A stretch of DNA of 64,000 nucleotides from Nocardioides marmorisolisilvae (GTDB taxonomy: Bacteria; Actinomycetota; Actinomycetes; Propionibacteriales; Nocardioidaceae), in contig NZ_CP134227.1 in NCBI RefSeq assembly GCF_031656915.1, forward strand, positions 806,001 through 870,000, written 5' to 3'. Both the position numbers and the translations under genes were made by a program. Below are positions 1-64,000 of this stretch, one piece after another. Every line of letters begins with the position of its first letter. Within the stretch, counting starts at the first letter, position 1. The notes beneath the pieces were generated by a model. That model was not told where the DNA came from and did not search any database. It saw only the letters and a program-made list of their open reading frames with translations.

Positions 1-1724
1 ACCTTCAGCGGGATGTCGATGTGCTGGGCGTCCCACTCGGTGAGCAAGGCGTCGGTCACGACAGGGTCGGCGCCGACGTAGACCGCCTCGAGGACGTTCG
101 GACGGGTCGCCTTGGCGTAGGCGAGCGCACGCATCGTCGGCTTGTGCAGCTTGGAGACCAGCACGATCGCGTGCACCCGGGTGGGCATCACCTGGTCCTC
201 GTCACCGATGACGAGCTCCTCCTCGACGCGGTCGTAGTGCCGCCGGATCGCCTTCATCAGCGCGAAGAAGACCACCATGGCCAGGATCGCGATCCAAGCG
301 CCCGCGAGGAACTTCGTGACCAGGATGACCACGAAGACGACGGCGGTCATGGCCAGGCCGATCGTGTTGATCACCCGCGACCGGATCATCCGCCGCCGCT
401 CGCCCGGGTCACGCTCCGTCTTGAGGTGCCGGGTCCAGTGCCGGATCATCCCGAGCTGGCTGAGGTTGAAGGACACGAAGACGCCGACGATGTAGAGCTG
501 GATCAACCGGGTCGGCTGCGCATCGAACGCGATGATGAGGACGATTGCGAAGCCGGCGAGGATCAGGATGCCGTTGCTGTAGGCGAGCCGGTCGCCCCGA
601 GAGCCCAGCTGGCGTGGCATGAACCCGTCGCGGGCGAGGATCGAACCGAGCACCGGGAAGCCGTTGAAGGAGGTGTTCGCGGCGAGCACGAGGATGATCC
701 CGGTGACCGCCACCACGAAGTAGAAGCCGGGCGAGAAGTTGCTGAACACCGCCCTGGCGATCTGCGCGACGACCGTGTGCTCGTCGAACGACGCGGGGAA
801 CGGCCGGTAGTGCGCGTCCCGCAGCCGGCTCATCGCGTCCGGATCGGTGGGGTCGACGTACTTGATGCCCATCTGGTGCGCCAGCACGATGATGCTCATC
901 AGCATCGTCACGGCGATGGCGCCCAGCAGGAACAGTGTCGACGCGGCGTTGCGGCTCTTCGGCTTGCGGAAGGCAGGCACGCCGTTGGAGATGGCCTCGA
1001 CACCGGTGAGCGCCGCACAGCCGGAGGCGAAGGCACGCGCGAGCAGAAAGATCAGTGCGCCCGTCGAGATCGCGTGGTCGTAGCCCGGCGCGGGCGTGAT
1101 GTGGTAGTTCGCGCTCTCCACCTGCGGCAGGGTGCCGGTGATCGAGCGGATCGCGGCGTACACCGCCATGCCGATGATCCCGACCATGAACCCGTAGACG
1201 GGGATGGCGAAGGTCTTCCCCGACTCCCGGACACCGCGCAGGTTCATCGCAGCGAGGACGACGACGAGGACCACCGCACACGGCGCGGAGTGCTTGGCCA
1301 TGAACGGGATCGCGGAGCCGGCGTTCTGCACGCCCGACGAGATCGACACGGCGACGGTGAGCACGTAGTCGACGAGGAGCGCGCTCGCCACGGTGACGCC
1401 GGCCGTCGGCCCGAGGTTGACCGTGGCGACCTCGTAGTCACCACCACCGCTGGGGTAGGCGTGCACGTTCTGCCGGTACGACGCCACGACGGTCAGCATC
1501 ACCAGTGCGACGGCTATGCCGATCTTCCAGCTGAAGGTGTACGCCGAGGCGCCCGCCAGCGAGAGCATGATGAAGACCTCGTCGGGCGCATAGGCAACCG
1601 ACGAGAGCGCATCGCTGGCGAACACCGGGAGCGCGATCCGCTTCGGCAGCAGCGTCTCCCCCAGCTGGGAACTGCGGAGCTTCTGCCCGAGCAGGATCCG
1701 CTTGGAGACGTTTCCCACACCCAC
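1..1724 (-). CDS. APC-superfamily permease, KimA-like potassium importer candidate (3' end missing)
   Basis: A large membrane transporter read leftwards off the window edge, with about 574 codons visible. Reverse-strand translation gives repeated hydrophobic segments consistent with a twelve-helix APC fold. Near the N-terminus is SDALSSVAYAPDE, and later the segment VSFNLSQLGM, both resembling the KimA (YdaO) family of proton-coupled potassium importers. After the membrane part comes a soluble tail beginning VLVSKLHKPTMRALAYA, like the cytoplasmic domain of that family. The likely start is GTG at 1724, with a second GTG at 1718; a TAGCCT hexamer lies at 1733-1738. It diverges from two TrkA-type RCK genes, and the same arrangement exists in mycobacteria (Rv2690c with ceoB/ceoC). 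That context makes potassium a better guess than amino acids, but the substrate is inferred. Confidence 0.85.
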   Translation of the reverse strand, partial: MGVGNVSKRILLGQKLRSSQLGETLLPKRIALPVFASDALSSVAYAPDEVFIMLSLAGASAYTFSWKIGIAVALVMLTVVASYRQNVHAYPSGGGDYEVATVNLGPTAGVTVASALLVDYVLTVAVSISSGVQNAGSAIPFMAKHSAPCAVVLVVVLAAMNLRGVRESGKTFAIPVYGFMVGIIGMAVYAAIRSITGTLPQVESANYHITPAPGYDHAISTGALIFLLARAFASGCAALTGVEAISNGVPAFRKPKSRNAASTLFLLGAIAVTMLMSIIVLAHQMGIKYVDPTDPDAMSRLRDAHYRPFPASFDEHTVVAQIARAVFSNFSPGFYFVVAVTGIILVLAANTSFNGFPVLGSILARDGFMPRQLGSRGDRLAYSNGILILAGFAIVLIIAFDAQPTRLIQLYIVGVFVSFNLSQLGMIRHWTRHLKTERDPGERRRMIRSRVINTIGLAMTAVVFVVILVTKFLAGAWIAILAMVVFFALMKAIRRHYDRVEEELVIGDEDQVMPTRVHAIVLVSKLHKPTMRALAYAKATRPNVLEAVYVGADPVVTDALLTEWDAQHIDIPLK

Positions 1725-1795
1725 AACGGATCAGGCTAGAGCAACAGCGACCGAATCGTGGCACGCGCCCGTCCGTCCCACCGGCGGATCTCTAG

Positions 1796-1801
1796 TAGCG
1801 T
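1796..1801 (+). promoter_or_regulatory. -10 hexamer for leaderless trkA transcript
   Basis: TAGCGT (TAnnnT form) ends 7 bases before the GTG start at 1809, so transcription would begin at or next to the start codon. No Shine-Dalgarno sequence is visible there. Confidence 0.5.
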
Positions 1802-1808
1802 CTGGACC

Positions 1809-2474
1809 GTGCACGTCGTGATCATGGGCTGCGGCCGGGTCGGCTCGGCCCTCGCGCGCTCGCTGGAGGACCGCAACCACACCGTCAGCGTGATCGACAC
1901 CGAGCCGGACGCGTTCAGGCGCCTCGGCCCGTCGTACAACGGGCTCAAGGTCACCGGCTACGGCTTCGACCGGGCGGTGCTGACCGAGGCGGGGATCGAG
2001 CGCGCCGACGCTTTCGCGGCGGTCAGCAGTGGCGACAACTCCAACATCATCGCCGCTCGCGTCGCCCGCGAGACCTTCGGGATCGAGCAGGTCGTGGCCC
2101 GGATCTACGACCCCGGCCGGGCCGCGGTCTACGAGCGCCTCGGCATCACCACCGTGGCGACTGTGCGCTGGACCGCCGATCAGGTGCTCCGTCGGCTGCT
2201 GCCCGCGGGAGCGGAGCCGAACTACCGCGACCCCTCGGGGACGATCAGGTTGGACCAGGTGCCGATCAACGAGGCGTGGATCGGCCAGCGCAGCGTCATC
2301 TTCCAGGAACAGTCCGGAAGCAGGATCGCCTGGATCGATCGCCTCGGGGAGGGCATGCTGCCCACCCGGGAGACGGTGCTGCAGGAGGGCGATCTGCTCC
2401 ACCTGGTGATGCGCGAGGAGAGCGCCAGCCACGTGTACGACGTGTTCGGCGGCGGTCCGGAGGACGACTCATGA
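1809..2474 (+). CDS. trkA: TrkA-type RCK potassium-uptake regulator (CeoB-like)
   Basis: A 221-residue cytoplasmic regulatory protein. The N-terminal RCK_N Rossmann domain opens with VIMGCGRVGSALA (glycine-rich nucleotide loop), with the acidic residue of VIDTEP at the end of the second strand. From about residue 130 a TrkA_C domain follows. RCK proteins bind NAD(H) or ATP, and sometimes c-di-AMP through RCK_C, and gate potassium channels or transporters. GTG at 1809 was chosen because the Rossmann strand starts immediately after it and a -10 hexamer lies 7 bases upstream. A second RCK gene follows after 46 bases. No TrkH or KtrB pore gene is visible; the nearest transporter is the divergent KimA-like permease. 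Confidence 0.92.
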   Translation: MHVVIMGCGRVGSALARSLEDRNHTVSVIDTEPDAFRRLGPSYNGLKVTGYGFDRAVLTEAGIERADAFAAVSSGDNSNIIAARVARETFGIEQVVARIYDPGRAAVYERLGITTVATVRWTADQVLRRLLPAGAEPNYRDPSGTIRLDQVPINEAWIGQRSVIFQEQSGSRIAWIDRLGEGMLPTRETVLQEGDLLHLVMREESASHVYDVFGGGPEDDS

Positions 2475-2520
2475 ATCGCGCGACCCGTCCGATCCACGCA
2501 CCATCCATGAGAGGTGAGCG

Positions 2521-3189
2521 ATGAGGGTCGCCATCGCCGGCGCCGGCGCCGTGGGCCGCTCGATCGCCCAGGAGCTGATCGCCAACACCCACCAGGTCCT
2601 GCTGATCGACAAGGACCCCGGCTCGATCAAGCCCGATCGGGTGCCCGATGCCGAGTGGCTGCTCGCCGATGCCTGCGAGATGTCCTCGCTGGAGGAGGCC
2701 CGGCTTCAACAATGCGATGTGGTGATCGCCGCGACCGGGGACGACAAGGTCAACCTGGTCGCCTCGCTGCTGGCCAAGACCGAGTTCGGCGTTCCCCGGA
2801 CGGTCGCCCGGGTCAACCACCCCAACAACGAGTGGCTCTTCACCGAGGCGTGGGGCGTCGACGTCAGCGTCTCCACCCCGCGGATCATGTCGGCCCTCGT
2901 CGAGGAGGCCGTCACGGTCGGCGACCTGGTGCGACTCTTCGAGTTCCGCCAGGGCAACGCGAACCTGGTCGAGATGACCCTGCCCGCCGACTCTCCGTAC
3001 GTCGGCAAGCCCGCGGGACTGATCCCCTTTCCGGAGAACTGCGCGCTGGTGACCATCCTGCGCGACCGGCAGGTCTACACGCCGTCGGCAGAGCAGCCGG
3101 TCGAGGCCGGCGACGAGCTCCTGTTCGTCATCCCGGCAGAGGCCGAGGAGGAGCTGGAGTCGCTGCTCGCTCCCACCGAGCACCACTGA
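2521..3189 (+). CDS. trkA: TrkA-type RCK potassium-uptake regulator (CeoC-like)
   Basis: A 222-residue second RCK protein. It has a glycine-rich Rossmann loop (VAIAGAGAVGRSIAQ), the acidic LLIDKDP motif, then TrkA_C from about residue 135. ATG follows a GAGAGG ribosome-binding site. Tandem, non-identical RCK genes (ceoB-ceoC) are normal in actinobacteria and probably form a hetero-oligomeric ring. It is likely co-transcribed with the preceding trkA. Either a distant Trk/Ktr pore or the neighbouring KimA-like permease could be the target; the sequence does not decide. Confidence 0.92.
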   Translation: MRVAIAGAGAVGRSIAQELIANTHQVLLIDKDPGSIKPDRVPDAEWLLADACEMSSLEEARLQQCDVVIAATGDDKVNLVASLLAKTEFGVPRTVARVNHPNNEWLFTEAWGVDVSVSTPRIMSALVEEAVTVGDLVRLFEFRQGNANLVEMTLPADSPYVGKPAGLIPFPENCALVTILRDRQVYTPSAEQPVEAGDELLFVIPAEAEEELESLLAPTEHH

Positions 3190-3269
3190 GACGCGCGTCG
3201 ATTCGCTCGACGAGCCCTCAGCGCCGTAGACTGTGAGCAACAGCCCGCTCGGTCTTGCCGCGGGCCTGC

Positions 3270-3345
3270 CGCGCGGATCTTCGGTCCGCGCCCTCGCACC
3301 AGCGATGCGAGCACAACGCTTCCTCGTCCCGCCGCCGGCGGGCCA
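3270..3345 (+). promoter_or_regulatory. Structured 5' leader of the DEAD-box helicase gene
   Basis: Three successive inverted repeats fill the 160-base gap before the helicase. CGCGGA (3272-3277) pairs with TCCGCG (3285-3290) around a loop containing TTCG. CTCGCA (3293-3298) pairs with TGCGAG (3306-3311). CCCGCC...GGCGGG spans 3328-3342. A possible -10, TAGACT, sits upstream near 3227. RNA-helicase mRNAs often carry folded leaders for autoregulation or cold response; the function here is inferred. Confidence 0.45.
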
Positions 3346-3350
3346 GCACG

Positions 3351-4859
3351 GTGAGACACACCACCGAAAGCGACATCCCGTTGCCCAGTTCCAGCTTCCA
3401 TGACCTTGCCGTGCCCGCACGCCTGGTCTCCGTGCTCGCCGAGCGCGGCATCGACACCCCCACCCCCATCCAGTCCGCCACGCTGCCCGACTCGCTCAGC
3501 GGCCGCGACGTGCTCGGCCGAGGCCGCACCGGCTCCGGCAAGACCTACGCGTTCCTGCTGCCCGTGGTGGCGCGGCTCAGCGGCGGACCGTCCGCCCGCC
3601 CCAAGGCGCCTCGCGCCCTCATCCTGGCGCCGACCCGTGAGCTCGTCGGCCAGATCGAGGAGGCGCTGCGTCCGCTTGCCGACACCGCGGGCCTGACCAC
3701 CCGCACCGTGTTCGGTGGAGTCGGTCAGAACCCCCAGGTCCAGGCGCTGCGCCGCGGGGTCGACATCGTGCTCGCCTGCCCGGGCCGGCTCGAAGACCTC
3801 ATCGGGCAAGGCCACTGCACCCTGGCCGACGTGCAGGTCACCGTCCTCGACGAGGCCGACCACATGGCCGACCTCGGCTTCCTGCCCGCCGTACGACGGC
3901 TGCTGGGGCAGACCCCACAGGGTGGTCAGCGGCTGCTGTTCTCGGCCACGCTCGACCACGCCGTCGACGGGCTGGCCAAGCGGTTCCTGTCCAGCCCGGT
4001 GACCCACCAGGCCGACTCCCCGGGCTCGCCAGGTCTCGACATGGAGCACCACGTGCTGCACGTTCGCCACGACGACCGGATCTCGATCCTGGTCGACCTG
4101 GCCAGCGCGCCCGGCCGGACCGTCGTCTTCACCCGGACCAAGCGCGGCGCCCGCAACCTCGCCCGCCAGCTGAACAGCCGCGGGGTCACCGCGGTGGACC
4201 TGCACGGCAATCTGAGCCAGAACGCCCGGCAGCGCAACATGGCAGCATTCCACGCCGGCGAGGCCACCGCCCTGGTGGCCACCGACATCGCGGCCCGCGG
4301 GATCCACGTCGACGACGTCGCGCTGGTCGTGCACGCCGACCCGCCCGCCGAGCACAAGGCCTACCTGCACCGCAGTGGCCGGACCGCGCGCGCCGGGAAC
4401 GCCGGAACCGTGGTCACCCTGGCCACCGACGACCAGCTGCGCGACGTACGGGTGCTGACGAAGGCGGCCGGGATCAAGCCCACGACGACCCGCATCGACA
4501 GTGCACGACACCCGCTGCTCGCCGAGCTCGCGCCCGGTGAGCGGGTGATCGTGCCCGGCGGCCTCGCGCTCGCCGAGCCCACCGCGCCCTCCCGCCCTTC
4601 GGGCTCGGGCAGCGCCCGCCGTCGCAGCTCCGGCGCGGGCAGTTCGCGCGGCAGGTCGGGGACGGCCGCACGATCGGGCGCCACGTCCAGCACGGACGGC
4701 AAGCCCGGCGGCAGGCAGACGAGCGGCAGGAAGACGAGCAGCGGCCGCTCGGGTGGCGGCGGCAAGGGCCGCCGCGGTGGCGCCGGAGGCTCGAGCGTCG
4801 CCTACTCGACATCCTCGTCCTCGCACAGCGCCGCCTCGTTCAGCTCCGGGCGGCGCTGA
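3351..4859 (+). CDS. DEAD-box ATP-dependent RNA helicase
   Basis: A 502-residue RhlE/CsdA-type helicase. Motifs in order: Q motif (TPTPIQSATLPDSLSGRD), I (GRTGSGKT), Ia (PTRELV), II (DEAD), III (SAT), IV-V region with TDIAARGI, and VI (HRSGRTARAG). After about residue 390 comes a basic Gly/Ser/Arg tail of roughly 110 residues, typical of RNA-binding extensions in actinobacterial DEAD-box proteins. The role is RNA unwinding in ribosome assembly or RNA turnover. The start is uncertain: GTG at 3351 has no clear ribosome-binding site, TTG at 3381 is preceded by GAAAG and would begin closer to the usual N-terminus, and a TTG at 3255 would run through the hairpin leader and is unlikely. Confidence 0.93.
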   Translation: MRHTTESDIPLPSSSFHDLAVPARLVSVLAERGIDTPTPIQSATLPDSLSGRDVLGRGRTGSGKTYAFLLPVVARLSGGPSARPKAPRALILAPTRELVGQIEEALRPLADTAGLTTRTVFGGVGQNPQVQALRRGVDIVLACPGRLEDLIGQGHCTLADVQVTVLDEADHMADLGFLPAVRRLLGQTPQGGQRLLFSATLDHAVDGLAKRFLSSPVTHQADSPGSPGLDMEHHVLHVRHDDRISILVDLASAPGRTVVFTRTKRGARNLARQLNSRGVTAVDLHGNLSQNARQRNMAAFHAGEATALVATDIAARGIHVDDVALVVHADPPAEHKAYLHRSGRTARAGNAGTVVTLATDDQLRDVRVLTKAAGIKPTTTRIDSARHPLLAELAPGERVIVPGGLALAEPTAPSRPSGSGSARRRSSGAGSSRGRSGTAARSGATSSTDGKPGGRQTSGRKTSSGRSGGGGKGRRGGAGGSSVAYSTSSSSHSAASFSSGRR

Positions 4860-4870
4860 GCCGCGGTCAG

Positions 4871-6082
4871 TCAGCTCGGCAGCGCGGCCAGCGCCGCCGT
4901 GATCAGCGGCAGGTCGACCCCGCGCGCCACGTCGAGCCCGGTCAGCGCGGAGACGCGCCGCAGCCTGTTGTCCACCGTGTTCGGGTGCACGCCGAGCTGG
5001 TCCGCCGTACGGCGCCGGCTGAGCGCCTCGGCGAGGTAGGTGCGCAGCGTCACCAGCAGGTCGGGGTCGTCTGCCAGTGGCGCCAGGGCGGCCGCCAGCT
5101 TCGGCCGCGCGGGCGTGTGCCGGGTGAGCTGGTACTCAAGGGCCATGTCGTCGAGGCGGTGCACGCCGGGCCCGCGGCCGAGCAGGCCGACCAGCTCCAG
5201 CAACTCCTCGGCCAGGTGCGCCGCGTCGCCGACAGCATCGATGCCGGCAGGAACCGCTGCCACGGTCAGCCGGGCGCGAGCGACTCGCCCAGCGGTCCCC
5301 ACCAGGCGCTGGAGCCGATCCCACTCCTCCTCGGCGGGGTCGAGGCGGTCGAGCGGCACCAGCACGACACCGCCGGTCTCGGAGAGCCGGCTCAGCACCG
5401 ATCCGGGCAGGTGCCGGCCCAGCTCCTGGCGGATCTGGCGCGCCGTACGCCGGGCGAGCACCGCGATGTCGATCTCGGGGTCGGTCTCCAGCCGGAACCC
5501 GATGGCGAGAACGAAGTAGCCGACCGGAAGCCGCGCACCTGCACGGGTCGCGGCAGCGTCGACGTCATCGCCGGAGAGCAACGCGTCGAGCAGCGCGTGC
5601 CGACGCGCCATCTCGTCGTCGCGCAGGAGCTCGTGCGTCTCCGCGTAGCCCTCGGCGAGGGCCGCGGAGACCTCGCGCAGGAACCGCAGGCTGAGTCGCT
5701 GCAGGTCTAGCACGGTGGCGAGGTCCTCGGGCCTGGCAAGCTGCATCAGCCGGTCGTGGCAGATCTCGACACCGAGGCAGTACGCCGCCACCAGCTGGCC
5801 GAGCGGAACACTGTCCTCGGCTCGTCGTGCGGCGCCCCGACGGGCATGCTGCAGCGCGCGGTCGTCGAGCTCCCCACAGCGAAGGGCACTCGCGAACAGC
5901 CGGATCCCCCGCGTGCAGGCCCGTCGTACCTCTGCCTCGACGTGGGAGCGCGGCAGGGTGGCGTAGACCGGCAGGACGGCGGCCAGCCGGTCCAGGATCT
6001 CGGCGATCAGGTCGTCACGAAGCCGGTCGATCAACTCGTCGACCGGACGTCCCGACAGACGCGGGACGTTGTGATCCGTCAC
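4871..6082 (-). CDS. PucR/CdaR-family transcriptional regulator
   Basis: A 403-residue regulator. The N-terminal half is helical and carries no recognisable catalytic motif; the middle resembles the GGDEF-like CdaR region. The C-terminus (about 345-400) is the PucR helix-turn-helix: RTYLAEALSRRRTADQLG, then HPNTVDNRLRRV. GTG at 6082 was preferred over an upstream start at 6157 because GGGAGG lies 7 bases before it. It diverges from a secreted lipase across a 110-base gap containing direct repeats, so it most likely controls that gene and perhaps itself. The ligand is unknown. Confidence 0.85.
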   Translation of the reverse strand: MTDHNVPRLSGRPVDELIDRLRDDLIAEILDRLAAVLPVYATLPRSHVEAEVRRACTRGIRLFASALRCGELDDRALQHARRGAARRAEDSVPLGQLVAAYCLGVEICHDRLMQLARPEDLATVLDLQRLSLRFLREVSAALAEGYAETHELLRDDEMARRHALLDALLSGDDVDAAATRAGARLPVGYFVLAIGFRLETDPEIDIAVLARRTARQIRQELGRHLPGSVLSRLSETGGVVLVPLDRLDPAEEEWDRLQRLVGTAGRVARARLTVAAVPAGIDAVGDAAHLAEELLELVGLLGRGPGVHRLDDMALEYQLTRHTPARPKLAAALAPLADDPDLLVTLRTYLAEALSRRRTADQLGVHPNTVDNRLRRVSALTGLDVARGVDLPLITAALAALPS

Positions 6083-6191
6083 AGCATGCCCTCCCGAAAT
6101 CACGCATCCCTCCCAGCGCCGGACCGCCTGCGCCGGACCAGAATCACACACGGGCACCGACTCGGGAACCGTTCACCAGAGGGAGAACCAG
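6083..6191. promoter_or_regulatory. Divergent control region between pucR-like gene and lipase
   Basis: Holds two copies of GCGCCGGACC (6116-6125 and 6130-6139, 14 bases apart), flanked outside by AATCACGCA (6098) and AATCACACA (6142). The lipase ribosome-binding site GAGGGAG lies at the right end. The nested repeats are plausible regulator sites; this is inference. Confidence 0.4.
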
Positions 6192-7118
6192 ATGCGCATC
6201 AGAGTCCGAGGAGCCGCGATCGCGGCCACTACCGCCGCACTCCTGGCCGTCGGAGGGCTGGGCAGCACCGCCACGGCAGCCAGCAGCTATCCGATCCAGC
6301 CCTACCTCTCCTCGGCGGCGATGGCCGCCGCAGGCGCACCCGATGCGCCTGCGCCCGGGATGAACCTGCCCTGCACGCTGACCGCCGCGCACCCCTATCC
6401 GGTAGTGCTGGTGAACGGCACCTTCTCGGTGATGGGGGACGACTGGGCGGCCGTCGGTCCGATCCTCGCCAACGACGGCTACTGCGTCGAGGGCACGAAC
6501 TTCGGCGGCACCCCGGGCAACCTCATCCAGGCGCTCGGGCCGATCGCCGAATCCGCCCAGCAGATCGCCACGCTGATCGACCAGACCCGGGCGAAGTACC
6601 ACGTCGACAAGGTCGACCTCGTCGGCCACTCGCAGGGAGGCATGCTCGCCGAGTACGTCGCCAAGGTGCTCGGCTATGGACCGAAGATCCACTCGATCGT
6701 GGCCTTCTCGCCGACCACGCATGGGACCACTCTGTCCGGGATCACCAACCTGGCCGCGGCGTTCCCCGGCGCGAACCAGCTCGTCGCCAGCGCGTGCCCG
6801 GCCTGCTACGACCAGGAGGTCGGCTCGGACGCGCTGAAGCCGCTGGACTCGGGACCGATCGCGGTCCGCGGGGTGACCTACACCGTGATCGAGACCCGGA
6901 ACGAGACCGTGGTGACCCCGGTCGGGTCCTCCTTCATCAACGAGCCCGGGGTCCGCAACCTGTACGTCCAGAACTACTGCTGGAACGACAGCATCGACCA
7001 CGCCGGACTTCCCTACGACAACACGGCGATCCGGCTGATGCTCAACGCGCTGTCGCCGTCGACCGCCAGGTCGCCGAACTGCTGGATCTCCTACGGCTAC
7101 CCGGCGGTCCAGCAGTAG
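6192..7118 (+). CDS. Secreted triacylglycerol lipase/esterase (alpha/beta hydrolase)
   Basis: A 308-residue exported hydrolase. The N-terminus MRIRVRGAAIAATTAAL continues hydrophobic to an Ala-rich cleavage region near residue 30, a typical Sec signal peptide. The core follows the lipase class 2 pattern: VVLVNGTFSVMGDDW for the oxyanion region, GHSQGG as nucleophile elbow (serine near 142), and a late His in the segment NDSIDHAGLPYD as the probable catalytic histidine. Several cysteines suggest disulphides outside the cell. The start has a good GAGGGAG ribosome-binding site. It lies head to head with a PucR-type regulator. A second secreted lipase of the same family lies near 16.2 kb. Substrate chain length cannot be read. 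Confidence 0.88.
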   Translation: MRIRVRGAAIAATTAALLAVGGLGSTATAASSYPIQPYLSSAAMAAAGAPDAPAPGMNLPCTLTAAHPYPVVLVNGTFSVMGDDWAAVGPILANDGYCVEGTNFGGTPGNLIQALGPIAESAQQIATLIDQTRAKYHVDKVDLVGHSQGGMLAEYVAKVLGYGPKIHSIVAFSPTTHGTTLSGITNLAAAFPGANQLVASACPACYDQEVGSDALKPLDSGPIAVRGVTYTVIETRNETVVTPVGSSFINEPGVRNLYVQNYCWNDSIDHAGLPYDNTAIRLMLNALSPSTARSPNCWISYGYPAVQQ

Positions 7119-7832
7119 TCAGCTCAGCTCCTCGGCGATCCGGGTCGCCTCGACGTCGCTGACGGGGGTCTGGTTGCGTCCCAGCAACCAGACCATCCCG
7201 GCGAAGGCTGCGACCTGCAGCGGCCAGCCCATCACCAGCTTGCTGGTGCCGAGGGCGGCCACTGCGGTGTCGGTGCTCCACCAGCCGTGGTGCCCGGCGA
7301 GGTACATCGGCCCCTGGACGACCACCCGCAGGACGCACGGAAGCACCAGCAGCCAGGTCAGCCGGCTGCACAGGCGCACGACGGCGCCGTCCTTGTGCCA
7401 TGCCGTCGGGTCGCCGGTGACGCTGCCGACCATGAAGCCGACGATGGGCCAGCCGATGAGAACGGTCAGCCCGATGCCGACGGCATAGGCGGCGTTGTAG
7501 AGCACACCGGGCAGGAAGTAGGCGAGCGCCTGGTCGCCCGCGTCGCCGCCACCCCGCGCGGCACGCCACGCGAAGAAGGTGCCGATCCCGATGCCGACCA
7601 GGGCGTTGAGCACGAACTGCGGCGTCGACCGCTGCACCAGACGTACGACGAGCAGCACCGCGGCGCAGACGACGCTGACCACGATCGCGAGCTCGAGCCG
7701 GTGGCTGGTCAGGAAGAGCACGGTGAACACGGCGGTGGGGACGGCTGCCTCGAGCATCCCCCGGACACCACCGAGCGCCTTGGACAGCTGGTGCCGAACC
7801 ACCTGCTCGACGGTCTGGTTCGCGGCGTCCAT
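7119..7832 (-). CDS. DUF3159 membrane protein
   Basis: A 237-residue polytopic membrane protein with about six hydrophobic helices and the conserved actinobacterial DUF3159 pattern, including NALVGIGIGTFFAWRAARG and PIVGFMVGSVTGDPTAWH. Function is not known. Its stop nearly abuts the lipase stop (convergent), and the OB-fold gene ends 1 base upstream of its start, so it is the last gene of a dut-DUF3710-OB-DUF3159 operon. The same order occurs at the Rv2693c-Rv2697c locus of M. tuberculosis. Confidence 0.85.
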   Translation of the reverse strand: MDAANQTVEQVVRHQLSKALGGVRGMLEAAVPTAVFTVLFLTSHRLELAIVVSVVCAAVLLVVRLVQRSTPQFVLNALVGIGIGTFFAWRAARGGGDAGDQALAYFLPGVLYNAAYAVGIGLTVLIGWPIVGFMVGSVTGDPTAWHKDGAVVRLCSRLTWLLVLPCVLRVVVQGPMYLAGHHGWWSTDTAVAALGTSKLVMGWPLQVAAFAGMVWLLGRNQTPVSDVEATRIAEELS

Positions 7833-7833
7833 C

Positions 7834-8196
7834 TCAGTACTTCAGGTCGTAGCGCGGGTTGTACATGATCCGGGCACTGTCGTGCTCGCCGATCCGGCCG
7901 GTGACCTGCACGGCGCGGCCGGGGAAGACGCCGGCGATGCGGCGCCGGCCGAGCCAGAGCACGGTGATGGTGTCGGTGCCGTCGTACAGCTCGGCCTCGA
8001 GGGCCGGCACCCCGCCGCGGGGCCGCAAGGTCACCGTGCGCAGCGTCCCCTGCACGGTGACGAGCTCGCGGTTGGGCGCGTCCTTGAGCGTGACCAGGCC
8101 GGACTTCTCGGCGTCTCGACGCAGCTCGCGGGCCTCCTCGTGTCCCGGACTGGCCCAGCGGCTGATCGACTGCCGCAGCCGGCTCTTCTCGGCCAT
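7834..8196 (-). CDS. Small OB-fold nucleic-acid-binding protein
   Basis: A 120-residue protein with an N-terminal helical stretch and a compact OB-fold: VTVQGTLRTVTLRP, then LYDGTDTITVLWLGRR and GRAVQVTGRIG. It corresponds in position and pattern to the Rv2694c family. Single-stranded nucleic-acid binding is inferred from the fold; no partner is established. It sits in the dut operon with 4 bases to its upstream neighbour and 1 base to DUF3159. Confidence 0.83.
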   Translation of the reverse strand: MAEKSRLRQSISRWASPGHEEARELRRDAEKSGLVTLKDAPNRELVTVQGTLRTVTLRPRGGVPALEAELYDGTDTITVLWLGRRRIAGVFPGRAVQVTGRIGEHDSARIMYNPRYDLKY

Positions 8197-8200
8197 CGGC

Positions 8201-8839
8201 TCAGTCCACCTGCTGGGCGTCGGGGGGCAGCCGCAGGGCCAGCGCCTGGCCGGGCGGCAGCGGCTCGGTGCCGCGTCGCACGACCATCCGGCGGATCGTG
8301 TCCTCCCAGTCGGCGGCCTGGGCGGGCTCCATCGCGGGTCGGCCCATCAGGACCGCGCGCACGAACCAGCGGGGCCCGTTCCAGCCGATCACCCGCGACG
8401 GCTGGAGGCCGGCGGTCCCGTCGTCGAGCTGGACCGGCAGCTGGCAGTAGAGCTCGGGGCCGAAGGGGCCATCCTGCTCGGTCGCGGTCCCACCACGCTG
8501 CGCGGCGTCGGCGGCGATCTCCTTGCGAGCGTCGGACCAGAGGTCCTCGCCACGCGCGGCGGCGAAGGCGCGCACCTCGAGCATGCCGTCCTCGCCGACC
8601 AGCATCGCGGCCAGCACCTCGCCGGACGCCTCGTCGACCTGGAGCCGCAACTCGCTCTCGACGTGCGGACGCAACAGCAGGCTGCCGAGGTCGAGGTACT
8701 CACCCTCGACGGGGTCGACCTCGGAGACGTCGCGCGGTCCGGCAGGCAGGGCCTGCTCGGTCGCGTCGTCGCCCTCGGCGGCGTCGTCGAACTCGTCGAC
8801 CGGACCGGCCTGGTCGTCCTTCTTGCGTCCGAATCTCAT
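8201..8839 (-). CDS. DUF3710 family protein
   Basis: A 212-residue actinobacterial protein. It begins [13 protein letters not shown] with an acidic stretch, then the DUF3710 core, including [11 protein letters not shown] and [15 protein letters not shown]. Function unknown. The ATG overlaps the dut stop as ATGA (8836-8839), and GGGAGGA lies inside the dut 3' end as ribosome-binding site, so translation is probably coupled to dut. The equivalent in M. tuberculosis is Rv2696c, also next to dut. Confidence 0.87.
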
Positions 8840-9279
8840 CGTGTGAATCCTCCCGTGGAACCGTACCCTCCGGTACCTCGCACACTCTCGGGCAGCGCGT
8901 CCACCTCGACGAAGCTCGCTGTCTCGAACCGCTGGACGACCAGCTGCGCGATCCGGTCGCCGCGGGCAAGTGTCACCGGCGTGGTCGGGTCGAGGTTCAC
9001 CAGGCAGACCCGGATCTCGCCGCGGTAGCCGGCGTCGATCGTGCCCGGGGCGTTCACGATCGAGATCCCGTGCCGATGGGCGAGCCCGGATCGCGGGTGC
9101 ACCAGGGCGACGTACCCGTCGGGGAGCGCCAGCGCGATCCCGGTCGGCACCAGTCGGCGCTCCCCCGGCGCCAGGGTGACGTCGACTGCCGAGCACAGGT
9201 CCGCGCCGGCGTCGCCGGGGTGCGCGTACGCCGGAAGCGGCAGCTCACGGTCCAACCGCTTGATCTGGATATCCACCAC
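8836..9279 (-). CDS. dut: dUTP diphosphatase
   Basis: A 147-residue trimeric dUTPase that hydrolyses dUTP to dUMP and pyrophosphate, keeping uracil out of DNA and feeding dTMP synthesis. Five family motifs are present: 1 HPGDAGADL, 2 [10 protein letters not shown], 3 [14 protein letters not shown], 4 RGDRIAQLV, and the C-terminal glycine-rich motif 5 [11 protein letters not shown]. The start is GTG at 9279, followed by a second GTG; TAGGGT lies 8 bases upstream. It is the first gene of the operon leading to DUF3159. Confidence 0.95.
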
Positions 9280-9332
9280 GAGGAGGGACCCTATCTGCGC
9301 GAGGATGGTGTCGGGATGGGAGGCTTTGCACC

Positions 9333-9788
9333 ATGTCGGAAGCGGGAGTGACGTACGCCGAGCGGCTGCGTGTCCCGCTGCGCTGGTGGGTGCAGGCCAC
9401 CATGTTCCTGGCCACTCTCTGGCTGGCCTTCATCGTCGCCACACCTGCCTGGATCGCATGGTCCGCGACGGCCGTGCTGGTGGCGATCACCTATGGCATG
9501 TTCCTGCTCGTCGGCTCGGCCGCGATCGAGGTCCGGGACGGCGAGCTGTGCGCCGGTGCCGCCCACATCCCGCTGGGCCTGCTCGGCGACCCGGAGCCCC
9601 TCGACCGAGACGGCACCCGCCGAGTGGCCGGCGTCGAGGCCGACGCCCGCGCCTTCCTGCTGCTGCGTCCCTATCTCAAGCGGTCGGTGCGGGTGCCCGT
9701 CATCGATCCCGCCGATCCAACGCCGTACTGGCTGCTGTCCACACGGCGGCCCCAGCTCCTCGTGGACGCGATCACCAAGTCACGGTGA
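9333..9788 (+). CDS. DUF3093 membrane protein
   Basis: A 151-residue protein with two hydrophobic helices near the N-terminus (about 19-57) and a soluble C-terminal part, matching DUF3093 (Rv2698-like, found beside dut in actinobacteria). Function unknown. ATG has a GGGAGG ribosome-binding site 10 bases upstream. It diverges from dut. Confidence 0.82.
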
Positions 9789-9809
9789 CCGGTCCCCCCT
9801 CGGCCCCAC

Positions 9810-9815
9810 TAGAGT
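9810..9815 (+). promoter_or_regulatory. -10 hexamer, leaderless DUF4235 gene
   Basis: TAGAGT, then 7 bases, then ATG at 9823. No ribosome-binding site intervenes. Confidence 0.5.
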
Positions 9816-9822
9816 GAGCGAC

Positions 9823-10173
9823 ATGGCCAAGAAGTCGAAGGACCCGAAGCCGCAGAAGCCACAGAACTCCAAGGCGTGGGCGGTGTTCTCGTTGGCGGCC
9901 ACCCTCGGCGGCGCCACCGCCGCCAAGAAGGTGCTCAACACGTCGTGGAAGGCCGCCACCGGCAAGGAGCCGCCGGCGAATCCGGCCGACCCGGACGTGG
10001 CGATGGCCGAGGCGGTCGCCTGGGCAGCCGCCAGCGGCACGTTCGTGGCGCTCGCGCGAATGCTGGCGAGCCGTCGGGCCGCGAACTACTACGTGAAGTC
10101 GACGGGTCACCTGCCGCCGCAACTCGCGGCGGACAAGCCGATCGCGGAGGCCGCCGGCCAGGCCGAGGCCTGA
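9823..10173 (+). CDS. DUF4235 domain protein
   Basis: A 116-residue protein: a Lys/Pro-rich start (MAKKSKDPKPQKPQ), a hydrophobic stretch with ATLGGATAAKKVLNTSWKA, and a second helix region WAAASGTFVALARMLASRR. The pattern matches DUF4235, a small actinobacterial inner-membrane protein of unknown role. It appears to have its own leaderless promoter. The stop lies 7 bases from the convergent DUF4193 gene. Confidence 0.8.
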   Translation: MAKKSKDPKPQKPQNSKAWAVFSLAATLGGATAAKKVLNTSWKAATGKEPPANPADPDVAMAEAVAWAAASGTFVALARMLASRRAANYYVKSTGHLPPQLAADKPIAEAAGQAEA

Positions 10174-10180
10174 CCAGCGG

Positions 10181-10471
10181 TCAGGCGCAGTCGCGGCAGA
10201 TCATCTTCTTCTCGTCGGCGAGCTGGCTGCGGTGGTGCACCAGGAAGCAGCTCATGCAGGTGAACTCGTCCTCCTGACGCGGCTTCACCTCGACGGCGAG
10301 CTCCTCGTGTGAGAGGTCTGCACCCGGCAGCTCGAAGGACTCTGCGGCCTCGGCCTCGTCCTCGTCGACCTTGCCGGAGTTCTTGTCGTGCCGACGCGCC
10401 TTGAGCTCTTCGAGGCTGTCCTCGCTCTGCTCTTCCTCGGTCTTGCGCGGTGCGTCGTAATCGGTTGCCAT
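10181..10471 (-). CDS. DUF4193 zinc-ribbon protein
   Basis: A 96-residue, strongly acidic protein ending in a four-cysteine zinc ribbon (CMSCF near the middle of the C-terminal half, CRDC at the end) with HHRSQL between. It matches DUF4193, universal in actinobacteria (Rv2699c-like) and always small. A GAGAGGA ribosome-binding site lies before ATG. Function is not established; the ribbon plus acidic arm suggests a protein- or RNA-binding adaptor. The 170 bases upstream show no gene. Confidence 0.87.
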   Translation of the reverse strand: MATDYDAPRKTEEEQSEDSLEELKARRHDKNSGKVDEDEAEAAESFELPGADLSHEELAVEVKPRQEDEFTCMSCFLVHHRSQLADEKKMICRDCA

Positions 10472-10641
10472 CGTGTCCTCTCCCGAAGCGGTGCCCCCAT
10501 GTGCGGTGCCGCGCAGATTGTGCACCACGTTTCCAAAATCCGCACGCCCATTCCGTTCCTGCCCGCGGTTGTGTCGCTCAACGCCGGGAGTGCCCGGGAT
10601 GTTCCCGCCCGCCGAGACGGCATCCGGACGGTGGTCCGCGG

Positions 10642-11427
10642 TCAGAACCCGCAGTCCCGCACCAGCCCGTGGAAGCGTTCCCAGGAGTGCTCCGGCGCAC
10701 AGACCACGAGGCGCTTCCCACTGGCGCCGGTAGCCACCTCGACCCGCGCTCCTGCCTCGACCGCGACCAGCCCGCCGGCCGCGTCGTCCCACACTTCGGG
10801 CCCCTCCTCGACGTAGCCGTCGAGCAGTCCGCACGCCACCATGCAGAGGTCAAGCGCACAGGAGCCTTGGCGGCGGATGTCGCGTATCCGCGGGAGCATC
10901 CGCGCGACCGCGCCGGCCTGCGCGGCCCGCACGGACTGCTCGTAGTTGAACCCGGTCCCGATCAGCGACTGCGACAGCGGGACCGGCCCGCGCACCCGTA
11001 CGGGCTCGCCGTTGCGCCGAGCTCCCCCGCCCCGGTGGGCGGTGAACTCATCGCCGTTGGCGGGGTTGCGCACCGCGCCCGCGACGATCTCGCCGTCGAC
11101 CTCTGCGGCGATCGAGACGGCGTACCATCCCCAGCCGTAGAGATAGTTCACGGTGCCGTCGATCGGGTCCACGATCCAGCGCACACCGGTGCTGCCCGGC
11201 CGCTCGGCGCCCTCCTCGCCAAGCACGCCGTCGTCGGGACGCAGCTCGCGCAGCCTCCGCCGCACCAGGTCCTCGGTGGCCCGGTCGGCCGCGGTGACGA
11301 TGTCGATCTCGCTCGACTTGGTGCCGGCGACCTCGACGCCGGCGCGGCGCATCCCGGCGGCGTTGGCCGCGCCCTCGCGGGCCACCGCCACCGCGAGGTC
11401 GAGGAGCTCCGTCGCGGAGGGAGTCAC
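10642..11427 (-). CDS. suhB: Inositol monophosphatase family protein
   Basis: A 261-residue Mg2+-dependent sugar-phosphate phosphatase. The metal-binding motif [15 protein letters not shown] (D-P-I-D-G-T) and the second motif [16 protein letters not shown] (W-D-x-A-G) are intact; GEEG provides the first metal ligand. Members act on inositol-1-phosphate and feed inositol lipid or mycothiol synthesis, though histidinol phosphate or fructose bisphosphate are alternatives. GTG at 11427 overlaps the ferrochelatase stop (GTGA), indicating co-transcription from hemH. The M. tuberculosis counterpart by position is Rv2701c (suhB). Confidence 0.9.
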
Positions 11428-12572
11428 GCCAGCTGGCCGATGCTCGGCAGCTCGGCCCTCGGGTTCGGGCAGCAGGTGCGCTCGCACAAGTCCCACGGAG
11501 CCGGCAGGCTCCCCACCGCCGCCCTGGCCAGCTGCTCGCCGCGCTCGGTGGCGGCGCGCTCGAGCAGCAGCTCACGCAGCACCCCCACGAATCGCGGATC
11601 CACCCCGCAGGTGGCGGCACGGACGAAGCCGAGGCCCAGCTCGGCAGCCGTCGCCGCTGCCTCGGTGTCGAGGTCGTAGACGACCTCCATGTGGTCGGAG
11701 ACGAACCCGATCGGCACCACGGCGACGGCACGCACGCCCTTGTCCGCGAGTGCCCGCAGATGGTCGTTGACGTCCGGCTCGAGCCACGGGACCCGCGGGG
11801 ACCCGGAGCGCGAGCAATAGACCAGCTCGTGCGGGTAGCGGTGCCCGGTGTGGTCGCGGACCTGCTCCACCACCTCGTCGACGACGCTGCGGTGCTGGTT
11901 CACGTAGGCATCGCCGATCGGCCCGCTCGACTCGGCCATCATGGTCGGCACGGAGTGGGTGACGAAGACGAGGTGCGCCTGGTGGCGGTCCTCGTCGGCC
12001 AGCTCGGCGAGGGCTGCCAGCGTATTGTCGACCATCGGCTCGACGAACCCGGGGTGGTTGAAGTAGCCGCGCAGCCGGTCCAGGCGGGGTGCACCCTCGA
12101 CGGCCGCCTCGGCACCGGCGAGGTCCTCGCGGTACTGCCGGCAGCCCGAGTAGGACGAGTAGGCCGACGTGACGAAGCAGGCCGCGCGGGTGACGCCATC
12201 GTCCCGCATCTGCGCAAGGGTCTCGGCGAGCAGCGGATGCCAGTTCCGGTTCCCCCAGTAGACCGGGATGCGAACGTCGTGCGACGCGAGGTCCTCCTCG
12301 ACGGCCGCGAGCAGTGCCCGGTTCTGGTCGTTGATCGGGCTCCGCCCTCCGAAGCCGAGGTAGTGCCGGCCGACCTCGATCAGCCGTTCCTCGGGGATGT
12401 CGCGGCCGCGGGTCACGTTGCGCAGGAACGGGACCACGTCGTCCGGCCCCTCGGGCCCCCCGAAGGAGACCAGGAGCACGGCGTCGTACGGAGCCACGGA
12501 GGGCGCCGAGCCCGGGGACGCCCCCGGCGACGCCTCTGGGACGGAGGGAACGGGGAGCGAGCCGGCAGCCAC
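11424..12572 (-). CDS. hemH: Ferrochelatase (coproporphyrin III type)
   Basis: A 382-residue class II chelatase inserting Fe2+ into a porphyrin. A Pro/Ser-rich N-terminal extension of about 27 residues precedes the core ([17 protein letters not shown]). Later come [26 protein letters not shown] with the metal-site His, and [17 protein letters not shown]. The C-terminal CERTCCPNP cysteines fit the [2Fe-2S] cluster site of actinobacterial enzymes. Gram-positive actinobacteria use the coproporphyrin-dependent route, so this is probably CpfC. GTG start, with TAGGAT 6 bases upstream suggesting a leaderless mRNA. suhB overlaps downstream. Confidence 0.94.
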
Positions 12573-12578
12573 GTCGCC

Positions 12579-12614
12579 ATCCTAGGGAGCCGGCACCCGC
12601 GGCGGACCTAGGGT
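12579..12614. promoter_or_regulatory. Back-to-back -10 elements for hemH and the MFS gene
   Basis: On the minus strand TAGGAT (12579-12584) lies 6 bases before the hemH GTG. On the plus strand TAGGGT (12609-12614) lies 6 bases before a GTG at 12621. The two -10 elements are only 24 bases apart, so the promoters must overlap. Confidence 0.5.
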
Positions 12615-12620
12615 GTGCCG

Positions 12621-13805
12621 GTGCTCAACTCCTACCGCCGGGTGCTCACCGCCCGTACGACGCTGATGTCGGGCACCGGGATCCTGGCCAGGCTGCCGAT
12701 CTCGATGATGACCCTGGGGATCGTGGTGGTGGTCAGCGCGGGCTACGGGTCCTATGGCCTGGCCGGCCAGGTCTCTGCGGCGTACATCGTGGGCAACGCG
12801 GTCCTCGCCGTGGTCCAGGGGCGCCTCGCGGACCGTTTCGGCCAGCGGCCGGTGCTGGCGGTCGATGCGGTCTTCTTCGGCGCCTCGACGGGCATGTTGG
12901 TGCGCGCCGTCACCGAGCATGCCGCGACCCCGTGGCCGCAGGCATGGGCGGCGCTGTGCGGGGCGACCATCCCGCCAGTGGGCTCGCTGGTGCGCGCCCG
13001 CTGGGCACATCTGATGGATGACGAGGTCGACCGGCACACCGCGTTCGCGCTGGAGTCGGTGGGTGACGAGGTCGTCTACGTCGCCGGCCCCACCCTGGTG
13101 ACCCTGCTCTCGACGGTCTACGCACCTCAGACCGGTCTGCTGGTGGCCCTCGTGGTGGGTACGGCGGGGCCGCTGGCGCTCGCCGTACAGCGACGTACCG
13201 AGCCGCCGACGAGTCGCAGGGACGAGCAGAGGACCCGCGGCTCGATCCCGTGGGCAGTCATGACGCCGCTGACCCTGGCTGCGGCCGCCCTGGGCGCCCT
13301 GTTCGGAGCGATGGAGGTCGCCACGGTCGCGTTCGCGGCCGACGAGGGGCACCGCGCGGTGTCGGGCCTGCTGCTCGCGGCGCTGTCCCTGGCCAGCATG
13401 ATCGCCGGGCTCCTCACCGGGGCGCGGCGCTCGGTACTGCCCCTGGCGAGCCGGATGCGGATGGGCATGACCGTCCTGACCCTCGGGTTCCTGGTCCTGC
13501 CGTTCGTCGGGTCGCTGTGGCTGCTCGGCACGTTGATGTTCCTCGCCGGCTTCGCGATCGCTCCGACACTGATCGCGATGATCTCGCTCGTCGAGGTGGT
13601 GACGCCCCGGAGCCGGCTCACCGAGGCGATGGCCTGGGTGCAGACCGGGCTCGCCGCAGGCATCGCCCCCGGTGCCTGGCTGGCCGGGGTGGTGGCCGAC
13701 GACGCCGGCGGCTCGGACGCGTTCTGGGTGTGCGTCGCGGCCGGTCTGGTGGCGGTGGCCGGCACCTGGGCGACCCGACCGCCCGCCCTATCCTCTCCAG
13801 CATGA
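12621..13805 (+). CDS. MFS transporter
   Basis: A twelve-helix major facilitator carrier of 394 residues. It carries the loop 2-3 signature GRLADRFGQRP, and NRT/sugar-type family membership cannot be narrowed. GTG at 12621 was chosen because it lies 6 bases after TAGGGT; GTG at 12615 is the alternative and adds two residues. It ends with an ATGA overlap to the FAD oxidoreductase, so the two are probably co-expressed. Substrate unknown; export of a small molecule is the usual guess for this size and context. Confidence 0.87.
   Translation: MLNSYRRVLTARTTLMSGTGILARLPISMMTLGIVVVVSAGYGSYGLAGQVSAAYIVGNAVLAVVQGRLADRFGQRPVLAVDAVFFGASTGMLVRAVTEHAATPWPQAWAALCGATIPPVGSLVRARWAHLMDDEVDRHTAFALESVGDEVVYVAGPTLVTLLSTVYAPQTGLLVALVVGTAGPLALAVQRRTEPPTSRRDEQRTRGSIPWAVMTPLTLAAAALGALFGAMEVATVAFAADEGHRAVSGLLLAALSLASMIAGLLTGARRSVLPLASRMRMGMTVLTLGFLVLPFVGSLWLLGTLMFLAGFAIAPTLIAMISLVEVVTPRSRLTEAMAWVQTGLAAGIAPGAWLAGVVADDAGGSDAFWVCVAAGLVAVAGTWATRPPALSSPA
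13789..13794 (+). promoter_or_regulatory. Internal -10 hexamer before the FAD oxidoreductase
   Basis: TATCCT within the last codons of the MFS gene, 7 bases before ATG at 13802. This could add a separate leaderless transcript to the overlapping operon. Confidence 0.4.
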
Positions 13806-15097
13806 GCAGCTGGCAGAACTGGTCCGGCCTGGCCATCGCGCACCCCGCTCAGGAGCTCGCCCCGGCGACGGCTGCGGAGGTCGTGGACGCCGTCGTCGCG
13901 GCCCGCCACCAACGGCTCACCGTGAAGATGCCCGGCACCGGCCACTCGTTCACGGACATCGCGGTGACCGACGGCCTGCTCCTCCGACCGGACCGGCTGC
14001 GCGGCGTGACGGCGGTCGACCGCGATGCGATGACGGTGACCGCGCTGGCCGGCACGACTCTCCACGAGCTCAACGCGACGCTGGAGCGCCTGGGGCTCAC
14101 CCTGCACAACATGGGAGACATCGCCGACCAGACGATCGCCGGAGCAACGTCGACCGGGACCCACGGAACCGGCGGAGTCAAGGCCTCGCTCTCCGCCCAG
14201 GTCGCGGCGCTGGAGCTGGTGGCCGGCGACGGCTCGGTGGTCCGGGCCTCCGCGACGGAGAACCCCGACGTGTTCGCCGTGGCCCGGCTGGGGCTCGGCG
14301 CCCTCGGGGTGCTCACCTCGCTCACCTTCGAGGTCGAGCCGGTCTTCACCCTGGAGGCGCAGGAGTCACCGCGCACGTGGGACCAGGTGCTCGGGACGCT
14401 GGACCGGCTCGAGGCCGACAACCACCACTTCGAGTTCTACTGGTTCCCCCACACCGACCGGTGCCTGGTCAAGGAGGACAACCGGGTCCTCGACCCGACC
14501 GCTCCGCTGGGCCGGGTGCGTCGCTACGTCGACGACGAGTTGCTCTCGAACACCGTCTTCGGGCTGGTCAACCGGCTGGGCAACCTCCGCCCCGCGCTGA
14601 TCCCCCGGCTCAACGAGCTCTCGGGCCGTGCACTGTCCGCGCGCCGGTACTCCGACGTCCCGCACCGGGTGTTCACCTCTCCCCGGCGGGTGCGCTTCCG
14701 CGAGATGGAGTACGCCGTGCCCCGCGAGGTCGGTCCGCAGGCCCTCCGCGACGTGCGCCGTCTCATCGACAGGTCGGGGTGGCACATCAGCTTCCCGGTG
14801 GAGGTGCGAGTCTGTCCCGCCGACGACGTGGCGCTGTCCACCGCCTCGGGCCGCGACTCGATGTATCTCGCCTTCCACGTCAACCGACAGACCGACCACG
14901 CCGCCTACTTCTCCGGCGTCGAGGACGTGCTCCGCGGCTACGACGGGCGCCCGCACTGGGGCAAGCTGCACACCCGCACGGCCACCGACCTGGAGCCGGC
15001 GTACCCCCGCTGGGCGGAGTTCCAGGCCGTGCGGGACCGACTCGACCCGGACCGGGTGTTCGCCAACGCCTACCTGCGCCGGGTCCTCGGGGACTGA
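13802..15097 (+). CDS. FAD-linked sugar-1,4-lactone oxidase family protein
   Basis: A 431-residue VAO/ALO-type flavoprotein. The FAD_binding_4 domain occupies about 1-180, with KMPGTGHSFTDIAVTDG, and GATSTGTHGTG as the pyrophosphate loop. The C-terminal ALO domain ends with HWGKLHT (the catalytic-domain motif) and RDRLDPDRVFANAYLRRVLG. The family oxidises aldonolactones such as D-arabinono- or L-gulono-1,4-lactone, or alditols; the substrate is not settled here. The flavin-linking His is replaced (GTGHS context), so FAD is probably bound non-covalently or through that His; I cannot decide. It overlaps the MFS stop by ATGA. Confidence 0.88.
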   Translation: MSSWQNWSGLAIAHPAQELAPATAAEVVDAVVAARHQRLTVKMPGTGHSFTDIAVTDGLLLRPDRLRGVTAVDRDAMTVTALAGTTLHELNATLERLGLTLHNMGDIADQTIAGATSTGTHGTGGVKASLSAQVAALELVAGDGSVVRASATENPDVFAVARLGLGALGVLTSLTFEVEPVFTLEAQESPRTWDQVLGTLDRLEADNHHFEFYWFPHTDRCLVKEDNRVLDPTAPLGRVRRYVDDELLSNTVFGLVNRLGNLRPALIPRLNELSGRALSARRYSDVPHRVFTSPRRVRFREMEYAVPREVGPQALRDVRRLIDRSGWHISFPVEVRVCPADDVALSTASGRDSMYLAFHVNRQTDHAAYFSGVEDVLRGYDGRPHWGKLHTRTATDLEPAYPRWAEFQAVRDRLDPDRVFANAYLRRVLGD

Positions 15098-15191
15098 CCG
15101 AACCGCCCCGCGGGGCTCCCGCACACGGCCCGAGGTTTCGCGTAGGCTCACCACAGAGTGGAAGCTCGCGGGTCGAAGGAGTCGGCAACGG

Positions 15192-16205
15192 ATGACGGAG
15201 CTCACGCCGGTCGGGCTGAGCAAGGACGGCAAGCGGCTGATCCTGGTCAGCGCCAAGGGCGTGCAGTTCTCGGTCACCGTCGACCAGCGGTTGCGAGCCG
15301 CACTGCAAGGCGACGCTGCACTGCAAGGACAAGTTGGCCGGCTGGGTCAGTTGGAGATGACGATGGAGAGCACCCTGCGTCCCCGGGACATCCAGGCTCG
15401 CATCCGGGCCGGTGAGTCCGCCGAGGAGGTCGCCGCCGCGGCCCAGACCTCGGTCGATCGGATCATGGTGTACGCCGGTCCCGTGCTCGCCGAGCGCGCC
15501 CACATCGCGCAGAGCGCCCAGTCGTCCTCGATCCGGCGACGCGTCAGCGAGGCGCCTGCAGGGGCCCGCACCCTCGACGAGGCGGCGCTCGCCCACCTTC
15601 GCCAGGTGGGACTGCGCGAGGACGACGTGAGCTGGGACGCCTGGCGTCGCGACGACGGTCGCTGGACGCTGGTCGCCGACTTCGTCGCCACCGGTGAGCC
15701 TCGGCGGGCCGAGTTCACCTACGACGTGCCGGGGCGCTACGTCACGGCGGAGAACGACGACGCCCGGGTGCTGACCGGCGAGCTGGCCCACGAGTCCACC
15801 GCAGACACAGCCGCCGGATCGGGAATGGCCGCCGGCAGGGCCCGCGGACGCAGGCTGAGCGCCGTACCCGCCCAGGACGAGCTCCCCCTCGGCGACGACG
15901 CGATCGAGCTGGTCCGCGACCGCGACACCGATCCCGACGCCGATCTCATCGCCGACCATGCGGACGCCGACTGGATCGCCGAGCGTGCCGACCCGGCCGC
16001 CGGCTCCGATGACGAGCCCGTCGACGGCGCCGCCCCTGTCGACGAGCCGGTCGACGAGGCAGGCGTCTCCGCCGATGCGCAGGCCACCGCCGAGGGCGCC
16101 GAGGACACCGTCGAGGTGCCGACGCCGCCCCCCTCCAAGCGCAAGGGCCGCTCGTCGGTGCCCAGCTGGGACGAGATCATGTTCGGCGGCGGCAACAGCG
16201 AGTAG
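15192..16205 (+). CDS. sepH: Septation protein SepH
   Basis: A 337-residue cell-division protein. The N-terminal DUF3071 domain (about 1-165) contains a helix-turn-helix-like part (LRPRDIQARIRAGES, then EVAAAAQTSVDRIMVYAGPV). It is followed by a long acidic, Pro/Ala-rich linker and a conserved C-terminal tip SSVPSWDEIMFG. SepH binds FtsZ and promotes Z-ring assembly in actinobacteria. ATG has GAAGGAG upstream, with TAGGCT at 15142-15147 as probable -10. It appears monocistronic. Confidence 0.92.
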   Translation: MTELTPVGLSKDGKRLILVSAKGVQFSVTVDQRLRAALQGDAALQGQVGRLGQLEMTMESTLRPRDIQARIRAGESAEEVAAAAQTSVDRIMVYAGPVLAERAHIAQSAQSSSIRRRVSEAPAGARTLDEAALAHLRQVGLREDDVSWDAWRRDDGRWTLVADFVATGEPRRAEFTYDVPGRYVTAENDDARVLTGELAHESTADTAAGSGMAAGRARGRRLSAVPAQDELPLGDDAIELVRDRDTDPDADLIADHADADWIAERADPAAGSDDEPVDGAAPVDEPVDEAGVSADAQATAEGAEDTVEVPTPPPSKRKGRSSVPSWDEIMFGGGNSE

Positions 16206-16244
16206 TCGAGTGACCCCAGCGGCGCAGCGCCGTTGAATGCTCTC

Positions 16245-17330
16245 GTGACCCGTCGCGACCGGACCCTCGTCCCCCTCCTCACCGCACTGCTCGCCGGCGT
16301 TCTCGCCCTCGCGCCCGGGGCCACGGCCACTGCGTCACCGACGCCGGGTGCGCAGCTGGCGCTCGCCCGCTCGCCGTACGCACCGCTGGATCGGCCCGGC
16401 CCGGAGCTGCACGTCCCGCACCGGGCCCTCGTCCGGGCGCTGAGCTGCCACGGGCGGCCGCACCACGGGCCCGAGCCCGTCCTCCTCAACCCCGCCACCG
16501 GGGTGACGCCGAAGCAGAACTACTCCTGGAACTACGAGCGCGCGTTCACCGCCCAGCACCGCTACTGGTGCGCGGTCACGATGCCGCAACACACCCTCGA
16601 GGACATCCAGCGCTCCGGCGAGTTCCTGGTCTTCGCGATCCGCTGGATGCACCACCACACCGCCCGACGGATCGCGGTGCTGGGGCACAGCCAGGGCGGC
16701 ATGTCGATGCGCTGGGCGTTGCGGTTCTGGCCCGACACCAGGCGCATGGTCACCGACGTGATCGGGATGGCGGGATCCAACCACGGCACCACCGCGCTGC
16801 TGTGCGGCGAGCCCGTCCAACCGGCCTGCCCGCCGGCCGACTGGCAGCAGAGAGCCGGAGCCCACTTCATCCAGGCGCTGAACAGCCGCGCCGAGACGTT
16901 CCGTGGCATCTCCTACACCGAGATCTACACCCACACCGACGAGGTGGTCCGGCCCAACAGCAGCCCGGCGAACTCGTCGTCGTCGCTGCACACGGGGCGG
17001 GGCAGGATCACCAACGTCGCCACGCAGCAGGTGTGCCCGACCGACGTCTACGAGCACCTCACGGTCGGGACCGTCGACCCGGTGACCTACGCACTCGTCA
17101 TGGACGCGCTCACCCACCGCGGGCCGGCGAAGCCGGCGCGGGTGCCCCGCACGGTGTGCGCCCGCCTCTACCAGCCTGGGGTCGACCCGACGAACGCACA
17201 GACCTACCTGCAGAGCCTGGCCGCCGTGCCGGGGCTGCTCACGGTGAGCACACCGCTCGATCTGGTCGGCGCGCCCGAGGTGCGCGCCGAGCCGAGGCTG
17301 CGCTGCTACGTCTTCCGGCACGGCTGCTGA
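16245..17330 (+). CDS. Secreted lipase class 2 family protein
   Basis: About 361 residues. After the basic VTRRDR start a hydrophobic stretch leads to an AxA-type cleavage region near residue 28. The catalytic core has the nucleophile elbow GHSQGG and a downstream EHLTVG segment with the probable catalytic His. Paired cysteines fit an exported fold. GTG at 16245 gives a good signal peptide; TTG at 16233 would add four residues. It is related in pattern to the lipase at 6192 but longer. The next gene, a fatty acyl-CoA reductase, uses a fatty-acid product, so a link between extracellular lipid hydrolysis and fatty alcohol synthesis is possible. Confidence 0.85.
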   Translation: MTRRDRTLVPLLTALLAGVLALAPGATATASPTPGAQLALARSPYAPLDRPGPELHVPHRALVRALSCHGRPHHGPEPVLLNPATGVTPKQNYSWNYERAFTAQHRYWCAVTMPQHTLEDIQRSGEFLVFAIRWMHHHTARRIAVLGHSQGGMSMRWALRFWPDTRRMVTDVIGMAGSNHGTTALLCGEPVQPACPPADWQQRAGAHFIQALNSRAETFRGISYTEIYTHTDEVVRPNSSPANSSSSLHTGRGRITNVATQQVCPTDVYEHLTVGTVDPVTYALVMDALTHRGPAKPARVPRTVCARLYQPGVDPTNAQTYLQSLAAVPGLLTVSTPLDLVGAPEVRAEPRLRCYVFRHGC

Positions 17331-17348
17331 GCCGGAGGTCACAGCCGC

Positions 17349-17378
17349 TCGACAGACGTGGTTACCGCTCAGTAATAT
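17349..17378 (+). promoter_or_regulatory. Promoter with overlapping inverted repeat before the acyl-CoA reductase
   Basis: TCGACA (17349-17354) and TAATAT (17373-17378) are separated by 18 bases, close to a primary-sigma promoter. The inverted repeat TTAC-N6-GTAA (17362-17375) lies across the spacer and the -10, where a bound repressor would block RNA polymerase. TetR-type lipid regulators commonly use such short dyads. Confidence 0.5.
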
Positions 17379-17473
17379 TTCCGGCGCGGATAGCCGAACC
17401 CGGTCCGACCGAGTTGAATGGCTGTCTGGACTCCCTCCCCACACCCCGACCTCCCGAGAGTGGTTGATCGACC

Positions 17474-19486
17474 ATGGCCTACTTCGTCACCGGAGCGACC
17501 GGATTCATCGGCAGGCACCTCGTCAAGGAGCTCGTGGACAACCGTGATGGCGAGATCTACGTGCTCTGCCGGGAGAGCTCGCTACCACGGCTCGCCGCGA
17601 TGGCCCAGCAATGGGGCAACGACGCGCGGGTGATCCCGGTGGTCGGCGACCTGTCCAGCGACCACCTTGGCGTGGACCCCGATTGGATTGCGGCCAAGGC
17701 GGGGACCATCAGCCACTTCTTCCACCTGGCCGCGATCTACGACATGACCGCTTCCGCGGAGATGAACGAGCGCCTCAACGTCGGCGGCACCCGCGCCGCG
17801 CTCGCGCTGGCCGGGGAGCTGCAGGCGGGTTGCTTCCACCAGGTCTCCTCGGTCGCGGCGTCCGGTGACCACCGCGGCGTGTTCGACGAGTCGATGTTCG
17901 ACGAGGGCCAGCGGCTGCCGTCCCCCTACCACCGAACCAAGTTCGAGTCGGAGAAGATCGTCCGCGACGAGTCCCCGGTGCCGTGGCGGGTCTACCGGCC
18001 GGCGATCGTGGTCGGCCACTCCGAGACCGGGGCGATGGACAAGATCGACGGCCCGTACTACTTCTTCCCGCTGTTCAAGCGGATGCGTGACCTGCTGCCG
18101 GGCTGGCTGCCCCTGGTGGGCGTGGACCTCGGCGACACCAACATGGTGCCGGTCGACTACGTCGCCAAGGCGATGGACCACCTCGCCCACGTGCCCGGCC
18201 ACGACGGCGAGGCCTTCCACCTGGTCGACCCCGAGCCGCAGAGCACCGTCGAGGTGATGAACCTGTTCGCGGCGGCTGCGGGGGCGCCACAGTTCGCTGT
18301 GCCGGTGGACCGCTCGGTGACGTCACGGCTCCCCACCGCGCTGCTGCCCGAGTCGCTGCGGCCCGGTGCCCTGATCGGCGCCGCGCTGCGTACCCCGGTT
18401 GCCCACCTTGCGCTGAACCAGACCCTGGGGCGGCTCGGCATCCCGGCCGAGGTGCTCGAGCACGTCTCCTTCCCGAGCGTCTACGCCACCCGGCACACCG
18501 AGAAGGCGCTGGCCGGCAGCGGCATCGCCGTACCCGCCCTCGAGTCGTACGCCGGCACGCTGTGGTCCTACTGGGAGGAGTTCCTCGACGACTCCATCAA
18601 GGACGACAAGGCTGCCGTCGCGGCACTGAAGGGGAAGACGGTGGTCATCACCGGCGCCTCCTCCGGCATCGGACTGGTCACCGCCGTCCAGGTGGCCAAG
18701 GCCGGAGGCGAGCCGATCCTGATCGCACGGGGCAAGGACAAGCTCGAGGCGACCAAGGCGTTGATCGAGACCCAGGGCGGCACCGCACACGCCTATCCCT
18801 GCGACCTGTCCGACCTCGATGCGATCGACCAGCTCACCAAGACCCTTTCGGAGGACTTCGAGCACATCGACTTCGTCGTCAACAACGCCGGACGCTCGAT
18901 CCGGCGCTCGCTGAAGCTCAGCGAGGACCGCTTCCACGACTTCGAGCGGACCATGCAGCTCAACTACTTCGGCGCGATCCGGCTGGTGATGGGCCTGCTG
19001 CCCACGATGCGCGCGCAGAAGTCCGGCCACATCGTGAACATCTCCTCGATCGGTGTGCTGACCAACCCCCCGCGCTTCTCGGCGTACGTCGCCTCGAAGG
19101 CCGCCCTCGACGCCTGGAGCAACGTGGTCAGCTCCGAGGTGGTCGGCGACGGCATCTCGTTCACCAGCATCCACATGCCGTTGGTTCGCACCCCGATGAT
19201 CGCCCCCACCAAGCTCTACGACCGCTTCCCGACCATCAGTCCTGGACAGGCGGCCCGCAAGGTGATCACCGCGCTGGTCGACCGGCCGCACGAGATCAAC
19301 ACGCTCACCGGCAACCTCGGAGCCCTTGCGCACACGCTCGCACCCAAGGTCGCCTTCCGGGTCCTGCACCTCGCCTACCAGGTCTTCCCCGACTCGGCGG
19401 CCGCCCGGGGCGATGCCGAAAGCAGCAGCCGCAAGGAGAGCGAGCAGGTGATGCTGGCCCGGCTGCTCAAGGGCGTGCACTGGTGA
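17474..19486 (+). CDS. Two-domain SDR fatty acyl-CoA reductase
   Basis: A 670-residue fusion of two Rossmann reductases. Domain 1 (about 1-370) is an extended, male-sterility-type SDR with GATGFIGRHLV and catalytic YHRTK. Domain 2 (about 385-620) is a classical SDR with ITGASSGIGL, NNAGRS, and SSIG followed by YVASK. This arrangement and length match actinobacterial acyl-CoA reductases of the AcrA1 (Rv3391)/Maqu_2507 type, which reduce fatty acyl-CoA to aldehyde and alcohol for wax esters. Which domain performs which step is from family knowledge. ATG at 17474 follows a 95-base leader. The downstream SRPBCC gene overlaps by GTGA. The promoter has a dyad suited to a lipid-responsive repressor. 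Confidence 0.88.
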   Translation: MAYFVTGATGFIGRHLVKELVDNRDGEIYVLCRESSLPRLAAMAQQWGNDARVIPVVGDLSSDHLGVDPDWIAAKAGTISHFFHLAAIYDMTASAEMNERLNVGGTRAALALAGELQAGCFHQVSSVAASGDHRGVFDESMFDEGQRLPSPYHRTKFESEKIVRDESPVPWRVYRPAIVVGHSETGAMDKIDGPYYFFPLFKRMRDLLPGWLPLVGVDLGDTNMVPVDYVAKAMDHLAHVPGHDGEAFHLVDPEPQSTVEVMNLFAAAAGAPQFAVPVDRSVTSRLPTALLPESLRPGALIGAALRTPVAHLALNQTLGRLGIPAEVLEHVSFPSVYATRHTEKALAGSGIAVPALESYAGTLWSYWEEFLDDSIKDDKAAVAALKGKTVVITGASSGIGLVTAVQVAKAGGEPILIARGKDKLEATKALIETQGGTAHAYPCDLSDLDAIDQLTKTLSEDFEHIDFVVNNAGRSIRRSLKLSEDRFHDFERTMQLNYFGAIRLVMGLLPTMRAQKSGHIVNISSIGVLTNPPRFSAYVASKAALDAWSNVVSSEVVGDGISFTSIHMPLVRTPMIAPTKLYDRFPTISPGQAARKVITALVDRPHEINTLTGNLGALAHTLAPKVAFRVLHLAYQVFPDSAAARGDAESSSRKESEQVMLARLLKGVHW

Positions 19487-19983
19487 TCGGCCGCCCGCGG
19501 CCGCAGCCGTGGGCATCGGTCGAGATCAACGCACCGATCGACCTGGTCTGGTCGGTGATGCTCGACACCGACCGCTACGCGGAGTGGAACCCGTTCGTGG
19601 TCCGGGCCGATACCCGTACGCCGCCGCGCGTCGGACAGCCGATCCGGCTGCACGTGCGCTGGGCGAACGGGCGGGGCACGGTCTCACCGGAGCGGATCAG
19701 CGCCGTCGAGCCACCCACGGATGCGAGCGCCACCGCAGCCCGCATTGCCGCATTGGCCTACGTCTACGAGGGGCTGCCCGCCCGGCTGAGGCTGGTCCGG
19801 GGAACCCGCTGGCAGCGACTGACCCAACACGCGGACGGGCCCACCACCTACCACACCGTCGAGGAGTTCTCCGGCCCGCTGGTCCGGCTCGCCGGACCCG
19901 GCCGGGTCGCCGAGGGCTTCCGCCGGCACGCGGAAGCACTGAAGGTCCGGGCGGAGTCGATGGCAGGCGAACGGGCGTGCTGA
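19483..19983 (+). CDS. SRPBCC (START-like) family protein
   Basis: A 166-residue single-domain protein with the polyketide-cyclase/SRPBCC pattern: ASVEINAPIDLVWSVMLD at the first strand, then YAEWNPF. The fold forms a deep pocket for hydrophobic ligands. Its GTG overlaps the reductase stop (GTGA), so it is translationally coupled to the acyl-CoA reductase and may carry or bind its lipid substrate or product. This is inference; no catalytic residues can be assigned. Confidence 0.82.
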   Translation: MIGRPRPQPWASVEINAPIDLVWSVMLDTDRYAEWNPFVVRADTRTPPRVGQPIRLHVRWANGRGTVSPERISAVEPPTDASATAARIAALAYVYEGLPARLRLVRGTRWQRLTQHADGPTTYHTVEEFSGPLVRLAGPGRVAEGFRRHAEALKVRAESMAGERAC

Positions 19984-19993
19984 CCGGAGAGGT

Positions 19994-19999
19994 CAGACT
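19994..19999 (+). promoter_or_regulatory. -10 hexamer, leaderless DUF952 gene
   Basis: CAGACT, then 6 bases, then GTG at 20006. Confidence 0.45.
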
Positions 20000-20005
20000 G
20001 TCCGC

Positions 20006-20533
20006 GTGAGGATCTTCCACATCGCACAGGTCGACGACTGGGCCGCGGCCAGGGCTGCGGGCCACTACGACGTCTCGACGAACGGGCTCAGCCTCTCCGA
20101 GGTCGGCTTCATCCATGCGGCGCGGGCCGAGCAGGTGGCGGGGGTCTTCGCTCGCTTCTATCGCGGCCACGGGCAGGAACTGGTGCTGCTCGCCATCGAG
20201 ACCGAGCGACTGGACGTGCCGTGGTCGGAGGATCCGGCGCCGGACCGGCCCGGCGAGACCTTCCCGCACATCCACGGCCCCCTCCCGACCCGGGCCGTGG
20301 TCCAGGTGACCCCGCTCGATGGGAAGGGCCGCCCGACAACGCTCGGGGCGTTGTTCTTCCGTGCCATGGTCCTGCGGATGCTGGCGTTGCTGCTGGTCCT
20401 CGTCGGAGCCGCCGTCGGCGCGGGTCTCGGCTCCGGTCACGGCCCGGGCACAGCCGTCCTGGGAGCTGTGCTGGGCGCGGCCGTCGGAGGCGGTCTCGGC
20501 TATGCGGTGATCCGGCTATCGGGGCGAGGCTGA
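20006..20533 (+). CDS. DUF952 domain protein with C-terminal membrane tail
   Basis: A 175-residue protein. Residues 1-105 follow the DUF952 pattern: IFHIAQVDDWAAARAAGHY, SEVGFIHAARAEQV, and FPHIHGPLP near the end. The usual family member stops there. Here residues 120-170 add two hydrophobic glycine-rich segments (VGAAVGAGLGSG and GAVLGAAVGGGLGYAV) resembling a glycine-zipper hairpin in the membrane. The family is annotated as glutathione-S-transferase-like but biochemical function is poorly defined. GTG start with a -10 hexamer 6 bases upstream. Convergent with zwf, 28 bases apart. Confidence 0.8.
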   Translation: MRIFHIAQVDDWAAARAAGHYDVSTNGLSLSEVGFIHAARAEQVAGVFARFYRGHGQELVLLAIETERLDVPWSEDPAPDRPGETFPHIHGPLPTRAVVQVTPLDGKGRPTTLGALFFRAMVLRMLALLLVLVGAAVGAGLGSGHGPGTAVLGAVLGAAVGGGLGYAVIRLSGRG

Positions 20534-20561
20534 CACCGGACAGCGCTGGTCGGCAACGCCG

Positions 20562-21941
20562 CTACCGCGGCCAGCCCTTCGGCCCGTCGCTGCCTGCGGG
20601 GTAGGTGTCCATCGGCACCTTGTCCTCGCGCCAAGCACGCTGCACCGGCTCGAGGATCCGCCAGCACTGCTCCGCGGTGTCGCCGCGCACGGACAGGGTC
20701 GGGTCGGCGTCCAGCACGCCGGCCAGGACCTGCCCGTAGGACTCCATGTCGCCGGGCCCGAGGTCGGCCGCCAGTTCCACCCAGTCGAGGTCGAACGGGT
20801 CGCCGGGGCCGTTGACGTCCATTCCCAGCACCAGGCGGGTCGGGGTCATCCCGATGTGCAGCCGGGTGGGCAGGTCGGAGCCGCGGAAGCCGGTCGGCAG
20901 GTGCGTGGGCGGCTTGAAGGTCACCACGATCTCCTTGCGCGCCTTGCCCAGGGACTTCCCCGACCGCAGCGTCACCGGAACCCCGGCCCAGCGCCAGTTG
21001 CGCACCTCGACGACGAGCTCGGCCAAGGTCTCGGTCCGCCGCTTCGGGTCGACCCCGGGCTCGCGGGTGTACGCCGGGACCTTGCGCCGACCGATCGTGC
21101 CCGCGGTGTAGCGGGCCCGCCTCGACGACGCGACCGGGTCGTCGCCATACACGTGCGTTGCCCGGATGACGCTCGCCTTGCCGTCACGCAGGTCGGCCTC
21201 GTCCAGGCTGGCTGGCGGCTCCATCATCAGCAGGCCGAGCACCTGGAGCAGGTGGCTCTGCACCATGTCGACCAGGGCGCCGGCATGGTCGTAGTACCCG
21301 GCACGATTCTCCAGCGTGAGGTCCTCGTCGAAGACGATCTCGATCTTCTCGACGTGCTGGCTGTTCCACACCGGCTCGAAGATGCGGTTGGCGAACCGGG
21401 TGCCGAGGATGTTGAGGACGTCGGAGTGGCCCAGGAAGTGGTCGACGCGATGGATCTGCGCCTCTGGGACGAGCGTGAGCAGCAACTCGTTGAGCTTGCG
21501 TGCACCGGCCTCGTCGACACCGAAGGGCTTCTCGAGCACCAGGTTGGTGCCCTTGGGATAGTCCACCTTCGACAGGGCCGCGCACACCTTGGCGGTCACC
21601 GCGGGCGGCAGCGCGAAGTAGATCGCCGGGGTGCCCTTGCAGGCCTTGAGCACGTCGGCCAGCTCCACCGGATTGGTGACGTCGGCCTGGAAGTACCTGC
21701 TCTTCGACTCGGTGCCCGATAGCAGCCGGCCCTTCGCGCCCGACTCCTTGAAGGAGCTCTTCACCCGCTCGTGCCACTGGGCTTGGCTCAGCTCCTCCAT
21801 GCCGGCGCCGATCAGCTGCAGCGGGCGACCCCGCTTGCTGGCCAGCAGCGTGGCGAGTCCGGGGAGCAGCAACCGCTTGGTGAGGTCTCCGCTCGCCCCG
21901 AGGATCAACAGCGTGTCGATTGCATCGCGGGAGTCCGTCAT
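20562..21941 (-). CDS. zwf: Glucose-6-phosphate dehydrogenase, divergent type
   Basis: A 459-residue protein with the G6PD N-terminal NADP fold (LLILGASGDLTKRLLLPGL), EKPFG, and the substrate motif in the form RVDHFLGHSDVLNIL. The canonical motif is DHYLGKE, so the Lys that contacts glucose 6-phosphate is His here. It is followed by FANRIFEPVWN and the C-terminal domain. The reaction is oxidation of glucose 6-phosphate to 6-phosphogluconolactone. No opcA, pgl, gnd or tal neighbour is present, unlike the main pentose-phosphate zwf of actinobacteria, so this is probably a paralogue. TAACGT lies 6 bases before ATG, overlapping the rhodanese stop codon. Confidence 0.88.
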   Translation of the reverse strand: MTDSRDAIDTLLILGASGDLTKRLLLPGLATLLASKRGRPLQLIGAGMEELSQAQWHERVKSSFKESGAKGRLLSGTESKSRYFQADVTNPVELADVLKACKGTPAIYFALPPAVTAKVCAALSKVDYPKGTNLVLEKPFGVDEAGARKLNELLLTLVPEAQIHRVDHFLGHSDVLNILGTRFANRIFEPVWNSQHVEKIEIVFDEDLTLENRAGYYDHAGALVDMVQSHLLQVLGLLMMEPPASLDEADLRDGKASVIRATHVYGDDPVASSRRARYTAGTIGRRKVPAYTREPGVDPKRRTETLAELVVEVRNWRWAGVPVTLRSGKSLGKARKEIVVTFKPPTHLPTGFRGSDLPTRLHIGMTPTRLVLGMDVNGPGDPFDLDWVELAADLGPGDMESYGQVLAGVLDADPTLSVRGDTAEQCWRILEPVQRAWREDKVPMDTYPAGSDGPKGWPR

Positions 21942-21947
21942 GGCGCC

Positions 21948-21953
21948 ACGTTA
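21948..21953 (-). promoter_or_regulatory. -10 hexamer of zwf, overlapping the rhodanese stop
   Basis: TAACGT on the minus strand, 6 bases before the zwf ATG. Its first three bases are the TAA stop of the upstream sulfurtransferase gene. Confidence 0.45.
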
Positions 21954-22817
21954 GCGCTCCGGTCCGGGCTCCCCCGTGGCCACCGGACGGTCGGGGTCGC
22001 TCACCCAGTCGCTCCAGCTGCCCGGATACAGCACGCCCTCGATGCCTGCGGCAGCCAGGGCGAGGAGGTCGTGGGTGGCCGTGACGCCGGAGCCGCAGTA
22101 CGTCGCGACGCGGCCGCCCGGGTCCTGCCCCGCCCGCGCGACCGCCTCGGCATAGAGCCCGCGCAGCTCCTCGGCGGGTCGGAAGGTGCCGTCGTCGCGG
22201 AGGTTGGCGCCGGTGGGCACGTTGACGGCACCGGGGATGTGCCCGGCGACCGGGTCGACCGGCTCGGTGTCACCGCGGTAGCGGGCCGGGTCACGAGCGT
22301 CCACCACCGTCCCGGAGAAGTCCGCAACGGCGCCCGCGTCCAGGGTCGGGAGGTGACCGGGCGCACCCGCGAAGTCGCCCTCCTCGGCCACCCGGGTCTC
22401 CGTCTCGACCGGTCCCCCGTCCTGCTGCCAGGCCGTCCAGCCGCCGTCGAGCACCCGCACATCGGGGTGACCGTAGTGCCGCAGCAGCCACCACGCCCGC
22501 CCCGCGGCGCGGCCCTGCCAGTCGTCGTACACCACGACCGGCCGGGCGTTGCTCACGCCGGCGGCGCGCATCGCGTTGACGAACCGGAACGGCTCGGGCA
22601 ACGGGTGCCGGCCGCCACCGGCGCCCTCGGCCGCTGGTGGACCGGCGAGGTCGAGGTCCAGGTCGACGTACGTCGCACCGGGGACGTGTCCCTGCGTGAA
22701 GACCTCGAGGCCGCCGGGACCGCCCATCCGGTAGCGGATGTCGAGCACCGTGACCTCCTCGAGCCGACCACGCAGCTCGACGACCGTGATCAGCGGGCCG
22801 CTTCCGCTGATGGTCAT
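21951..22817 (-). CDS. Thiosulfate/3-mercaptopyruvate sulfurtransferase (tandem rhodanese)
   Basis: A 288-residue protein with two rhodanese domains, the first inactive (about 10-135) and the second catalytic (about 165-285). The active loop is CGSGVTA, with the persulfide-forming Cys; the CGSGVTA form favours 3-mercaptopyruvate sulfurtransferases. WLLRHYGHPDVRVLDGG is the family linker. The cytoplasmic enzyme transfers sulfane sulfur to cyanide or thiols. ATG is preceded by GGGGAGGA. It diverges from tdk, with only 16 bases between the start codons. zwf follows 9 bases downstream. Confidence 0.92.
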   Translation of the reverse strand: MTISGSGPLITVVELRGRLEEVTVLDIRYRMGGPGGLEVFTQGHVPGATYVDLDLDLAGPPAAEGAGGGRHPLPEPFRFVNAMRAAGVSNARPVVVYDDWQGRAAGRAWWLLRHYGHPDVRVLDGGWTAWQQDGGPVETETRVAEEGDFAGAPGHLPTLDAGAVADFSGTVVDARDPARYRGDTEPVDPVAGHIPGAVNVPTGANLRDDGTFRPAEELRGLYAEAVARAGQDPGGRVATYCGSGVTATHDLLALAAAGIEGVLYPGSWSDWVSDPDRPVATGEPGPER

Positions 22818-22833
22818 GGCATGATCCTCCCCG

Positions 22834-23487
22834 ATGGCTGAACTCCAATTCTTCACCGGGACGATGGATTCGGGGAAGAGCACGCTGGCCCTGCAGACCA
22901 ACCACAACCATGCTGCCCGCGGGCGCAGCGGCCGGATCTTCACCACCCGGGACCGGGCTGGCGAGGCCACCTTGTCCTCGCGGCTGGGCCTGCAGCACGT
23001 CGCCATCGAGGTGGACGAGGGATTCGACTTCTGGCGCTACGTGGTCGACTCGCTCACCCACGGCGCCCGCATCGACTACCTGATCTGCGACGAGGCCCAG
23101 TTCTACACCCGCGCGCAGGTCGAGCAGCTCGCCAAGGTCGTCGACGAGTTGCAGATCGACGTGTTCGCCTTCGGCATCCTCACCGACTTCCGCAGCGAGC
23201 TGTTCGCGGGGTCGCAGCGGCTGGTCGAACTGGCCGACCGCATGAACGTGCTGCAGGTCGAGGCGCTGTGCTGGTGCGGCAAGCGCGCCACCCACAACGC
23301 GCGCACCGAGAACGGCCAGATGGTCACCGAGGGCGAGGTGATCGTGGTCGGTGACGTCGAGGAGACGGGCGCTCCCTCGCCGGTGGTCGGCTACGAGGTG
23401 CTCTGCCGCCAGCACCACCGGCGCCGGATGACCGCCGAGCGCGCCCGCGCCATCTCGATGGTGAGCGAGCCACTGCCGTTCAGCTGA
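22834..23487 (+). CDS. tdk: Thymidine kinase (type II)
   Basis: A 217-residue salvage kinase phosphorylating thymidine to dTMP. The P-loop is FTGTMDSGKST near residue 7, DEAQFY is the Walker B/catalytic region, and the C-terminal zinc ligands are CWCGKRATHNAR and EVLCRQHH. The length is normal for the TK1-like family. CATGAT lies 8 bases before ATG; there is no ribosome-binding site on this strand, so it may be leaderless. Convergent with the phosphodiesterase gene, 6 bases between stops. Confidence 0.94.
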   Translation: MAELQFFTGTMDSGKSTLALQTNHNHAARGRSGRIFTTRDRAGEATLSSRLGLQHVAIEVDEGFDFWRYVVDSLTHGARIDYLICDEAQFYTRAQVEQLAKVVDELQIDVFAFGILTDFRSELFAGSQRLVELADRMNVLQVEALCWCGKRATHNARTENGQMVTEGEVIVVGDVEETGAPSPVVGYEVLCRQHHRRRMTAERARAISMVSEPLPFS

Positions 23488-23493
23488 GCGGAG

Positions 23494-24654
23494 TCAGCTG
23501 ACCAGGATGGGGATGTACATCTCGTCCGGCGTGAGTGAACCGTGCAGCCCGACCAGCCGGGCCTCGTAGGGGAAGTCCGTCGTGCTGACCACGCCGTGCC
23601 GTCCACGCATCGCGACGGTCACGTCCCCCAGCCGCGGCCGCACCTGTGCCTCGACGTGACCGAACCAGCCGCGGTCGATCGCCTCGTCCCGAGTGAGCAC
23701 GACCGCGCGGTCACCGAGGAAGCCGCGCCAGGTGGCGACCACGTCGTCGACCGCCCCTGCGGCGCAGTAGAGGTGCCGGAAGCGGGCCTCCCCGCCGAGC
23801 AGGCGCACCCCCGCCCGGAGCTCGAGGTGCTCGTCGACGTCAGTGCGTGCCTCGGGAGGGGAGTCGACCATCCCGTGGTCAGCGACCACGACCAGTCGGG
23901 CGGCCGGGTCGAGCGCCTCCCGGAGCTGCTCCAGCGCGTCGTCGACCGCCGAGAGCTGGGCCCGCCACTGGGGCGAGTCGACGCCGTAGCGGTGACCGGT
24001 CCAGTCGAGGTCGCCGTCGTAGACGTAGCTGAGCGAGGGTCGCTCGGTGGCAGCGGAAACGACTCCGGCGAGCCGCTCGCCCACCCGGTCCACGCCGACG
24101 TACTCGGCGCCGCGCTGGCTGGCCCGGGTGAGGCCGGAGTCGCGGAACTCCCGCTTGCTGAGCACCGAGACGTGTACGCCGGCCCCGGCCAGCCTGGCGA
24201 AGGCGGTCGGGTGCGGCTGCCACTCGAGCGGGTCGACCTGTTTGTCCCAGGCAAGCGCGTTCAGCAACCGGTCGGTGCCGGGCACCCGCGAGGTGAAGCC
24301 CACCAGCCCGTGCGCGCCCGGCGTCAGTGCGGTGCCCAGCGAGGTCAAGGAGGTGGCCGTCGTCGACGGGACCCCGCACGTGACCGGTGCCTGGTCGTTG
24401 CCGTCGAGGAGGGAGGTCAGGAACGGAGCATCGGCTCGGTGTCGGCGGACCAGCTCGTGGCCGAGGCCGTCGACGAGGAAGACGACGTACGCCGGGGCCT
24501 CGGGGAGCCGCAGCGCGGTCTGGTGGAAGCCGACGTCGACGCCCAGTGCGGTGGCCACCGCGGGCAGCACGTCGCCGAGGGTGCGTCCGGGCACCATCTC
24601 GCCGTAGTCGGGCGCAACGAACCCATCGATCGGCTCGGGACCCGGCTCAGCCAT
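23494..24654 (-). CDS. Alkaline-phosphatase-superfamily phosphodiesterase/pyrophosphatase
   Basis: A 386-residue protein of the type I phosphodiesterase/nucleotide pyrophosphatase family. Metal and nucleophile motifs are visible: FLVDGLGHELV (Asp), GVPSTTATSL (nucleophile Thr), VYDGDLDWTGHRYG (Asp and His), and VVADHGMVDS (Asp-His). No signal peptide is apparent, so it is probably cytoplasmic. The substrate could be a nucleotide or phosphonate ester; it is not determinable. ATG at 24654 overlaps the DUF5998 stop by 8 bases, so they form one transcription unit. Confidence 0.88.
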   Translation of the reverse strand: MAEPGPEPIDGFVAPDYGEMVPGRTLGDVLPAVATALGVDVGFHQTALRLPEAPAYVVFLVDGLGHELVRRHRADAPFLTSLLDGNDQAPVTCGVPSTTATSLTSLGTALTPGAHGLVGFTSRVPGTDRLLNALAWDKQVDPLEWQPHPTAFARLAGAGVHVSVLSKREFRDSGLTRASQRGAEYVGVDRVGERLAGVVSAATERPSLSYVYDGDLDWTGHRYGVDSPQWRAQLSAVDDALEQLREALDPAARLVVVADHGMVDSPPEARTDVDEHLELRAGVRLLGGEARFRHLYCAAGAVDDVVATWRGFLGDRAVVLTRDEAIDRGWFGHVEAQVRPRLGDVTVAMRGRHGVVSTTDFPYEARLVGLHGSLTPDEMYIPILVS

Positions 24655-25237
24655 GGGTGCGGGCGGAGAGGCTCTCGGCGAAGCCGAGCAACGCGTCCAC
24701 CGCATCCTGGCCGTCCGCGGCGGCACTGACTCGCAGCGAGAAGTCGTCACTGGCCAGGACGCCGGTGTAGCCGTGGTCGGCCTCGCACTCGGGGTCGGCA
24801 CACCCGGCGGGCTCCAGGTCGATCCGGTTGACCCCGCCCCAGCCGATCGTGACGACCGCCTCGGCCGGGTCGGGTACGCCGCCGCCTTCGTACGACGCCG
24901 GATCGCCCACCATCCGGTTGACCACCACCGACTTCACCGAGCTCAGCGCGATCGCCTCCGTGGAGGTCGACGTGTAGGGCTGCGGGAGCAGATCGTCGGC
25001 GTCGTGCTCGTCAGTGTGCGCGAGGATCAACCGGCTCGGCGTGAGCACCACGACGGTCATGTGCCGGCGGACCTCGTCACGGTCGATGGTCGGCTCGTGG
25101 TGCACCAGGTAGTCCACGACCTCCTCACCGGCCACCGCTGCACGGACGCCGGCCGCCACGACGGCCGGGTAGTAGCCGGTGCGTTCGATCGCGGCGGTCA
25201 GGTCCGCCGCCCGGTCGCCGGAGGTGCCGATGCGCAT
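24647..25237 (-). CDS. DUF5998 family protein
   Basis: A 196-residue actinobacterial protein with the conserved stretch HMTVVVLTPSRLILAHTDEH and the Cys-containing segment CADPECEADHGYTG, matching DUF5998. The β-rich middle resembles a PH-like fold. No function is established. CAGACT lies 7 bases before ATG, so it is probably the leaderless first gene of a pair with the phosphodiesterase. Confidence 0.85.
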   Translation of the reverse strand: MRIGTSGDRAADLTAAIERTGYYPAVVAAGVRAAVAGEEVVDYLVHHEPTIDRDEVRRHMTVVVLTPSRLILAHTDEHDADDLLPQPYTSTSTEAIALSSVKSVVVNRMVGDPASYEGGGVPDPAEAVVTIGWGGVNRIDLEPAGCADPECEADHGYTGVLASDDFSLRVSAAADGQDAVDALLGFAESLSARTHG

Positions 25238-25242
25238 GTCGT

Positions 25243-26529
25243 TCAGTCTGTCACGCCGGCTCCGTCGGGCACCGCCAGTCCGTCCTGGCGGTCGGTGACG
25301 TGGTGTCGCAGCCGGGCGAACAGCACCGCGGCCACCATCATGCCGACGACGAGGGTCGCGATCCACTCGTGGGCCAGCCCACCGCCGATCATCAGGCCGG
25401 CGAAGGCCGGCCCGACGATCGAAGCCACCGTCCAGGTCATCCCCTGCAGCGCGTTGTAGCGACCGCGCATCTCCTCCGGCGCGAGGTCGTTGACGATCGC
25501 CGGCGCCATCGGGGCCCAGATCGTCTCGCCGACCCCGAACACTCCGAGGCCGATGACCACCAGCACGACCGACACCGCCCCGGAGGTCGCGTCCGACGAG
25601 GCGATCACCGCCCATGAGACCGCCCAGATGGCGGCACAGGTGGCCAGCATCGCCGACCGCCGACGACCCTTGACCAGGCGCAGGGTGAGCAGCTGCCCGA
25701 TCACGATCGTCGCGGTGTTGGCGCCGTACGCGAGACCGAGGAAGCGCGGAGCGACGCCGGCCACGTCGACGGTGTAGGCAGCGAACCCGGTCTCGAACTG
25801 GCTGTACCCGAAGGTCACGGCCAGGATCGAGAGCCCGACGACCCGCAGCAACGTGCGGTCGCGCAGCACGGTGCCCCACCCGGGCTGGACCGCGGCGGGC
25901 CCCACGGGCGCGTCACCGGCGATGGGCGGCGGGCTGGCCAGCCCGGTCCCGCGTGGCAGGCTCGCCAGGACGACCAGGTAGACGACGTAGGAGGCTGCGT
26001 CGATCAGGTAGAGCCGCTGGAACGAGGCCACCGAGCCGATGTCGACGATCGCGGCCGAGACCAGTCCCCCGACCCCGAGGCCCGCATTGAGCAGCATGAA
26101 CTGCAGGCCGTAGACCCGCTCGCGCTCTTCCACCGGGACGAGCCGGGTGAGCATCGCAGTCGACGCCGGCCACAGGCCGACCGAGCCCAGCGTCATCACC
26201 GTGGCTACCAGCAATGCCTGCGGCACGGTCGCGACCCGGCCGATCGCCGCGGTGGACAGGCACTCGGTGACCAACCCGACCAGCATCACCGGACGCGGAC
26301 CGAACCGATCGATCACACTGCCGCCGATCGGTGCCGCGACGAACCCCAGCGCGCCCATGTAGGCGAAGACCAGGCCGACGGTCACGGTCGAGATGCCGCG
26401 CACCTCGGAGAGGTAGACGAAGAGGAAGGGCATCGTCAGACCGCTGCCGAGCGCGGAGAACCCGAAGCCGACGAAGATCCGACGGACCCGGGCGTCCAGC
26501 CTCGTCCGGGTCAGCTCGACGGTCGTCAC
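25243..26529 (-). CDS. MFS transporter
   Basis: A 428-residue, twelve-helix major facilitator protein. Loop 2-3 reads IGGSVIDRFGPRPVML, the drug-efflux-like signature. The pattern resembles MdtH/YfcJ-type exporters. Start at 26529; no strong ribosome-binding site. The gene ends 5 bases from the DUF5998 start, in the same direction, but DUF5998 has its own -10. Substrate unknown. Confidence 0.87.
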   Translation of the reverse strand: MTTVELTRTRLDARVRRIFVGFGFSALGSGLTMPFLFVYLSEVRGISTVTVGLVFAYMGALGFVAAPIGGSVIDRFGPRPVMLVGLVTECLSTAAIGRVATVPQALLVATVMTLGSVGLWPASTAMLTRLVPVEERERVYGLQFMLLNAGLGVGGLVSAAIVDIGSVASFQRLYLIDAASYVVYLVVLASLPRGTGLASPPPIAGDAPVGPAAVQPGWGTVLRDRTLLRVVGLSILAVTFGYSQFETGFAAYTVDVAGVAPRFLGLAYGANTATIVIGQLLTLRLVKGRRRSAMLATCAAIWAVSWAVIASSDATSGAVSVVLVVIGLGVFGVGETIWAPMAPAIVNDLAPEEMRGRYNALQGMTWTVASIVGPAFAGLMIGGGLAHEWIATLVVGMMVAAVLFARLRHHVTDRQDGLAVPDGAGVTD

Positions 26530-26583
26530 AAGGGCTCAGGTTCCCACGGTGACGGGTCGCGGCTCGACCGATTTTCCGTGGGC

Positions 26584-29271
26584 TCAGCTCGGGCCGGTGG
26601 CCTGGGCAGTCAGCCGACGTACGAACAGGTCCGAGCGCGGGTCGCTGACCGGCTCGATGCGGATCCGGGCGCTCAGCACGTCCACGCCCTCGTCGTTGGC
26701 GTGCACCAGGTCGAGGTCGATGTCGCAGACCTGGGGCAGGTCGTTCTTCATCTGGGCCACCCGGCGGAGCAGGTCCTCGACGGCTCCGACGTCCACCGGG
26801 TCACTGCCGCGGTGGCCGAACAGCAACGGAGCTGCCCGAATCGACCGGACCATCTCGGCGGCGTCGAGCTGGGAGAGCGGCGGGATCCGGTAAGCACGGT
26901 CTCCGACCAGCTCGGTCAAGGACCCGGCGACGCTGAACGACACCGCGGGCCCGAACAGCGGATCCTCCAGACCACCGACCGCCACCGGCACGCCGGTGCC
27001 GGCCGTGCGCTGGACGACGAAGTCGGGGTGTCCGGCTGACCCGACATGGCTGACCAGGTTGGCCCAGGCGTCCTGCATCCCTTCGACGTCGTCGATGTTG
27101 CGCCATACGTGCGGCAGACCGGGGTGCTGGCGCAGCCGCTCCGCGGTGGCCTTCAAAACGACGTCCCAGCCGAGCTCCTCGGCAGCCGCGATCGCCTCCT
27201 CGAGGGTGCTGACGGCGATCCGGCGCCACAGGTCGATGCCGTAGTGCGCGAGAAGCTCCCTTGCCTCGTCGTGTGACAGCGCGTGGCCGTCCGGGTGGTC
27301 GATCAACAGCTGCGTGACCTGTCGGTTCGCGGCCGCAGGGTCGATCCCCTCGACCGCCTCGCCGCCGTCGTCGCGTCGCGCCAGCCACCCGGTGTAGCCG
27401 ACCACCCGGGCGAGGGCGCGCACGGCCGCCTCGACGGCGGGGTACGACGGCACCGAGCCACGACCGGCCGTGCTCCCCGAGAGGTCGGGGATCCGGAGCA
27501 GCTCGGGAATGCCCTCCCGACCGAGGAAGGTGGAGACGAGTGGCTTCTCGGACTGCTCCCCGACCGCGGCGAGCACATCGGCCACCTCGTTGCCACCCGA
27601 GTCCAGCGGCGGGATGTACACCGCGACCACGGCGTCCACGTCGGCGTCGTCGATCGCATCGTCGAGCGCGCGCTCGAAGTCGTCCGCAGTCGCCTCGGCA
27701 CCCAGGGCGACGGCGCGCGTGACGGTGAGCCCGTTGCCGACAGCCGCGTCGGTGGCCAGGAGGCCGAGCGCGTCGGAGTTGCCGACCACCCCCACCCGGG
27801 AGCCCGCGGGCAGCGGCTGGTGGGCCAACAGCTGGGCCACGTCGAACATCTCGTCGAGGGTGTCGACCTGGATCACGCCGGCCTGGCGGAACATCTCGTC
27901 CACTGCCGCGGGCGGCGCCGCAATGGAACGCACCGCGTGCCCCATCGGCACGCCCTGGGTGGCCCGTCCGGACCGGACCGCCACGATCGGCTTGCGGCGG
28001 GACACCCGCCGCGCGATCCGCGAGAACTTGCGTGGGTTCCCGATGGACTCCAGGTAGAGCAGGATCACCTCGGTCGCGTCGTCCTCCTCCCAGTACTGCA
28101 GGAGGTCGTTGCCCGACACATCGGCGCGGTTGCCGGCGCTGATGAAGGTGGACAGGCCCAGGCCGCGCCCCTGCACCTTCTCCAGGATCGCGGATCCGAG
28201 TGCGCCGGACTGGCAGAAGAACCCGGCTCGGCCGCGCGGCGGCATCACCGACGACAGTGAGGCGTTCAGGCTCACCCCCGCGGCCGTGTTGATCACGCCG
28301 AGGCAGTTGGGGCCGATCAGCCGCAACCCGTACGACCGCGCCAGCCCGACCAGCTTGCGCTGCCGCTGGCGTCCCTCGTCGCCGGTCTCGGCGAAGCCGG
28401 ACGAGATCACGATCAGTCCGTGCACGCCCTTGTTGGCGCAGTCGAGGACCACGTCGGTGACCGCATCGGCCGGCACCGCCACGATGGCGACGTCGACGTC
28501 GCCGGCAATGTCACCGACGCTCGCATACGCCTGCAGCCCCGAGACCGAGACCGCGGCCGGGTTGACTGCGTAGACCGTGCCCGCGAAGTCGCCCAACACC
28601 AGGTTGCGCACCAGCACGGACCCGATCGTGTCGGTGCGCCGGGACGCGCCGATCACCGCGATGCTCCGGGCGTTGAAGAACGCCTCGATCGAGGCCGCCT
28701 CGGCGCGGTGCTCGCGGGCCGCCATCACCCCGATCGCCGTGTCGGTCGGGTCGATCCAGAACTCCAGGTGGACCGCCCCCTCCTCGTAGGCGCCCTTGAC
28801 CTCGTACCCCTGCTCGCGGAAGACCTGGAGCATCCGGGAGTTGTCGGCCAGCACCTCCGCCTCGAAGCGGTCGACGCCGCACTCGCGGGCTGCCTGCGCG
28901 AGATGCTCGAGGAGCAACTGGCCGATGCCGCGGCCCTGGTGCTTGTCCTGCACCAGGAACGCGACTTCCGCCATCCCCGGCTCGACCACGTCGTAGCGGC
29001 CCACGCCGATGATCTGCTCGGCCACGGTGAGCACGAAGGCGACCCGGTCGTGGTGGTCGACGTGGGTGAACCGGTGCACGTCCTTGTCGGACAGCCGCGG
29101 CATCGGCGCGAAGAACCTGTAGTACTTCGAGCGGTCGGACACCTGCTCGTAGAACGTCACCAGGGCGGGTCCGTCGTCGCCCGAGATCGGCCGCAGGTGC
29201 GCCGTACGCCCGTCACGCAGGAGCACGTCGGCCTCCCAGTGCGCTGGGTAGGCAGGGGCCGAGTTGGTCAC
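26584..29271 (-). CDS. Fused GNAT acetyltransferase / acyl-CoA synthetase-like protein (Pat type)
   Basis: An 895-residue protein. Residues 1-170 are a GNAT domain with acetyl-CoA loop [17 protein letters not shown]. Then come CoA_binding (about 210-300, [15 protein letters not shown] and later GPNCLGVIN), a succinyl-CoA-ligase-like region, and a C-terminal ATP-grasp domain (about 670-890, with [12 protein letters not shown] and VLKATAE). Protein lysine acetyltransferases of the Pat/PatZ type have this composition; the GNAT-first order is the actinobacterial form (Streptomyces PatA). They typically silence acyl-CoA synthetases by acetylation. GTG start with TAGATT 6 bases upstream. Alternative: an ADP-forming acetyl-CoA synthetase with an accessory GNAT domain. 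Confidence 0.9.
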
Positions 29272-29277
29272 GTCCGG

Positions 29278-29283
29278 AATCTA
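29278..29283 (-). promoter_or_regulatory. -10 hexamer, leaderless Pat-type gene
   Basis: TAGATT on the minus strand, 6 bases before GTG at 29271. A plus-strand -10 (GACAAT, 29353-29358) serves parC 6 bases before its ATG, so both divergent genes look leaderless. Confidence 0.5.
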
Positions 29284-29364
29284 CCCGGCCGCCGGGAGAC
29301 CTGCCCGTGCAGCGTCGGCGCGCCCCCGGGCGCAACCGGGGGTGCCGCTTGGGACAATGCGCCC

Positions 29365-31824
29365 ATGGCTCGCAAGACTGCTCCCCCACCGGAGGAATAC
29401 GAGGAGAACATCGTCGACATCGACGTCGGCGACGAGATGCGCGCCAGCTACCTCGAGTACGCCTACTCGGTCATCTACTCCCGTGCGATCCCCGACGCCC
29501 GCGACGGCCTGAAGCCTGTCCAGCGACGCATCCTGTACGCGATGTACGACATGGGCCTGCGACCCGATCGCGGCCACGTGAAGTCGTCCCGTGTCGTCGG
29601 CGAGGTGATGGGCCGATTCCACCCCCACGGCGACACCGCGATCTACGACGCCCTGGTCCGGATGGCGCAGCCGTGGTCGATGCGGCTGCCCACCGTCGAC
29701 GGTCACGGCAACTTCGGTTCTCCGGACGACCCGCCCGCGGCGATGCGCTACACCGAGTGCCGGATGGCGCCGTCGGCGGTGGCGATGACCGGGGACATCG
29801 ACGAGGACACGGTCGACTTCCGGCCCAACTACGACGGTCGCGAACGCGAGCCCGGGGTGCTGCCCGCCGCGATCCCCCACCTGGTCGTCAACGGCGCCAC
29901 CGGCATCGCGGTCGGGATGGCCACCAACATCGCTCCGCACAACCTTGTCGAGGTCGTGCAGGCGCTCCGGCACCTGATCAAGCACCCGAAGGCCGACCTC
30001 GACGCCCTGATGCGCTTCATTCCCGGACCCGACCTGCCCACGGGCGGCAAGATCATCGGTCTCGACGGGATCCGGGACGCCTACGAGTCCGGCCGCGGCA
30101 CCTTCCGGATGCGGGCCACCGCCAGGATCGAGTCGGTGACGCCCCGCAAGAAGGGCATCGTCGTCACCGAGCTGCCGTACGGCGTCGGCACCGAGCGGGT
30201 CGTCGAGGCGATCAAGAAGCTGGTGCAGGCCAAGAAGCTGCAAGGCATCTCCGACGTGGTCGACCTCACCGACGGCAAGCACGGCCTCAGGCTCGTCATC
30301 GAGGTCAAGAACGGCTTCCACCCCGAGGCCGTGCTCGAGCAGCTCTACAAGCTGACTCCGATGGAGGACAGCTTCGGCATCAACGCAGTGGCCCTGGTCG
30401 ACGGCCAGCCGCGCACGCTCGGGCTCAAGGAGATGCTGGAGGTCTTCCTCGCGCACCGCTTCGACGTCGTACGCCGCCGCTCGTCGTACCGTCGCGGGAA
30501 GGCGGCCGACCGGCTGCACCTCGTCGATGGCCTGCTGCTCGCGATCCTCGACATCGACGAGGTGATCCAGCTGATCCGCGGCTCCGACAACGCCGAGCAG
30601 GCGCGCGAGCGGCTGATGACCGTCTTCGACCTCACCGAGATACAGGCCAACTACATCCTCGACATGCCGCTCCGCCGGCTGACCAGGTTCTCCAAGATCG
30701 AGCTCGACAAGGAGCGCGAGGAGCTGCTGCGCACGATCGAGGGGCTCGACGCGATCCTCGCCGACGAGGACCTGCTGCACCGAGTCGTCGCCGACGAGCT
30801 CGCCGAGGTCTCGCGGACGTTCGGCACCCCGCGGCGGACCGTGCTGCTGGAGTCGTCCGGGACCGCGGCCGTCGCCGCCACGTCGACGCCGCTCGAGGTC
30901 ACCGACGACCCGTGCTTCGTCTACCTGTCGTCCAGCGGCCTGCTCGCCCGCACGACCACGACCGACCCGCCGGGCGACGAGGGCGCACGTGGGCGTCACG
31001 ACGTGGTCGTCTCGGCAGTCCGAGCGACGGCGCGCGGCCAGGTCGGCGTGCTCACCTCTGCGGGTCGGCTGCGCAAGCTGGGCGTCCTGGAGCTGCCGAC
31101 GCTGCCCACGACCGCCCATCACCCGACGCTGCAGGGCGGCGCGCCCGTCGGCGAGTTCCTGCTGCTCGAGCCCGGCGAGCGCGTTCTGGGCTTGACCGGG
31201 CTCGACGCCGACTCCCCCGGTCTCGCGCTGGGCACCCGACAGGGCGTGGTGAAACGGGTCAATCCCGAAGTGCTCAGCAATCGCGACGAATGGGACGTCA
31301 TCCACCTCAAGGAGGGCGACGAGGTCGTCGGCGCCACCGAGCTGCGCACCGGCGAGGAGACCCTGTGCTTCCTCACCTCCGACGCCCAGCTGCTGCACTT
31401 CCCCGCGGCGTCGGTGCGTCCACAGGGCCGCACCGGCGGCGGGATGGCCGGCATCCGGTTGGCGGCCGGTGCTCACGTGGTGAGCTTCTGCGCCTTCGAC
31501 CAGGCCGGCGCCGAGGTGGTCACCGTGGCCGGTTCGTCGTCGGCGCTTCCGGGCACCGAGGCGGGCTCGGCCAAGGTGACCCCGTTCACGGAGTACCCCG
31601 CCAAGGGGCGCGGCACCGGCGGCGTCCGGTGCATGCGGCTGCTCAAGGGCGAGGACGAGCTGGTCTTCGCATGGGCCGGCCCCGGCCCCGCCATGGCTGC
31701 ATCGGCCAGCGGCACCGCCGTCGAGCTGCCCGAGCCGGTGGCGCGCCGCGACGGCTCCGGCACCCCGCTGAGCCAGCCGGTCGTCGCGTGCGCAGGCCCG
31801 GTGCATGGCAGGCTGACCCCGTGA
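29365..31824 (+). CDS. parC: DNA topoisomerase IV subunit A
   Basis: An 819-residue type IIA topoisomerase breakage-reunion subunit. The N-terminal domain has [34 protein letters not shown], and MRYTECRM with catalytic Tyr129. The C-terminal third is the β-pinwheel DNA-wrapping domain. The canonical gyrase GyrA box is not obvious, supporting ParC over GyrA, as does the ParE gene nearby. Its role is decatenation of daughter chromosomes. ATG at 29365, with GACAAT ending 6 bases upstream. Its stop overlaps the LprG-like lipoprotein start (GTGA). Confidence 0.94.
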
Positions 31825-32531
31825 CCAGCAGACGTGTGCTCTCCTTGCTCGGCGCGGCCCTCGCCGCGCTGCTCGGCACCACCCTGCTCACCGGCTGCGG
31901 CGGAACCTCCTCGCCGGACAAGCCGGCAGCGAGCCCGCATCAGGCCCTGGCCGCAGCGAAGGCACGGTTCGACCGGGCGACCAGCGTGCACCTGACCCTG
32001 TCGACGAAGTCCACCCCCAAGGGCGGCAACGGCGTGCTGAGCGCCGACGGAGTTCTCACGCACGCGCCCGCCTTCAAGGGGGAGGTCGAGGTCTACCTCA
32101 ACGGGATCCAGGCCAAGGTGCCGGTGGTCTCGGTGGGCGGCAAACTTTACGCCAAGCTCCCGCTGACCACCCACTACGCCGTGATCGATCCGACGGAGTA
32201 CGGCGCACCCGACCCCGCCACGTTCATGGACCCGCACACCGGGGTCTCGACCCTTCTGACCGAGCTCCAGCACGTCAAGGCGGCGGGCCAGGAGCGCTCC
32301 GGGCGCGACATCCTGACCACCTACACCGGCACGCTCCCCGGCAGCAGGGTCAAGCCGATCATCCCCAGTGCCGACCCGTCGAGCAGCTACGCGACCCGGG
32401 TGGGCATCGATCAGCAGGGCCGGATCGCCACCGTCCAGGTCACCGGCAGGTTCTTCGCCGGGCGGGGCGCCGTCACCTACGACCTCACCCTGGACGGGTA
32501 CGGCGCCCACGTCACCATCGCGGCACCGTGA
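31821..32531 (+). CDS. LppX/LprA/LprG-family lipoprotein
   Basis: A 236-residue exported lipoprotein. Signal sequence [17 protein letters not shown] leads to a lipobox LLTGCGG with acylated Cys near residue 25. The mature part follows the LppX_LprAFG fold: [17 protein letters not shown] and later [19 protein letters not shown]. Family members hold triacylated glycolipids or triacylglycerol in a hydrophobic cavity and move them across the envelope. The adjacent 14-helix MFS gene recreates the mycobacterial LprG-Rv1410c (P55) pair. GTG overlaps the parC stop. Confidence 0.88.
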
Positions 32532-32538
32532 ACCGGCC

Positions 32539-34329
32539 GTGACCTCACCGGCCACGGCCACCACCTCCCGCACCGGGCACGTCCTGCTCGCGCTGGCGGC
32601 CGTCGCGGTGGCCTTCGCAGCGGCGGACACCTACGTGGTCGTGCTCTCGCTTCCCGAGATGATGGCCTCGGCGGGGCTGAGCATCGACCAGCTCCAGCGC
32701 GCCGCCCCGATCATCTCCGGCTTCCTGCTCGGCTACGTCGCGATGCTGCCGCTCATCGGTCGGATCGCCGACGTCCGCGGGCGGCTCCCCGTGCTGGTCG
32801 GCTCGCTCCTCGTGTTCGCCTTCGGATCGTTGGTGACCGCCGCGTCCTACGATCTCGCCAGCCTGGTCGTCGGGCGCTTCCTGCAGGGTCTGGGTGGCGG
32901 CGGCCTGGTCCCGGTCACCCTCGCGCTGGTGGCCGACCTCTACCCCGTGGAGCGGCGCGGCGTGCCCCTCGGCGTCGTCGGCGCGGTCCAGGAGCTGGGC
33001 AGTGTGCTCGGGCCGCTCTACGGCGCGGCGGTGCTGGCCGTCGGTGGCTGGCGGGACATCTTCTGGATCAACCTCACCGTGGGCCTGGTGCTGGCCGCGG
33101 CGGTGGCCGCCACCCGCTCCGTCGGCCCGCCCGGCACCCCGGCATCCCCCGCCGGGCGACGTGGTCGCGTCGACATCGTCGGGCTCGTCCTGGGGGCGCT
33201 GGCGCTGGCCGGGATGCTGTTGGTGATGCGCCAGCCGACCGCCCTGGTCACCTCCGTGCGCTGGGGTGGCCCGTTCGTCCCCTTCACCGACGGCGGCTCC
33301 ATCTGGATGTCCCCGATCGGCGTGGCCACGATCGCGCTGGCCGTCGTACTGCTCGGATGGCTCCTGGCCTCGCCGTGGTCGGCCGTCGACCGGCCCGCCT
33401 GGCGGCGGAGCCTGGCCGAGACCGATCTCGTCGGCGCCATGCTGCTGGCGGTGGCCCTCGCCGGCGTCATCCTGGCGTTCGCGACCGCGGACCCGCAGGT
33501 CCAGGTGTTCTCCGCGGCAGGTCCGTGGTACCTCGCCCTGGCCGCACTCTCCGCACTGGCTTTCTGGTGGCACAACCGTCGGGCCCGGCATGCCCTGGTG
33601 CCACGGGGCTCGTTGGCGCAGCGGCCCGCCTGGGGCGCGATCGTAGTCAGCTTCTTCATCGGGGCGGCACTGATCGCCGCACTCGTCGACATCCCGATCT
33701 TCGCCCGCGTGAGCGTGTACGGTGACTCCCAGGTGCGCGCCGCCCTGGTGTTGGTGGAGTTCCTGCTGGCACTTCCCGTGGGCGCTGTCCTTGGCGGGTT
33801 CCTGATCCGCCGGCTGCCCACAGGTGCGGTGACCGCAGTAGGCCTGCTGCTCTCGGCGGTCGGCTTCGAGCTGATGTCCCGCTGGGACGAGGACGCCCTG
33901 CACCATCCCAGCTCGAGCGTCGTGCTCGCGCTGACCGGCCTCGGCTTCGGGCTGGCACTCGCTCCGGTGAACGCCGCGCTGTTGGCCAGCACCGCCGCAC
34001 GGGTGCACGGGGTGACGAGCGCGCTGCTGGTGGTGGCCCGAATGGTGGGAATGCTGGTCGGGATCTCGGCGCTGACCACGACCGGGCTGCACCGCTACTA
34101 CGTCGTGCAGTCCGGCTTCCCCTCACCGGGTCGGGTCTGCGGTGACGGTCGGACCCGCTGCGACGCCTACACGGCCCTGCTGCAGCACGCCGGCATCGAG
34201 CAGCTGCAGACGGTCTTCGTGGGCGCCGGAGTGTGCGCAGCGGCCGCCGCCGTGCTCGCCTTGGCCACCTTCCGGGGCTCCGGGACCGGCGGCGCGACCC
34301 GCGCCGAGCTGCTACGGACGGTGAGTTGA
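32539..34329 (+). CDS. MFS transporter, P55 (Rv1410c)-like lipid exporter candidate
   Basis: A 596-residue, 14-helix DHA2-type carrier. Helix 1 region has AAADTYVVVLSLPEM (motif D1-like), the loop 2-3 signature is IGRIADVRGRLPVLVGS, and GAVQELGSVLGPLYG is motif C of antiporters. A long insertion near 225-260 lies between central helices, as in P55. Directly downstream of an LprG-like lipoprotein, it probably works with it to export triacylglycerol or lipoglycan and affects drug tolerance, by analogy with mycobacteria. GTG at 32539, 7 bases after the lipoprotein stop. The stop shares its last base with the next ATG. Confidence 0.87.
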   Translation: MTSPATATTSRTGHVLLALAAVAVAFAAADTYVVVLSLPEMMASAGLSIDQLQRAAPIISGFLLGYVAMLPLIGRIADVRGRLPVLVGSLLVFAFGSLVTAASYDLASLVVGRFLQGLGGGGLVPVTLALVADLYPVERRGVPLGVVGAVQELGSVLGPLYGAAVLAVGGWRDIFWINLTVGLVLAAAVAATRSVGPPGTPASPAGRRGRVDIVGLVLGALALAGMLLVMRQPTALVTSVRWGGPFVPFTDGGSIWMSPIGVATIALAVVLLGWLLASPWSAVDRPAWRRSLAETDLVGAMLLAVALAGVILAFATADPQVQVFSAAGPWYLALAALSALAFWWHNRRARHALVPRGSLAQRPAWGAIVVSFFIGAALIAALVDIPIFARVSVYGDSQVRAALVLVEFLLALPVGAVLGGFLIRRLPTGAVTAVGLLLSAVGFELMSRWDEDALHHPSSSVVLALTGLGFGLALAPVNAALLASTAARVHGVTSALLVVARMVGMLVGISALTTTGLHRYYVVQSGFPSPGRVCGDGRTRCDAYTALLQHAGIEQLQTVFVGAGVCAAAAAVLALATFRGSGTGGATRAELLRTVS

Positions 34330-35204
34330 TGATCGAACCCGTCTGCAGCGACTCCTCGCTGGCCGCCGACGAGCCGCTGATCGGATCCGCTCCGCTCGCC
34401 CGGACCTGGCTCTGCCTGGAGCAGGGAGGCCCGTGGGGCGCGAAGGCGCTCACCGACTCGCACCTCGACCGCGTCCTCGGGGCTCGCATCGAGCAGGCGA
34501 CCGCGACGCATGGGATCCGTCCGGCCCTCATCCGACGGCCGGGCCGGCACGCCGATGACCACCGCCGGCACAACCCGATGGTGCTGGTGGCCCATACCGA
34601 CCCGGCGAATCCGTGGCTCCACGGCGGCCGGCTGGGCTCCCCCGAGCAAGTGCTCGAGCTCGACCTGGCCGCGATCGCTGCCGGTCAGCGCCCTGAGCAG
34701 CTCCCGGCGCTCACCGACGAGGTCCTGCTGGTCTGCACGAACGGCAGCCGCGACACGTGCTGTGCCCGGCTCGGCCGTCCGGTAGCGCTGGCCGCCGCCC
34801 ACGCCCATCCCGGTCGGGTCTGGGAGGTGACGCACTCGTCGGGGCACCGGTTCGCGCCGACGACGGTGCTGCTGCCCTCCGGACACCTGCATGGGCGGCT
34901 GCTCGGCGCCGCCGACGTTCTGGCCGCCGCCGACCGGGGCACGCTCGTGCTGGACGGCTGGCGCGGACGGTCCACCTGGCCGGCCCAGGCGCAGGTGGCC
35001 GAGGAGCTGGTGCGTCGTGCCTCCGGGCTCACCGGCCTGCACGACCTCTCGGTGGCGGCGGACGACGACACGTGGCTGGTCACCGCGGCCGACGGACGAC
35101 GCTGGCGCGTCCGCACGGAGACGGCGGTCTCCGGCGAACGCGCCGAGTCGTGCGGAAAGGAGCCGAAGCCGGTCAGGCGGGTGTCCGGCCAACTGGTCAG
35201 CTGA
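34329..35204 (+). CDS. Sucrase/ferredoxin-like family protein
   Basis: A 291-residue cytoplasmic protein of the Suc_Fer-like family, a thioredoxin-fold ferredoxin relative. Key segment VCTNGSRDTCCARLGRP contains the cysteine cluster, followed by EVTHSSGHRFAPTTVLLPSG with the conserved His residues. Electron transfer via a [2Fe-2S] cluster is proposed for the family, without a settled pathway. ATG shares a base with the MFS stop (TGATG), so it belongs to the lipoprotein-MFS operon. Whether it serves that export system is unknown. Confidence 0.85.
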   Translation: MIEPVCSDSSLAADEPLIGSAPLARTWLCLEQGGPWGAKALTDSHLDRVLGARIEQATATHGIRPALIRRPGRHADDHRRHNPMVLVAHTDPANPWLHGGRLGSPEQVLELDLAAIAAGQRPEQLPALTDEVLLVCTNGSRDTCCARLGRPVALAAAHAHPGRVWEVTHSSGHRFAPTTVLLPSGHLHGRLLGAADVLAAADRGTLVLDGWRGRSTWPAQAQVAEELVRRASGLTGLHDLSVAADDDTWLVTAADGRRWRVRTETAVSGERAESCGKEPKPVRRVSGQLVS

Positions 35205-35267
35205 CCCTCGCGCTTCGCCAAGGAGCTCAGTTGAGAGGCCCGCGTTCGAGTGAGCGCCGGCGCCCAC

Positions 35268-35273
35268 TATCTT
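35268..35273 (+). promoter_or_regulatory. -10 hexamer, leaderless carbonic anhydrase gene
   Basis: TATCTT, then 7 bases, then GTG at 35281. Confidence 0.5.
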
Positions 35274-35280
35274 CGAAGTC

Positions 35281-35778
35281 GTGAACACCGACTTCGACGA
35301 CGTGATGGCGGCCAACAGGAAGTTCGCCGAGACCTTCAGCCTCAGCGGCTTCGACGGGGTTGCCCATGCCGGGATCGCCCTGGTGACCTGCATGGACTCC
35401 CGCATCGACCCTCTCGGCATGCTCGGCCTGAAGCCGGGGGACGCCAAGATCTTTCGAAACCCCGGCGGCCGGGTGACCGACCAGGCACTCGAGGCCCTCG
35501 TCCTCGGCGTGCACCTGCTCAACGTCAAGCGGATCCTGGTGGTGCCGCACACCCGGTGCGCGATGTCCTCGTCCACTCTGGACGAGGTGCGCCAGAAGGT
35601 CGGCGCCTCAGCCGGCCAGGACGTCTCCTGGCAGACCTTCAGCATGGTCACCGACCAGGCCGCCGCACTGCGCGACGACGTGCACAAGGTCAAGGCCCAT
35701 CCGCTCATCCCGGAGAGCGTCGCCGTGGGCGGCTTCCTCTACGACGTGGACTCCGGACTGCTCGAGCAGCTGGTCTGA
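35281..35778 (+). CDS. Beta-carbonic anhydrase
   Basis: A 165-residue zinc enzyme interconverting CO2 and bicarbonate. Zinc ligands are Cys37, His90 and Cys93 (in CMDSR and PHTRCAM), with the Asp39-Arg41 dyad in place. Length and motif spacing match the short β-class enzymes of the Rv1284 type. It probably supplies bicarbonate to carboxylases. GTG start with TATCTT 7 bases upstream. It follows the Suc_Fer gene after 76 bases but has its own promoter. Confidence 0.92.
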   Translation: MNTDFDDVMAANRKFAETFSLSGFDGVAHAGIALVTCMDSRIDPLGMLGLKPGDAKIFRNPGGRVTDQALEALVLGVHLLNVKRILVVPHTRCAMSSSTLDEVRQKVGASAGQDVSWQTFSMVTDQAAALRDDVHKVKAHPLIPESVAVGGFLYDVDSGLLEQLV

Positions 35779-35811
35779 CCCTCTGTTCCGGAGCGCCGGG
35801 TCCCTGCCGCA

Positions 35812-36615
35812 TCAGCCCAGGAGCGGACCCACCAGCGGAACGTAGCCGGAGGCCTGACCGGTGCGGTTCGGGTGGTACGACTCGCTGACCGGGTTCGACA
35901 GGCCGTTGAGCCATTCCGGATCGCCGCAGACCGCGTGACCGATGAACCGGCTGGTCGGGTTCGCGAAGGTGAACCCCCTGGCCGTCGCGGCCGCGGAGGT
36001 CTTGGAGTTCAGCAGGTCCGCGGTCTGGTTGAGCCGGCTCTCCTCGGTCGGGGAGAACCACGTGCCTGCGTTGCAGTCCTCGCCGTTGAACAGCCGCGGA
36101 TAGCCGACCACGACGACCTTCGCGTTCGCTGCCTTGGCGCGGATCGCGGCGTAGAGCGTCGAGAGCCGGCCCGGCAGGGTGTTGGTGATGAAGGACTGTG
36201 CCTTGTCGATGGCTCCGTTGCAGTCGCTCATCCAGCCTGGCTCCGCACAGGTGGTGATGACGTTCGAGAATCCGGCGTCGTTACCGCCGACGGAGATGGT
36301 GACGTAGCGGGTGGTGCTGCTCAAGGTGCCGAGCTGGCCGCTGCTGACGGTGCTGGTGGTCGCGCCCGAGCAGGCCTGGAAGCTGAGCTGGTAGCCCTTG
36401 GCCTGCGCGACCAGGTAGGGGTAGGCGTAGGTGGACCGGTCGCACGACGTTCCGTCGTCGATGTAGGTCCGGGTGCCGACTCCCGAGGAGTACGAGTCAC
36501 CCAGGGCGACGTACGACGGCCCGGTAGCGTGCGCCGGCACGGTCAGGAACGGCGAGAAGAGGATCGCGGCCGTCAGGGCGAGCGCTCCGGCCAGGGTCGT
36601 ACGACGGTGCACCAT
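35812..36615 (-). CDS. Secreted SGNH/GDSL-family lipase/esterase
   Basis: A 267-residue exported hydrolase. Signal peptide: basic MVHRRT, hydrophobic LAGALALTAAILFSPFL, cleavage near AHA at residue 30. SGNH blocks: I ALGDSYSSGVG (nucleophile Ser), III SVGGNDAGF (oxyanion Gly and Asn), V ESYHPNRTG with catalytic His. The spaced cysteine pairs fit the three-disulphide Streptomyces-type lipases. ATG at 36615 with CGGAGG 9 bases upstream. A perfect CRP-type palindrome lies 38 bases before the start. Confidence 0.92.
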   Translation of the reverse strand: MVHRRTTLAGALALTAAILFSPFLTVPAHATGPSYVALGDSYSSGVGTRTYIDDGTSCDRSTYAYPYLVAQAKGYQLSFQACSGATTSTVSSGQLGTLSSTTRYVTISVGGNDAGFSNVITTCAEPGWMSDCNGAIDKAQSFITNTLPGRLSTLYAAIRAKAANAKVVVVGYPRLFNGEDCNAGTWFSPTEESRLNQTADLLNSKTSAAATARGFTFANPTSRFIGHAVCGDPEWLNGLSNPVSESYHPNRTGQASGYVPLVGPLLG

Positions 36616-36652
36616 GGGACTGGACCTCCGGGTTCGTCCCTCCCCGGGCCGC

Positions 36653-36668
36653 TGTGACCCGTGTCACA
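36653..36668 (-). promoter_or_regulatory. CRP/GlxR-type operator
   Basis: TGTGA-N6-TCACA, a perfect match to the cAMP-receptor-protein consensus, in the 93-base gap upstream of the secreted SGNH hydrolase. The only nearby start codon it can serve is that of the SGNH gene. Confidence 0.65.
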
Positions 36669-36708
36669 CAGTGGTGGGTTCGGAGACTGTTGTCCAGCAC
36701 CGGGCCGC

Positions 36709-37518
36709 TCAGCGTGTCAGCCGCCGGCCGAGGAACCGCAACTGCGCCGGGGCCATCCGACGCCAGAAGGACGCGTCGTGCGCGCCGGCCGGGAAGCCTC
36801 CTGCCGGGCGCGGACGCACCCGGGCGACGAAGTCATGGGTGGCTGCGTAGAACGGGTCCGAGGTGCCGCAGTCGACCCTCAGCGGCAGACCGCGCAGCCA
36901 GCCCGGGTGCGCGAAGACATCGTTGCGGTCGAAGTCGGCCGGGCCGTCGAACGCGCCCGGCGCGGTCGCTCCGGCCGAGGTGAACAGCGCCGGGCTGGAC
37001 ACCGCGACCGCCCCAGGGTGCAACAGGCGACGCCCGGCGATCAGCAGCGCGCCGTACCCGCCCATCGACCAGCCGTGGAGACCGAGCCGTCCGGTGTCCA
37101 GGCCGTGCCTGCGCAGCAACGGGAGGAACTCCTCAGCGACCATCGCGCCGGCGTCGGTGCCATCCGCGCGGCGGTGCCAGTAGCCGTGGTCCCCACCGTC
37201 GACCGAGGCGACGGCGAACGGTGGGGTGCCCGCGGTGACTACGCGGTCCAGCACCCCGGCGAGGCCGAGCTCGGTGAAGGCTGTGGTGTGGCTGCCGCCG
37301 CGTCCGTGCAGGCTGACCACCACCGGCAGCCGATCCCCCGGGCCGTGGCCGGGCGGATAGGCGACCGTCCAGCCCGTCATCGCACCCGCCATCAGGGCGG
37401 AGTGGAAGGAGCCGCTGACCGTGTGCGCACCGAGGTTGCCCGGGTCCGACCCGCACCCTGCGAGCAGCACGCCAGCGCCGGCGAGCAGGACCGCCCGCCG
37501 GCCCGGCGGATCAGGCAT
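36709..37518 (-). CDS. Lipoprotein-like alpha/beta-hydrolase esterase (esterase D/antigen 85-like fold)
   Basis: A 269-residue protein. After DPPGRRAV a short hydrophobic run ends in the lipobox LLAGCGS, so it is probably membrane-anchored outside the cell. The core carries VVVSLHGRGGSH (oxyanion region), the elbow HGWSMGGYGA with nucleophile Ser, DCGTSDPFY (Asp region) and GAHDASFW with the catalytic His. Substrate unknown. ATG at 37518 overlaps the parE stop by 8 bases; a start at 37548 would hide the lipobox and is less likely. It is probably co-transcribed with parE. Confidence 0.85.
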   Translation of the reverse strand: MPDPPGRRAVLLAGAGVLLAGCGSDPGNLGAHTVSGSFHSALMAGAMTGWTVAYPPGHGPGDRLPVVVSLHGRGGSHTTAFTELGLAGVLDRVVTAGTPPFAVASVDGGDHGYWHRRADGTDAGAMVAEEFLPLLRRHGLDTGRLGLHGWSMGGYGALLIAGRRLLHPGAVAVSSPALFTSAGATAPGAFDGPADFDRNDVFAHPGWLRGLPLRVDCGTSDPFYAATHDFVARVRPRPAGGFPAGAHDASFWRRMAPAQLRFLGRRLTR

Positions 37519-39568
37519 CGATGGCTTCGGCGTCGACCTCGTAGGCACCGGCGACGATGAACTCGCGTCGGGGCGCGACGTCGGAGCCCATCAGGAGCTC
37601 GAAGACGATCGCAGCGTCGGCGGCGTCGGCCGCGGTGATCCGGCGCAGTGTCCGGTGTCGCGGGTCCATCGTGGTCTCCGCGAGCTGGTGGGCGTCCATC
37701 TCACCGAGTCCCTTGTAGCGCTGGACCGGGTCCTTCCAACGCACGCCCTTCTTGGTCAGCTCGGCGAGCTTTCGCTGCAACTCGGGGTCGGAGTAGGTGT
37801 AGACGTACTTGTCCATCCCCTTCTTGGGGTTGGTCAGCTCGATCCGGTGCAGCGGCGGCACGGCGGTGAACACCCGCCCTGCCTCGACCAGGCCAGGCAT
37901 GTACTTGAAGAACAGCGTCGCGAGCAGGCAGCGGATGTGCGCCCCGTCGGAGTCGGCGTCGGCCATGAAGATGATCCGCCCGTAGCGGGCCGCCTCGAGG
38001 TCGAAGGTCCGCCCGGACCCAGCCCCGACCACCTGGATGATCGAGGCACACTCTGCGTTCTTGAGCACGTCGGATACCGACGCCTTCTGCACGTTGAGGA
38101 TCTTGCCGCGGATCGGCAACAGTGCCTGGAACTCGGAGTTGCGGGCCAGCTTCGCCGTGCCGAGCGCCGAATCGCCCTCGACGATGAACAGCTCGGACCG
38201 GTCGACGTCGTTGGACCGGCAGTCGGCGAGCTTCGCAGGTAGCGCCGAGGACTCGAGCGCGTTCTTTCGGCGTTGGTTGTCGCGTTGCTGACGGGCGACC
38301 TGACGGGTCTTGGCCGCGCCTGCGACCTTCTCCATCACCAGCTTCGCCTGCGCCTTCTCGCCGCGCTTCGTCGAGGTCAGGAAGCGCTTCAGCTCCGTGG
38401 TGACGACCTTGCGCACCGCGCCGCGCACCGCAGGCGTGCCCAGCACCTCCTTGGTCTGCCCCTCGAACTGCGGCTCCGCGAGCCGGACCGTGACGACCGC
38501 GGTCATCCCCTCCATCACGTCGTCCTTGGTGACGTCGGCGTCGTTGACCTTCAGGGCACGGCTGGCCCGCATCGCGTCGTTGAAGGTCTTGGTCAGCGCG
38601 GCTTCGAAGCCGGCCACGTGGGTCCCGCCTTTGGGAGTGGCGATCACGTTGACGAACGAGCGGACCTCCGTGTCGTAGCCGGTGCCCCACCGCACGGCCA
38701 CGTCGACCCCCAGCTCGCGCTCGACGTCCTGCGGAGTCATGTGCCCCTTGTCATCGAGCAGCGGCACCGTCTCGGTGAAGGTGTCCGCGCCTTGCAGCCG
38801 GAGGACGTCGGTCACCGGCTCGTCTCCGGCGAGGAACTCGGCGAACTCCGCGATCCCGCCGTCGTGCTTGAAGCTCTCGGTCACCGGCTCGGACCCACGC
38901 AGATCGGTGATCGCCAGCTCGAGGCCGGGGACGATGAACGAGGTCTGCCGCGCCCTGTTGACCAGGCTGTCGAAGTCGAAGTCGGCGTCCTTGGTGAAGA
39001 CCTGACGGTCGGGCCAGAACCGGACTCGGGTCCCGGTCGTGTTCTTGGCGACGCGCTTGCCCTTGCGCAGTCCGGACTGCGGGGTGAAGCCGGCCTCCGG
39101 CCCGTCGCCGTCGAAGACACCGGGGACGCCTCGCTGGAACGACATGTGGTGCACCGCCGACGAGCGGTCCACCTCGACGTCGAGGCGCCGCGAGAGCGCG
39201 TTGACGACCGAGGCGCCGACGCCGTGGAGCCCGCCGGTGGCGGTGTACGAGCCGCCGCCGAACTTCCCGCCCGCGTGCAGCTTGGTGTAGACCACCTCGA
39301 CGCCGGAGAGCCCCGTCCGGGGCTCCTTGTCCACCGGGATCCCGCGAGCACGGTCGTGCACCTCGGCGGACCCGTCGGGGTGCAGCATGACGTCGATCCG
39401 GTCTCCGAACCCACCGAGCGCCTCGTCGACGGAGTTGTCGATGATCTCCCACAGGCAGTGCATCAGTCCGCGGGTGTCGGTGGAGCCGATGTACATCCCG
39501 GGCCGCTTGCGGACCGCCTCGAGCCCCTCCAGGACGAGGAGGTGCTGGGCGTTGTAGGTGTTGTCGAT
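37511..39568 (-). CDS. parE: DNA topoisomerase IV subunit B, with possible ATC start
   Basis: A 685-residue ATPase subunit. GHKL domain: HLLVLEGLEAVRKRPGMYIG, WEIIDNSVDEAL, GGLHGVGASVVNA. The TOPRIM domain has FIVEGDSA and MADADSDGAHI, and the C-terminus has RYKGLGEMDAHQLAETTMD. It partners ParC to decatenate chromosomes. Start is unusual: GGGAGGG (39576-39582) lies 7 bases before ATC at 39568, and no ATG, GTG or TTG occurs between it and the conserved domain. The nearest in-frame upstream start is GTG at 39631, but a TAGATT -10 (39615-39620) lies downstream of that GTG, which argues against it. Annotation software would probably choose 39631. Confidence 0.9.
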   Translation of the reverse strand: MDNTYNAQHLLVLEGLEAVRKRPGMYIGSTDTRGLMHCLWEIIDNSVDEALGGFGDRIDVMLHPDGSAEVHDRARGIPVDKEPRTGLSGVEVVYTKLHAGGKFGGGSYTATGGLHGVGASVVNALSRRLDVEVDRSSAVHHMSFQRGVPGVFDGDGPEAGFTPQSGLRKGKRVAKNTTGTRVRFWPDRQVFTKDADFDFDSLVNRARQTSFIVPGLELAITDLRGSEPVTESFKHDGGIAEFAEFLAGDEPVTDVLRLQGADTFTETVPLLDDKGHMTPQDVERELGVDVAVRWGTGYDTEVRSFVNVIATPKGGTHVAGFEAALTKTFNDAMRASRALKVNDADVTKDDVMEGMTAVVTVRLAEPQFEGQTKEVLGTPAVRGAVRKVVTTELKRFLTSTKRGEKAQAKLVMEKVAGAAKTRQVARQQRDNQRRKNALESSALPAKLADCRSNDVDRSELFIVEGDSALGTAKLARNSEFQALLPIRGKILNVQKASVSDVLKNAECASIIQVVGAGSGRTFDLEAARYGRIIFMADADSDGAHIRCLLATLFFKYMPGLVEAGRVFTAVPPLHRIELTNPKKGMDKYVYTYSDPELQRKLAELTKKGVRWKDPVQRYKGLGEMDAHQLAETTMDPRHRTLRRITAADAADAAIVFELLMGSDVAPRREFIVAGAYEVDAEAIDA

Positions 39569-39924
39569 GGGTGGTCCCTCCCGGGTCGTACGGCGTGCAA
39601 CGTGATGCTCGGCAAATCTACCGATCGGCACCCCCACCGCCGGCACCGACACCGCCCCGACCCGCCGCGACTCGCCGTACGGCGCTGGCGGGGGCCTCCA
39701 CCCCCGGTGACCACCGATGTGGTCAACTGTCACGAACTGGGCACAACTGCCTGAGAAGGTTCGGGATTGGCCACCGTCCGGGCTGTGGAAAGGCAGACTC
39801 GTGGTCCGATCTGGATGATGGGATGACAGGTGTGGCCGGGCCCACGTGGACCGGAGGCAGACAGGGGAATCCTTTTGCCACCACAATCGTTGTGCCTGAC
39901 ACGAGAAAGGTGAGGAGGCACCCA
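39569..39924. promoter_or_regulatory. 356-base gap between parE and the DUF7455 gene
   Basis: No convincing gene. It contains the parE ribosome-binding site and TAGATT -10 (39615-39620, minus strand), and a SigR-type promoter plus ribosome-binding site GAGGAGG for the rightward gene. The 39660-39860 stretch shows nothing I can assign. Confidence 0.6.
39866..39891 (+). promoter_or_regulatory. SigR/SigH-type promoter
   Basis: GGAAT (39866-39870), 18 bases, GTT (39889-39891), exactly the consensus spacing for the thiol-oxidative-stress sigma factor SigR/SigH. The element CACAA-TCG-TTGTG (39882-39894), a short palindrome, overlaps the -10. Start of transcription would fall about 27 bases before the GTG. 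Confidence 0.55.
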
Positions 39925-40158
39925 GTGAGCACTGCAACCGCCCCGAGTGCCACGCCGCTGACGGCAGTGGACCGTTGTGACCGATGCGGAGCGCAGGCCT
40001 ACCTGCGCGTACAGCTGCAGGCCGGCGGTGAGCTGCTGTTCTGCGCTCACCACGCCCGCGAGCACGGTGAGAAGCTGCGCGAGATCGCGGCGTACTTCCA
40101 CGACGAGACCGACAAGCTCTCCGACAAGCCGACGATCGCCCCCGACGACGTGCACTGA
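39925..40158 (+). CDS. DUF7455 zinc-ribbon protein
   Basis: A 77-residue protein. The middle holds DRCDRCGAQAYLRVQL and LLFCAHHAREH: a Cys-x2-Cys ... Cys-x2-His zinc ribbon. It matches DUF7455, found beside parE in actinobacteria. GTG with GAGGAGG upstream. A SigR-type promoter suggests induction by disulphide stress, which fits a thiol-zinc site. Function not established. A strong terminator follows 17 bases after the stop. Confidence 0.85.
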   Translation: MSTATAPSATPLTAVDRCDRCGAQAYLRVQLQAGGELLFCAHHAREHGEKLREIAAYFHDETDKLSDKPTIAPDDVH

Positions 40159-40175
40159 GACGCTGGCGCGATCCT

Positions 40176-40205
40176 GACGGCCCCGGTCCTGTGACCGGGG
40201 CCGTC
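40176..40205 (+). terminator. Rho-independent-type terminator after the DUF7455 gene
   Basis: A perfect 13-base-pair stem (40176-40188 with 40193-40205), tetraloop CTGT, followed by a short GGCTTT tract. Confidence 0.75.
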
Positions 40206-40273
40206 GGCTTTGCCGAGGCACCGGCCGGCATCCGCGTGGTATCGCGATCGGCCACAGAGATGAGGGGTGAGGT

Positions 40274-40753
40274 GTGAGCGGGCTCGAGATCGTGCTGGCC
40301 GTCGTCATCGCCCTCGGCGTCGTCGGCGTGGTCGTCCCCCTGGTTCCAGGCGACTGGCTCGTGCTCCTGGCGATCCTCGTCTGGGCCGTCGATCGCGGCA
40401 GCGTGCTGGCATGGGTGGTGCTCGCGGTCGCCGCGGCGCTTGTCGTGACCGGTGCGATCGTGAAGTACGCCGTACCGGGACGCCGACTCAAGCTCGCCGG
40501 TGTGCCTGGCTCGACCCTGGTGGTCGGTGGTGCGGCGGCCGTGGTCGGGTTCTTCGTGGTGCCGGTGGTCGGTCTCGTCCTTGGTTTCCTCGTCGGCATC
40601 TACCTCGCCGAGTGGCGAAGGCTCCGCGACCGTCGCGCGGCCTGGCCGGCGACCGTGCACGCGGTCAAGGCCGTCGGTCTGGGCATCCTGATCGAGCTGA
40701 CCTTCGCGCTGCTGGCCGCACTGACGTGGGTGATCGGCGTGGTGCTGACGTGA
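40274..40753 (+). CDS. DUF456 membrane protein
   Basis: A 159-residue protein of four or five hydrophobic helices, with the DUF456 patterns GVVVPLVPGDWLVLLAI and GFFVVPVVGLVLGFLVGIYLAEW. Family function unknown. GTG start with a purine-rich GAGGGGTGAGG upstream. Its stop overlaps the next GTG (GTGA), so it is coupled to the DMT transporter. Confidence 0.85.
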   Translation: MSGLEIVLAVVIALGVVGVVVPLVPGDWLVLLAILVWAVDRGSVLAWVVLAVAAALVVTGAIVKYAVPGRRLKLAGVPGSTLVVGGAAAVVGFFVVPVVGLVLGFLVGIYLAEWRRLRDRRAAWPATVHAVKAVGLGILIELTFALLAALTWVIGVVLT

Positions 40754-41598
40754 TCGCCGTCCTGCTCGCCCTGGCGGCCGCCCTCAGCTACGGCTTCTCC
40801 GACTTCTTCGGCGGGATCGTCGGCAAGCGGGTCTCCCCGTGGAGCGTGGCCGTCACCGCCGGACTCGGCGGCGGTGCGTTGCTCGCCGTCCTCGCCCCGA
40901 CCGGTCCCGGTGACCCCGGCGACGCCGACCTCGTGTGGGGGGCGGTGGCAGGCGTCGGCAACGGATTCGGTACGGCGTTCCTCTACCGCGGTCTGGCCTC
41001 GGGTCGGATGGGCGTGGTGGCCCCGGTCAGCGGGGTGACCGCGGCCGTGCTGCCGGTCATCGTGGGGGTGCTCTCCGGCGAGCGGCCGGCGTCGCTGGTG
41101 TGGGCCGGGATCCTGGTCGCGCTCCCTGCGATCTGGCTGGTGGCTCGCGAGCCCACGGCCGGGAAGGTCAGCGGGACGGGCAGCGGACCGGGCAGCGGAG
41201 CGGCCGACGGCGTGCTCGCGGGCGTCGGGTTCGGTGGGTTGTTCTCCGCGCTGGCGCAGGTGCCCGACTCGGCCGGCTACTGGCCGCTGGCGATCAACCA
41301 ACTGGTCGGAGTGGCGGTCATCGTCCTGATCGCCACCGCGCTGCGCACGCAGTGGGTCCCGCGTGTGCCGATCGCCTGGGCCGGTGCCGGCTCCGGAGCC
41401 CTGGGGGGCCTGGCCACCCTGGCGTTCCTGGTGTCCACCCACCACGGCCTGTTGACCGTGACCGCGGTGCTCACCTCCCTCTATCCCGGCGCCACGGTGG
41501 TGCTCGCCGCCGCCGTCCTCAAGGAGCACGTGCACCGCACCCAGCTCGCCGGCCTGGCGATGTGCGCGGTCACCGTGGTGTGCGTGGCTCTCGGATGA
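40750..41598 (+). CDS. DMT/EamA-family transporter
   Basis: A 282-residue protein of ten hydrophobic helices with the internal duplication typical of EamA carriers (ALSYGFSDFFGGIVGK in the first half, VLTSLYPGATVVLAAAVLKEH in the second, the usual C-terminal EamA ending). Drug/metabolite transporter superfamily; the substrate is not recognisable. GTG overlaps the DUF456 stop. Confidence 0.87.
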   Translation: MIAVLLALAAALSYGFSDFFGGIVGKRVSPWSVAVTAGLGGGALLAVLAPTGPGDPGDADLVWGAVAGVGNGFGTAFLYRGLASGRMGVVAPVSGVTAAVLPVIVGVLSGERPASLVWAGILVALPAIWLVAREPTAGKVSGTGSGPGSGAADGVLAGVGFGGLFSALAQVPDSAGYWPLAINQLVGVAVIVLIATALRTQWVPRVPIAWAGAGSGALGGLATLAFLVSTHHGLLTVTAVLTSLYPGATVVLAAAVLKEHVHRTQLAGLAMCAVTVVCVALG

Positions 41599-41643
41599 GA
41601 CCGACGTTTCACCGTTCTGCACCGAGACGCAGGTCGCGGACCC

Positions 41644-41649
41644 TACGAT
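41644..41649 (+). promoter_or_regulatory. -10 hexamer, leaderless secreted-protein gene
   Basis: TACGAT, then 7 bases, then ATG at 41657. Confidence 0.5.
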
Positions 41650-41656
41650 CCGGACC

Positions 41657-42181
41657 ATGCGCTCTCGGATTCCCCACCTGCTTCTGGTTGCCGTCCTCGC
41701 CACCCTCGCCGCCGTTCTGACGGTCGCGCCCGCCGATGCCGCAGCACGGGTGCAGCACGACACCCGAGGCGACGCCCCGGCGAAGTACGACGTCGTCCGG
41801 GTCGGCTACCACAACGGTGCGCGTCGGTTCCGCGGCACCATCGACCTCCGTCACCTGACGCAACAGCGGACCGCGCTGGTGCTCAGCCTCAAGGACGGCG
41901 CGGGCAACCGCTACTTCACCACGGCGGTGCGCAAGCCCGGCGGCATCGAGCACCGGCACTTCCTCATGTTTCCGCACCACTTCGACGCGGACACCGTGCC
42001 GGCCCTCGGCTGCAAGGGCCTGTCGGTGCGCTGGCGGACCGCCCGCAGCACCGTCACGGTGACCATCCCCCGTGCCTGCCTGCGTGACGCGAAGGGACTC
42101 ACAGCCGTGCTGCGCACTGGAGACCCCCGCGCGGAGCGGGCCGCCGACCGGACCGCGAGGGCCTTCGTCCGGTACCGCTGA
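41657..42181 (+). CDS. Secreted protein of unknown function
   Basis: A 174-residue protein I do not recognise. N-terminal MRSRIPHLLLVAVLATLAAVL and an AxA site near residue 28 form a clear Sec signal peptide. The mature part is β-rich with a single cysteine pair (GCKGL and RACLR) that could form one disulphide, and resembles small extracellular β-sandwich proteins. It lies between a DMT carrier and glnE, with its own -10, so no operon evidence helps. Confidence 0.75.
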   Translation: MRSRIPHLLLVAVLATLAAVLTVAPADAAARVQHDTRGDAPAKYDVVRVGYHNGARRFRGTIDLRHLTQQRTALVLSLKDGAGNRYFTTAVRKPGGIEHRHFLMFPHHFDADTVPALGCKGLSVRWRTARSTVTVTIPRACLRDAKGLTAVLRTGDPRAERAADRTARAFVRYR

Positions 42182-42223
42182 GCAGTCGCCCACCCAGCGC
42201 GGGGCCGGAGTGGCCGGGGTGCG

Positions 42224-45220
42224 TCACTCCCAGAAGATGCGGTCCACGACCGCTCGGGCGCGACGCGCCGTACGCAGATAGTCGTTGAGCATCGTGTCGG
42301 TCTCCCCCGGCTCGTACTGCAGCACCGCGGCCACCGCGGCGCGCTCGCGCGTGTCGCGCGGCAGTTGATCGGTGGACCGGCCGCGCACCTGAACGGTCGC
42401 GTTGCGCGCCCGGCTGGCCAGCAGCCAGGCGTCGCGGAGCGCGTCCGCGTCCTCGGGGTCGAGCAGCTCGTGCTCCACCGCAACATCGAGGGCAGCCAGG
42501 GTCTTGGTGGTGCGCAGCGCGAGGATCCGGCCGGCATGCCGCATCTGCAGCAGTTGCACAGTCCACTCGATGTCGCTCAACCCGCCCGGGCCGAGCTTGA
42601 AGTGGGTCGCGGGATCGGCTCCCCGCGGCAGCCGCTCGGAGTCGACCCGCGCCTTGATCCGGCGGACCTCGCGGACGTCGTCTTCGGCCAGCCCCGTCTC
42701 GGGGAACCGGAGCGGGTCGATCAGCGCAGCGAACCGGTCCCGAAGACCCTGGTCGCCCACCACGGGGGCTGCCCGGAGCAGGGCCTGCGCCTCCCACACC
42801 GCCGACCACTTGGCGTAGTAGCCGGCATAGGAGTCCAGGCTGCGCACCAGCGGACCCTGGCGGCCCTCCGGCCGGAGACCGGCATCGACCTCGAGTGCGG
42901 GGTCGGTGGCGGGCCGGGCCAGAAGCGTCCGCAGGTCATTGGCAGCGGTCTGCGCCATGGATGCAGCCACCTGCGGGTCGGCGCCCGGCAGCGGATCGTG
43001 CACGAACATCACGTCGGCGTCGCTGCCGTAGCCGAGCTCGAAGCCGCCGTACCGGCCCATCGCGACGATCGCCATCCGGGTGGGCATCGGGGTGTCGCGC
43101 TCGGTCTCCACCCTGCGGATCACCGCGGCGAGAGCCGCTTCGAGGGTGGCGCTGGTCAGGTCGGTCAGCGCATAGCCCACCTCGGCGACCCCGAAAGGGA
43201 CGCACAGGTCCGCGACGCTGATCCGGAGCAGCTCCCGGCGCCGGATCGCCCGGATCGCCAGGACCGCCTCGGTCACCTCGGTACGACGCTCTGCGCCGGC
43301 CAGCATCTCCGCCTGTACCGCAACGCGACCCAACGGCTCGAGTCGCTCGTCCTGGCCGAGGATCGCGACCCCCTCGGGCTCGCGTTGCAGCAGGTCGGTG
43401 GCGTAGCGGGAGGTGGCCAGCACCTGTGCCATCCGTTGGGCTGCCTGGCCCTCGTCGCGCAGCAACCGGAGGTACCAGGGCGTCGCCCCCAGCGCCTCGG
43501 AGATCCTGCGGAAGCCCAGCAGACCGGCATCCGGGTCGGGCGCATCCGCGAACCACTCGAGCATCGCCGGGAGCAGGGTCCGCTGGATCGACGAGGTCCG
43601 GCTGACCCCGGCGGTCAGGGCCTCCAGGTGACGCAGTGCCGCGTCGGGGTCGGCGTACCCCAGCGCGGCGAGCCGTGCCTTCGCCGCCGCCGGGGTGAGC
43701 CGGGCCTGGTCGCCGCTGATCCGAGCGACCGCGGTCAGCAGCGGACGGTAGAAGAGCTTCTCGTGCAGCCGGCGTACCTCCCGGCGGTGGTAGCGCCACG
43801 CCTCGTCGAGCTGGGCGACCGGGTCACGGAAGTAGCCCAGCGACCGGCCCAGGCGACGCAGCGCCTCCTTGTCGTCGGGCACGACGTGGGTCCGGTGCAG
43901 CCGGTGCAGCTGGATCCGGTGCTCCAGGGTGCGCAAGAAGGCGTAGGCGTCGTGTAGGGCGGCGCCGTCCTCCCGACCTACATAGCCTCCCTCGGTCAGC
44001 CGGGCGAGGGCGGACAGCGTGGCCGGCGGACGAACCCGCTCGTCGGTCCGACCGTGCACCAGTTGGAGCAGCTGGACGGCGAACTCGACGTCGCGCAGCC
44101 CGCCGGACCCCAGCTTGAGCTGACGCTCGGCCTCTCCGGCCGGGATGTTCTCGAGCACTCGCCGGCGCATCGCCTGGACGTCGGCCACGAACCCGTCACG
44201 ACCAGCGGCGGACCACACCATCGGGGCGATCGTCGCGCAGTACTCCTCCCCCAGCTCCAGGTCGCCGGCCACCGGCCGTGCCTTGAGCAGCGCCTGGAAC
44301 TCCCAGGTCTTGGCCCACCGCTCGTAGTAGGCACGGTGGCTGGCGATGGTGCGCACCAGCGGGCCGGACTTCCCCTCCGGACGCAGGTTGGCGTCGACAG
44401 GCCAGATCGTGCCCTCACCGGTGTGGTCGGAGCAGACCTGGATCAGGTTGCTTGCCAGCTGCGTGGCCACCCGCAGTGCCTCGTGCTCGTCGTGCCCGGG
44501 CACCGGCTCGGCAACGAAGATCACGTCGACATCGCTGACGTAGTTGAGCTCGTGGCCACCGCACTTGCCCATCGCGATCACCGCGAGGCGGCAGCACGCG
44601 ATGGGGTCGACCCCGACCCGCGCGCGGGCGACCGCGAGCGCCGCCTCGAGGGTGCCGGCGGCCAAGTCTGACAGCTCGGCAGCCGCGTCGTCGACCGCGA
44701 GAGCGTGGGCCAGATCGCGCGAGGCGAGCCGGAGCAGGATGCGCCGATACTCGACGCGCAGGGCGTCGACAGCGGCGGCATCCTCGAGCGTCGCCACCGG
44801 GTGGGCCGCATCCGGGTCAGCACCGACGCACTCCAGCAGTCGCCTCCGCATCGCGTACGCCGGCGGCCGGGTGGACCCGAGGCTCGGGTCGGCCAGCTCG
44901 TGCCACTGGTCGGGGTGCCGGATCAGGTGCTGGGCGAGCGCCGGGCTCGCCCCCAGCACGCACAGCAGCCGCATCGCCGTGCCCTCGTCGTAGGCGACCT
45001 CCTCCAGGAGCGCGTCCCGGTCCGCGACCACGTCGGCGAGGTCCACCAGCGACGCCAGGGCCTGGTCGGGGTCCGCCGTCCGCGCCAGCAGCGCGGGCAG
45101 CGGGGCGGGGTCGGCGCCGAGCTGTGCCAGCCGCGCGGCGCTCGCGTCGGGGTCGACGAAGCCGAGCCGGACCAGCTGGCTGCGCGTCGAGTCGCTCCTC
45201 GGGCTCACCGTTGCGTCCAC
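42224..45220 (-). CDS. glnE: Glutamine synthetase adenylyltransferase/adenylyl-removing enzyme
   Basis: A 998-residue bifunctional enzyme. The N-terminal nucleotidyltransferase (deadenylylation) core is ELNYVSDVDVIFVAEP; the C-terminal adenylylation core is ELGYGSDADVMFVHDP. Each has a G-x-D-x-D-type metal motif, separated by the GlnD-like helical regulatory region. It modifies a glutamine synthetase tyrosine according to nitrogen status. Length is normal for the family. It follows glnA2 directly, 6 bases apart, reproducing the glnA2-glnE order of M. tuberculosis (Rv2222c-Rv2221c). Confidence 0.95.
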   Translation of the reverse strand: MDATVSPRSDSTRSQLVRLGFVDPDASAARLAQLGADPAPLPALLARTADPDQALASLVDLADVVADRDALLEEVAYDEGTAMRLLCVLGASPALAQHLIRHPDQWHELADPSLGSTRPPAYAMRRRLLECVGADPDAAHPVATLEDAAAVDALRVEYRRILLRLASRDLAHALAVDDAAAELSDLAAGTLEAALAVARARVGVDPIACCRLAVIAMGKCGGHELNYVSDVDVIFVAEPVPGHDEHEALRVATQLASNLIQVCSDHTGEGTIWPVDANLRPEGKSGPLVRTIASHRAYYERWAKTWEFQALLKARPVAGDLELGEEYCATIAPMVWSAAGRDGFVADVQAMRRRVLENIPAGEAERQLKLGSGGLRDVEFAVQLLQLVHGRTDERVRPPATLSALARLTEGGYVGREDGAALHDAYAFLRTLEHRIQLHRLHRTHVVPDDKEALRRLGRSLGYFRDPVAQLDEAWRYHRREVRRLHEKLFYRPLLTAVARISGDQARLTPAAAKARLAALGYADPDAALRHLEALTAGVSRTSSIQRTLLPAMLEWFADAPDPDAGLLGFRRISEALGATPWYLRLLRDEGQAAQRMAQVLATSRYATDLLQREPEGVAILGQDERLEPLGRVAVQAEMLAGAERRTEVTEAVLAIRAIRRRELLRISVADLCVPFGVAEVGYALTDLTSATLEAALAAVIRRVETERDTPMPTRMAIVAMGRYGGFELGYGSDADVMFVHDPLPGADPQVAASMAQTAANDLRTLLARPATDPALEVDAGLRPEGRQGPLVRSLDSYAGYYAKWSAVWEAQALLRAAPVVGDQGLRDRFAALIDPLRFPETGLAEDDVREVRRIKARVDSERLPRGADPATHFKLGPGGLSDIEWTVQLLQMRHAGRILALRTTKTLAALDVAVEHELLDPEDADALRDAWLLASRARNATVQVRGRSTDQLPRDTRERAAVAAVLQYEPGETDTMLNDYLRTARRARAVVDRIFWE

Positions 45221-45226
45221 TCGGGG

Positions 45227-46564
45227 TCAGAGCACCGGCAGCATCCGGTCGCGCTCGAAGGCTGAGACCTGCCCGCGGTACTCCTCCCACTCCGCGTGCT
45301 TGTTGCGCAGGAAGAACTCGTAGACGTGCTCCCCCAGCGTCTCGGCGAGCAGCTCGGAGCGCTCCGCGATCGCGATGGCGTCGTGCAGGCTCTTGGGCAG
45401 CTGCTCGAGGCCCAGCGCCTTGCGCTCCCGGTCGGTCAGCGACCAGACGTCGTCCTCGGCCTCGCGGGGCAGGTCATAGGCCTCCTCGATCCCCTTCATG
45501 CCGGCCGCCAGCATCACCGCGAACGCGAGATAGGGATTGCAGGCGGCGTCGACGGTGCGCAGCTCGATGCGCGTGGACTGGCCCTTGTTGGGCTTGTACA
45601 TCGGCACCCGCACCATCGCCGAGCGGTTGTTGTGGCCCCAGCAGATGTACGACGGGGCCTCGCCACCGCCGATCAGCCGCTTGTAGGAGTTGACCCACTG
45701 GTTGGTGACGCAGGTGATCTCGGCGGCGTGCCGCAGGATGCCGGCGATGAAGGAGCGTGCGGTCTTCGACAGCTGGTACTCGGCTCCAGCCTCGAAGAAC
45801 GCGTTGCGATCGCCCTCGAACAGCGACACGTGGGTGTGCATCCCCGAGCCCGGATGGGTGGTGAACGGCTTGGGCATGAAGCTGGCCCAGACGCCCTGGC
45901 TCAGCGCGACCTCGCGAACGACGGTGCGGAAGGTCATCACGTTGTCGGCGGTGGACAGTGCGTCGGCGTACCGCAGGTCGATCTCCTGCTGACCGGGCCC
46001 GCCCTCGTGGTGGCTGAACTCCACCGAGATGCCCATCGCCTCGAGCATGCTGATCGCCTCGCGGCGGAAGTCCGACCCCATCGACTGCGCGGTGTGGTCG
46101 AAGTAGCCGCTGCGGTCGACGGGCACCGGCTCGTCACCGCTCTTGGGCTTGCCCTTGAACAGATAGAACTCGACCTCGGGGTGGGTGTAGAAGGTGAACC
46201 CCTTCTCGGCCGCCGATTGCAAGGTGCGCTTGAGCACGTAGCGCGGGTCGGCGTACGACGGCGAGCCGTCCGGCATCGCGATGTCGCAGAACATCCGCGC
46301 GGTCGCCGGGGTCTCGCCTCGCCACGGCAGGATCTGGAACGTCGACGGGTCGGGCCTGGCCAACATGTCCGCCTCGGTGACGCGGGCGAACCCCTCGATG
46401 GCGGAGCCGTCGAACCCGATGCCCTCGCTGAACGCGTTCTCCAGCTCGGCCGGTGCGATCGCCACCGACTTGAGGTAGCCGAGCACATCGGTGAACCACA
46501 GCCGCACGAACCGTACGTCGCGCTCCTCGAGCGCCCGGAGCACGAAGTCTTCCTGCTTGCCCAT
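45227..46564 (-). CDS. glnA: Glutamine synthetase, GlnA2 type
   Basis: A 445-residue type I glutamine synthetase making glutamine from glutamate, ammonia and ATP. Motifs: GFDGSAIEGF (latch), HPEVEFYLF, and HHEGGPGQQEIDLRY, with KPFTTHPGSGMHTHVSL as the glutamate-binding segment and the NRSAMVRVP loop. The 25-residue insertion of the β subtype is absent, consistent with GlnA2. Tyr363 in AYDLPREA aligns with the region adenylylated in GlnA1. CATAGT lies 7 bases before ATG, so it is probably leaderless. glnE follows. Confidence 0.92.
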   Translation of the reverse strand: MGKQEDFVLRALEERDVRFVRLWFTDVLGYLKSVAIAPAELENAFSEGIGFDGSAIEGFARVTEADMLARPDPSTFQILPWRGETPATARMFCDIAMPDGSPSYADPRYVLKRTLQSAAEKGFTFYTHPEVEFYLFKGKPKSGDEPVPVDRSGYFDHTAQSMGSDFRREAISMLEAMGISVEFSHHEGGPGQQEIDLRYADALSTADNVMTFRTVVREVALSQGVWASFMPKPFTTHPGSGMHTHVSLFEGDRNAFFEAGAEYQLSKTARSFIAGILRHAAEITCVTNQWVNSYKRLIGGGEAPSYICWGHNNRSAMVRVPMYKPNKGQSTRIELRTVDAACNPYLAFAVMLAAGMKGIEEAYDLPREAEDDVWSLTDRERKALGLEQLPKSLHDAIAIAERSELLAETLGEHVYEFFLRNKHAEWEEYRGQVSAFERDRMLPVL

Positions 46565-46571
46565 GAGGGCC

Positions 46572-46577
46572 ACTATG
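46572..46577 (-). promoter_or_regulatory. -10 hexamer of glnA2
   Basis: CATAGT on the minus strand, 7 bases before the ATG. A separate perfect hairpin CCGCAC-GGCGGA-GTGCGG lies at 46607-46624 in the same 194-base gap, and a tandem GAGCAGAAC/GAGCAGAAG at 46632-46649; their roles are not clear. Confidence 0.4.
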
Positions 46578-46758
46578 GCGCATCCGTGTTTCGTCGAGGT
46601 GACATCCCGCACGGCGGAGTGCGGCGAGGTTGAGCAGAACGAGCAGAAGCGCGCGCAAAGGTGAAAAGTCGCAATGCCCGCTAAACGGATCTCGTCCCCG
46701 CGCCACTGCCTACGGTCGTCCCACCCCCGACCGAGACCCACGTCACACGGAGACGATC

Positions 46759-47613
46759 ATGATCCATCACAGGAAACGCGAGGAAGCTCCCTCGCCCATG
46801 GATGCGACCCGACAGGGCCGCATCCAGATCAGCCATCTGACCAAGCAGTTCGTCACCCCGACCGGCGCGCCCTTCACCGCGATCAAGGACGTCAGCTTCA
46901 CGATCGAGCCCGGCCAGTTCTGCGCGATCGTCGGACCGACCGGGTGCGGGAAGTCGACGACCCTCGCACAGGTATCCGGGCTGGCCCGGCCGAACGGTGG
47001 ATCGGTCCGTGTCGACGACCGAGCCGTCGACGGCATCACCAGCGGCGTGAGCTACATGTTCCAGGCCGACGCGCTCTTCCCCTGGAAGACCGTTCTGGGC
47101 AACGTCATGATCGGGCCGGTCCTGAACGGGATGCCCAAGAAGGACGCCACCACGCTGGCCATGGACTGGCTACGCCGGGTCGGTCTCGCCGGGTTCGAGA
47201 ACAACTACCCGCACCAGCTCTCCGGCGGAATGCGCAAGCGCGTCGCCATGGCCGCCGCGTTGATCAACTCTCCACGGATCTTGTTGATGGACGAGCCCTT
47301 CGGCGCCCTCGACGTCCAGACCAAGGCGATCATGCAGGGCGAGCTGCTCGGCCTGTGGGAGCAGATGCGGCCGTCGGTGCTGTTCATCACCCACGACCTG
47401 GACGAGGCGGTGGCGCTCGCCGACAAGGTGCTCGTGATGACGAGCAGTCCGGGCTCGATCAAGGAGACGTTCGACATCGACCTCCCCCGCCCCCGAGGGT
47501 CGATCCAGGACATCCGCCACGAGCCGCGGTTCCTCGAGCTGCAGGGACGGATCTGGACATCCCTGAAGGACGAGGTCGAGCGCGCCTACGCGCAGACGGC
47601 AGGTGCGGCATGA
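46759..47613 (+). CDS. ABC transporter ATP-binding protein (NitT/TauT type)
   Basis: A 284-residue nucleotide-binding subunit. Walker A GPTGCGKST, Q-loop FQADALFP, signature LSGGMRKRVAMA, Walker B ILLMDEPFGALD, switch His in FITHDLDEAV. The pattern is NrtD/SsuB/TauB-like importers. ATG at 46759 has GGAG 6 bases upstream; ATG at 46798 is an alternative that leaves the domain intact. It starts a three-gene importer: ATPase, permease (ATGA overlap), binding protein. Confidence 0.93.
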   Translation: MIHHRKREEAPSPMDATRQGRIQISHLTKQFVTPTGAPFTAIKDVSFTIEPGQFCAIVGPTGCGKSTTLAQVSGLARPNGGSVRVDDRAVDGITSGVSYMFQADALFPWKTVLGNVMIGPVLNGMPKKDATTLAMDWLRRVGLAGFENNYPHQLSGGMRKRVAMAAALINSPRILLMDEPFGALDVQTKAIMQGELLGLWEQMRPSVLFITHDLDEAVALADKVLVMTSSPGSIKETFDIDLPRPRGSIQDIRHEPRFLELQGRIWTSLKDEVERAYAQTAGAA

Positions 47614-48512
47614 GCACGATGGTCACCGAGATCACCGATGGCACCGACCTCACCGGCTCCGAGTCCGAGCTGGGCCGGCGCGCGCGCGTCTACCGCCGGC
47701 GTCGCAAGGCGTGGCTCTGGATCGCCCGGATCGCCTTCGCAGTGTTCGTCATCGGCGGATGGCAGCTGTTCACGACGATCGGTTGGGTCGACCCGTTCTT
47801 CTTCGGCAAGCCCTCGCTGATCTGGCAGTCGCTGGTCCACCTCTTCACCCAGGGCACCGCGTTCGGCTCCATCTGGACCGACATCGGCGTGACCCTGCGC
47901 GAGGCGGTCTACGGCTTCTTCCTCGGGGCGCTGACCGGCGTCGTGCTCGGCCTGGTGCTCGGCCAGATCCGATTCCTCTCCGACGTGCTCAGCCCGTACA
48001 TCAAGATCGTCAACGCGATCCCCCGAATCATCCTCGGGTCGATCTTCCTGGTCGCCTTCGGGCTGGGCACCTTCCCCAAGGTGCTGCTGGCCGCTGTCCT
48101 GGTCTTCTTCATCGTGTTCTTCAACGCCTTCCAGGGCGTGCGCGAGGTGGACCCGAACCTGGTGGCGAACGTCCGCGTGCTCGGCGCCTCGCCACTGCAG
48201 GTAGCACGGCACGTGACCATCCCCTCGGCGCTGACCTGGATCATCGCCAGTCTCCACACGGCCTTCGGATTCGCGATCATCGGCGCCCTCGTCGCCGAGG
48301 TCCTCGGCTCCCAGCGGGGCATCGGCCTGGTCATCGTGCAGGCTCAGGGACGCCTCGATGCGAACACCGTGTTCGCCGGAATGGCGATCATGTGCGCGAT
48401 CACCCTCGTCGCTGAGTTCCTGCTGACGTTGCTGGAGAAGCGAGTGCTGTCCTGGCGGCCTCCCAGCCAGTCCGAGGCCGAGCAGGTCAGCCAGATGTCG
48501 GCCCTGCCGTAG
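47610..48512 (+). CDS. ABC transporter permease (NitT/TauT type)
   Basis: A 300-residue membrane subunit with six helices and the coupling EAA-type loop RVLGASPLQVARHVTIP. One N-terminal helix follows a 40-residue cytoplasmic arm. It pairs with the ATP-binding gene (ATGA overlap) and the lipoprotein-like binding protein 74 bases downstream. Substrates of this branch include nitrate, sulfonates, thiamine precursors and aromatic acids such as phthalate; none is proven here. Confidence 0.92.
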   Translation: MSTMVTEITDGTDLTGSESELGRRARVYRRRRKAWLWIARIAFAVFVIGGWQLFTTIGWVDPFFFGKPSLIWQSLVHLFTQGTAFGSIWTDIGVTLREAVYGFFLGALTGVVLGLVLGQIRFLSDVLSPYIKIVNAIPRIILGSIFLVAFGLGTFPKVLLAAVLVFFIVFFNAFQGVREVDPNLVANVRVLGASPLQVARHVTIPSALTWIIASLHTAFGFAIIGALVAEVLGSQRGIGLVIVQAQGRLDANTVFAGMAIMCAITLVAEFLLTLLEKRVLSWRPPSQSEAEQVSQMSALP

Positions 48513-48586
48513 GCCGTACCGCTCGACCATCTCGGGGCCTTCCGATCCCAACCATCCGCACCACCCCCACAGAAAGAAGGACAGTC

Positions 48587-49675
48587 ATGCTCAAACGCAC
48601 CCTCACCGCGGCCACCATCGGGGCGCTCGCCCTCGGCGTCGCGGGCTGCGGGAACTCGGCCGCACCGGACGCGCAGGGCGGCGGCAGCTCCGCCGGCACG
48701 CCGACGGTCTCCCTCATGGTCGGCGGAATCGACAAGCAGATCTACCTGCCCTACCAGCTCGCCCAGAACCTGGGCCTCTACAAGAAGTACGGCGTCAACG
48801 TGAAGCTCTCCACCGAGGTCAACGGGGGCGTCGGGGCCGAGGATGCGATGGCCTCGGGCCAGGTGGACATGGCAGGCGCGTGGTACATCCACACGATCGA
48901 CTTCCAGTCCAAGGGCAAGGCTGTCGAAGGAATCGTCCAGCTCTCCGGTGCCCCCGGCGAGCGGGAGATGTGCGGCACCAACAGCGGCGTGCACTCCGCG
49001 GCCGACTTCAAGGGCAAGACCCTGGGTGTCACCGACCTGGGCTCAGGCACCGATGAGCTCACCCAGTTCATGGCCGCACAGCACGGGATCTCGCACTCGC
49101 AGTACCACACCCTGGCAGTGGGCGCGGGTGCGACGGCGATCACCGCGATCCAGCGCGGCACGGCGCAGTGTGTGATGACCACCCAGCCGACGGTGGGTGC
49201 CTTGGAGACCAAGCACCTGGCCTACCCGGCGATCAACCTGGCCACCACCCAGGGAGCCCAGCAGGCCCTCGGTGGTGCCTGGCCCGCGGCAACCGTGCTG
49301 GCGCAGACCTCCTGGGTCAACTCCCACAAGGCCACCGTGCAGAAGGTGGTCGACGCGCTGGTGGCGACCATGCACTGGATCCACTCCCACACCGCCGCAC
49401 AGATCGCCGCGAAGATGCCGCCGGACTACGTGCAGAACTCCACGATCAGCAAGGCGCAGTACGTCGCGGGGCTGAAGACCGACAAGGACCAGTTCCTCCC
49501 CGACGGGATCATGCCCGCCGGCGGCCCCAAGATCGTCTACGCGATGGAGAAGGCGATCGGTGTCGACGTGTCCCATGTGAAGATCGCCAACACCTTCACC
49601 AATGAGTTCGCCGTCAAGGCCAACAAGCTGGAGGGCACGTCGATGACCACCACTCCGGCCGGCCCCAACGGCTGA
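48587..49675 (+). CDS. ABC transporter substrate-binding lipoprotein (NMT1/SsuA-like)
   Basis: A 362-residue periplasmic-type binding protein. Signal and lipobox: ALALGVAGCGN with acylated Cys near residue 21. Mature fold of the NMT1/THI5-like type II binding proteins: PYQLAQNLGLYKKYGV near the start, then DLGSGTDELTQ and later NSHKATVQKVVDALVAT. AAAGAAGGA upstream of ATG. It closes the importer operon; a terminator lies just after it. The ligand-facing residues do not identify the substrate. Confidence 0.9.
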   Translation: MLKRTLTAATIGALALGVAGCGNSAAPDAQGGGSSAGTPTVSLMVGGIDKQIYLPYQLAQNLGLYKKYGVNVKLSTEVNGGVGAEDAMASGQVDMAGAWYIHTIDFQSKGKAVEGIVQLSGAPGEREMCGTNSGVHSAADFKGKTLGVTDLGSGTDELTQFMAAQHGISHSQYHTLAVGAGATAITAIQRGTAQCVMTTQPTVGALETKHLAYPAINLATTQGAQQALGGAWPAATVLAQTSWVNSHKATVQKVVDALVATMHWIHSHTAAQIAAKMPPDYVQNSTISKAQYVAGLKTDKDQFLPDGIMPAGGPKIVYAMEKAIGVDVSHVKIANTFTNEFAVKANKLEGTSMTTTPAGPNG

Positions 49676-49686
49676 CCCCTCTGGGG

Positions 49687-49737
49687 GACGACGCGTCACG
49701 TGGCTGCTCACCAGCGCAGCTCGCGTGGCGCGTCGTC
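49687..49737. terminator. Bidirectional terminator between convergent operons
   Basis: A 14-base-pair stem with one wobble pair: 49687-49700 pairs with 49724-49737, with a 23-base loop that itself contains GGCTGC and GCAGC. It sits between the ABC importer and the response-regulator gene. Confidence 0.65.
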
Positions 49738-49741
49738 GCTG

Positions 49742-50449
49742 TCATCGGCCCTTGTCGGGGCCGGGCATCCGGTAGAGGTTCTCGGGCCGCCCGGACGTCC
49801 CGTAGCGCAGCTGGAGGGTCAGAGCACCGGTGCGCTGCAGATAGCTGAGATAGCGCTGGGCGGTCGCCCGACTCACGCCGGTGCGCGTGGACACGTCGCC
49901 CGCCGACAGCGGCTCACCGGCGTCACGCACGGCGTCACGAATCAGGGTGAGCGTCGCGACCGAGTGTCCCTTGGGGAGCCGCACCCCCTCGGCCGGAACG
50001 GTACGCATCATCCCGAAGAGCTCGTCCACCTGCGCCTGCTCGGGAGACTCGTCAAGGCCCTCCAGGCGCTCGTGCAGCCGCCGGAAGGCCTGCAGCCGCT
50101 CCGCCAGGTCGGGATAGCTGAACGGCTTGACCAGGAAGTGCAGTGCCCCCAGCCGCATCGCGGTGCGCACCGACTCCAGCTCGCGCGCGGCCGAGATCAT
50201 GATCACCTGCGGCGGCTCGTCCTGCTCCAGCAGCGAGCGCACCACGTCCAGGCCGCTCCCGTCCGGCAGGTAGACGTCCATCAGCACCAGGTCGGGCGCC
50301 AGCTCGTTCGCGAGGGCGAGCGCGTCTGCCGCGCTGTTCGCCTCTCCGACCACCTCGAAGCCCTCGGTCCGCTCGACGAACGCCTTGTGGATGGACGCGA
50401 CGAGGAAGTCGTCGTCGACGACGAGGACACGGATCGGCGTTCGGCTCAT
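49742..50449 (-). CDS. CitB/DcuR-family response regulator
   Basis: A 235-residue protein. Receiver domain 1-120 with acidic pocket VVDDDFLV and phospho-acceptor Asp58 (LVLMDVYLPDGSG), then a linker and a C-terminal winged helix-turn-helix (about 160-215: DVSTRTGVSRATAQRYLSYL). Pairs with the CitA/DcuS-type kinase upstream; the start overlaps the kinase stop (50446-50449). By family it responds to an extracellular carboxylate. The convergent ABC importer is the natural target. Confidence 0.92.
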   Translation of the reverse strand: MSRTPIRVLVVDDDFLVASIHKAFVERTEGFEVVGEANSAADALALANELAPDLVLMDVYLPDGSGLDVVRSLLEQDEPPQVIMISAARELESVRTAMRLGALHFLVKPFSYPDLAERLQAFRRLHERLEGLDESPEQAQVDELFGMMRTVPAEGVRLPKGHSVATLTLIRDAVRDAGEPLSAGDVSTRTGVSRATAQRYLSYLQRTGALTLQLRYGTSGRPENLYRMPGPDKGR

Positions 50450-52086
50450 CGGCCGATCTCCTCGGCGAGGTCGGCGGTGTGCTGCTCGGCTGGCTTGGGC
50501 ATCGTGACGAGGAATCGGGCCCCTCCCTCGTCGGACTCGAAGACCCGGATCGAGCCATGCATCCGGTTGATCATCCGGTGCACCAGCGCCAGCCCGATGC
50601 CCCGCAGCTGCCCGTTCGGGTGAGCCTTGGTGGTGAAGCCATGGGTGAAGATCCGCGGCACCAGCTCTGGAGGTATCCCCGGTCCGTTGTCACTGACCTC
50701 CACCATGATCGTGTCCTCGTCCTCGACGATGCGCACATCGACGTGCCCGCCGTCGGCCAGACCACCGACCGCGTCCATCGCATTGTCCACGAGATTGCCG
50801 ACCACCGAGGTGAGCACCTGCAGCCGGGCGGGCGACTCCCCCAGCCTGGTCTCCGGCGCGATCCTGAGCACGATCCCGCGCTCGTTCGCCTCGGCCGCCT
50901 TGCCCAGCAGCAGCCCGACGATCTGAGGTGCTGCGATGGTCGAGCGCAGCGAGCTGTCCAGCTCGGCCACGGTGCCGCGGATGTCGGTCAGATACGCCCG
51001 GGCGTCCTCCACCCTGCCGAGCTCCAGCATTCCCGCGACGGCGTGCATCTGATTGGCGAACTCGTGGTGCTGGGCACGCAGCGACTCCACGAGCCCGCGC
51101 TCGCCGGCGCGTTCGCGCAAGAGTGCGGCGAGCTCGGTGCGGTCGCGAAGGGTTGCGACGGCGCCGTGAGCCCGGCCTGACAGCTTCACCGGCATCCGGT
51201 TCACCACCAGGGCGTAGTCGTCGGTGAGGACCAGGTCATCGGGCTGGGTGTCGACGCCGAGCAGGACGTCACGGAGCCGGCCCGCCGGAATCAGGTCCTC
51301 GACCGGATGCCCGACGGCACTGGCGTCCAGGCCGAGCAGCGCGCGGGCCGGGTCGTTGATCATCGAGACCCGGCCCGAGCCGTCGAACGCGACCACCCCC
51401 TCGCGGATCCCGTGCAGTGTCGCTTCGCGCTCCTGGAGGAGCAATGCGATGTCGTCGAGCTCGAGGCCGAACGTACGTCGCTTGAGATTGCGGGCGAGCA
51501 GCCATGACGCCAGTCCGCCGAGCGCGAGCGCGAGCAGGAACCACAGGGCGTACGACGTCGCCTCACCGCGAAATGCGGCTGCGACGGAGCTCTCCTTGAT
51601 GCCCGCCGAGACCTCGCCGACGATCTGTCCGCCCGGGCCGCGCAACGGGACACGGGCGTTGGCAGACGGACCGGTGGCGCCATGGTCGGTGCGGGTGTGC
51701 ACCCGGCCGTCGGTCACCACGATGGGCTCCGTGACCTTCCGGCCGATCAGGGCCGGGTTCGGATGTGAGTGCCGCACGCGGTGCATGTCGATCACCACGA
51801 CGTACGAGGCGCCCGTCCGGTGCTGGAGGTTCGTGGCGAGCCGCTGCACCGCCGCGTCGCAACCGGGGCGCGGCGTGGCCAGGCAGGATCGGATGCGCGG
51901 AACGCTCGCCGCAGCCTCGCCGATGATCGCAGCCCGGTGCTGGAACTCGTGCTCGAGATGCGGACGCTCGACCCGGATGAAGAGCGCGAACCCGATCGTG
52001 AACGTGATGGCCAGGATGAGGATCTGCGCGACGAAGATCTGGCTCGACAGCCGACCCATGCGCTTGCGCACTCCTATCGACGCCAT
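50446..52086 (-). CDS. CitA/DcuS-family sensor histidine kinase
   Basis: A 546-residue membrane kinase. TM1 at about 17-37 (FVAQILILAITFTIGFALF), an extracytoplasmic sensor of about 140 residues, TM2 near 185-205, a cytoplasmic PAS domain (about 225-320), the SpoB-type dimerisation helix with phospho-His in HHEFANQMHAVAG, then HATPase_c with NLVDNAMDA, DNGPGIP and GIGLAL boxes. CitA-type kinases sense extracellular di- and tricarboxylates. It is translated with its response regulator. ATG at 52086 lies 10 bases after the nadE stop, so it may also be read through from nadE. Confidence 0.93.
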   Translation of the reverse strand: MASIGVRKRMGRLSSQIFVAQILILAITFTIGFALFIRVERPHLEHEFQHRAAIIGEAAASVPRIRSCLATPRPGCDAAVQRLATNLQHRTGASYVVVIDMHRVRHSHPNPALIGRKVTEPIVVTDGRVHTRTDHGATGPSANARVPLRGPGGQIVGEVSAGIKESSVAAAFRGEATSYALWFLLALALGGLASWLLARNLKRRTFGLELDDIALLLQEREATLHGIREGVVAFDGSGRVSMINDPARALLGLDASAVGHPVEDLIPAGRLRDVLLGVDTQPDDLVLTDDYALVVNRMPVKLSGRAHGAVATLRDRTELAALLRERAGERGLVESLRAQHHEFANQMHAVAGMLELGRVEDARAYLTDIRGTVAELDSSLRSTIAAPQIVGLLLGKAAEANERGIVLRIAPETRLGESPARLQVLTSVVGNLVDNAMDAVGGLADGGHVDVRIVEDEDTIMVEVSDNGPGIPPELVPRIFTHGFTTKAHPNGQLRGIGLALVHRMINRMHGSIRVFESDEGGARFLVTMPKPAEQHTADLAEEIGR

Positions 52087-52096
52087 CGCCGGACTC

Positions 52097-54160
52097 TCAT
52101 TCGCCGGGCACGTGTGCGAGATCCTCGAGCCACACCGTCGCGGTCGCGTCGGAGGGCATCCGCCAGTCCCCGCGGGGCGACAGCGAGCCGCCTGCGGAGA
52201 CCTTCGGGCCGTTCGGGATCGCGGACCGCTTGAACTGGCTGAACCCGAAGAATCGCCGGCAGAAGACCTCGAGCCAGTGCCGGATCGTGGCGAGGTCGTA
52301 CGCCGTACGCTGCGACTCCGGATAGCCCGCCGGCCAGTCGCCCGCAGTGAGGTCCCCCCACGCGTGCAGCGCGAGGAAGGCGATCTTGCTGGGCCGGTAG
52401 CCGTAGCGCAGCACGTGGAAGAGCGTGAAGTCCTGCAGCGCGTAGGGGCCGATCGCACCCTCGGTGCTCTGTGGCGGCTCGCCCTCCCGGGTCGGCACCA
52501 GCTCCGGCGTGATCTCCTGGCCGACGATCTCGGTGAGCACCCGGTTCACCGCCGCGTCCTCACCGAACTGCGCGGAGGAGACCACCCAGCGGATCAGGTG
52601 CTGGATCAGCGTCTTCGGCACGCCCGAGTTGACCGTGTAGTGCGACATCTGGTCGCCGACACCGTAGGTGCACCAGCCCAGCGCGAGCTCGGACAGATCC
52701 CCGGTGCCGAGCACGATCCCGTTGCGCTGGTTGGCGATCCGGAACAGGTAGTCGGTGCGCAGCCCGGCCTGGACGTTCTCGAAGGTGACGTCGTAGACCT
52801 CCTTGCCCTCAGCAAACGGGTGTCCGAGGTCGGCCAGCATCTGCCGCGCCGCCGGCCGGATGTCGAGCTCGTCGAAGGTGACGCCGAGCGACTCCGCCAG
52901 TCGGGCTGCGTTGGTCCTGGTGCTCTCGCCGGTGGCGAACCCGGGCATCGAGAAGGCGAGGATGTCGCTGCGCGGTCGACCGAGCCGGTCCATCGCGCGG
53001 GCCGCCACGATCAGCGCGTGGGTGGAGTCCAAGCCGCCGGAGATCCCGAGCACGACCTTCGGCTGCTGGTCCGCCCCGGTGCCGATCGAGGCCAGCCGAC
53101 GTACCAGCCCGGAGACCTGGATGTGGTACGCCTCGTAGCAGTCCAGCGCCAGCCGCGCCGGGTCGTCGGGCACGAACGGGAAGCGGTCCAGGCGGCGGCG
53201 CAGCCCGACGTCACCGCTCGGCGGATCGACCGTGAACGGAAGCACCCGGAAGTCGCCTAGGTCGTACCCCTGGCGACGCCTGTTGTCGTCGAAGGTCCCT
53301 TGACGCAGCCGCTCCTGGCGCAGCCGGTCCAGGTCAACGTCGACCGTCGTACGGCGGGGGCCGTCGGGGAAGCGCTCGGTCTCGCCGAGCAGCTCGCCGC
53401 ACTCGTAGACCATCGTCTGGCCGTCCCACGAGAGGTCGGTGGTGGACTCCCCCTGGCCCGCGGCCGCGTAGAGGTACGCCGCGAGGCATCGTGAGCTCGC
53501 GCTCTTCACCAGCAGCCTGCGGTCCTCGGCCCGACCGACGGTGATCGGGCTCCCGGAGATGTTCGCCAGCACCGTGGCGCCCCCGAGGGCTGCCCGGGCG
53601 CTCGGCGGCACCGGCACCCACATGTCCTCGCAGATCTCGACGTGCACGGACAGCCCGGGGACGTCCGTGGCCTCGAAGATCAGGTCCGAGCCGAAGTCGT
53701 GGCGCTCGCCGGAGATCTCGATCTGGGCGCCCGGCTCCTCCTCGCCCGGAGCGAACCAGCGTGCTTCGTAGAACTCCCGATAGGTCGGCAGGTGGCCCTT
53801 GGGCACGACCCCGAGGATCGCCCCACGGTGGATCACGACCGCGCAGTTGTACAGGCGGTTCACGTGTCGCAGCGGCGCCCCGACGACGAGAAGTGGCCGC
53901 AGGTCGCGGCTCGCCTCGACCACGGTGCCGAGGGCTTCGAGGACCGCATCGAGCAGGGCGTCCTGCCCGAAGAGGTCGTCGACGGAGTAACCGGTCAAGC
54001 AGAGCTCCGGGAAGACCGCCACTGCGACGCCGTCGTCGTGGCAGGCACGAGCCTCGCCGATCACGGCGGCCGCGTTGACGGCGGGCTCGGCGATCCTCAC
54101 CGGGACCGTGCAGGCGGCGACCCGGGCATACCCGTGTGCGTAGGCGGAGTGGAAGTCCAC
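52097..54160 (-). CDS. nadE: Glutamine-dependent NAD+ synthetase
   Basis: A 687-residue bifunctional enzyme. An N-terminal nitrilase-type glutaminase has FPELCLTGYS (Glu), VPKGHLPTYREFYEARWF (Lys) and VEICEDMW (Cys nucleophile). The C-terminal synthetase has VVLGISGGLDSTHA as the ATP pyrophosphatase loop. It makes NAD+ from deamido-NAD+, glutamine and ATP. Length matches the actinobacterial fused type. GTG start with CAGACT 6 bases upstream, likely leaderless. Confidence 0.95.
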   Translation of the reverse strand: MDFHSAYAHGYARVAACTVPVRIAEPAVNAAAVIGEARACHDDGVAVAVFPELCLTGYSVDDLFGQDALLDAVLEALGTVVEASRDLRPLLVVGAPLRHVNRLYNCAVVIHRGAILGVVPKGHLPTYREFYEARWFAPGEEEPGAQIEISGERHDFGSDLIFEATDVPGLSVHVEICEDMWVPVPPSARAALGGATVLANISGSPITVGRAEDRRLLVKSASSRCLAAYLYAAAGQGESTTDLSWDGQTMVYECGELLGETERFPDGPRRTTVDVDLDRLRQERLRQGTFDDNRRRQGYDLGDFRVLPFTVDPPSGDVGLRRRLDRFPFVPDDPARLALDCYEAYHIQVSGLVRRLASIGTGADQQPKVVLGISGGLDSTHALIVAARAMDRLGRPRSDILAFSMPGFATGESTRTNAARLAESLGVTFDELDIRPAARQMLADLGHPFAEGKEVYDVTFENVQAGLRTDYLFRIANQRNGIVLGTGDLSELALGWCTYGVGDQMSHYTVNSGVPKTLIQHLIRWVVSSAQFGEDAAVNRVLTEIVGQEITPELVPTREGEPPQSTEGAIGPYALQDFTLFHVLRYGYRPSKIAFLALHAWGDLTAGDWPAGYPESQRTAYDLATIRHWLEVFCRRFFGFSQFKRSAIPNGPKVSAGGSLSPRGDWRMPSDATATVWLEDLAHVPGE

Positions 54161-54166
54161 CTCGTC

Positions 54167-54172
54167 AGTCTG
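54167..54172 (-). promoter_or_regulatory. -10 hexamer, leaderless nadE
   Basis: CAGACT on the minus strand, 6 bases before GTG at 54160. Confidence 0.5.
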
Positions 54173-54206
54173 TCGGAGTCGCCGAGTGATGTCGAAGTGC
54201 CCTCCC

Positions 54207-55346
54207 TCAGCGCAGTAGCCCGGTGGCCCAGCTCGAGTCGCGCCAGTACTGGTTCGTCGCCGACTCCCGGTGGACAGTCCCGTTCCGGACGTTCCAGCTC
54301 AGGTAGTACTCACGGGGCATGGACACCGTCCCGCCGTGGTCGACCGGCGGCGCGATCGAGAAGAGCAGCGTGTCGTTGCCGACCCAGGCGCGGGGGCTCA
54401 GCGACCCGTCCGCGAGCGTCAGGTCATGGGGCCCGCCGACGGGGAGGAACGCGAGCCCCTCGTAGCTCGGCCGCGCGAGGACCAGCAGCCCCGTGCCGGG
54501 ACGATGACGCACGCCGCTGAAGCTCGGATCTGCCGTCACCGCAAGACGGCCGTGGATCGCGGTCGGATCCTCGGCCGGGTAGCTCTTCGCCGCCGAGAGT
54601 CGGGCGCGCACGGCCGGAGCGCCGTCGCGAGTCTCCGTGAACCCGTCTTTCAGCCTGATCAGAGTGTTCCCGTCGTAGGTCTCGTCCCCTGCACCGTCCA
54701 GACGCAGCCGGTGCTGGCCCTGCCAGGCGATGTGGGTGCCTCCCTTCGACGGGCGCGACGTGGTGCGGCCTGTGCCGAGGTCCACCACGTACGTCGCACG
54801 GGCACCCCGGAGCGCCACCTCGGTGCCGTCCGGTGACAGCGAGGTGCGATCGAGCATCGGGCCCAGCCCGTTGCCGATGTCGGCTGGCGCATCGACGGTG
54901 AGCCGGTGCCAACGGTGGTCGGTGTCGAGGGCGTAGAAGACCCTCTGGTCACCCCTGCGCTCCTTGGTCACCATCAGCGCCCGCCCCGGAGGCGTGGCGA
55001 CCGCGGCCGTCGGTGTCAGGTCCGCCGGCAGCCCGAGACTCCCGGTCGGCAGCGATCCGACCTGCGCCGGGTCGAGCGCGCGCTGGATGATCGAGGCGGA
55101 CAGCGCCGGAGCCGCGAACACCTTGGCGGGCTGCCCGGCCGGAGCCCGGAGCTGCGAGCGTCCGTGCGGCAGCACGGTCGGCACGACCGCCCCGACGGCG
55201 ACGAGTGCGGCGACGGCGATCACGCCGGTCACCCGACGACTGCGCCGCACCCGCCTGGCGCTGGTGAGGGCAGCAGGGACCAGGTCGCGGTGCGGAAGGT
55301 TCTGGGTGGTCTCGCGCATGAGGTCGGTGAGTCGGATGTCGTTCAC
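54207..55346 (-). CDS. Membrane-anchored protein coupled to SigE-family sigma factor
   Basis: A 379-residue protein I do not recognise by name. Residues 1-40 are basic and cytoplasmic (DLMRETTQNLPH; ARRVRRSRRV), a single TM helix spans about 41-60, and about 310 residues lie outside. The outer part is β-rich with repeated blade-like segments such as SLSPDGTEVALRGA, suggesting a β-propeller. The GTG overlaps the sigma-factor stop (GTGA), so they are translationally coupled. A membrane-spanning partner of this design usually acts as anti-sigma factor or sensor, but no zinc-binding anti-sigma motif is seen. That role is inferred. Confidence 0.78.
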   Translation of the reverse strand: MNDIRLTDLMRETTQNLPHRDLVPAALTSARRVRRSRRVTGVIAVAALVAVGAVVPTVLPHGRSQLRAPAGQPAKVFAAPALSASIIQRALDPAQVGSLPTGSLGLPADLTPTAAVATPPGRALMVTKERRGDQRVFYALDTDHRWHRLTVDAPADIGNGLGPMLDRTSLSPDGTEVALRGARATYVVDLGTGRTTSRPSKGGTHIAWQGQHRLRLDGAGDETYDGNTLIRLKDGFTETRDGAPAVRARLSAAKSYPAEDPTAIHGRLAVTADPSFSGVRHRPGTGLLVLARPSYEGLAFLPVGGPHDLTLADGSLSPRAWVGNDTLLFSIAPPVDHGGTVSMPREYYLSWNVRNGTVHRESATNQYWRDSSWATGLLR

Positions 55347-55831
55347 GAGGTCCTCCCGATCAGGTCGAGCAGCTCCGGCGCGCCGTGACGCAGCCGGGCC
55401 AGCGCGGCCGCGTTCTGGCTCTTGATGGTGCCGACGCTCACCCCCAGGGCAGCGGCGGTCTCACGCTCGCTCAGGTCGTCGAAGTGCCGCAGCACCACGA
55501 CCGCGCGTTGACGGGCGGTGAGGCGGTCGAGGGCACGGCGTACCACGAGGGCGGTCTCGGTGTCCGGTGGCGGCACGGTGCGCTCCCCCGGCTGACCGAT
55601 CCGCTCCCGACGATGCTTGCGCCACCACGACACGTTGTCGTGGACCAGCACGGTCCGGGCGTAGGCGGTGGGGTTGCCGTCCCGCAGCCGCCCCCAGCGG
55701 AGCGCCACCTTGGTCAGCGCCTCCTGGACCAGGTCCTCCGCCCGGTGCAGATCGCCGGTGAGCAGGTAGGCGGTGCGCAGCAGCGGTCGCTGGCATCCCC
55801 TCGCCCACTCACTGAACTCGTCCTCGCGCAC
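55343..55831 (-). CDS. SigE-family ECF RNA polymerase sigma factor
   Basis: A 162-residue ECF sigma factor. Region 2 includes LLRTAYLLTGDLHRAEDLVQEAL, and region 4 has RQRAVVVLRHFDDLSERETAAALGVSVGTIKSQ as helix-turn-helix. The linker is short, as usual for the actinobacterial SigE-like (ECF) group. It directs RNA polymerase to a small stress regulon. Start GTG; no obvious ribosome-binding site or promoter of its own was seen. A coupled membrane protein follows. Confidence 0.9.
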   Translation of the reverse strand: MREDEFSEWARGCQRPLLRTAYLLTGDLHRAEDLVQEALTKVALRWGRLRDGNPTAYARTVLVHDNVSWWRKHRRERIGQPGERTVPPPDTETALVVRRALDRLTARQRAVVVLRHFDDLSERETAAALGVSVGTIKSQNAAALARLRHGAPELLDLIGRTS

Positions 55832-55915
55832 GGCCCCACCTTGCCCTCTCTCACCCCCGGCAACGCACCAGGACGCAGGATGGTTGGCGCGACCTGTCGA
55901 CCGCGTGACGACCGA

Positions 55916-55967
55916 GGCGCCACGTGACCGGCGACACAGGCCACCGTGGCGCCAGTCGGGCTAGCGT
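55916..55967 (+). promoter_or_regulatory. panB promoter with long inverted repeat
   Basis: GGCGCCACG (55916-55924) and CGTGGCGCC (55945-55953) form a perfect 9-base inverted repeat, just upstream of a probable -10 TAGCGT (55962-55967). It covers the expected -35 region. Confidence 0.4.
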
Positions 55968-56026
55968 GGGTCCAGGTCCGGGGACTCCACCCAGAGGAGC
56001 CTCGAGAGCGCGAAGGAACCACCGTC

Positions 56027-56878
56027 ATGACCGAAGAGACTGCCCCCTATGGGACGGGGCCTGGCGGGTCGCCCGCCGTACCCCGCAAACGCGTGCGAAC
56101 CCACCACCTGCGGGAGATGAAGCAGCGCGGGGAGAAGTTCGCGATGCTGACGGCGTACGACATGTACACCGCAGCCACCTTCGACGAGGCCGGCGTCGAG
56201 GTGCTCCTCGTCGGTGACAGCGCGAGCAACAACGTGTTCGGCAACGAGACGTCGCTGCCGGTGACGGTCGACGAGCTGCTGCCGCTGACCCGCGCGGTCG
56301 CACGCAGTGCGCGGCACGCCCTGGTGGTCGGCGACCTGCCGTTCGGCTCCTACCAGGCCTCGCCCGAGCAGGGCTACCTCACCGCGGCGCGGTTCATGAA
56401 GGAGGCGGGCGCGCACGCGGTGAAGATGGAGGGGGGCGCGGAGATGGCCCCGCAGATCGAGCGGATGAGCCGTGGCGGCATCCCGGTGATGGCGCACATC
56501 GGCTTCACCCCCCAGTCCGAGCACGCCCTCGGCGGCTACCGCGTCCAGGGCCGTGGCGAGACTGCCGAGCGGATCCTCCGCGATGCGCACGCCGTCGAGG
56601 AGGCCGGCGCCTTCTCCGTGGTGATGGAGATGGTGCCCGGGGACGTCGCCGGACAGGTCACCAAGGAGCTGACGGTCCCGACGATCGGCATCGGCGCAGG
56701 GCCCGACTGTGACGGACAGGTGCTGGTGTGGCAGGACGCGTTCGGGCTGCGCACCGGAAGGATGGCGCGCTTCGTCAAGCAGTACGCCGACCTGCACCAG
56801 GTGCTGCTCGACGCCGCCACGGCCTACCGCGAGGACGTCCGCACAGGACAGTTCCCCGGGACCGAGCACACGTTCTGA
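56027..56878 (+). CDS. panB: 3-methyl-2-oxobutanoate hydroxymethyltransferase
   Basis: A 283-residue pantothenate (CoA) pathway enzyme converting α-ketoisovalerate and methylene-tetrahydrofolate to ketopantoate. It has a Mg2+-binding [11 protein letters not shown] segment, the VKMEGG substrate region, [15 protein letters not shown], and [20 protein letters not shown]. An N-terminal extension of about 20 residues precedes the barrel. ATG at 56027 has GAAGGA upstream. Convergent with a small membrane-protein gene. The two genes to its right and rnpB follow a typical actinobacterial layout. Confidence 0.95.
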
Positions 56879-56891
56879 GCCACGCCGACTG

Positions 56892-57143
56892 CTAGGCGGA
56901 CAGCACGGCGGCGCCGACTGCGCCGAGCCAGGCCAGCAGGCCCAGGGCTGCCATCAGGAGCACCACGCGTGGCCGGCTGTCGAAGGCCCGGCAGGCCCGG
57001 AGGAAGAGGGGCACCCAGACGACGTACAGGACCAGCACGCCCCACCACGGCAGGAACAGGATCGACGCACCGTCGAGGAACAGCAGGCACGCCAGGAGTC
57101 CCATGCCGATGAACGGCGCGGGCGCTATCCTCCGGCGATTCAC
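56892..57143 (-). CDS. Small membrane protein, unknown function
   Basis: An 83-residue protein with three hydrophobic segments (FIGMGLLACLLFLDGAS, GVLVLYVVWVPLFL, VVLLMAALGLLAWLGAV) and a basic N-terminus. I cannot assign a family. GTG at 57143 is the only reasonable start; the reverse strand there holds no other gene. It sits between panB (convergent) and a 61-residue conserved gene. Confidence 0.65.
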   Translation of the reverse strand: MNRRRIAPAPFIGMGLLACLLFLDGASILFLPWWGVLVLYVVWVPLFLRACRAFDSRPRVVLLMAALGLLAWLGAVGAAVLSA

Positions 57144-57217
57144 GCGGTGAGTGTCGCACCTCGGCCCTCGTTGGGCGCCATGAAGGGGGCGCGTGTCCTG
57201 CTGGTGTCGGCCAGAGG

Positions 57218-57403
57218 TCAGTCGTCGAGCTCTTGGTCGTTCCAGTTCGGGTCGTTGTCCCAGGCCTCGTTCCGCTCCTTCGCGGTCTCGAGCGCGCGCT
57301 CGGCCTCGGCCTCGGTCGGGTAGGGACCCAGACGGTCGATTGGCGGACAGCCGTCCGGCCCCTCGACGGCGTGGTGCTTCACGCAGTACCAGTACTTGTC
57401 CAT
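57218..57403 (-). CDS. Conserved 61-residue actinobacterial protein
   Basis: Sequence pattern WYCVKHHAVEGPDGCPP, RLGPYPTEAEAERALETA, then RNEAWDNDPNWND. The GPYPT-x-EAE segment resembles SPOR-like or DUF-type small proteins found beside rnpB in many actinobacteria. One Cys-His cluster (C..HH..C) could bind a metal. Function unknown. It diverges from rnpB. Confidence 0.78.
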   Translation of the reverse strand: MDKYWYCVKHHAVEGPDGCPPIDRLGPYPTEAEAERALETAKERNEAWDNDPNWNDQELDD

Positions 57404-57465
57404 GGCACCGCAAGGTACACGCGCCCGCTGCGCCCCGGCAGTACGCCGAAAGCGCCGTGACCCCC

Positions 57466-57471
57466 TAGACT
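57466..57471 (+). promoter_or_regulatory. -10 hexamer of rnpB
   Basis: TAGACT, about 7 bases before the likely 5' end of the RNase P RNA. No clear -35. Confidence 0.5.
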
Positions 57472-57473
57472 CG

Positions 57474-57865
57474 GGCTGCGGATGGGCTGGCCGGGCGACC
57501 GCGGCTCTCCTTCGGGAGCGTCGAGGAAGGTCCGGGCTCCATAGGGCAAGGTGGTGGGCAACACCCACCCGGGGCAACCCGCGGGACAGTGCCACAGAAA
57601 ACAGACCGCCCACCTCCTCGGAGGTGGGTAAGGGTGAAACGGTGGTGCAAGAGACCACCAGCGTGCCGGGCGACCGGCGCGGCTCGGTAAACCCCACCTG
57701 GAGCAAGACCAGACAGTGAGCGTTCGAGGGCGGCCCGCCCGAGCTCACGGGTAGGTTGCTGGAGGGTGTCGGCAACGGCACTCGTAGATGGATGGTCGCC
57801 AACCGGAACGTCGTGAGGCGCCTGGCGAACAGAACCCGGCCTATGAGCCAGCCCATCCGCCATAC
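57474..57865 (+). ncRNA. rnpB: RNase P RNA, bacterial type A
   Basis: About 390 bases. The terminal stem P1 pairs GCGGATGGGCTGGC (57478-57491) with GCCAGCCCATCCGC (57847-57860). Hallmark core sequences occur in order: GAGGAAGGTCCGGGCTCC near the 5' side, ACAGAAAACAGACCGCC, GGTAAGGGTGAAACGG, and near the 3' side AGATGGATGGTCGCC and ACAGAACCCGGCCTATGAG. It is the catalytic RNA that trims tRNA 5' leaders. End positions are approximate. Confidence 0.95.
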
Positions 57866-57889
57866 ACGCTCTGACCTGCGACGGAGCGC

Positions 57890-58015
57890 TCAATGGCTCT
57901 CGCCAGTCCGCAGGGAGTCCGCAGGAGCGCTGAGCACGGAGTCGACCGCCTCCCGCGTCCGGTCGTCAGAGTCCGGCCACAGGTGGCTGTAGGTGTCCAG
58001 CGTCTCTGCTGCGCT
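57890..58015 (-). pseudogene. Tyrosine-recombinase (integrase) C-terminal remnant
   Basis: About 40 codons, starting just after a break at the 5' side, reading AAETLDTYSHLWPDSDD, then RTREAVDSVL. This is the conserved tail of actinobacterial phage-type integrases, which carries the catalytic Tyr (LDTYSHLWP). No start, arm-binding or upstream catalytic Arg-His region is present, and sequence upstream stops resembling an integrase near 58013. It lies immediately 3' of rnpB, so an element probably once inserted there. Confidence 0.7.
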
Positions 58016-58128
58016 AGCGATGGAGGTGGCGACGGCGGGGCCGCACCCGAGCGCACACCGCGACAGGACGAGCCAGATGGTTGACATGCGCCGTGCCTGC
58101 AGGGCGATGGCGAACTCCGACGTTCAGT

Positions 58129-58149
58129 ATTGCTGCGCTATGCAACAAT
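58129..58149 (+). promoter_or_regulatory. MarR operator candidate
   Basis: ATTGCTGC-N5-GCAACAAT, an 8-5-8 inverted repeat with one mismatch, overlapping a possible -10 (AACAAT, 6 bases before GTG 58156). Direct autoregulation by the MarR protein is the natural reading. Confidence 0.6.
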
Positions 58150-58155
58150 GAGCCG

Positions 58156-58638
58156 GTGCAACGATCAACCCAACCGGCGAGCCAGGAGGACGTCGTCGAG
58201 GCGGTACTCCGCGCCAGCCGGGCGCTGGTTGCGGTGGCGGCGCGATCTCTGGCCGCGGCGGAGGGACAGGTCACCCTGTCGCAGTACCGCGCCATGGTCG
58301 TACTCGCCTCCCGGGGCGCGCAGCGGGTGGTCGACCTCGCGGAGGCCCTCGACGTGGAGCGGTCCACGGCAACGCGGATGTGCGACCGCCTCGAGGGCAA
58401 GGGCCTGATCACGCGCGAGCGATCGGCGGAGGACCGCCGTACCGTCTGGGTCGGGCTCACTGCCGAGGGCACCCACCTGGTCACCGCGGTCACCCGTCGG
58501 CGCACACGCGACATCCGCCGGATCCTCGCCAACATGCCCGAACAGCCGCGGGTCGCGCTGGTCGGCGCGTTGGGGTCGTTCGCGGACGCCGCGGGCGAGG
58601 CGCCGGAGCAGGCCTGGTCGCTGGGCTGGGTGCAATGA
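58156..58638 (+). CDS. MarR-family transcriptional regulator
   Basis: A 160-residue winged-helix dimer. Core: TLSQYRAMVVLASRGAQ, VVDLAEALDVERSTATRMCDRLEG (recognition helix), RSAEDRRTVWVGLTAEG (wing with the conserved D-x-R). GTG start; an operator-like dyad lies just upstream. The stop overlaps the ClC start (ATGA), so it is in one operon with the channel and probably represses both. Ligand unknown; phenolic or acidic compounds are common for the family. Confidence 0.9.
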   Translation: MQRSTQPASQEDVVEAVLRASRALVAVAARSLAAAEGQVTLSQYRAMVVLASRGAQRVVDLAEALDVERSTATRMCDRLEGKGLITRERSAEDRRTVWVGLTAEGTHLVTAVTRRRTRDIRRILANMPEQPRVALVGALGSFADAAGEAPEQAWSLGWVQ

Positions 58639-60746
58639 CGGCGCGGAGCCTGCCACGCGTGCCAACCCAGATGCTCGCCGGACGGCTGCAGGTGCGCCGC
58701 GAGGTCGGCCGGCTGTTGTCGGGCACCTCGCGGGCGGGCTACCTGCGCAAGTGGCTGCTGCTCGGGATCATCATCGGGGTCATCGCCGGCCTGGGTGCGG
58801 CCCTGTTCATCACCATGCTGCACGCAGGCACCAGTTGGCTGCTCGGCACGGTGGGCGGCTACCACGTGGCCACCACCTCCGGCGAAGGAGGTGTGCGCGC
58901 AGCATCGGGCTTCGCCCGTCCTTGGGCGGTCCCGCTGGTGACCGGCGGCGGGGCGCTAGCGGCCGCGTTGCTGGTCTACTTCTTCGCACCCGAGGCGGAG
59001 GGGCATGGCACAGACGCCGCGATCGCCGCGGTGCACGCCAACCCCAAGGGCCTGCGCGGCCGCGTGGCACTGGTCAAGATGGTCTCCTCGGCGCTGACCA
59101 TCGGCTCCGGCGGGTCCGGAGGCCGCGAGGGGCCGACCGCGCAGATCTCAGCGACCTTCGGCTCGGTGCTCTCACGCACTCTCAACCTGACCCCGGCCGA
59201 CAGCCGCATCGCCGTCGCCTCAGGCATCGCGTCGGGCATCGGCGCGATCTTCCGGGCTCCGCTGGGCGGGGCGGTGCTTGGCGCCGAGCTGGTCTTCCGC
59301 GACGACCTCGAGGTCGAGGCGCTACTGCCCTCCATCGTGTCCAGCGTGGTGGCGTTCGCCGTCTTCGGTTCGGTGACCGGCAGCTTCTCCCCGATCTTCG
59401 GCTGGCAGACCTCCTACCACCTCGCGAACGTCCAGGCGTTGCTGATGTTCGCGATCGTCGGCCTCGGCTGCGGGCTGATGGGCAGGCTGTACGCCGCTGC
59501 CTTCTACCGCACCTCCGACTCCTTCGAGCGCCTGCACCTGCCGAAGTGGCTCAAGCCCGCGCTCGCCGGCCTGGTCGTCGGCGCTCTCGGCCTCGCGATC
59601 CCGGGCGTGCTCGGTACCGGCTACGGCCAGATCCAACAGGAGTTGTCGGCCCACGTGCTGATCGGCATCCCGCTCTGGCTGGTGCTCGTGCTCCCTATCG
59701 CGAAGATTGTCGCCACCAGCCTGTCGATCGGCTCGGGCGGGTCCGGCGGCATCTTCGGGCCAGGCATGGTGATCGGCGGGGCCACCGGCGCGGCCGTGTG
59801 GCGGTTGCTCGAGCTCGGGCACGCCGCCCCGGCCGGCGGCCCGACGCCGTTCGTGATCGTCGGGATGATCGCCTGCTTCGGTGCCATCGCACACGCGCCG
59901 CTCGCGGTGATGCTGATGGTCGCCGAGATGACCGGCAGCCTGGAGATGCTCGCGCCGGCCATGGTGGCGATCATCCTGGCGCTGCTGGTGGTCGGTGATG
60001 CCACCATCTACCGCAGCCAGCTCGCTACCCGCGCCGACTCTCCCGCCCGTCGGTTCAGCGCCCAGATGCCACCTGCCCCGCAGGTCCCGGTCAGCGACGT
60101 GATGGCGCCGCCCCGGCTGGTCCTCCCCGCCTCCCTGACCGCATCCGAGGCGCTGGCGGCGCTACGCGACGCGGAGGTGCCCGGCGCCCCGGTCGTCGAC
60201 GCCGACGGCGTCTTCATCGGGTCGCTGCATGCGGCCCGGCTGGCTGAGCAGGTCGAGGCCGGTACGGCGACCAAAGCCGGCCGTCTCGCCGACGCCGAGG
60301 CCCTCACTCTGCCCGAAGCCGCCTCCCTCGACGACGCCGTCGACGCGGTCGCAACCAGCCGCGGTGGCTGGGTCCCGGTGCTCGACGTGGACATGCATGT
60401 GCGCGGCGTCGTGTCGACCACCGATCTCGTCAGAGGCTGGCGGCTGGCGATGCGCGGGGCGATGCGGCAGCTCGGCCGGGCCTCCGGGGCCACCACGCTG
60501 GTCGAGGAGACCGTGGACGCCGACTCCCAGGCCGACGGGGCGCGCATCGACCAGCTCGACTGGCCGCCGCGTGCGGTGCTGGTCGCCGTACACCGCCGCC
60601 AGGGCTTGGCCTGGCCGCACCCGGACACTCGCCTCGGCGCGGGCGACTTGGTCAGTGTGGTCTGCCGCAAGGAGGAGGCGGACGCCGTCCGTCGGCTGCT
60701 GGTCTCCCAGCCCACCGTCATCGAGGCGAGCCTGAGCGCCCGGTAA
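58635..60746 (+). CDS. ClC-family chloride channel/antiporter with CBS and RCK_C domains
   Basis: A 703-residue protein. Transmembrane ClC part 1-445 with selectivity-filter motifs GSGGSGGREGPTAQ (the gating Glu is in GREGP) and GSGGSGGIFGPGM. A CBS pair (about 480-610) is followed by a C-terminal TrkA_C-like domain (about 630-695, VLVAVHRRQGLAWPHPDT). The GREGP Glu favours a Cl-/H+ exchanger. ATG overlaps the MarR stop. Acid or osmotic homeostasis under MarR control is inferred. Confidence 0.92.
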   Translation: MTARSLPRVPTQMLAGRLQVRREVGRLLSGTSRAGYLRKWLLLGIIIGVIAGLGAALFITMLHAGTSWLLGTVGGYHVATTSGEGGVRAASGFARPWAVPLVTGGGALAAALLVYFFAPEAEGHGTDAAIAAVHANPKGLRGRVALVKMVSSALTIGSGGSGGREGPTAQISATFGSVLSRTLNLTPADSRIAVASGIASGIGAIFRAPLGGAVLGAELVFRDDLEVEALLPSIVSSVVAFAVFGSVTGSFSPIFGWQTSYHLANVQALLMFAIVGLGCGLMGRLYAAAFYRTSDSFERLHLPKWLKPALAGLVVGALGLAIPGVLGTGYGQIQQELSAHVLIGIPLWLVLVLPIAKIVATSLSIGSGGSGGIFGPGMVIGGATGAAVWRLLELGHAAPAGGPTPFVIVGMIACFGAIAHAPLAVMLMVAEMTGSLEMLAPAMVAIILALLVVGDATIYRSQLATRADSPARRFSAQMPPAPQVPVSDVMAPPRLVLPASLTASEALAALRDAEVPGAPVVDADGVFIGSLHAARLAEQVEAGTATKAGRLADAEALTLPEAASLDDAVDAVATSRGGWVPVLDVDMHVRGVVSTTDLVRGWRLAMRGAMRQLGRASGATTLVEETVDADSQADGARIDQLDWPPRAVLVAVHRRQGLAWPHPDTRLGAGDLVSVVCRKEEADAVRRLLVSQPTVIEASLSAR

Positions 60747-60775
60747 GACGTGGGCGGACGCGACGCAATCCGCAC

Positions 60776-62206
60776 TTAGGCAACGGATCGAGTCCCCGAT
60801 GCTGAGGCGCGCCTCTTCGGCTCGCAGAGAAGGGCGTCGGCCTCGCTGCGGTCGATGCGACGGGTGCCGTGCCGATCGACCAGGAACGCGAACCCGTGCG
60901 GGCTGATCCACAACCAGCGCCCTGGCGAGAGGCAGAACTCGTGCCAGCTGGTGAGGGTCTTGATCCGGTGGTGGTGCCGGACCAGCGGTGCGACATTGTC
61001 GAGGCCGGTCTGTCCCGACGGGCGCCCGCGCGAGTAGGGCCGGCAGTGGTCGAGGTCGACGCGTCTGGTGATCGTCGTGCTGTAGGGGAACGCGTCTGCC
61101 GGATGGAGCAGCATGACGGCCTCGCGGATCCTGGTGGGGAACTGGTAGGCGTCGACCGGGGTCTGATCGAGGAGGTTGATCACCGGCTGGACGTTGATCC
61201 TGGTCGCCTGGTGGGGTTGGCCGAGCCACTCGCGGAGCTGATCAGCGTGCACGGCGCCGAGGCCCTCGACGCGAGCAATCCGGTGCGGGTCGCCGAGCAC
61301 GGTCTCGGCGGTGAGGTGGAGATAGAGACGCACGGCAGGTGCCATCCGCGCTTGCGCCTGGGGATCGGCGAGGAGTGCCCGCAGGGGTGCCGGGTCCTCG
61401 CCGGTGAGGTCCTCGGCGACGTTCTCGTCGGGCACCTCGGCGCGCTGCGCTGAGGCCAACAGCAACCGCAGGGCCTCGGCGGGACGACCGAGTGCGCCGA
61501 TCGCCTTGGCGCGGCGTACGTCGACGGCATCGCCGTCACCTGTCTCGGCGAGGATCTGGGCGATCCGGTCCACCATCGCCTCGAAGACGATCACGTCGCC
61601 CGCGGCGGCCCGGGCGATCAGCACCTTCAGCCCGTGCTCCTCCTTGGTGGAGCGCACGAAGCGCGCCTGCTCCGCATCGCGCCGCCGGGCGTCCTCGGCA
61701 ACAGGATCGGCCTCGATGACCTTGGCCGCCACCAGCCCGAACAATCGACCTGGCGACAAAGTGGCCAGCTCAGCGGCGATGGCGCGGTCGACGAAGGCGG
61801 CGAGCTCGCGGGACAGGTGCCGGGTCATCCGGGCGATCTTGCGTGCGACCCACACCTCGAGCTCGAGGTCGTGTACCGCTGCCCAGCAGTGCACCAGCCG
61901 GTGCCGGAGGTCGAGCGCGTCGGCGAGCAGGCTGCGGGCAGCCATCGGCGACTCGCGTCGCATCGCGCCGAACTCAGCCGCCGCGAACTCCTCGACCCAC
62001 GGGGTGCCGGGACCGCCGAGGTGCACCGGGAGGATGTCGTCGGTCACCGCGCGCGCCTCCCGGTCGTAGCGGACCTCCCCGTGCAGGTCGCACCAGTGGC
62101 ACGCAAGCGTCAGCGTGTCCGCCTGCGCGGCCATCTCCCGCTGCCGCACCTCTTCGACGAGCAGCAAAACCTGCCGCTGCGGGAGCTCGTCGAGGTCGGT
62201 GATCAT
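60776..62206 (-). CDS. 13E12-type DUF222/HNH endonuclease-domain protein
   Basis: A 476-residue protein: a DUF222-like helical N-terminus, then a C-terminal HNH nuclease motif VDLDHCRPYSRG, with GLDNVAPLVRHHHRIKT supplying the remaining metal ligands. These genes are multicopy in actinobacteria and the mycobacterial 13E12 versions belong to the LexA regulon. A LexA-type box lies 13 bases upstream of ATG. The true function is unknown; a nuclease acting during DNA damage or homing is guessed. It diverges from the DinB-family gene. Confidence 0.88.
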   Translation of the reverse strand: MITDLDELPQRQVLLLVEEVRQREMAAQADTLTLACHWCDLHGEVRYDREARAVTDDILPVHLGGPGTPWVEEFAAAEFGAMRRESPMAARSLLADALDLRHRLVHCWAAVHDLELEVWVARKIARMTRHLSRELAAFVDRAIAAELATLSPGRLFGLVAAKVIEADPVAEDARRRDAEQARFVRSTKEEHGLKVLIARAAAGDVIVFEAMVDRIAQILAETGDGDAVDVRRAKAIGALGRPAEALRLLLASAQRAEVPDENVAEDLTGEDPAPLRALLADPQAQARMAPAVRLYLHLTAETVLGDPHRIARVEGLGAVHADQLREWLGQPHQATRINVQPVINLLDQTPVDAYQFPTRIREAVMLLHPADAFPYSTTITRRVDLDHCRPYSRGRPSGQTGLDNVAPLVRHHHRIKTLTSWHEFCLSPGRWLWISPHGFAFLVDRHGTRRIDRSEADALLCEPKRRASASGTRSVA

Positions 62207-62213
62207 GGTTGAA

Positions 62214-62239
62214 GTCTATCGCTCATATGTTCGATAGAC
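62214..62239 (-). promoter_or_regulatory. SOS/LexA-type box within a larger perfect inverted repeat
   Basis: TCGCTCATATGTTCGA (62219-62234) matches the actinobacterial LexA consensus TCGAAC-N4-GTTCGA at all but two left-half bases. It is nested in a perfect inverted repeat, GTCTATCG-N10-CGATAGAC (62214-62239), in the 89-base divergent gap. Confidence 0.6.
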
Positions 62240-62282
62240 AAGGCATTGATGGATCTCTCACGGTCGGCGACGCTCGATCTGG

Positions 62283-62288
62283 CAGAGT
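62283..62288 (+). promoter_or_regulatory. -10 hexamer, leaderless DinB-family gene
   Basis: CAGAGT, then 7 bases, then ATG at 62296. Confidence 0.45.
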
Positions 62289-62295
62289 GCAGCAC

Positions 62296-62868
62296 ATGAG
62301 CGATCGCGCTGCCGACGGAACCGAGTCGGGCCTCTCCGACGACGCCTTCTCACCCGTCTGGACAGACGACGACCGCCCGCGCATCCCGCGAGTGGCCGCG
62401 GAGCGCGAGGCGCTCACGGCATATCTCGAGTACTACCGGGCGACGGTGGAGATGAAGTGTCGCGGCCTGACACCCGAGCAGGCCCGCGCTCGGCCCATGC
62501 CGCCGTCCACACTGTCACCCCATGGCCTGGTCCGGCACCTGGCCGGCGTCGAGCGCTGGTGGTTCCAGCAGAACTTCGAACGCCGCGAGGTGCCCTTCCT
62601 GTTCTTCACTGCCGACAACCCCGACCTGGACTTCGAACCGCCCCCGGACGCCGACTTCGCCGCCGACCTGGAGACCTGGCGTGCCGAGTGCGCGGCCTCG
62701 CGCGAGATCGTCGCCGCACACGGTCTCGACGACATCGCCCGGCCCCTCGACTGGCATGAGGACGTCGACCTGCGCTGGCTGGTGCTCCGGATGGTCACCG
62801 AGTACGCCCAGCACTGCGGGCACCTCGACCTGCTTCGCGAGGGCATCGACGGTAGGACCGGCAGCTGA
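62296..62868 (+). CDS. DinB/DUF664-family metal-dependent hydrolase-fold protein
   Basis: A 190-residue four-helix-bundle protein: LEYYRATVEMKCRGLTPEQ, HGLVRHLAGVERWW, and EYAQHCGHLDLLREGIDG. The His residues at HLAG, WHE and HCGH are the usual three-His metal site. DinB/YfiT-like proteins include mycothiol-dependent enzymes and thiol transferases; this DUF664 form is common in actinobacteria and its reaction is unknown. ATG at 62296 is preferred over 62209, which would cross the LexA box. It shares the divergent region with the HNH gene and may also be affected by that box. Confidence 0.88.
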   Translation: MSDRAADGTESGLSDDAFSPVWTDDDRPRIPRVAAEREALTAYLEYYRATVEMKCRGLTPEQARARPMPPSTLSPHGLVRHLAGVERWWFQQNFERREVPFLFFTADNPDLDFEPPPDADFAADLETWRAECAASREIVAAHGLDDIARPLDWHEDVDLRWLVLRMVTEYAQHCGHLDLLREGIDGRTGS

Positions 62869-62911
62869 GCCGGCGGCCGGGAGACGCACCGCTCTGTCGC
62901 CGGATCCGCTA

Positions 62912-62928
62912 TTGCGTATGATTTGCAA
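62912..62928 (+). promoter_or_regulatory. Nur-type nickel operator over a -10 element
   Basis: TTGCGT-N5-TTGCAA fits the Streptomyces Nur box (tTGCaa-N5-ttGCAA). A TATGAT -10 (62917-62922) lies inside it. The gene downstream is a nickel/cobalt permease. Confidence 0.65.
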
Positions 62929-62993
62929 CAGCGCGCTGCTGGCCGTCCAGGTCGCCGGCGCCGGCCAGCCGACGTGAACCAGGAGATCCGCTC

Positions 62994-64000
62994 GTGACCG
63001 AGGTCGTCTCGCCCCCCGCCAGGTCGCGCGGCACCCAGTTCCGCGAGAGCCTGACCGTCGGCGACTGGCGTTCCCTGACCGCGATGGGCGCGTTCATCGT
63101 CCTGCTGCACGTCGTCGGCTTCGTGGTGCTCGTGGGTCTCGTCGCGCCGGAGCACTACCAGCTCGGCGGCGACCACCCCGTCTTCACCATCGGCGTCGGC
63201 GTGCTCGCCTACACCTTCGGCCTGCGACACGCCTTCGACGCCGACCACATCGCGGCGGTCGACAACACCACCCGCAAGCTGATCGCGGAGAACCTGGCCC
63301 TCGAGGGAGCGGGGCGCGAGCCGCGGCGCAAGCCCCTGTCGGTCGGGTTCTGGTTCTCGTTGGGCCACTCCACGATCGTCTTCGCGCTGTCGTTCCTGCT
63401 CGCGATCGGCGTCCGGTCGTTGGTGGATCCGGTCGAGAACGACAGCTCCCGACTGCACACGATCACCGGGGTCATCGGCCCGTCCGTCTCCGGCATCTTC
63501 TTGTGGATCCTGGGCATCCTCAACCTGGCCGCCCTGATCGGGATCCTCCGGGTCTTCCGCGCGATGCGCCACGGCAAGTACGACGAGGCCGAGCTGGAGA
63601 AGCAGCTGGACTCCCGTGGGTTCATGAACCGCTTCCTCGGCGGGCTGACCAAGTCGGTCACCAAGCCGTGGCACATCTACCCGGTCGGCGTCCTCTTCGG
63701 CCTCGGCTTCGACACCGCGACCGAGGTCGGGCTCCTGGTCGTCGCCGGCGGCGCGGCGGCGCTGCATCTGCCCTTCTACTCCATCCTCGTGCTGCCGGTC
63801 CTCTTCGCCGCCGGCATGTGCCTGATGGACACCATCGACGGCGTCTTCATGAACGCCGCCTACGGATGGGCCTTCGCGCGCCCGGTGCGCAAGGTCTTCT
63901 ACAACCTGACCATCACCACGATCTCGGTGCTCGTTGCCTTGGTGATCGGCACCGTCGAGCTCCTCGGCGTGCTCGCCGACCGACTGTCGATCGAGCACGG
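62994..64000 (+). CDS. NiCoT-family nickel/cobalt permease (3' end missing)
   Basis: About 335 codons visible, cut by the right edge. The family signature RHAFDADHIAAVDNTTRK is intact, with the other motifs FFSLGHS-like (FWFSLGHSTIVF) and LGFDTATEVG (the L-G-F-D-T-A-T-E motif). Both signatures match HoxN/NixA-type high-affinity nickel or cobalt transporters with eight helices. GTG at 62994 has AGGAG 8 bases upstream. Nur-type operator upstream favours nickel. A urease or hydrogenase operon may follow beyond the window. Confidence 0.93.
   Translation, partial: MTEVVSPPARSRGTQFRESLTVGDWRSLTAMGAFIVLLHVVGFVVLVGLVAPEHYQLGGDHPVFTIGVGVLAYTFGLRHAFDADHIAAVDNTTRKLIAENLALEGAGREPRRKPLSVGFWFSLGHSTIVFALSFLLAIGVRSLVDPVENDSSRLHTITGVIGPSVSGIFLWILGILNLAALIGILRVFRAMRHGKYDEAELEKQLDSRGFMNRFLGGLTKSVTKPWHIYPVGVLFGLGFDTATEVGLLVVAGGAAALHLPFYSILVLPVLFAAGMCLMDTIDGVFMNAAYGWAFARPVRKVFYNLTITTISVLVALVIGTVELLGVLADRLSIEH

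Follow-up and report, generated by a model that had tools for sequence, protein, structure and literature searches.

The dyad TTAC-N6-GTAA that spans the -10 element of the acr promoter is almost certainly a real operator. As far as the sequences of related genomes tell, it very probably serves a conserved bacterial protein as its docking site, and this protein would switch fat-metabolism genes on and off. A TetR-type protein resembling FasR of M. tuberculosis is a strong candidate for its reader.

A dyad across the -10 element of the acr promoter

The features are as follows, with positions counted in the window, i.e. the whole 64-kb stretch of DNA analysed.

16233-17330, plus strand: Lipase_2-like gene, 5′ neighbour of acr
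17349-17354, plus strand: -35 element TCGACA, by resemblance to the consensus only
17362-17375, no strand: operator dyad TTAC-CGCTCA-GTAA, with half-sites TTAC (17362-17365) and GTAA (17372-17375)
17363-17374: dyad core TACYN4RGTA, within the operator dyad
17373-17378, plus strand: -10 element TAATAT, overlapping the right half-site of the dyad
17411-17420, plus strand: GAGTTGAATG box in the acr 5′ leader, kept in close relatives (compared by eye)
17474-19486, plus strand: acr, two-domain SDR and predicted acyl-CoA reductase (NAD_binding_4 and adh_short domains; NCBIfam PRK07201 match)

The first-pass annotation had placed a TTAC-N6-GTAA dyad across the -10 element of a TCGACA-18-TAATAT promoter, and this arrangement was confirmed at positions 17362-17375. 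The spacer between the -35 and -10 elements has 18 bases, and the first bases of the -10 element are those of the right half-site. Between the dyad and the ATG codon of acr (17474) lie 98 bases. The Lipase_2-like gene is not downstream of the dyad, since it ends 31 bases before it. The motif occurs once in the window, where shuffles lead one to expect 0.02; the 4.23-Mb genome contains 5 copies, as compared to 1 for a reversed control. The GAGTTGAATG box of the leader is perhaps a second promoter. By eye, it is preceded by a GTGAC-type box in the acr leaders of close relatives.

Conservation upstream of acr orthologues

A set of 80 acr orthologue loci belongs mostly to Nocardioides and Marmoricola, the others to Williamsia, other actinobacteria and, for three loci, gammaproteobacteria; further orthologues were taken from related genomes. 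Within the set of 80, upstream regions of 170 nt were compared for 77 loci, 3 being too short. The exact TACYN4RGTA core is present in 18 of these regions. TAC and GTA are found at spacing 6 in 21 of the 77, whereas each of the spacings 2-5 and 7-10 occurs 0 to 2 times; shuffles of the same regions gave about 0.1 on average. Across the orthologues, the half-sites and their 6-base spacing are kept, whereas the centre of the dyad varies, as does the number of bases that separate it from the gene.

Loss of the dyad upstream of orthologues retaining the promoter had been named by the first-pass annotation as the outcome that would speak against it. Within the genus, the dyad persists: the core is exact in 15 of 19 loci, has one mismatch in 2 and is absent from 2 (shuffles, 0.05). 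This set comprises 21 loci assigned by genome handle, less L095 and L106, left out because their start motif went unrecognised. In the wider set, the exact core is missing from 59 of the 77 regions. Among ten Nocardioides/Marmoricola-type relatives with proteins 77-84% identical (L006-L014 and L082), eight have the exact core, L012 has one mismatch and L014 has no core. None of the four Williamsia loci (L015, L016, L061, L071) carries it, with proteins 77-78% identical; the Williamsia gene was possibly acquired by horizontal transfer, its protein being as close as in same-family relatives. In five of the 18 core-bearing loci (L019, L021, L022, L031, L064), the core begins 22-23 nt before the ATG codon, and a -10 element overlapping it would yield a leaderless mRNA.

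Recurrence of the motif at fatty-acid genes

With up to one mismatch, 26 sites were found in the window's own genome. Many of these are expected by chance, as the reversed control gives 21. The TACYN4RGTA core is intact in 14 sites and broken in 12. Four of the 14 core-intact sites lie in a prophage-like array, and 9 of the other 10 precede fatty-acid or electron-transfer genes, the exception being the site at 3050060. The nine targets are acr, ccr (crotonyl-CoA carboxylase/reductase), fabG, a DUF4442 gene, an enoyl-CoA hydratase, sdhC (b558 type), two acyl-CoA dehydrogenases, of which one is FadE5-like, and an EtfD-like Fe-S protein. The names FadE5 and EtfD were assigned by eye, the family matches of both proteins being generic. 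None of the 12 sites with a broken core is clearly followed by such a gene (2 are if two doubtful cases are included); no gene was called alongside three of the twelve (L117, L118, L121). The difference between core-intact and core-broken sites gives a Fisher p of 2e-5, or 0.002 with the doubtful two counted, the split into lipid and other genes being post hoc, made after the genes were known.

The prophage-like array (L153; G000:C1:3286645-3286745, outside the window) holds four TACYN4RGTA dyads spaced by 22, 21 and 44 bp and is flanked, by eye, by prophage- or ICE-like genes. It could consist of phage operators that use the half-sites of the host regulator, or be unrelated. A search for a phage origin yielded 3 viral contigs that match a two-site array, with a GC content of 0.25-0.43 and no evident relation, and these matches were set aside.

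In 24 genomes of the same genus, TTACYN4RGTAA occurs at 55 sites as compared to 8 in reversed controls. Forty-six of these were inspected: 35 precede fatty-acid-metabolism or lipase genes and 11 are other or unclear, the assignments being made by eye from translated starts, without family searches. The targets so named comprise DUF4442 hotdog-like proteins, acr, thiolase/fabG4-like, ccr, EtfD-like, acyl-CoA dehydrogenase, FadD-like and enoyl-CoA hydratase genes, a MceG-like ATPase, a desaturase-partner-like oxidoreductase, and GDSL and secreted lipases. Of the remaining 9 sites, 8 are at acr by position and 1 is inside the prophage-like array. At the DUF4442 genes (L157 and many genus loci), the dyad lies 10-11 nt before the ATG codon, which suggests leaderless mRNAs with the -10 element inside the operator.

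In the family (61 genomes), the motif extended by flanking G and C gave 41 sites against 1 in the control. Among the 23 site loci inspected, etf-, fadE5-, DUF4442-, acr-, thiolase- and lipase-like genes were found together with several unrelated ones; three (L233, L236, L247) have no usable gene call at the site.

The class set contained 148 genomes of completeness at least 90, and 4 genomes with a best match of only E 3e-24 to 3e-21 were scored as free of the FasR homologue described below. The 133 genomes with a homologue have 761 sites as compared to 207 in controls, or 579 against 207 when the repeat-rich G111 and G129 are removed; the 15 without have 23 as compared to 15. No enrichment was observed in family f25 (40 sites, 90 in controls), all 12 genomes of which have the homologue. 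The 14-base pattern is present in 73 copies in G111, 109 in G129 and 1 in G155, a third genome of the same genus. The copies in G111 and G129 were rejected as a regulon, since they resemble a palindromic repeat dispersed through the genome. At the 7 loci inspected (within L285-L298), the palindrome is some 45 bp long and has TTACTGCGCAGTAA, or a sequence close to it, at its centre.

A FasR-like protein as candidate reader

Among the 47 TetR genes of the window's own genome, a single one has TACYN4RGTA within 450 nt upstream of its HTH.

G000:C1:3557055-3557693, minus strand: FasR-like TetR gene, outside the window

In its promoter, the core sits on TAGGCT, seven bases before the GTG start. The closest reference is M. 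tuberculosis FasR (Rv3208; PDB 6o6n, 6o6o and 6o6p). The protein matches 6o6p over residues 12-212, comprising the HTH and the effector domain (phmmer E 1.8e-48), with identity at 76 of the first 160 aligned positions. The recognition helix SKPVLYQHF is identical in both and is also found in the best 30 fasR-like loci. The FasR paper singles out three residues, L98, L106 and F123; with a chain offset of 20, picked because it places L, L and F at these numbers, L106 and F123 are kept and L98 is replaced by V. FasR is also the best NCBIfam model for the protein; because the score of 232.1 bits lies under the cut-off of 330 for this mycobacterial FasR equivalog, we call the protein FasR-like, not FasR.

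Homologues with at least 58% identity are present in 56 of the 61 family genomes, two as fragments. Wherever a family genome has a strict site (23 genomes), a homologue is present too, in one case as a partial match; 33 of the 56 have no strict site. The genomes without a homologue (G031, G065, G069, G074, G086) have 0 strict sites and are too few to count. In the best 30 fasR-like loci of the 61 genomes, the exact core is in 14 promoters and not in 16. TAC and GTA occur at spacing 6 in 15 of these loci, each other spacing in the ranges 2-5 and 7-10 being found 0 to 2 times (shuffle mean 0.07).

The site at the fasR-like gene, TACCCCCGAGTA, matches the core only: with a 20-base profile it scores 1.7 as compared to 18-30 for the training sites. 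With this full profile, the best of the 47 TetR promoters reached 12.0, none being near the training range, and the profile scores are not independent because the training sites were picked as lipid-gene sites. Only the shorter core singled out the FasR homologue.

Several other regulators were considered. The operator core of KstR is AAC-N2-GTT, and KstR was discarded, the dyad being TAC-N6-GTA. MftR, MadR, InbR and DarR were also set aside, as their motifs differ in the descriptions drawn from the literature. The divergent TetR and EmrB/QacA-like MFS genes of L120 and L167 have a similar, TTACCGATCGGTAA-type operator; they look like a local drug-pump system, likely a separate one, and were rejected. 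For another TetR (L206, L329-L335), 6 loci were scanned, and at 4 of them its own promoter holds TAC-N5-GTA, with the half-sites one base closer.

The FasR co-crystal oligonucleotide, TACCCGTACGTAGAACTCGCCAGTA, contains one exact TAC-N6-GTA and a second copy with one mismatch, a result matched by 5 of 20000 shuffles (PMC7382501, the part of the paper used here). Against the narrower TACYN4RGTA, its exact half lacks the R, and the half with Y..R has AAC for TAC. The TetR-type, acyl-CoA-sensing repressor postulated by the first-pass annotation gains support from the fatty-acid gene set, the FasR homologue, the dyad core in the promoter of the latter, and this oligonucleotide with the same half-sites and spacing.

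Proposed mechanism and alternative readings

We infer binding by the FasR-like protein, repression and release by acyl-CoA. In the absence of long-chain acyl-CoA, a FasR-like dimer would lie across the -10 element of acr and keep RNA polymerase off. When long-chain acyl-CoA builds up, the dimer would leave the DNA and free the acr promoter. The same release would free the beta-oxidation, electron-transfer and related genes that bear sites, as well as the regulator's own gene. Loss of binding with long-chain acyl-CoA would thus make the genes inducible by their substrate. That a FasR-like repressor acts through the acr operator is probable, and the whole chain including the acyl-CoA step somewhat less so, though still favoured.

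The weakest alternative is a chance dyad, in which the -10 element alone is conserved and TTAC is incidental. A GTA within TAnnnT is indeed common anyway (56 of the 115 GTA in the acr upstream regions), as compared to 17 of the 19 right half-sites of acr dyads. But TAC is kept exactly 6 bases from GTA while the centre changes, 6 is the only spacing enriched between 2 and 10, and the motif recurs at fatty-acid genes; the dyad is therefore not ascribed to chance, a reading that we regard as hardly credible. The same positions bear on whether the right regulator has been named with the wrong sign. An activator or dual role, as for M. tuberculosis FasR, which activates fas-acpS, the FAS I operon (PMC7382501, in the part used), would agree with L072 and L081, where by eye a one-mismatch dyad lies upstream of the likely promoter, off the -10 element, and with the 3 of 8 other sites of the window's own genome that lack TAnnnT at the right half-site (5 of 8 have it). 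This overlap, which 13 of 14 fasR-like dyads and 17 of the 19 at acr show (that of the window among them), would put the protein at a position that normally blocks polymerase, and we consider such a role quite improbable. Because M. tuberculosis FasR is an activator, the sign of regulation could nevertheless differ by promoter.

The most substantial alternative, in our view unlikely, keeps operator and regulon and assigns them to a different TetR reader, for example a repressor of the FdmR type, the FasR homologue being a target or a second reader. FdmR reportedly governs fadE5 along with further genes of fatty-acid catabolism (PMC9262360, in the part used). In G102, a genome of family f7, 5 of 15 sites were inspected; the motif precedes genes that by eye resemble fabG4, fadE5 and etfD, and the fifth site lies before a monooxygenase-like gene. 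In addition, the FasR-like protein has a second or third match at E 1e-20 in some f7 genomes. Against this stands the lack of the core in the other 46 TetR promoters of the window's own genome. Moreover, the next two SKPV-type TetRs, rejected as readers, are missing at E 1e-30 from 11 and 21 of the 23 strict-site family genomes. Neither has the core upstream at any of the loci scanned, namely those in which the searched helix was found (18 of 30 for the first, 6 of 7 for the second). The cross-genome follow-up covered these two and the FasR homologue out of the 47 TetRs. We keep the FasR-like protein as the preferred reader.

In a wider reading, which we offer tentatively, the FasR-like protein would be an ancient, nearly class-wide and self-controlling regulator of actinobacterial fatty-acid breakdown that acts at -10 elements, in many cases those of apparently leaderless genes; FAS I activation in mycobacteria would be a later recruitment. 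With our results, a promoter dyad that stood alone becomes part of a testable regulon, for which a candidate regulator in Nocardioidaceae can be named. They also link the site to a mycobacterial protein of studied structure and suggest that lipid breakdown may have been the first role of FasR-type proteins.

Comparison with known systems

FdmR of M. marinum reportedly responds to acyl-CoA. Its regulon (Dong 2021) resembles the one predicted here in that a TetR protein controls fatty-acid catabolism including fadE5 (PMC9262360, in the part used). The operator of DarR, ATACT-N4-AGTAT, shares the inner half-sites TACT..AGTA and the 4 central bases; its outer bases are A and T, those of the window T and A, where the sequence reads TTACC-N4-AGTAA. 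DarR targets also differ, and its ligands are c-di-AMP and cAMP (PMC10636190, from excerpts of the paper). In the Nocardioidaceae literature, partially covered, no paper among the matches listed names the site, and these matches include steroid regulators but no general fatty-acid regulator; in the portion of the Nocardioides simplex study considered, only steroid-related motifs were seen (PMC7807495). Excerpts of other papers were also drawn on (PMC10501769, PMC9301340, PMC8728441, PMC4564863, PMC4482099, PMC7652896, PMC8872791, PMC5541348).

A TAC-6-GTA palindrome was predicted in 2012 upstream of the mycobacterial genes Rv3229c, Rv3230c and Rv2524c (PMC3388012, in the part used), and the kind of site described here was therefore already known. 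This motif X (Table 7 of that paper) resembles ours in its half-sites, its spacing and its location upstream of fatty-acid genes, and it is associated with palmitate-induced clusters. It differs in that 2-3 copies lie together at desaturase, oxidoreductase and fas genes, and the part considered names no regulator, whereas our sites are mostly single and belong to another gene set.

The closest relative is FasR of M. tuberculosis, a TetR protein that binds three inverted repeats at fas-acpS and is freed from DNA by acyl-CoA of C16 or more (PMC7382501, in the part used). The two systems share homology over about 200 residues, an identical recognition helix and operator DNA of the TAC-N6-GTA type. 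They differ in their targets: FasR activates the FAS I operon, whereas the sites described here, on -10 elements or close to them, belong mostly to catabolic genes and also to the gene of the regulator itself.
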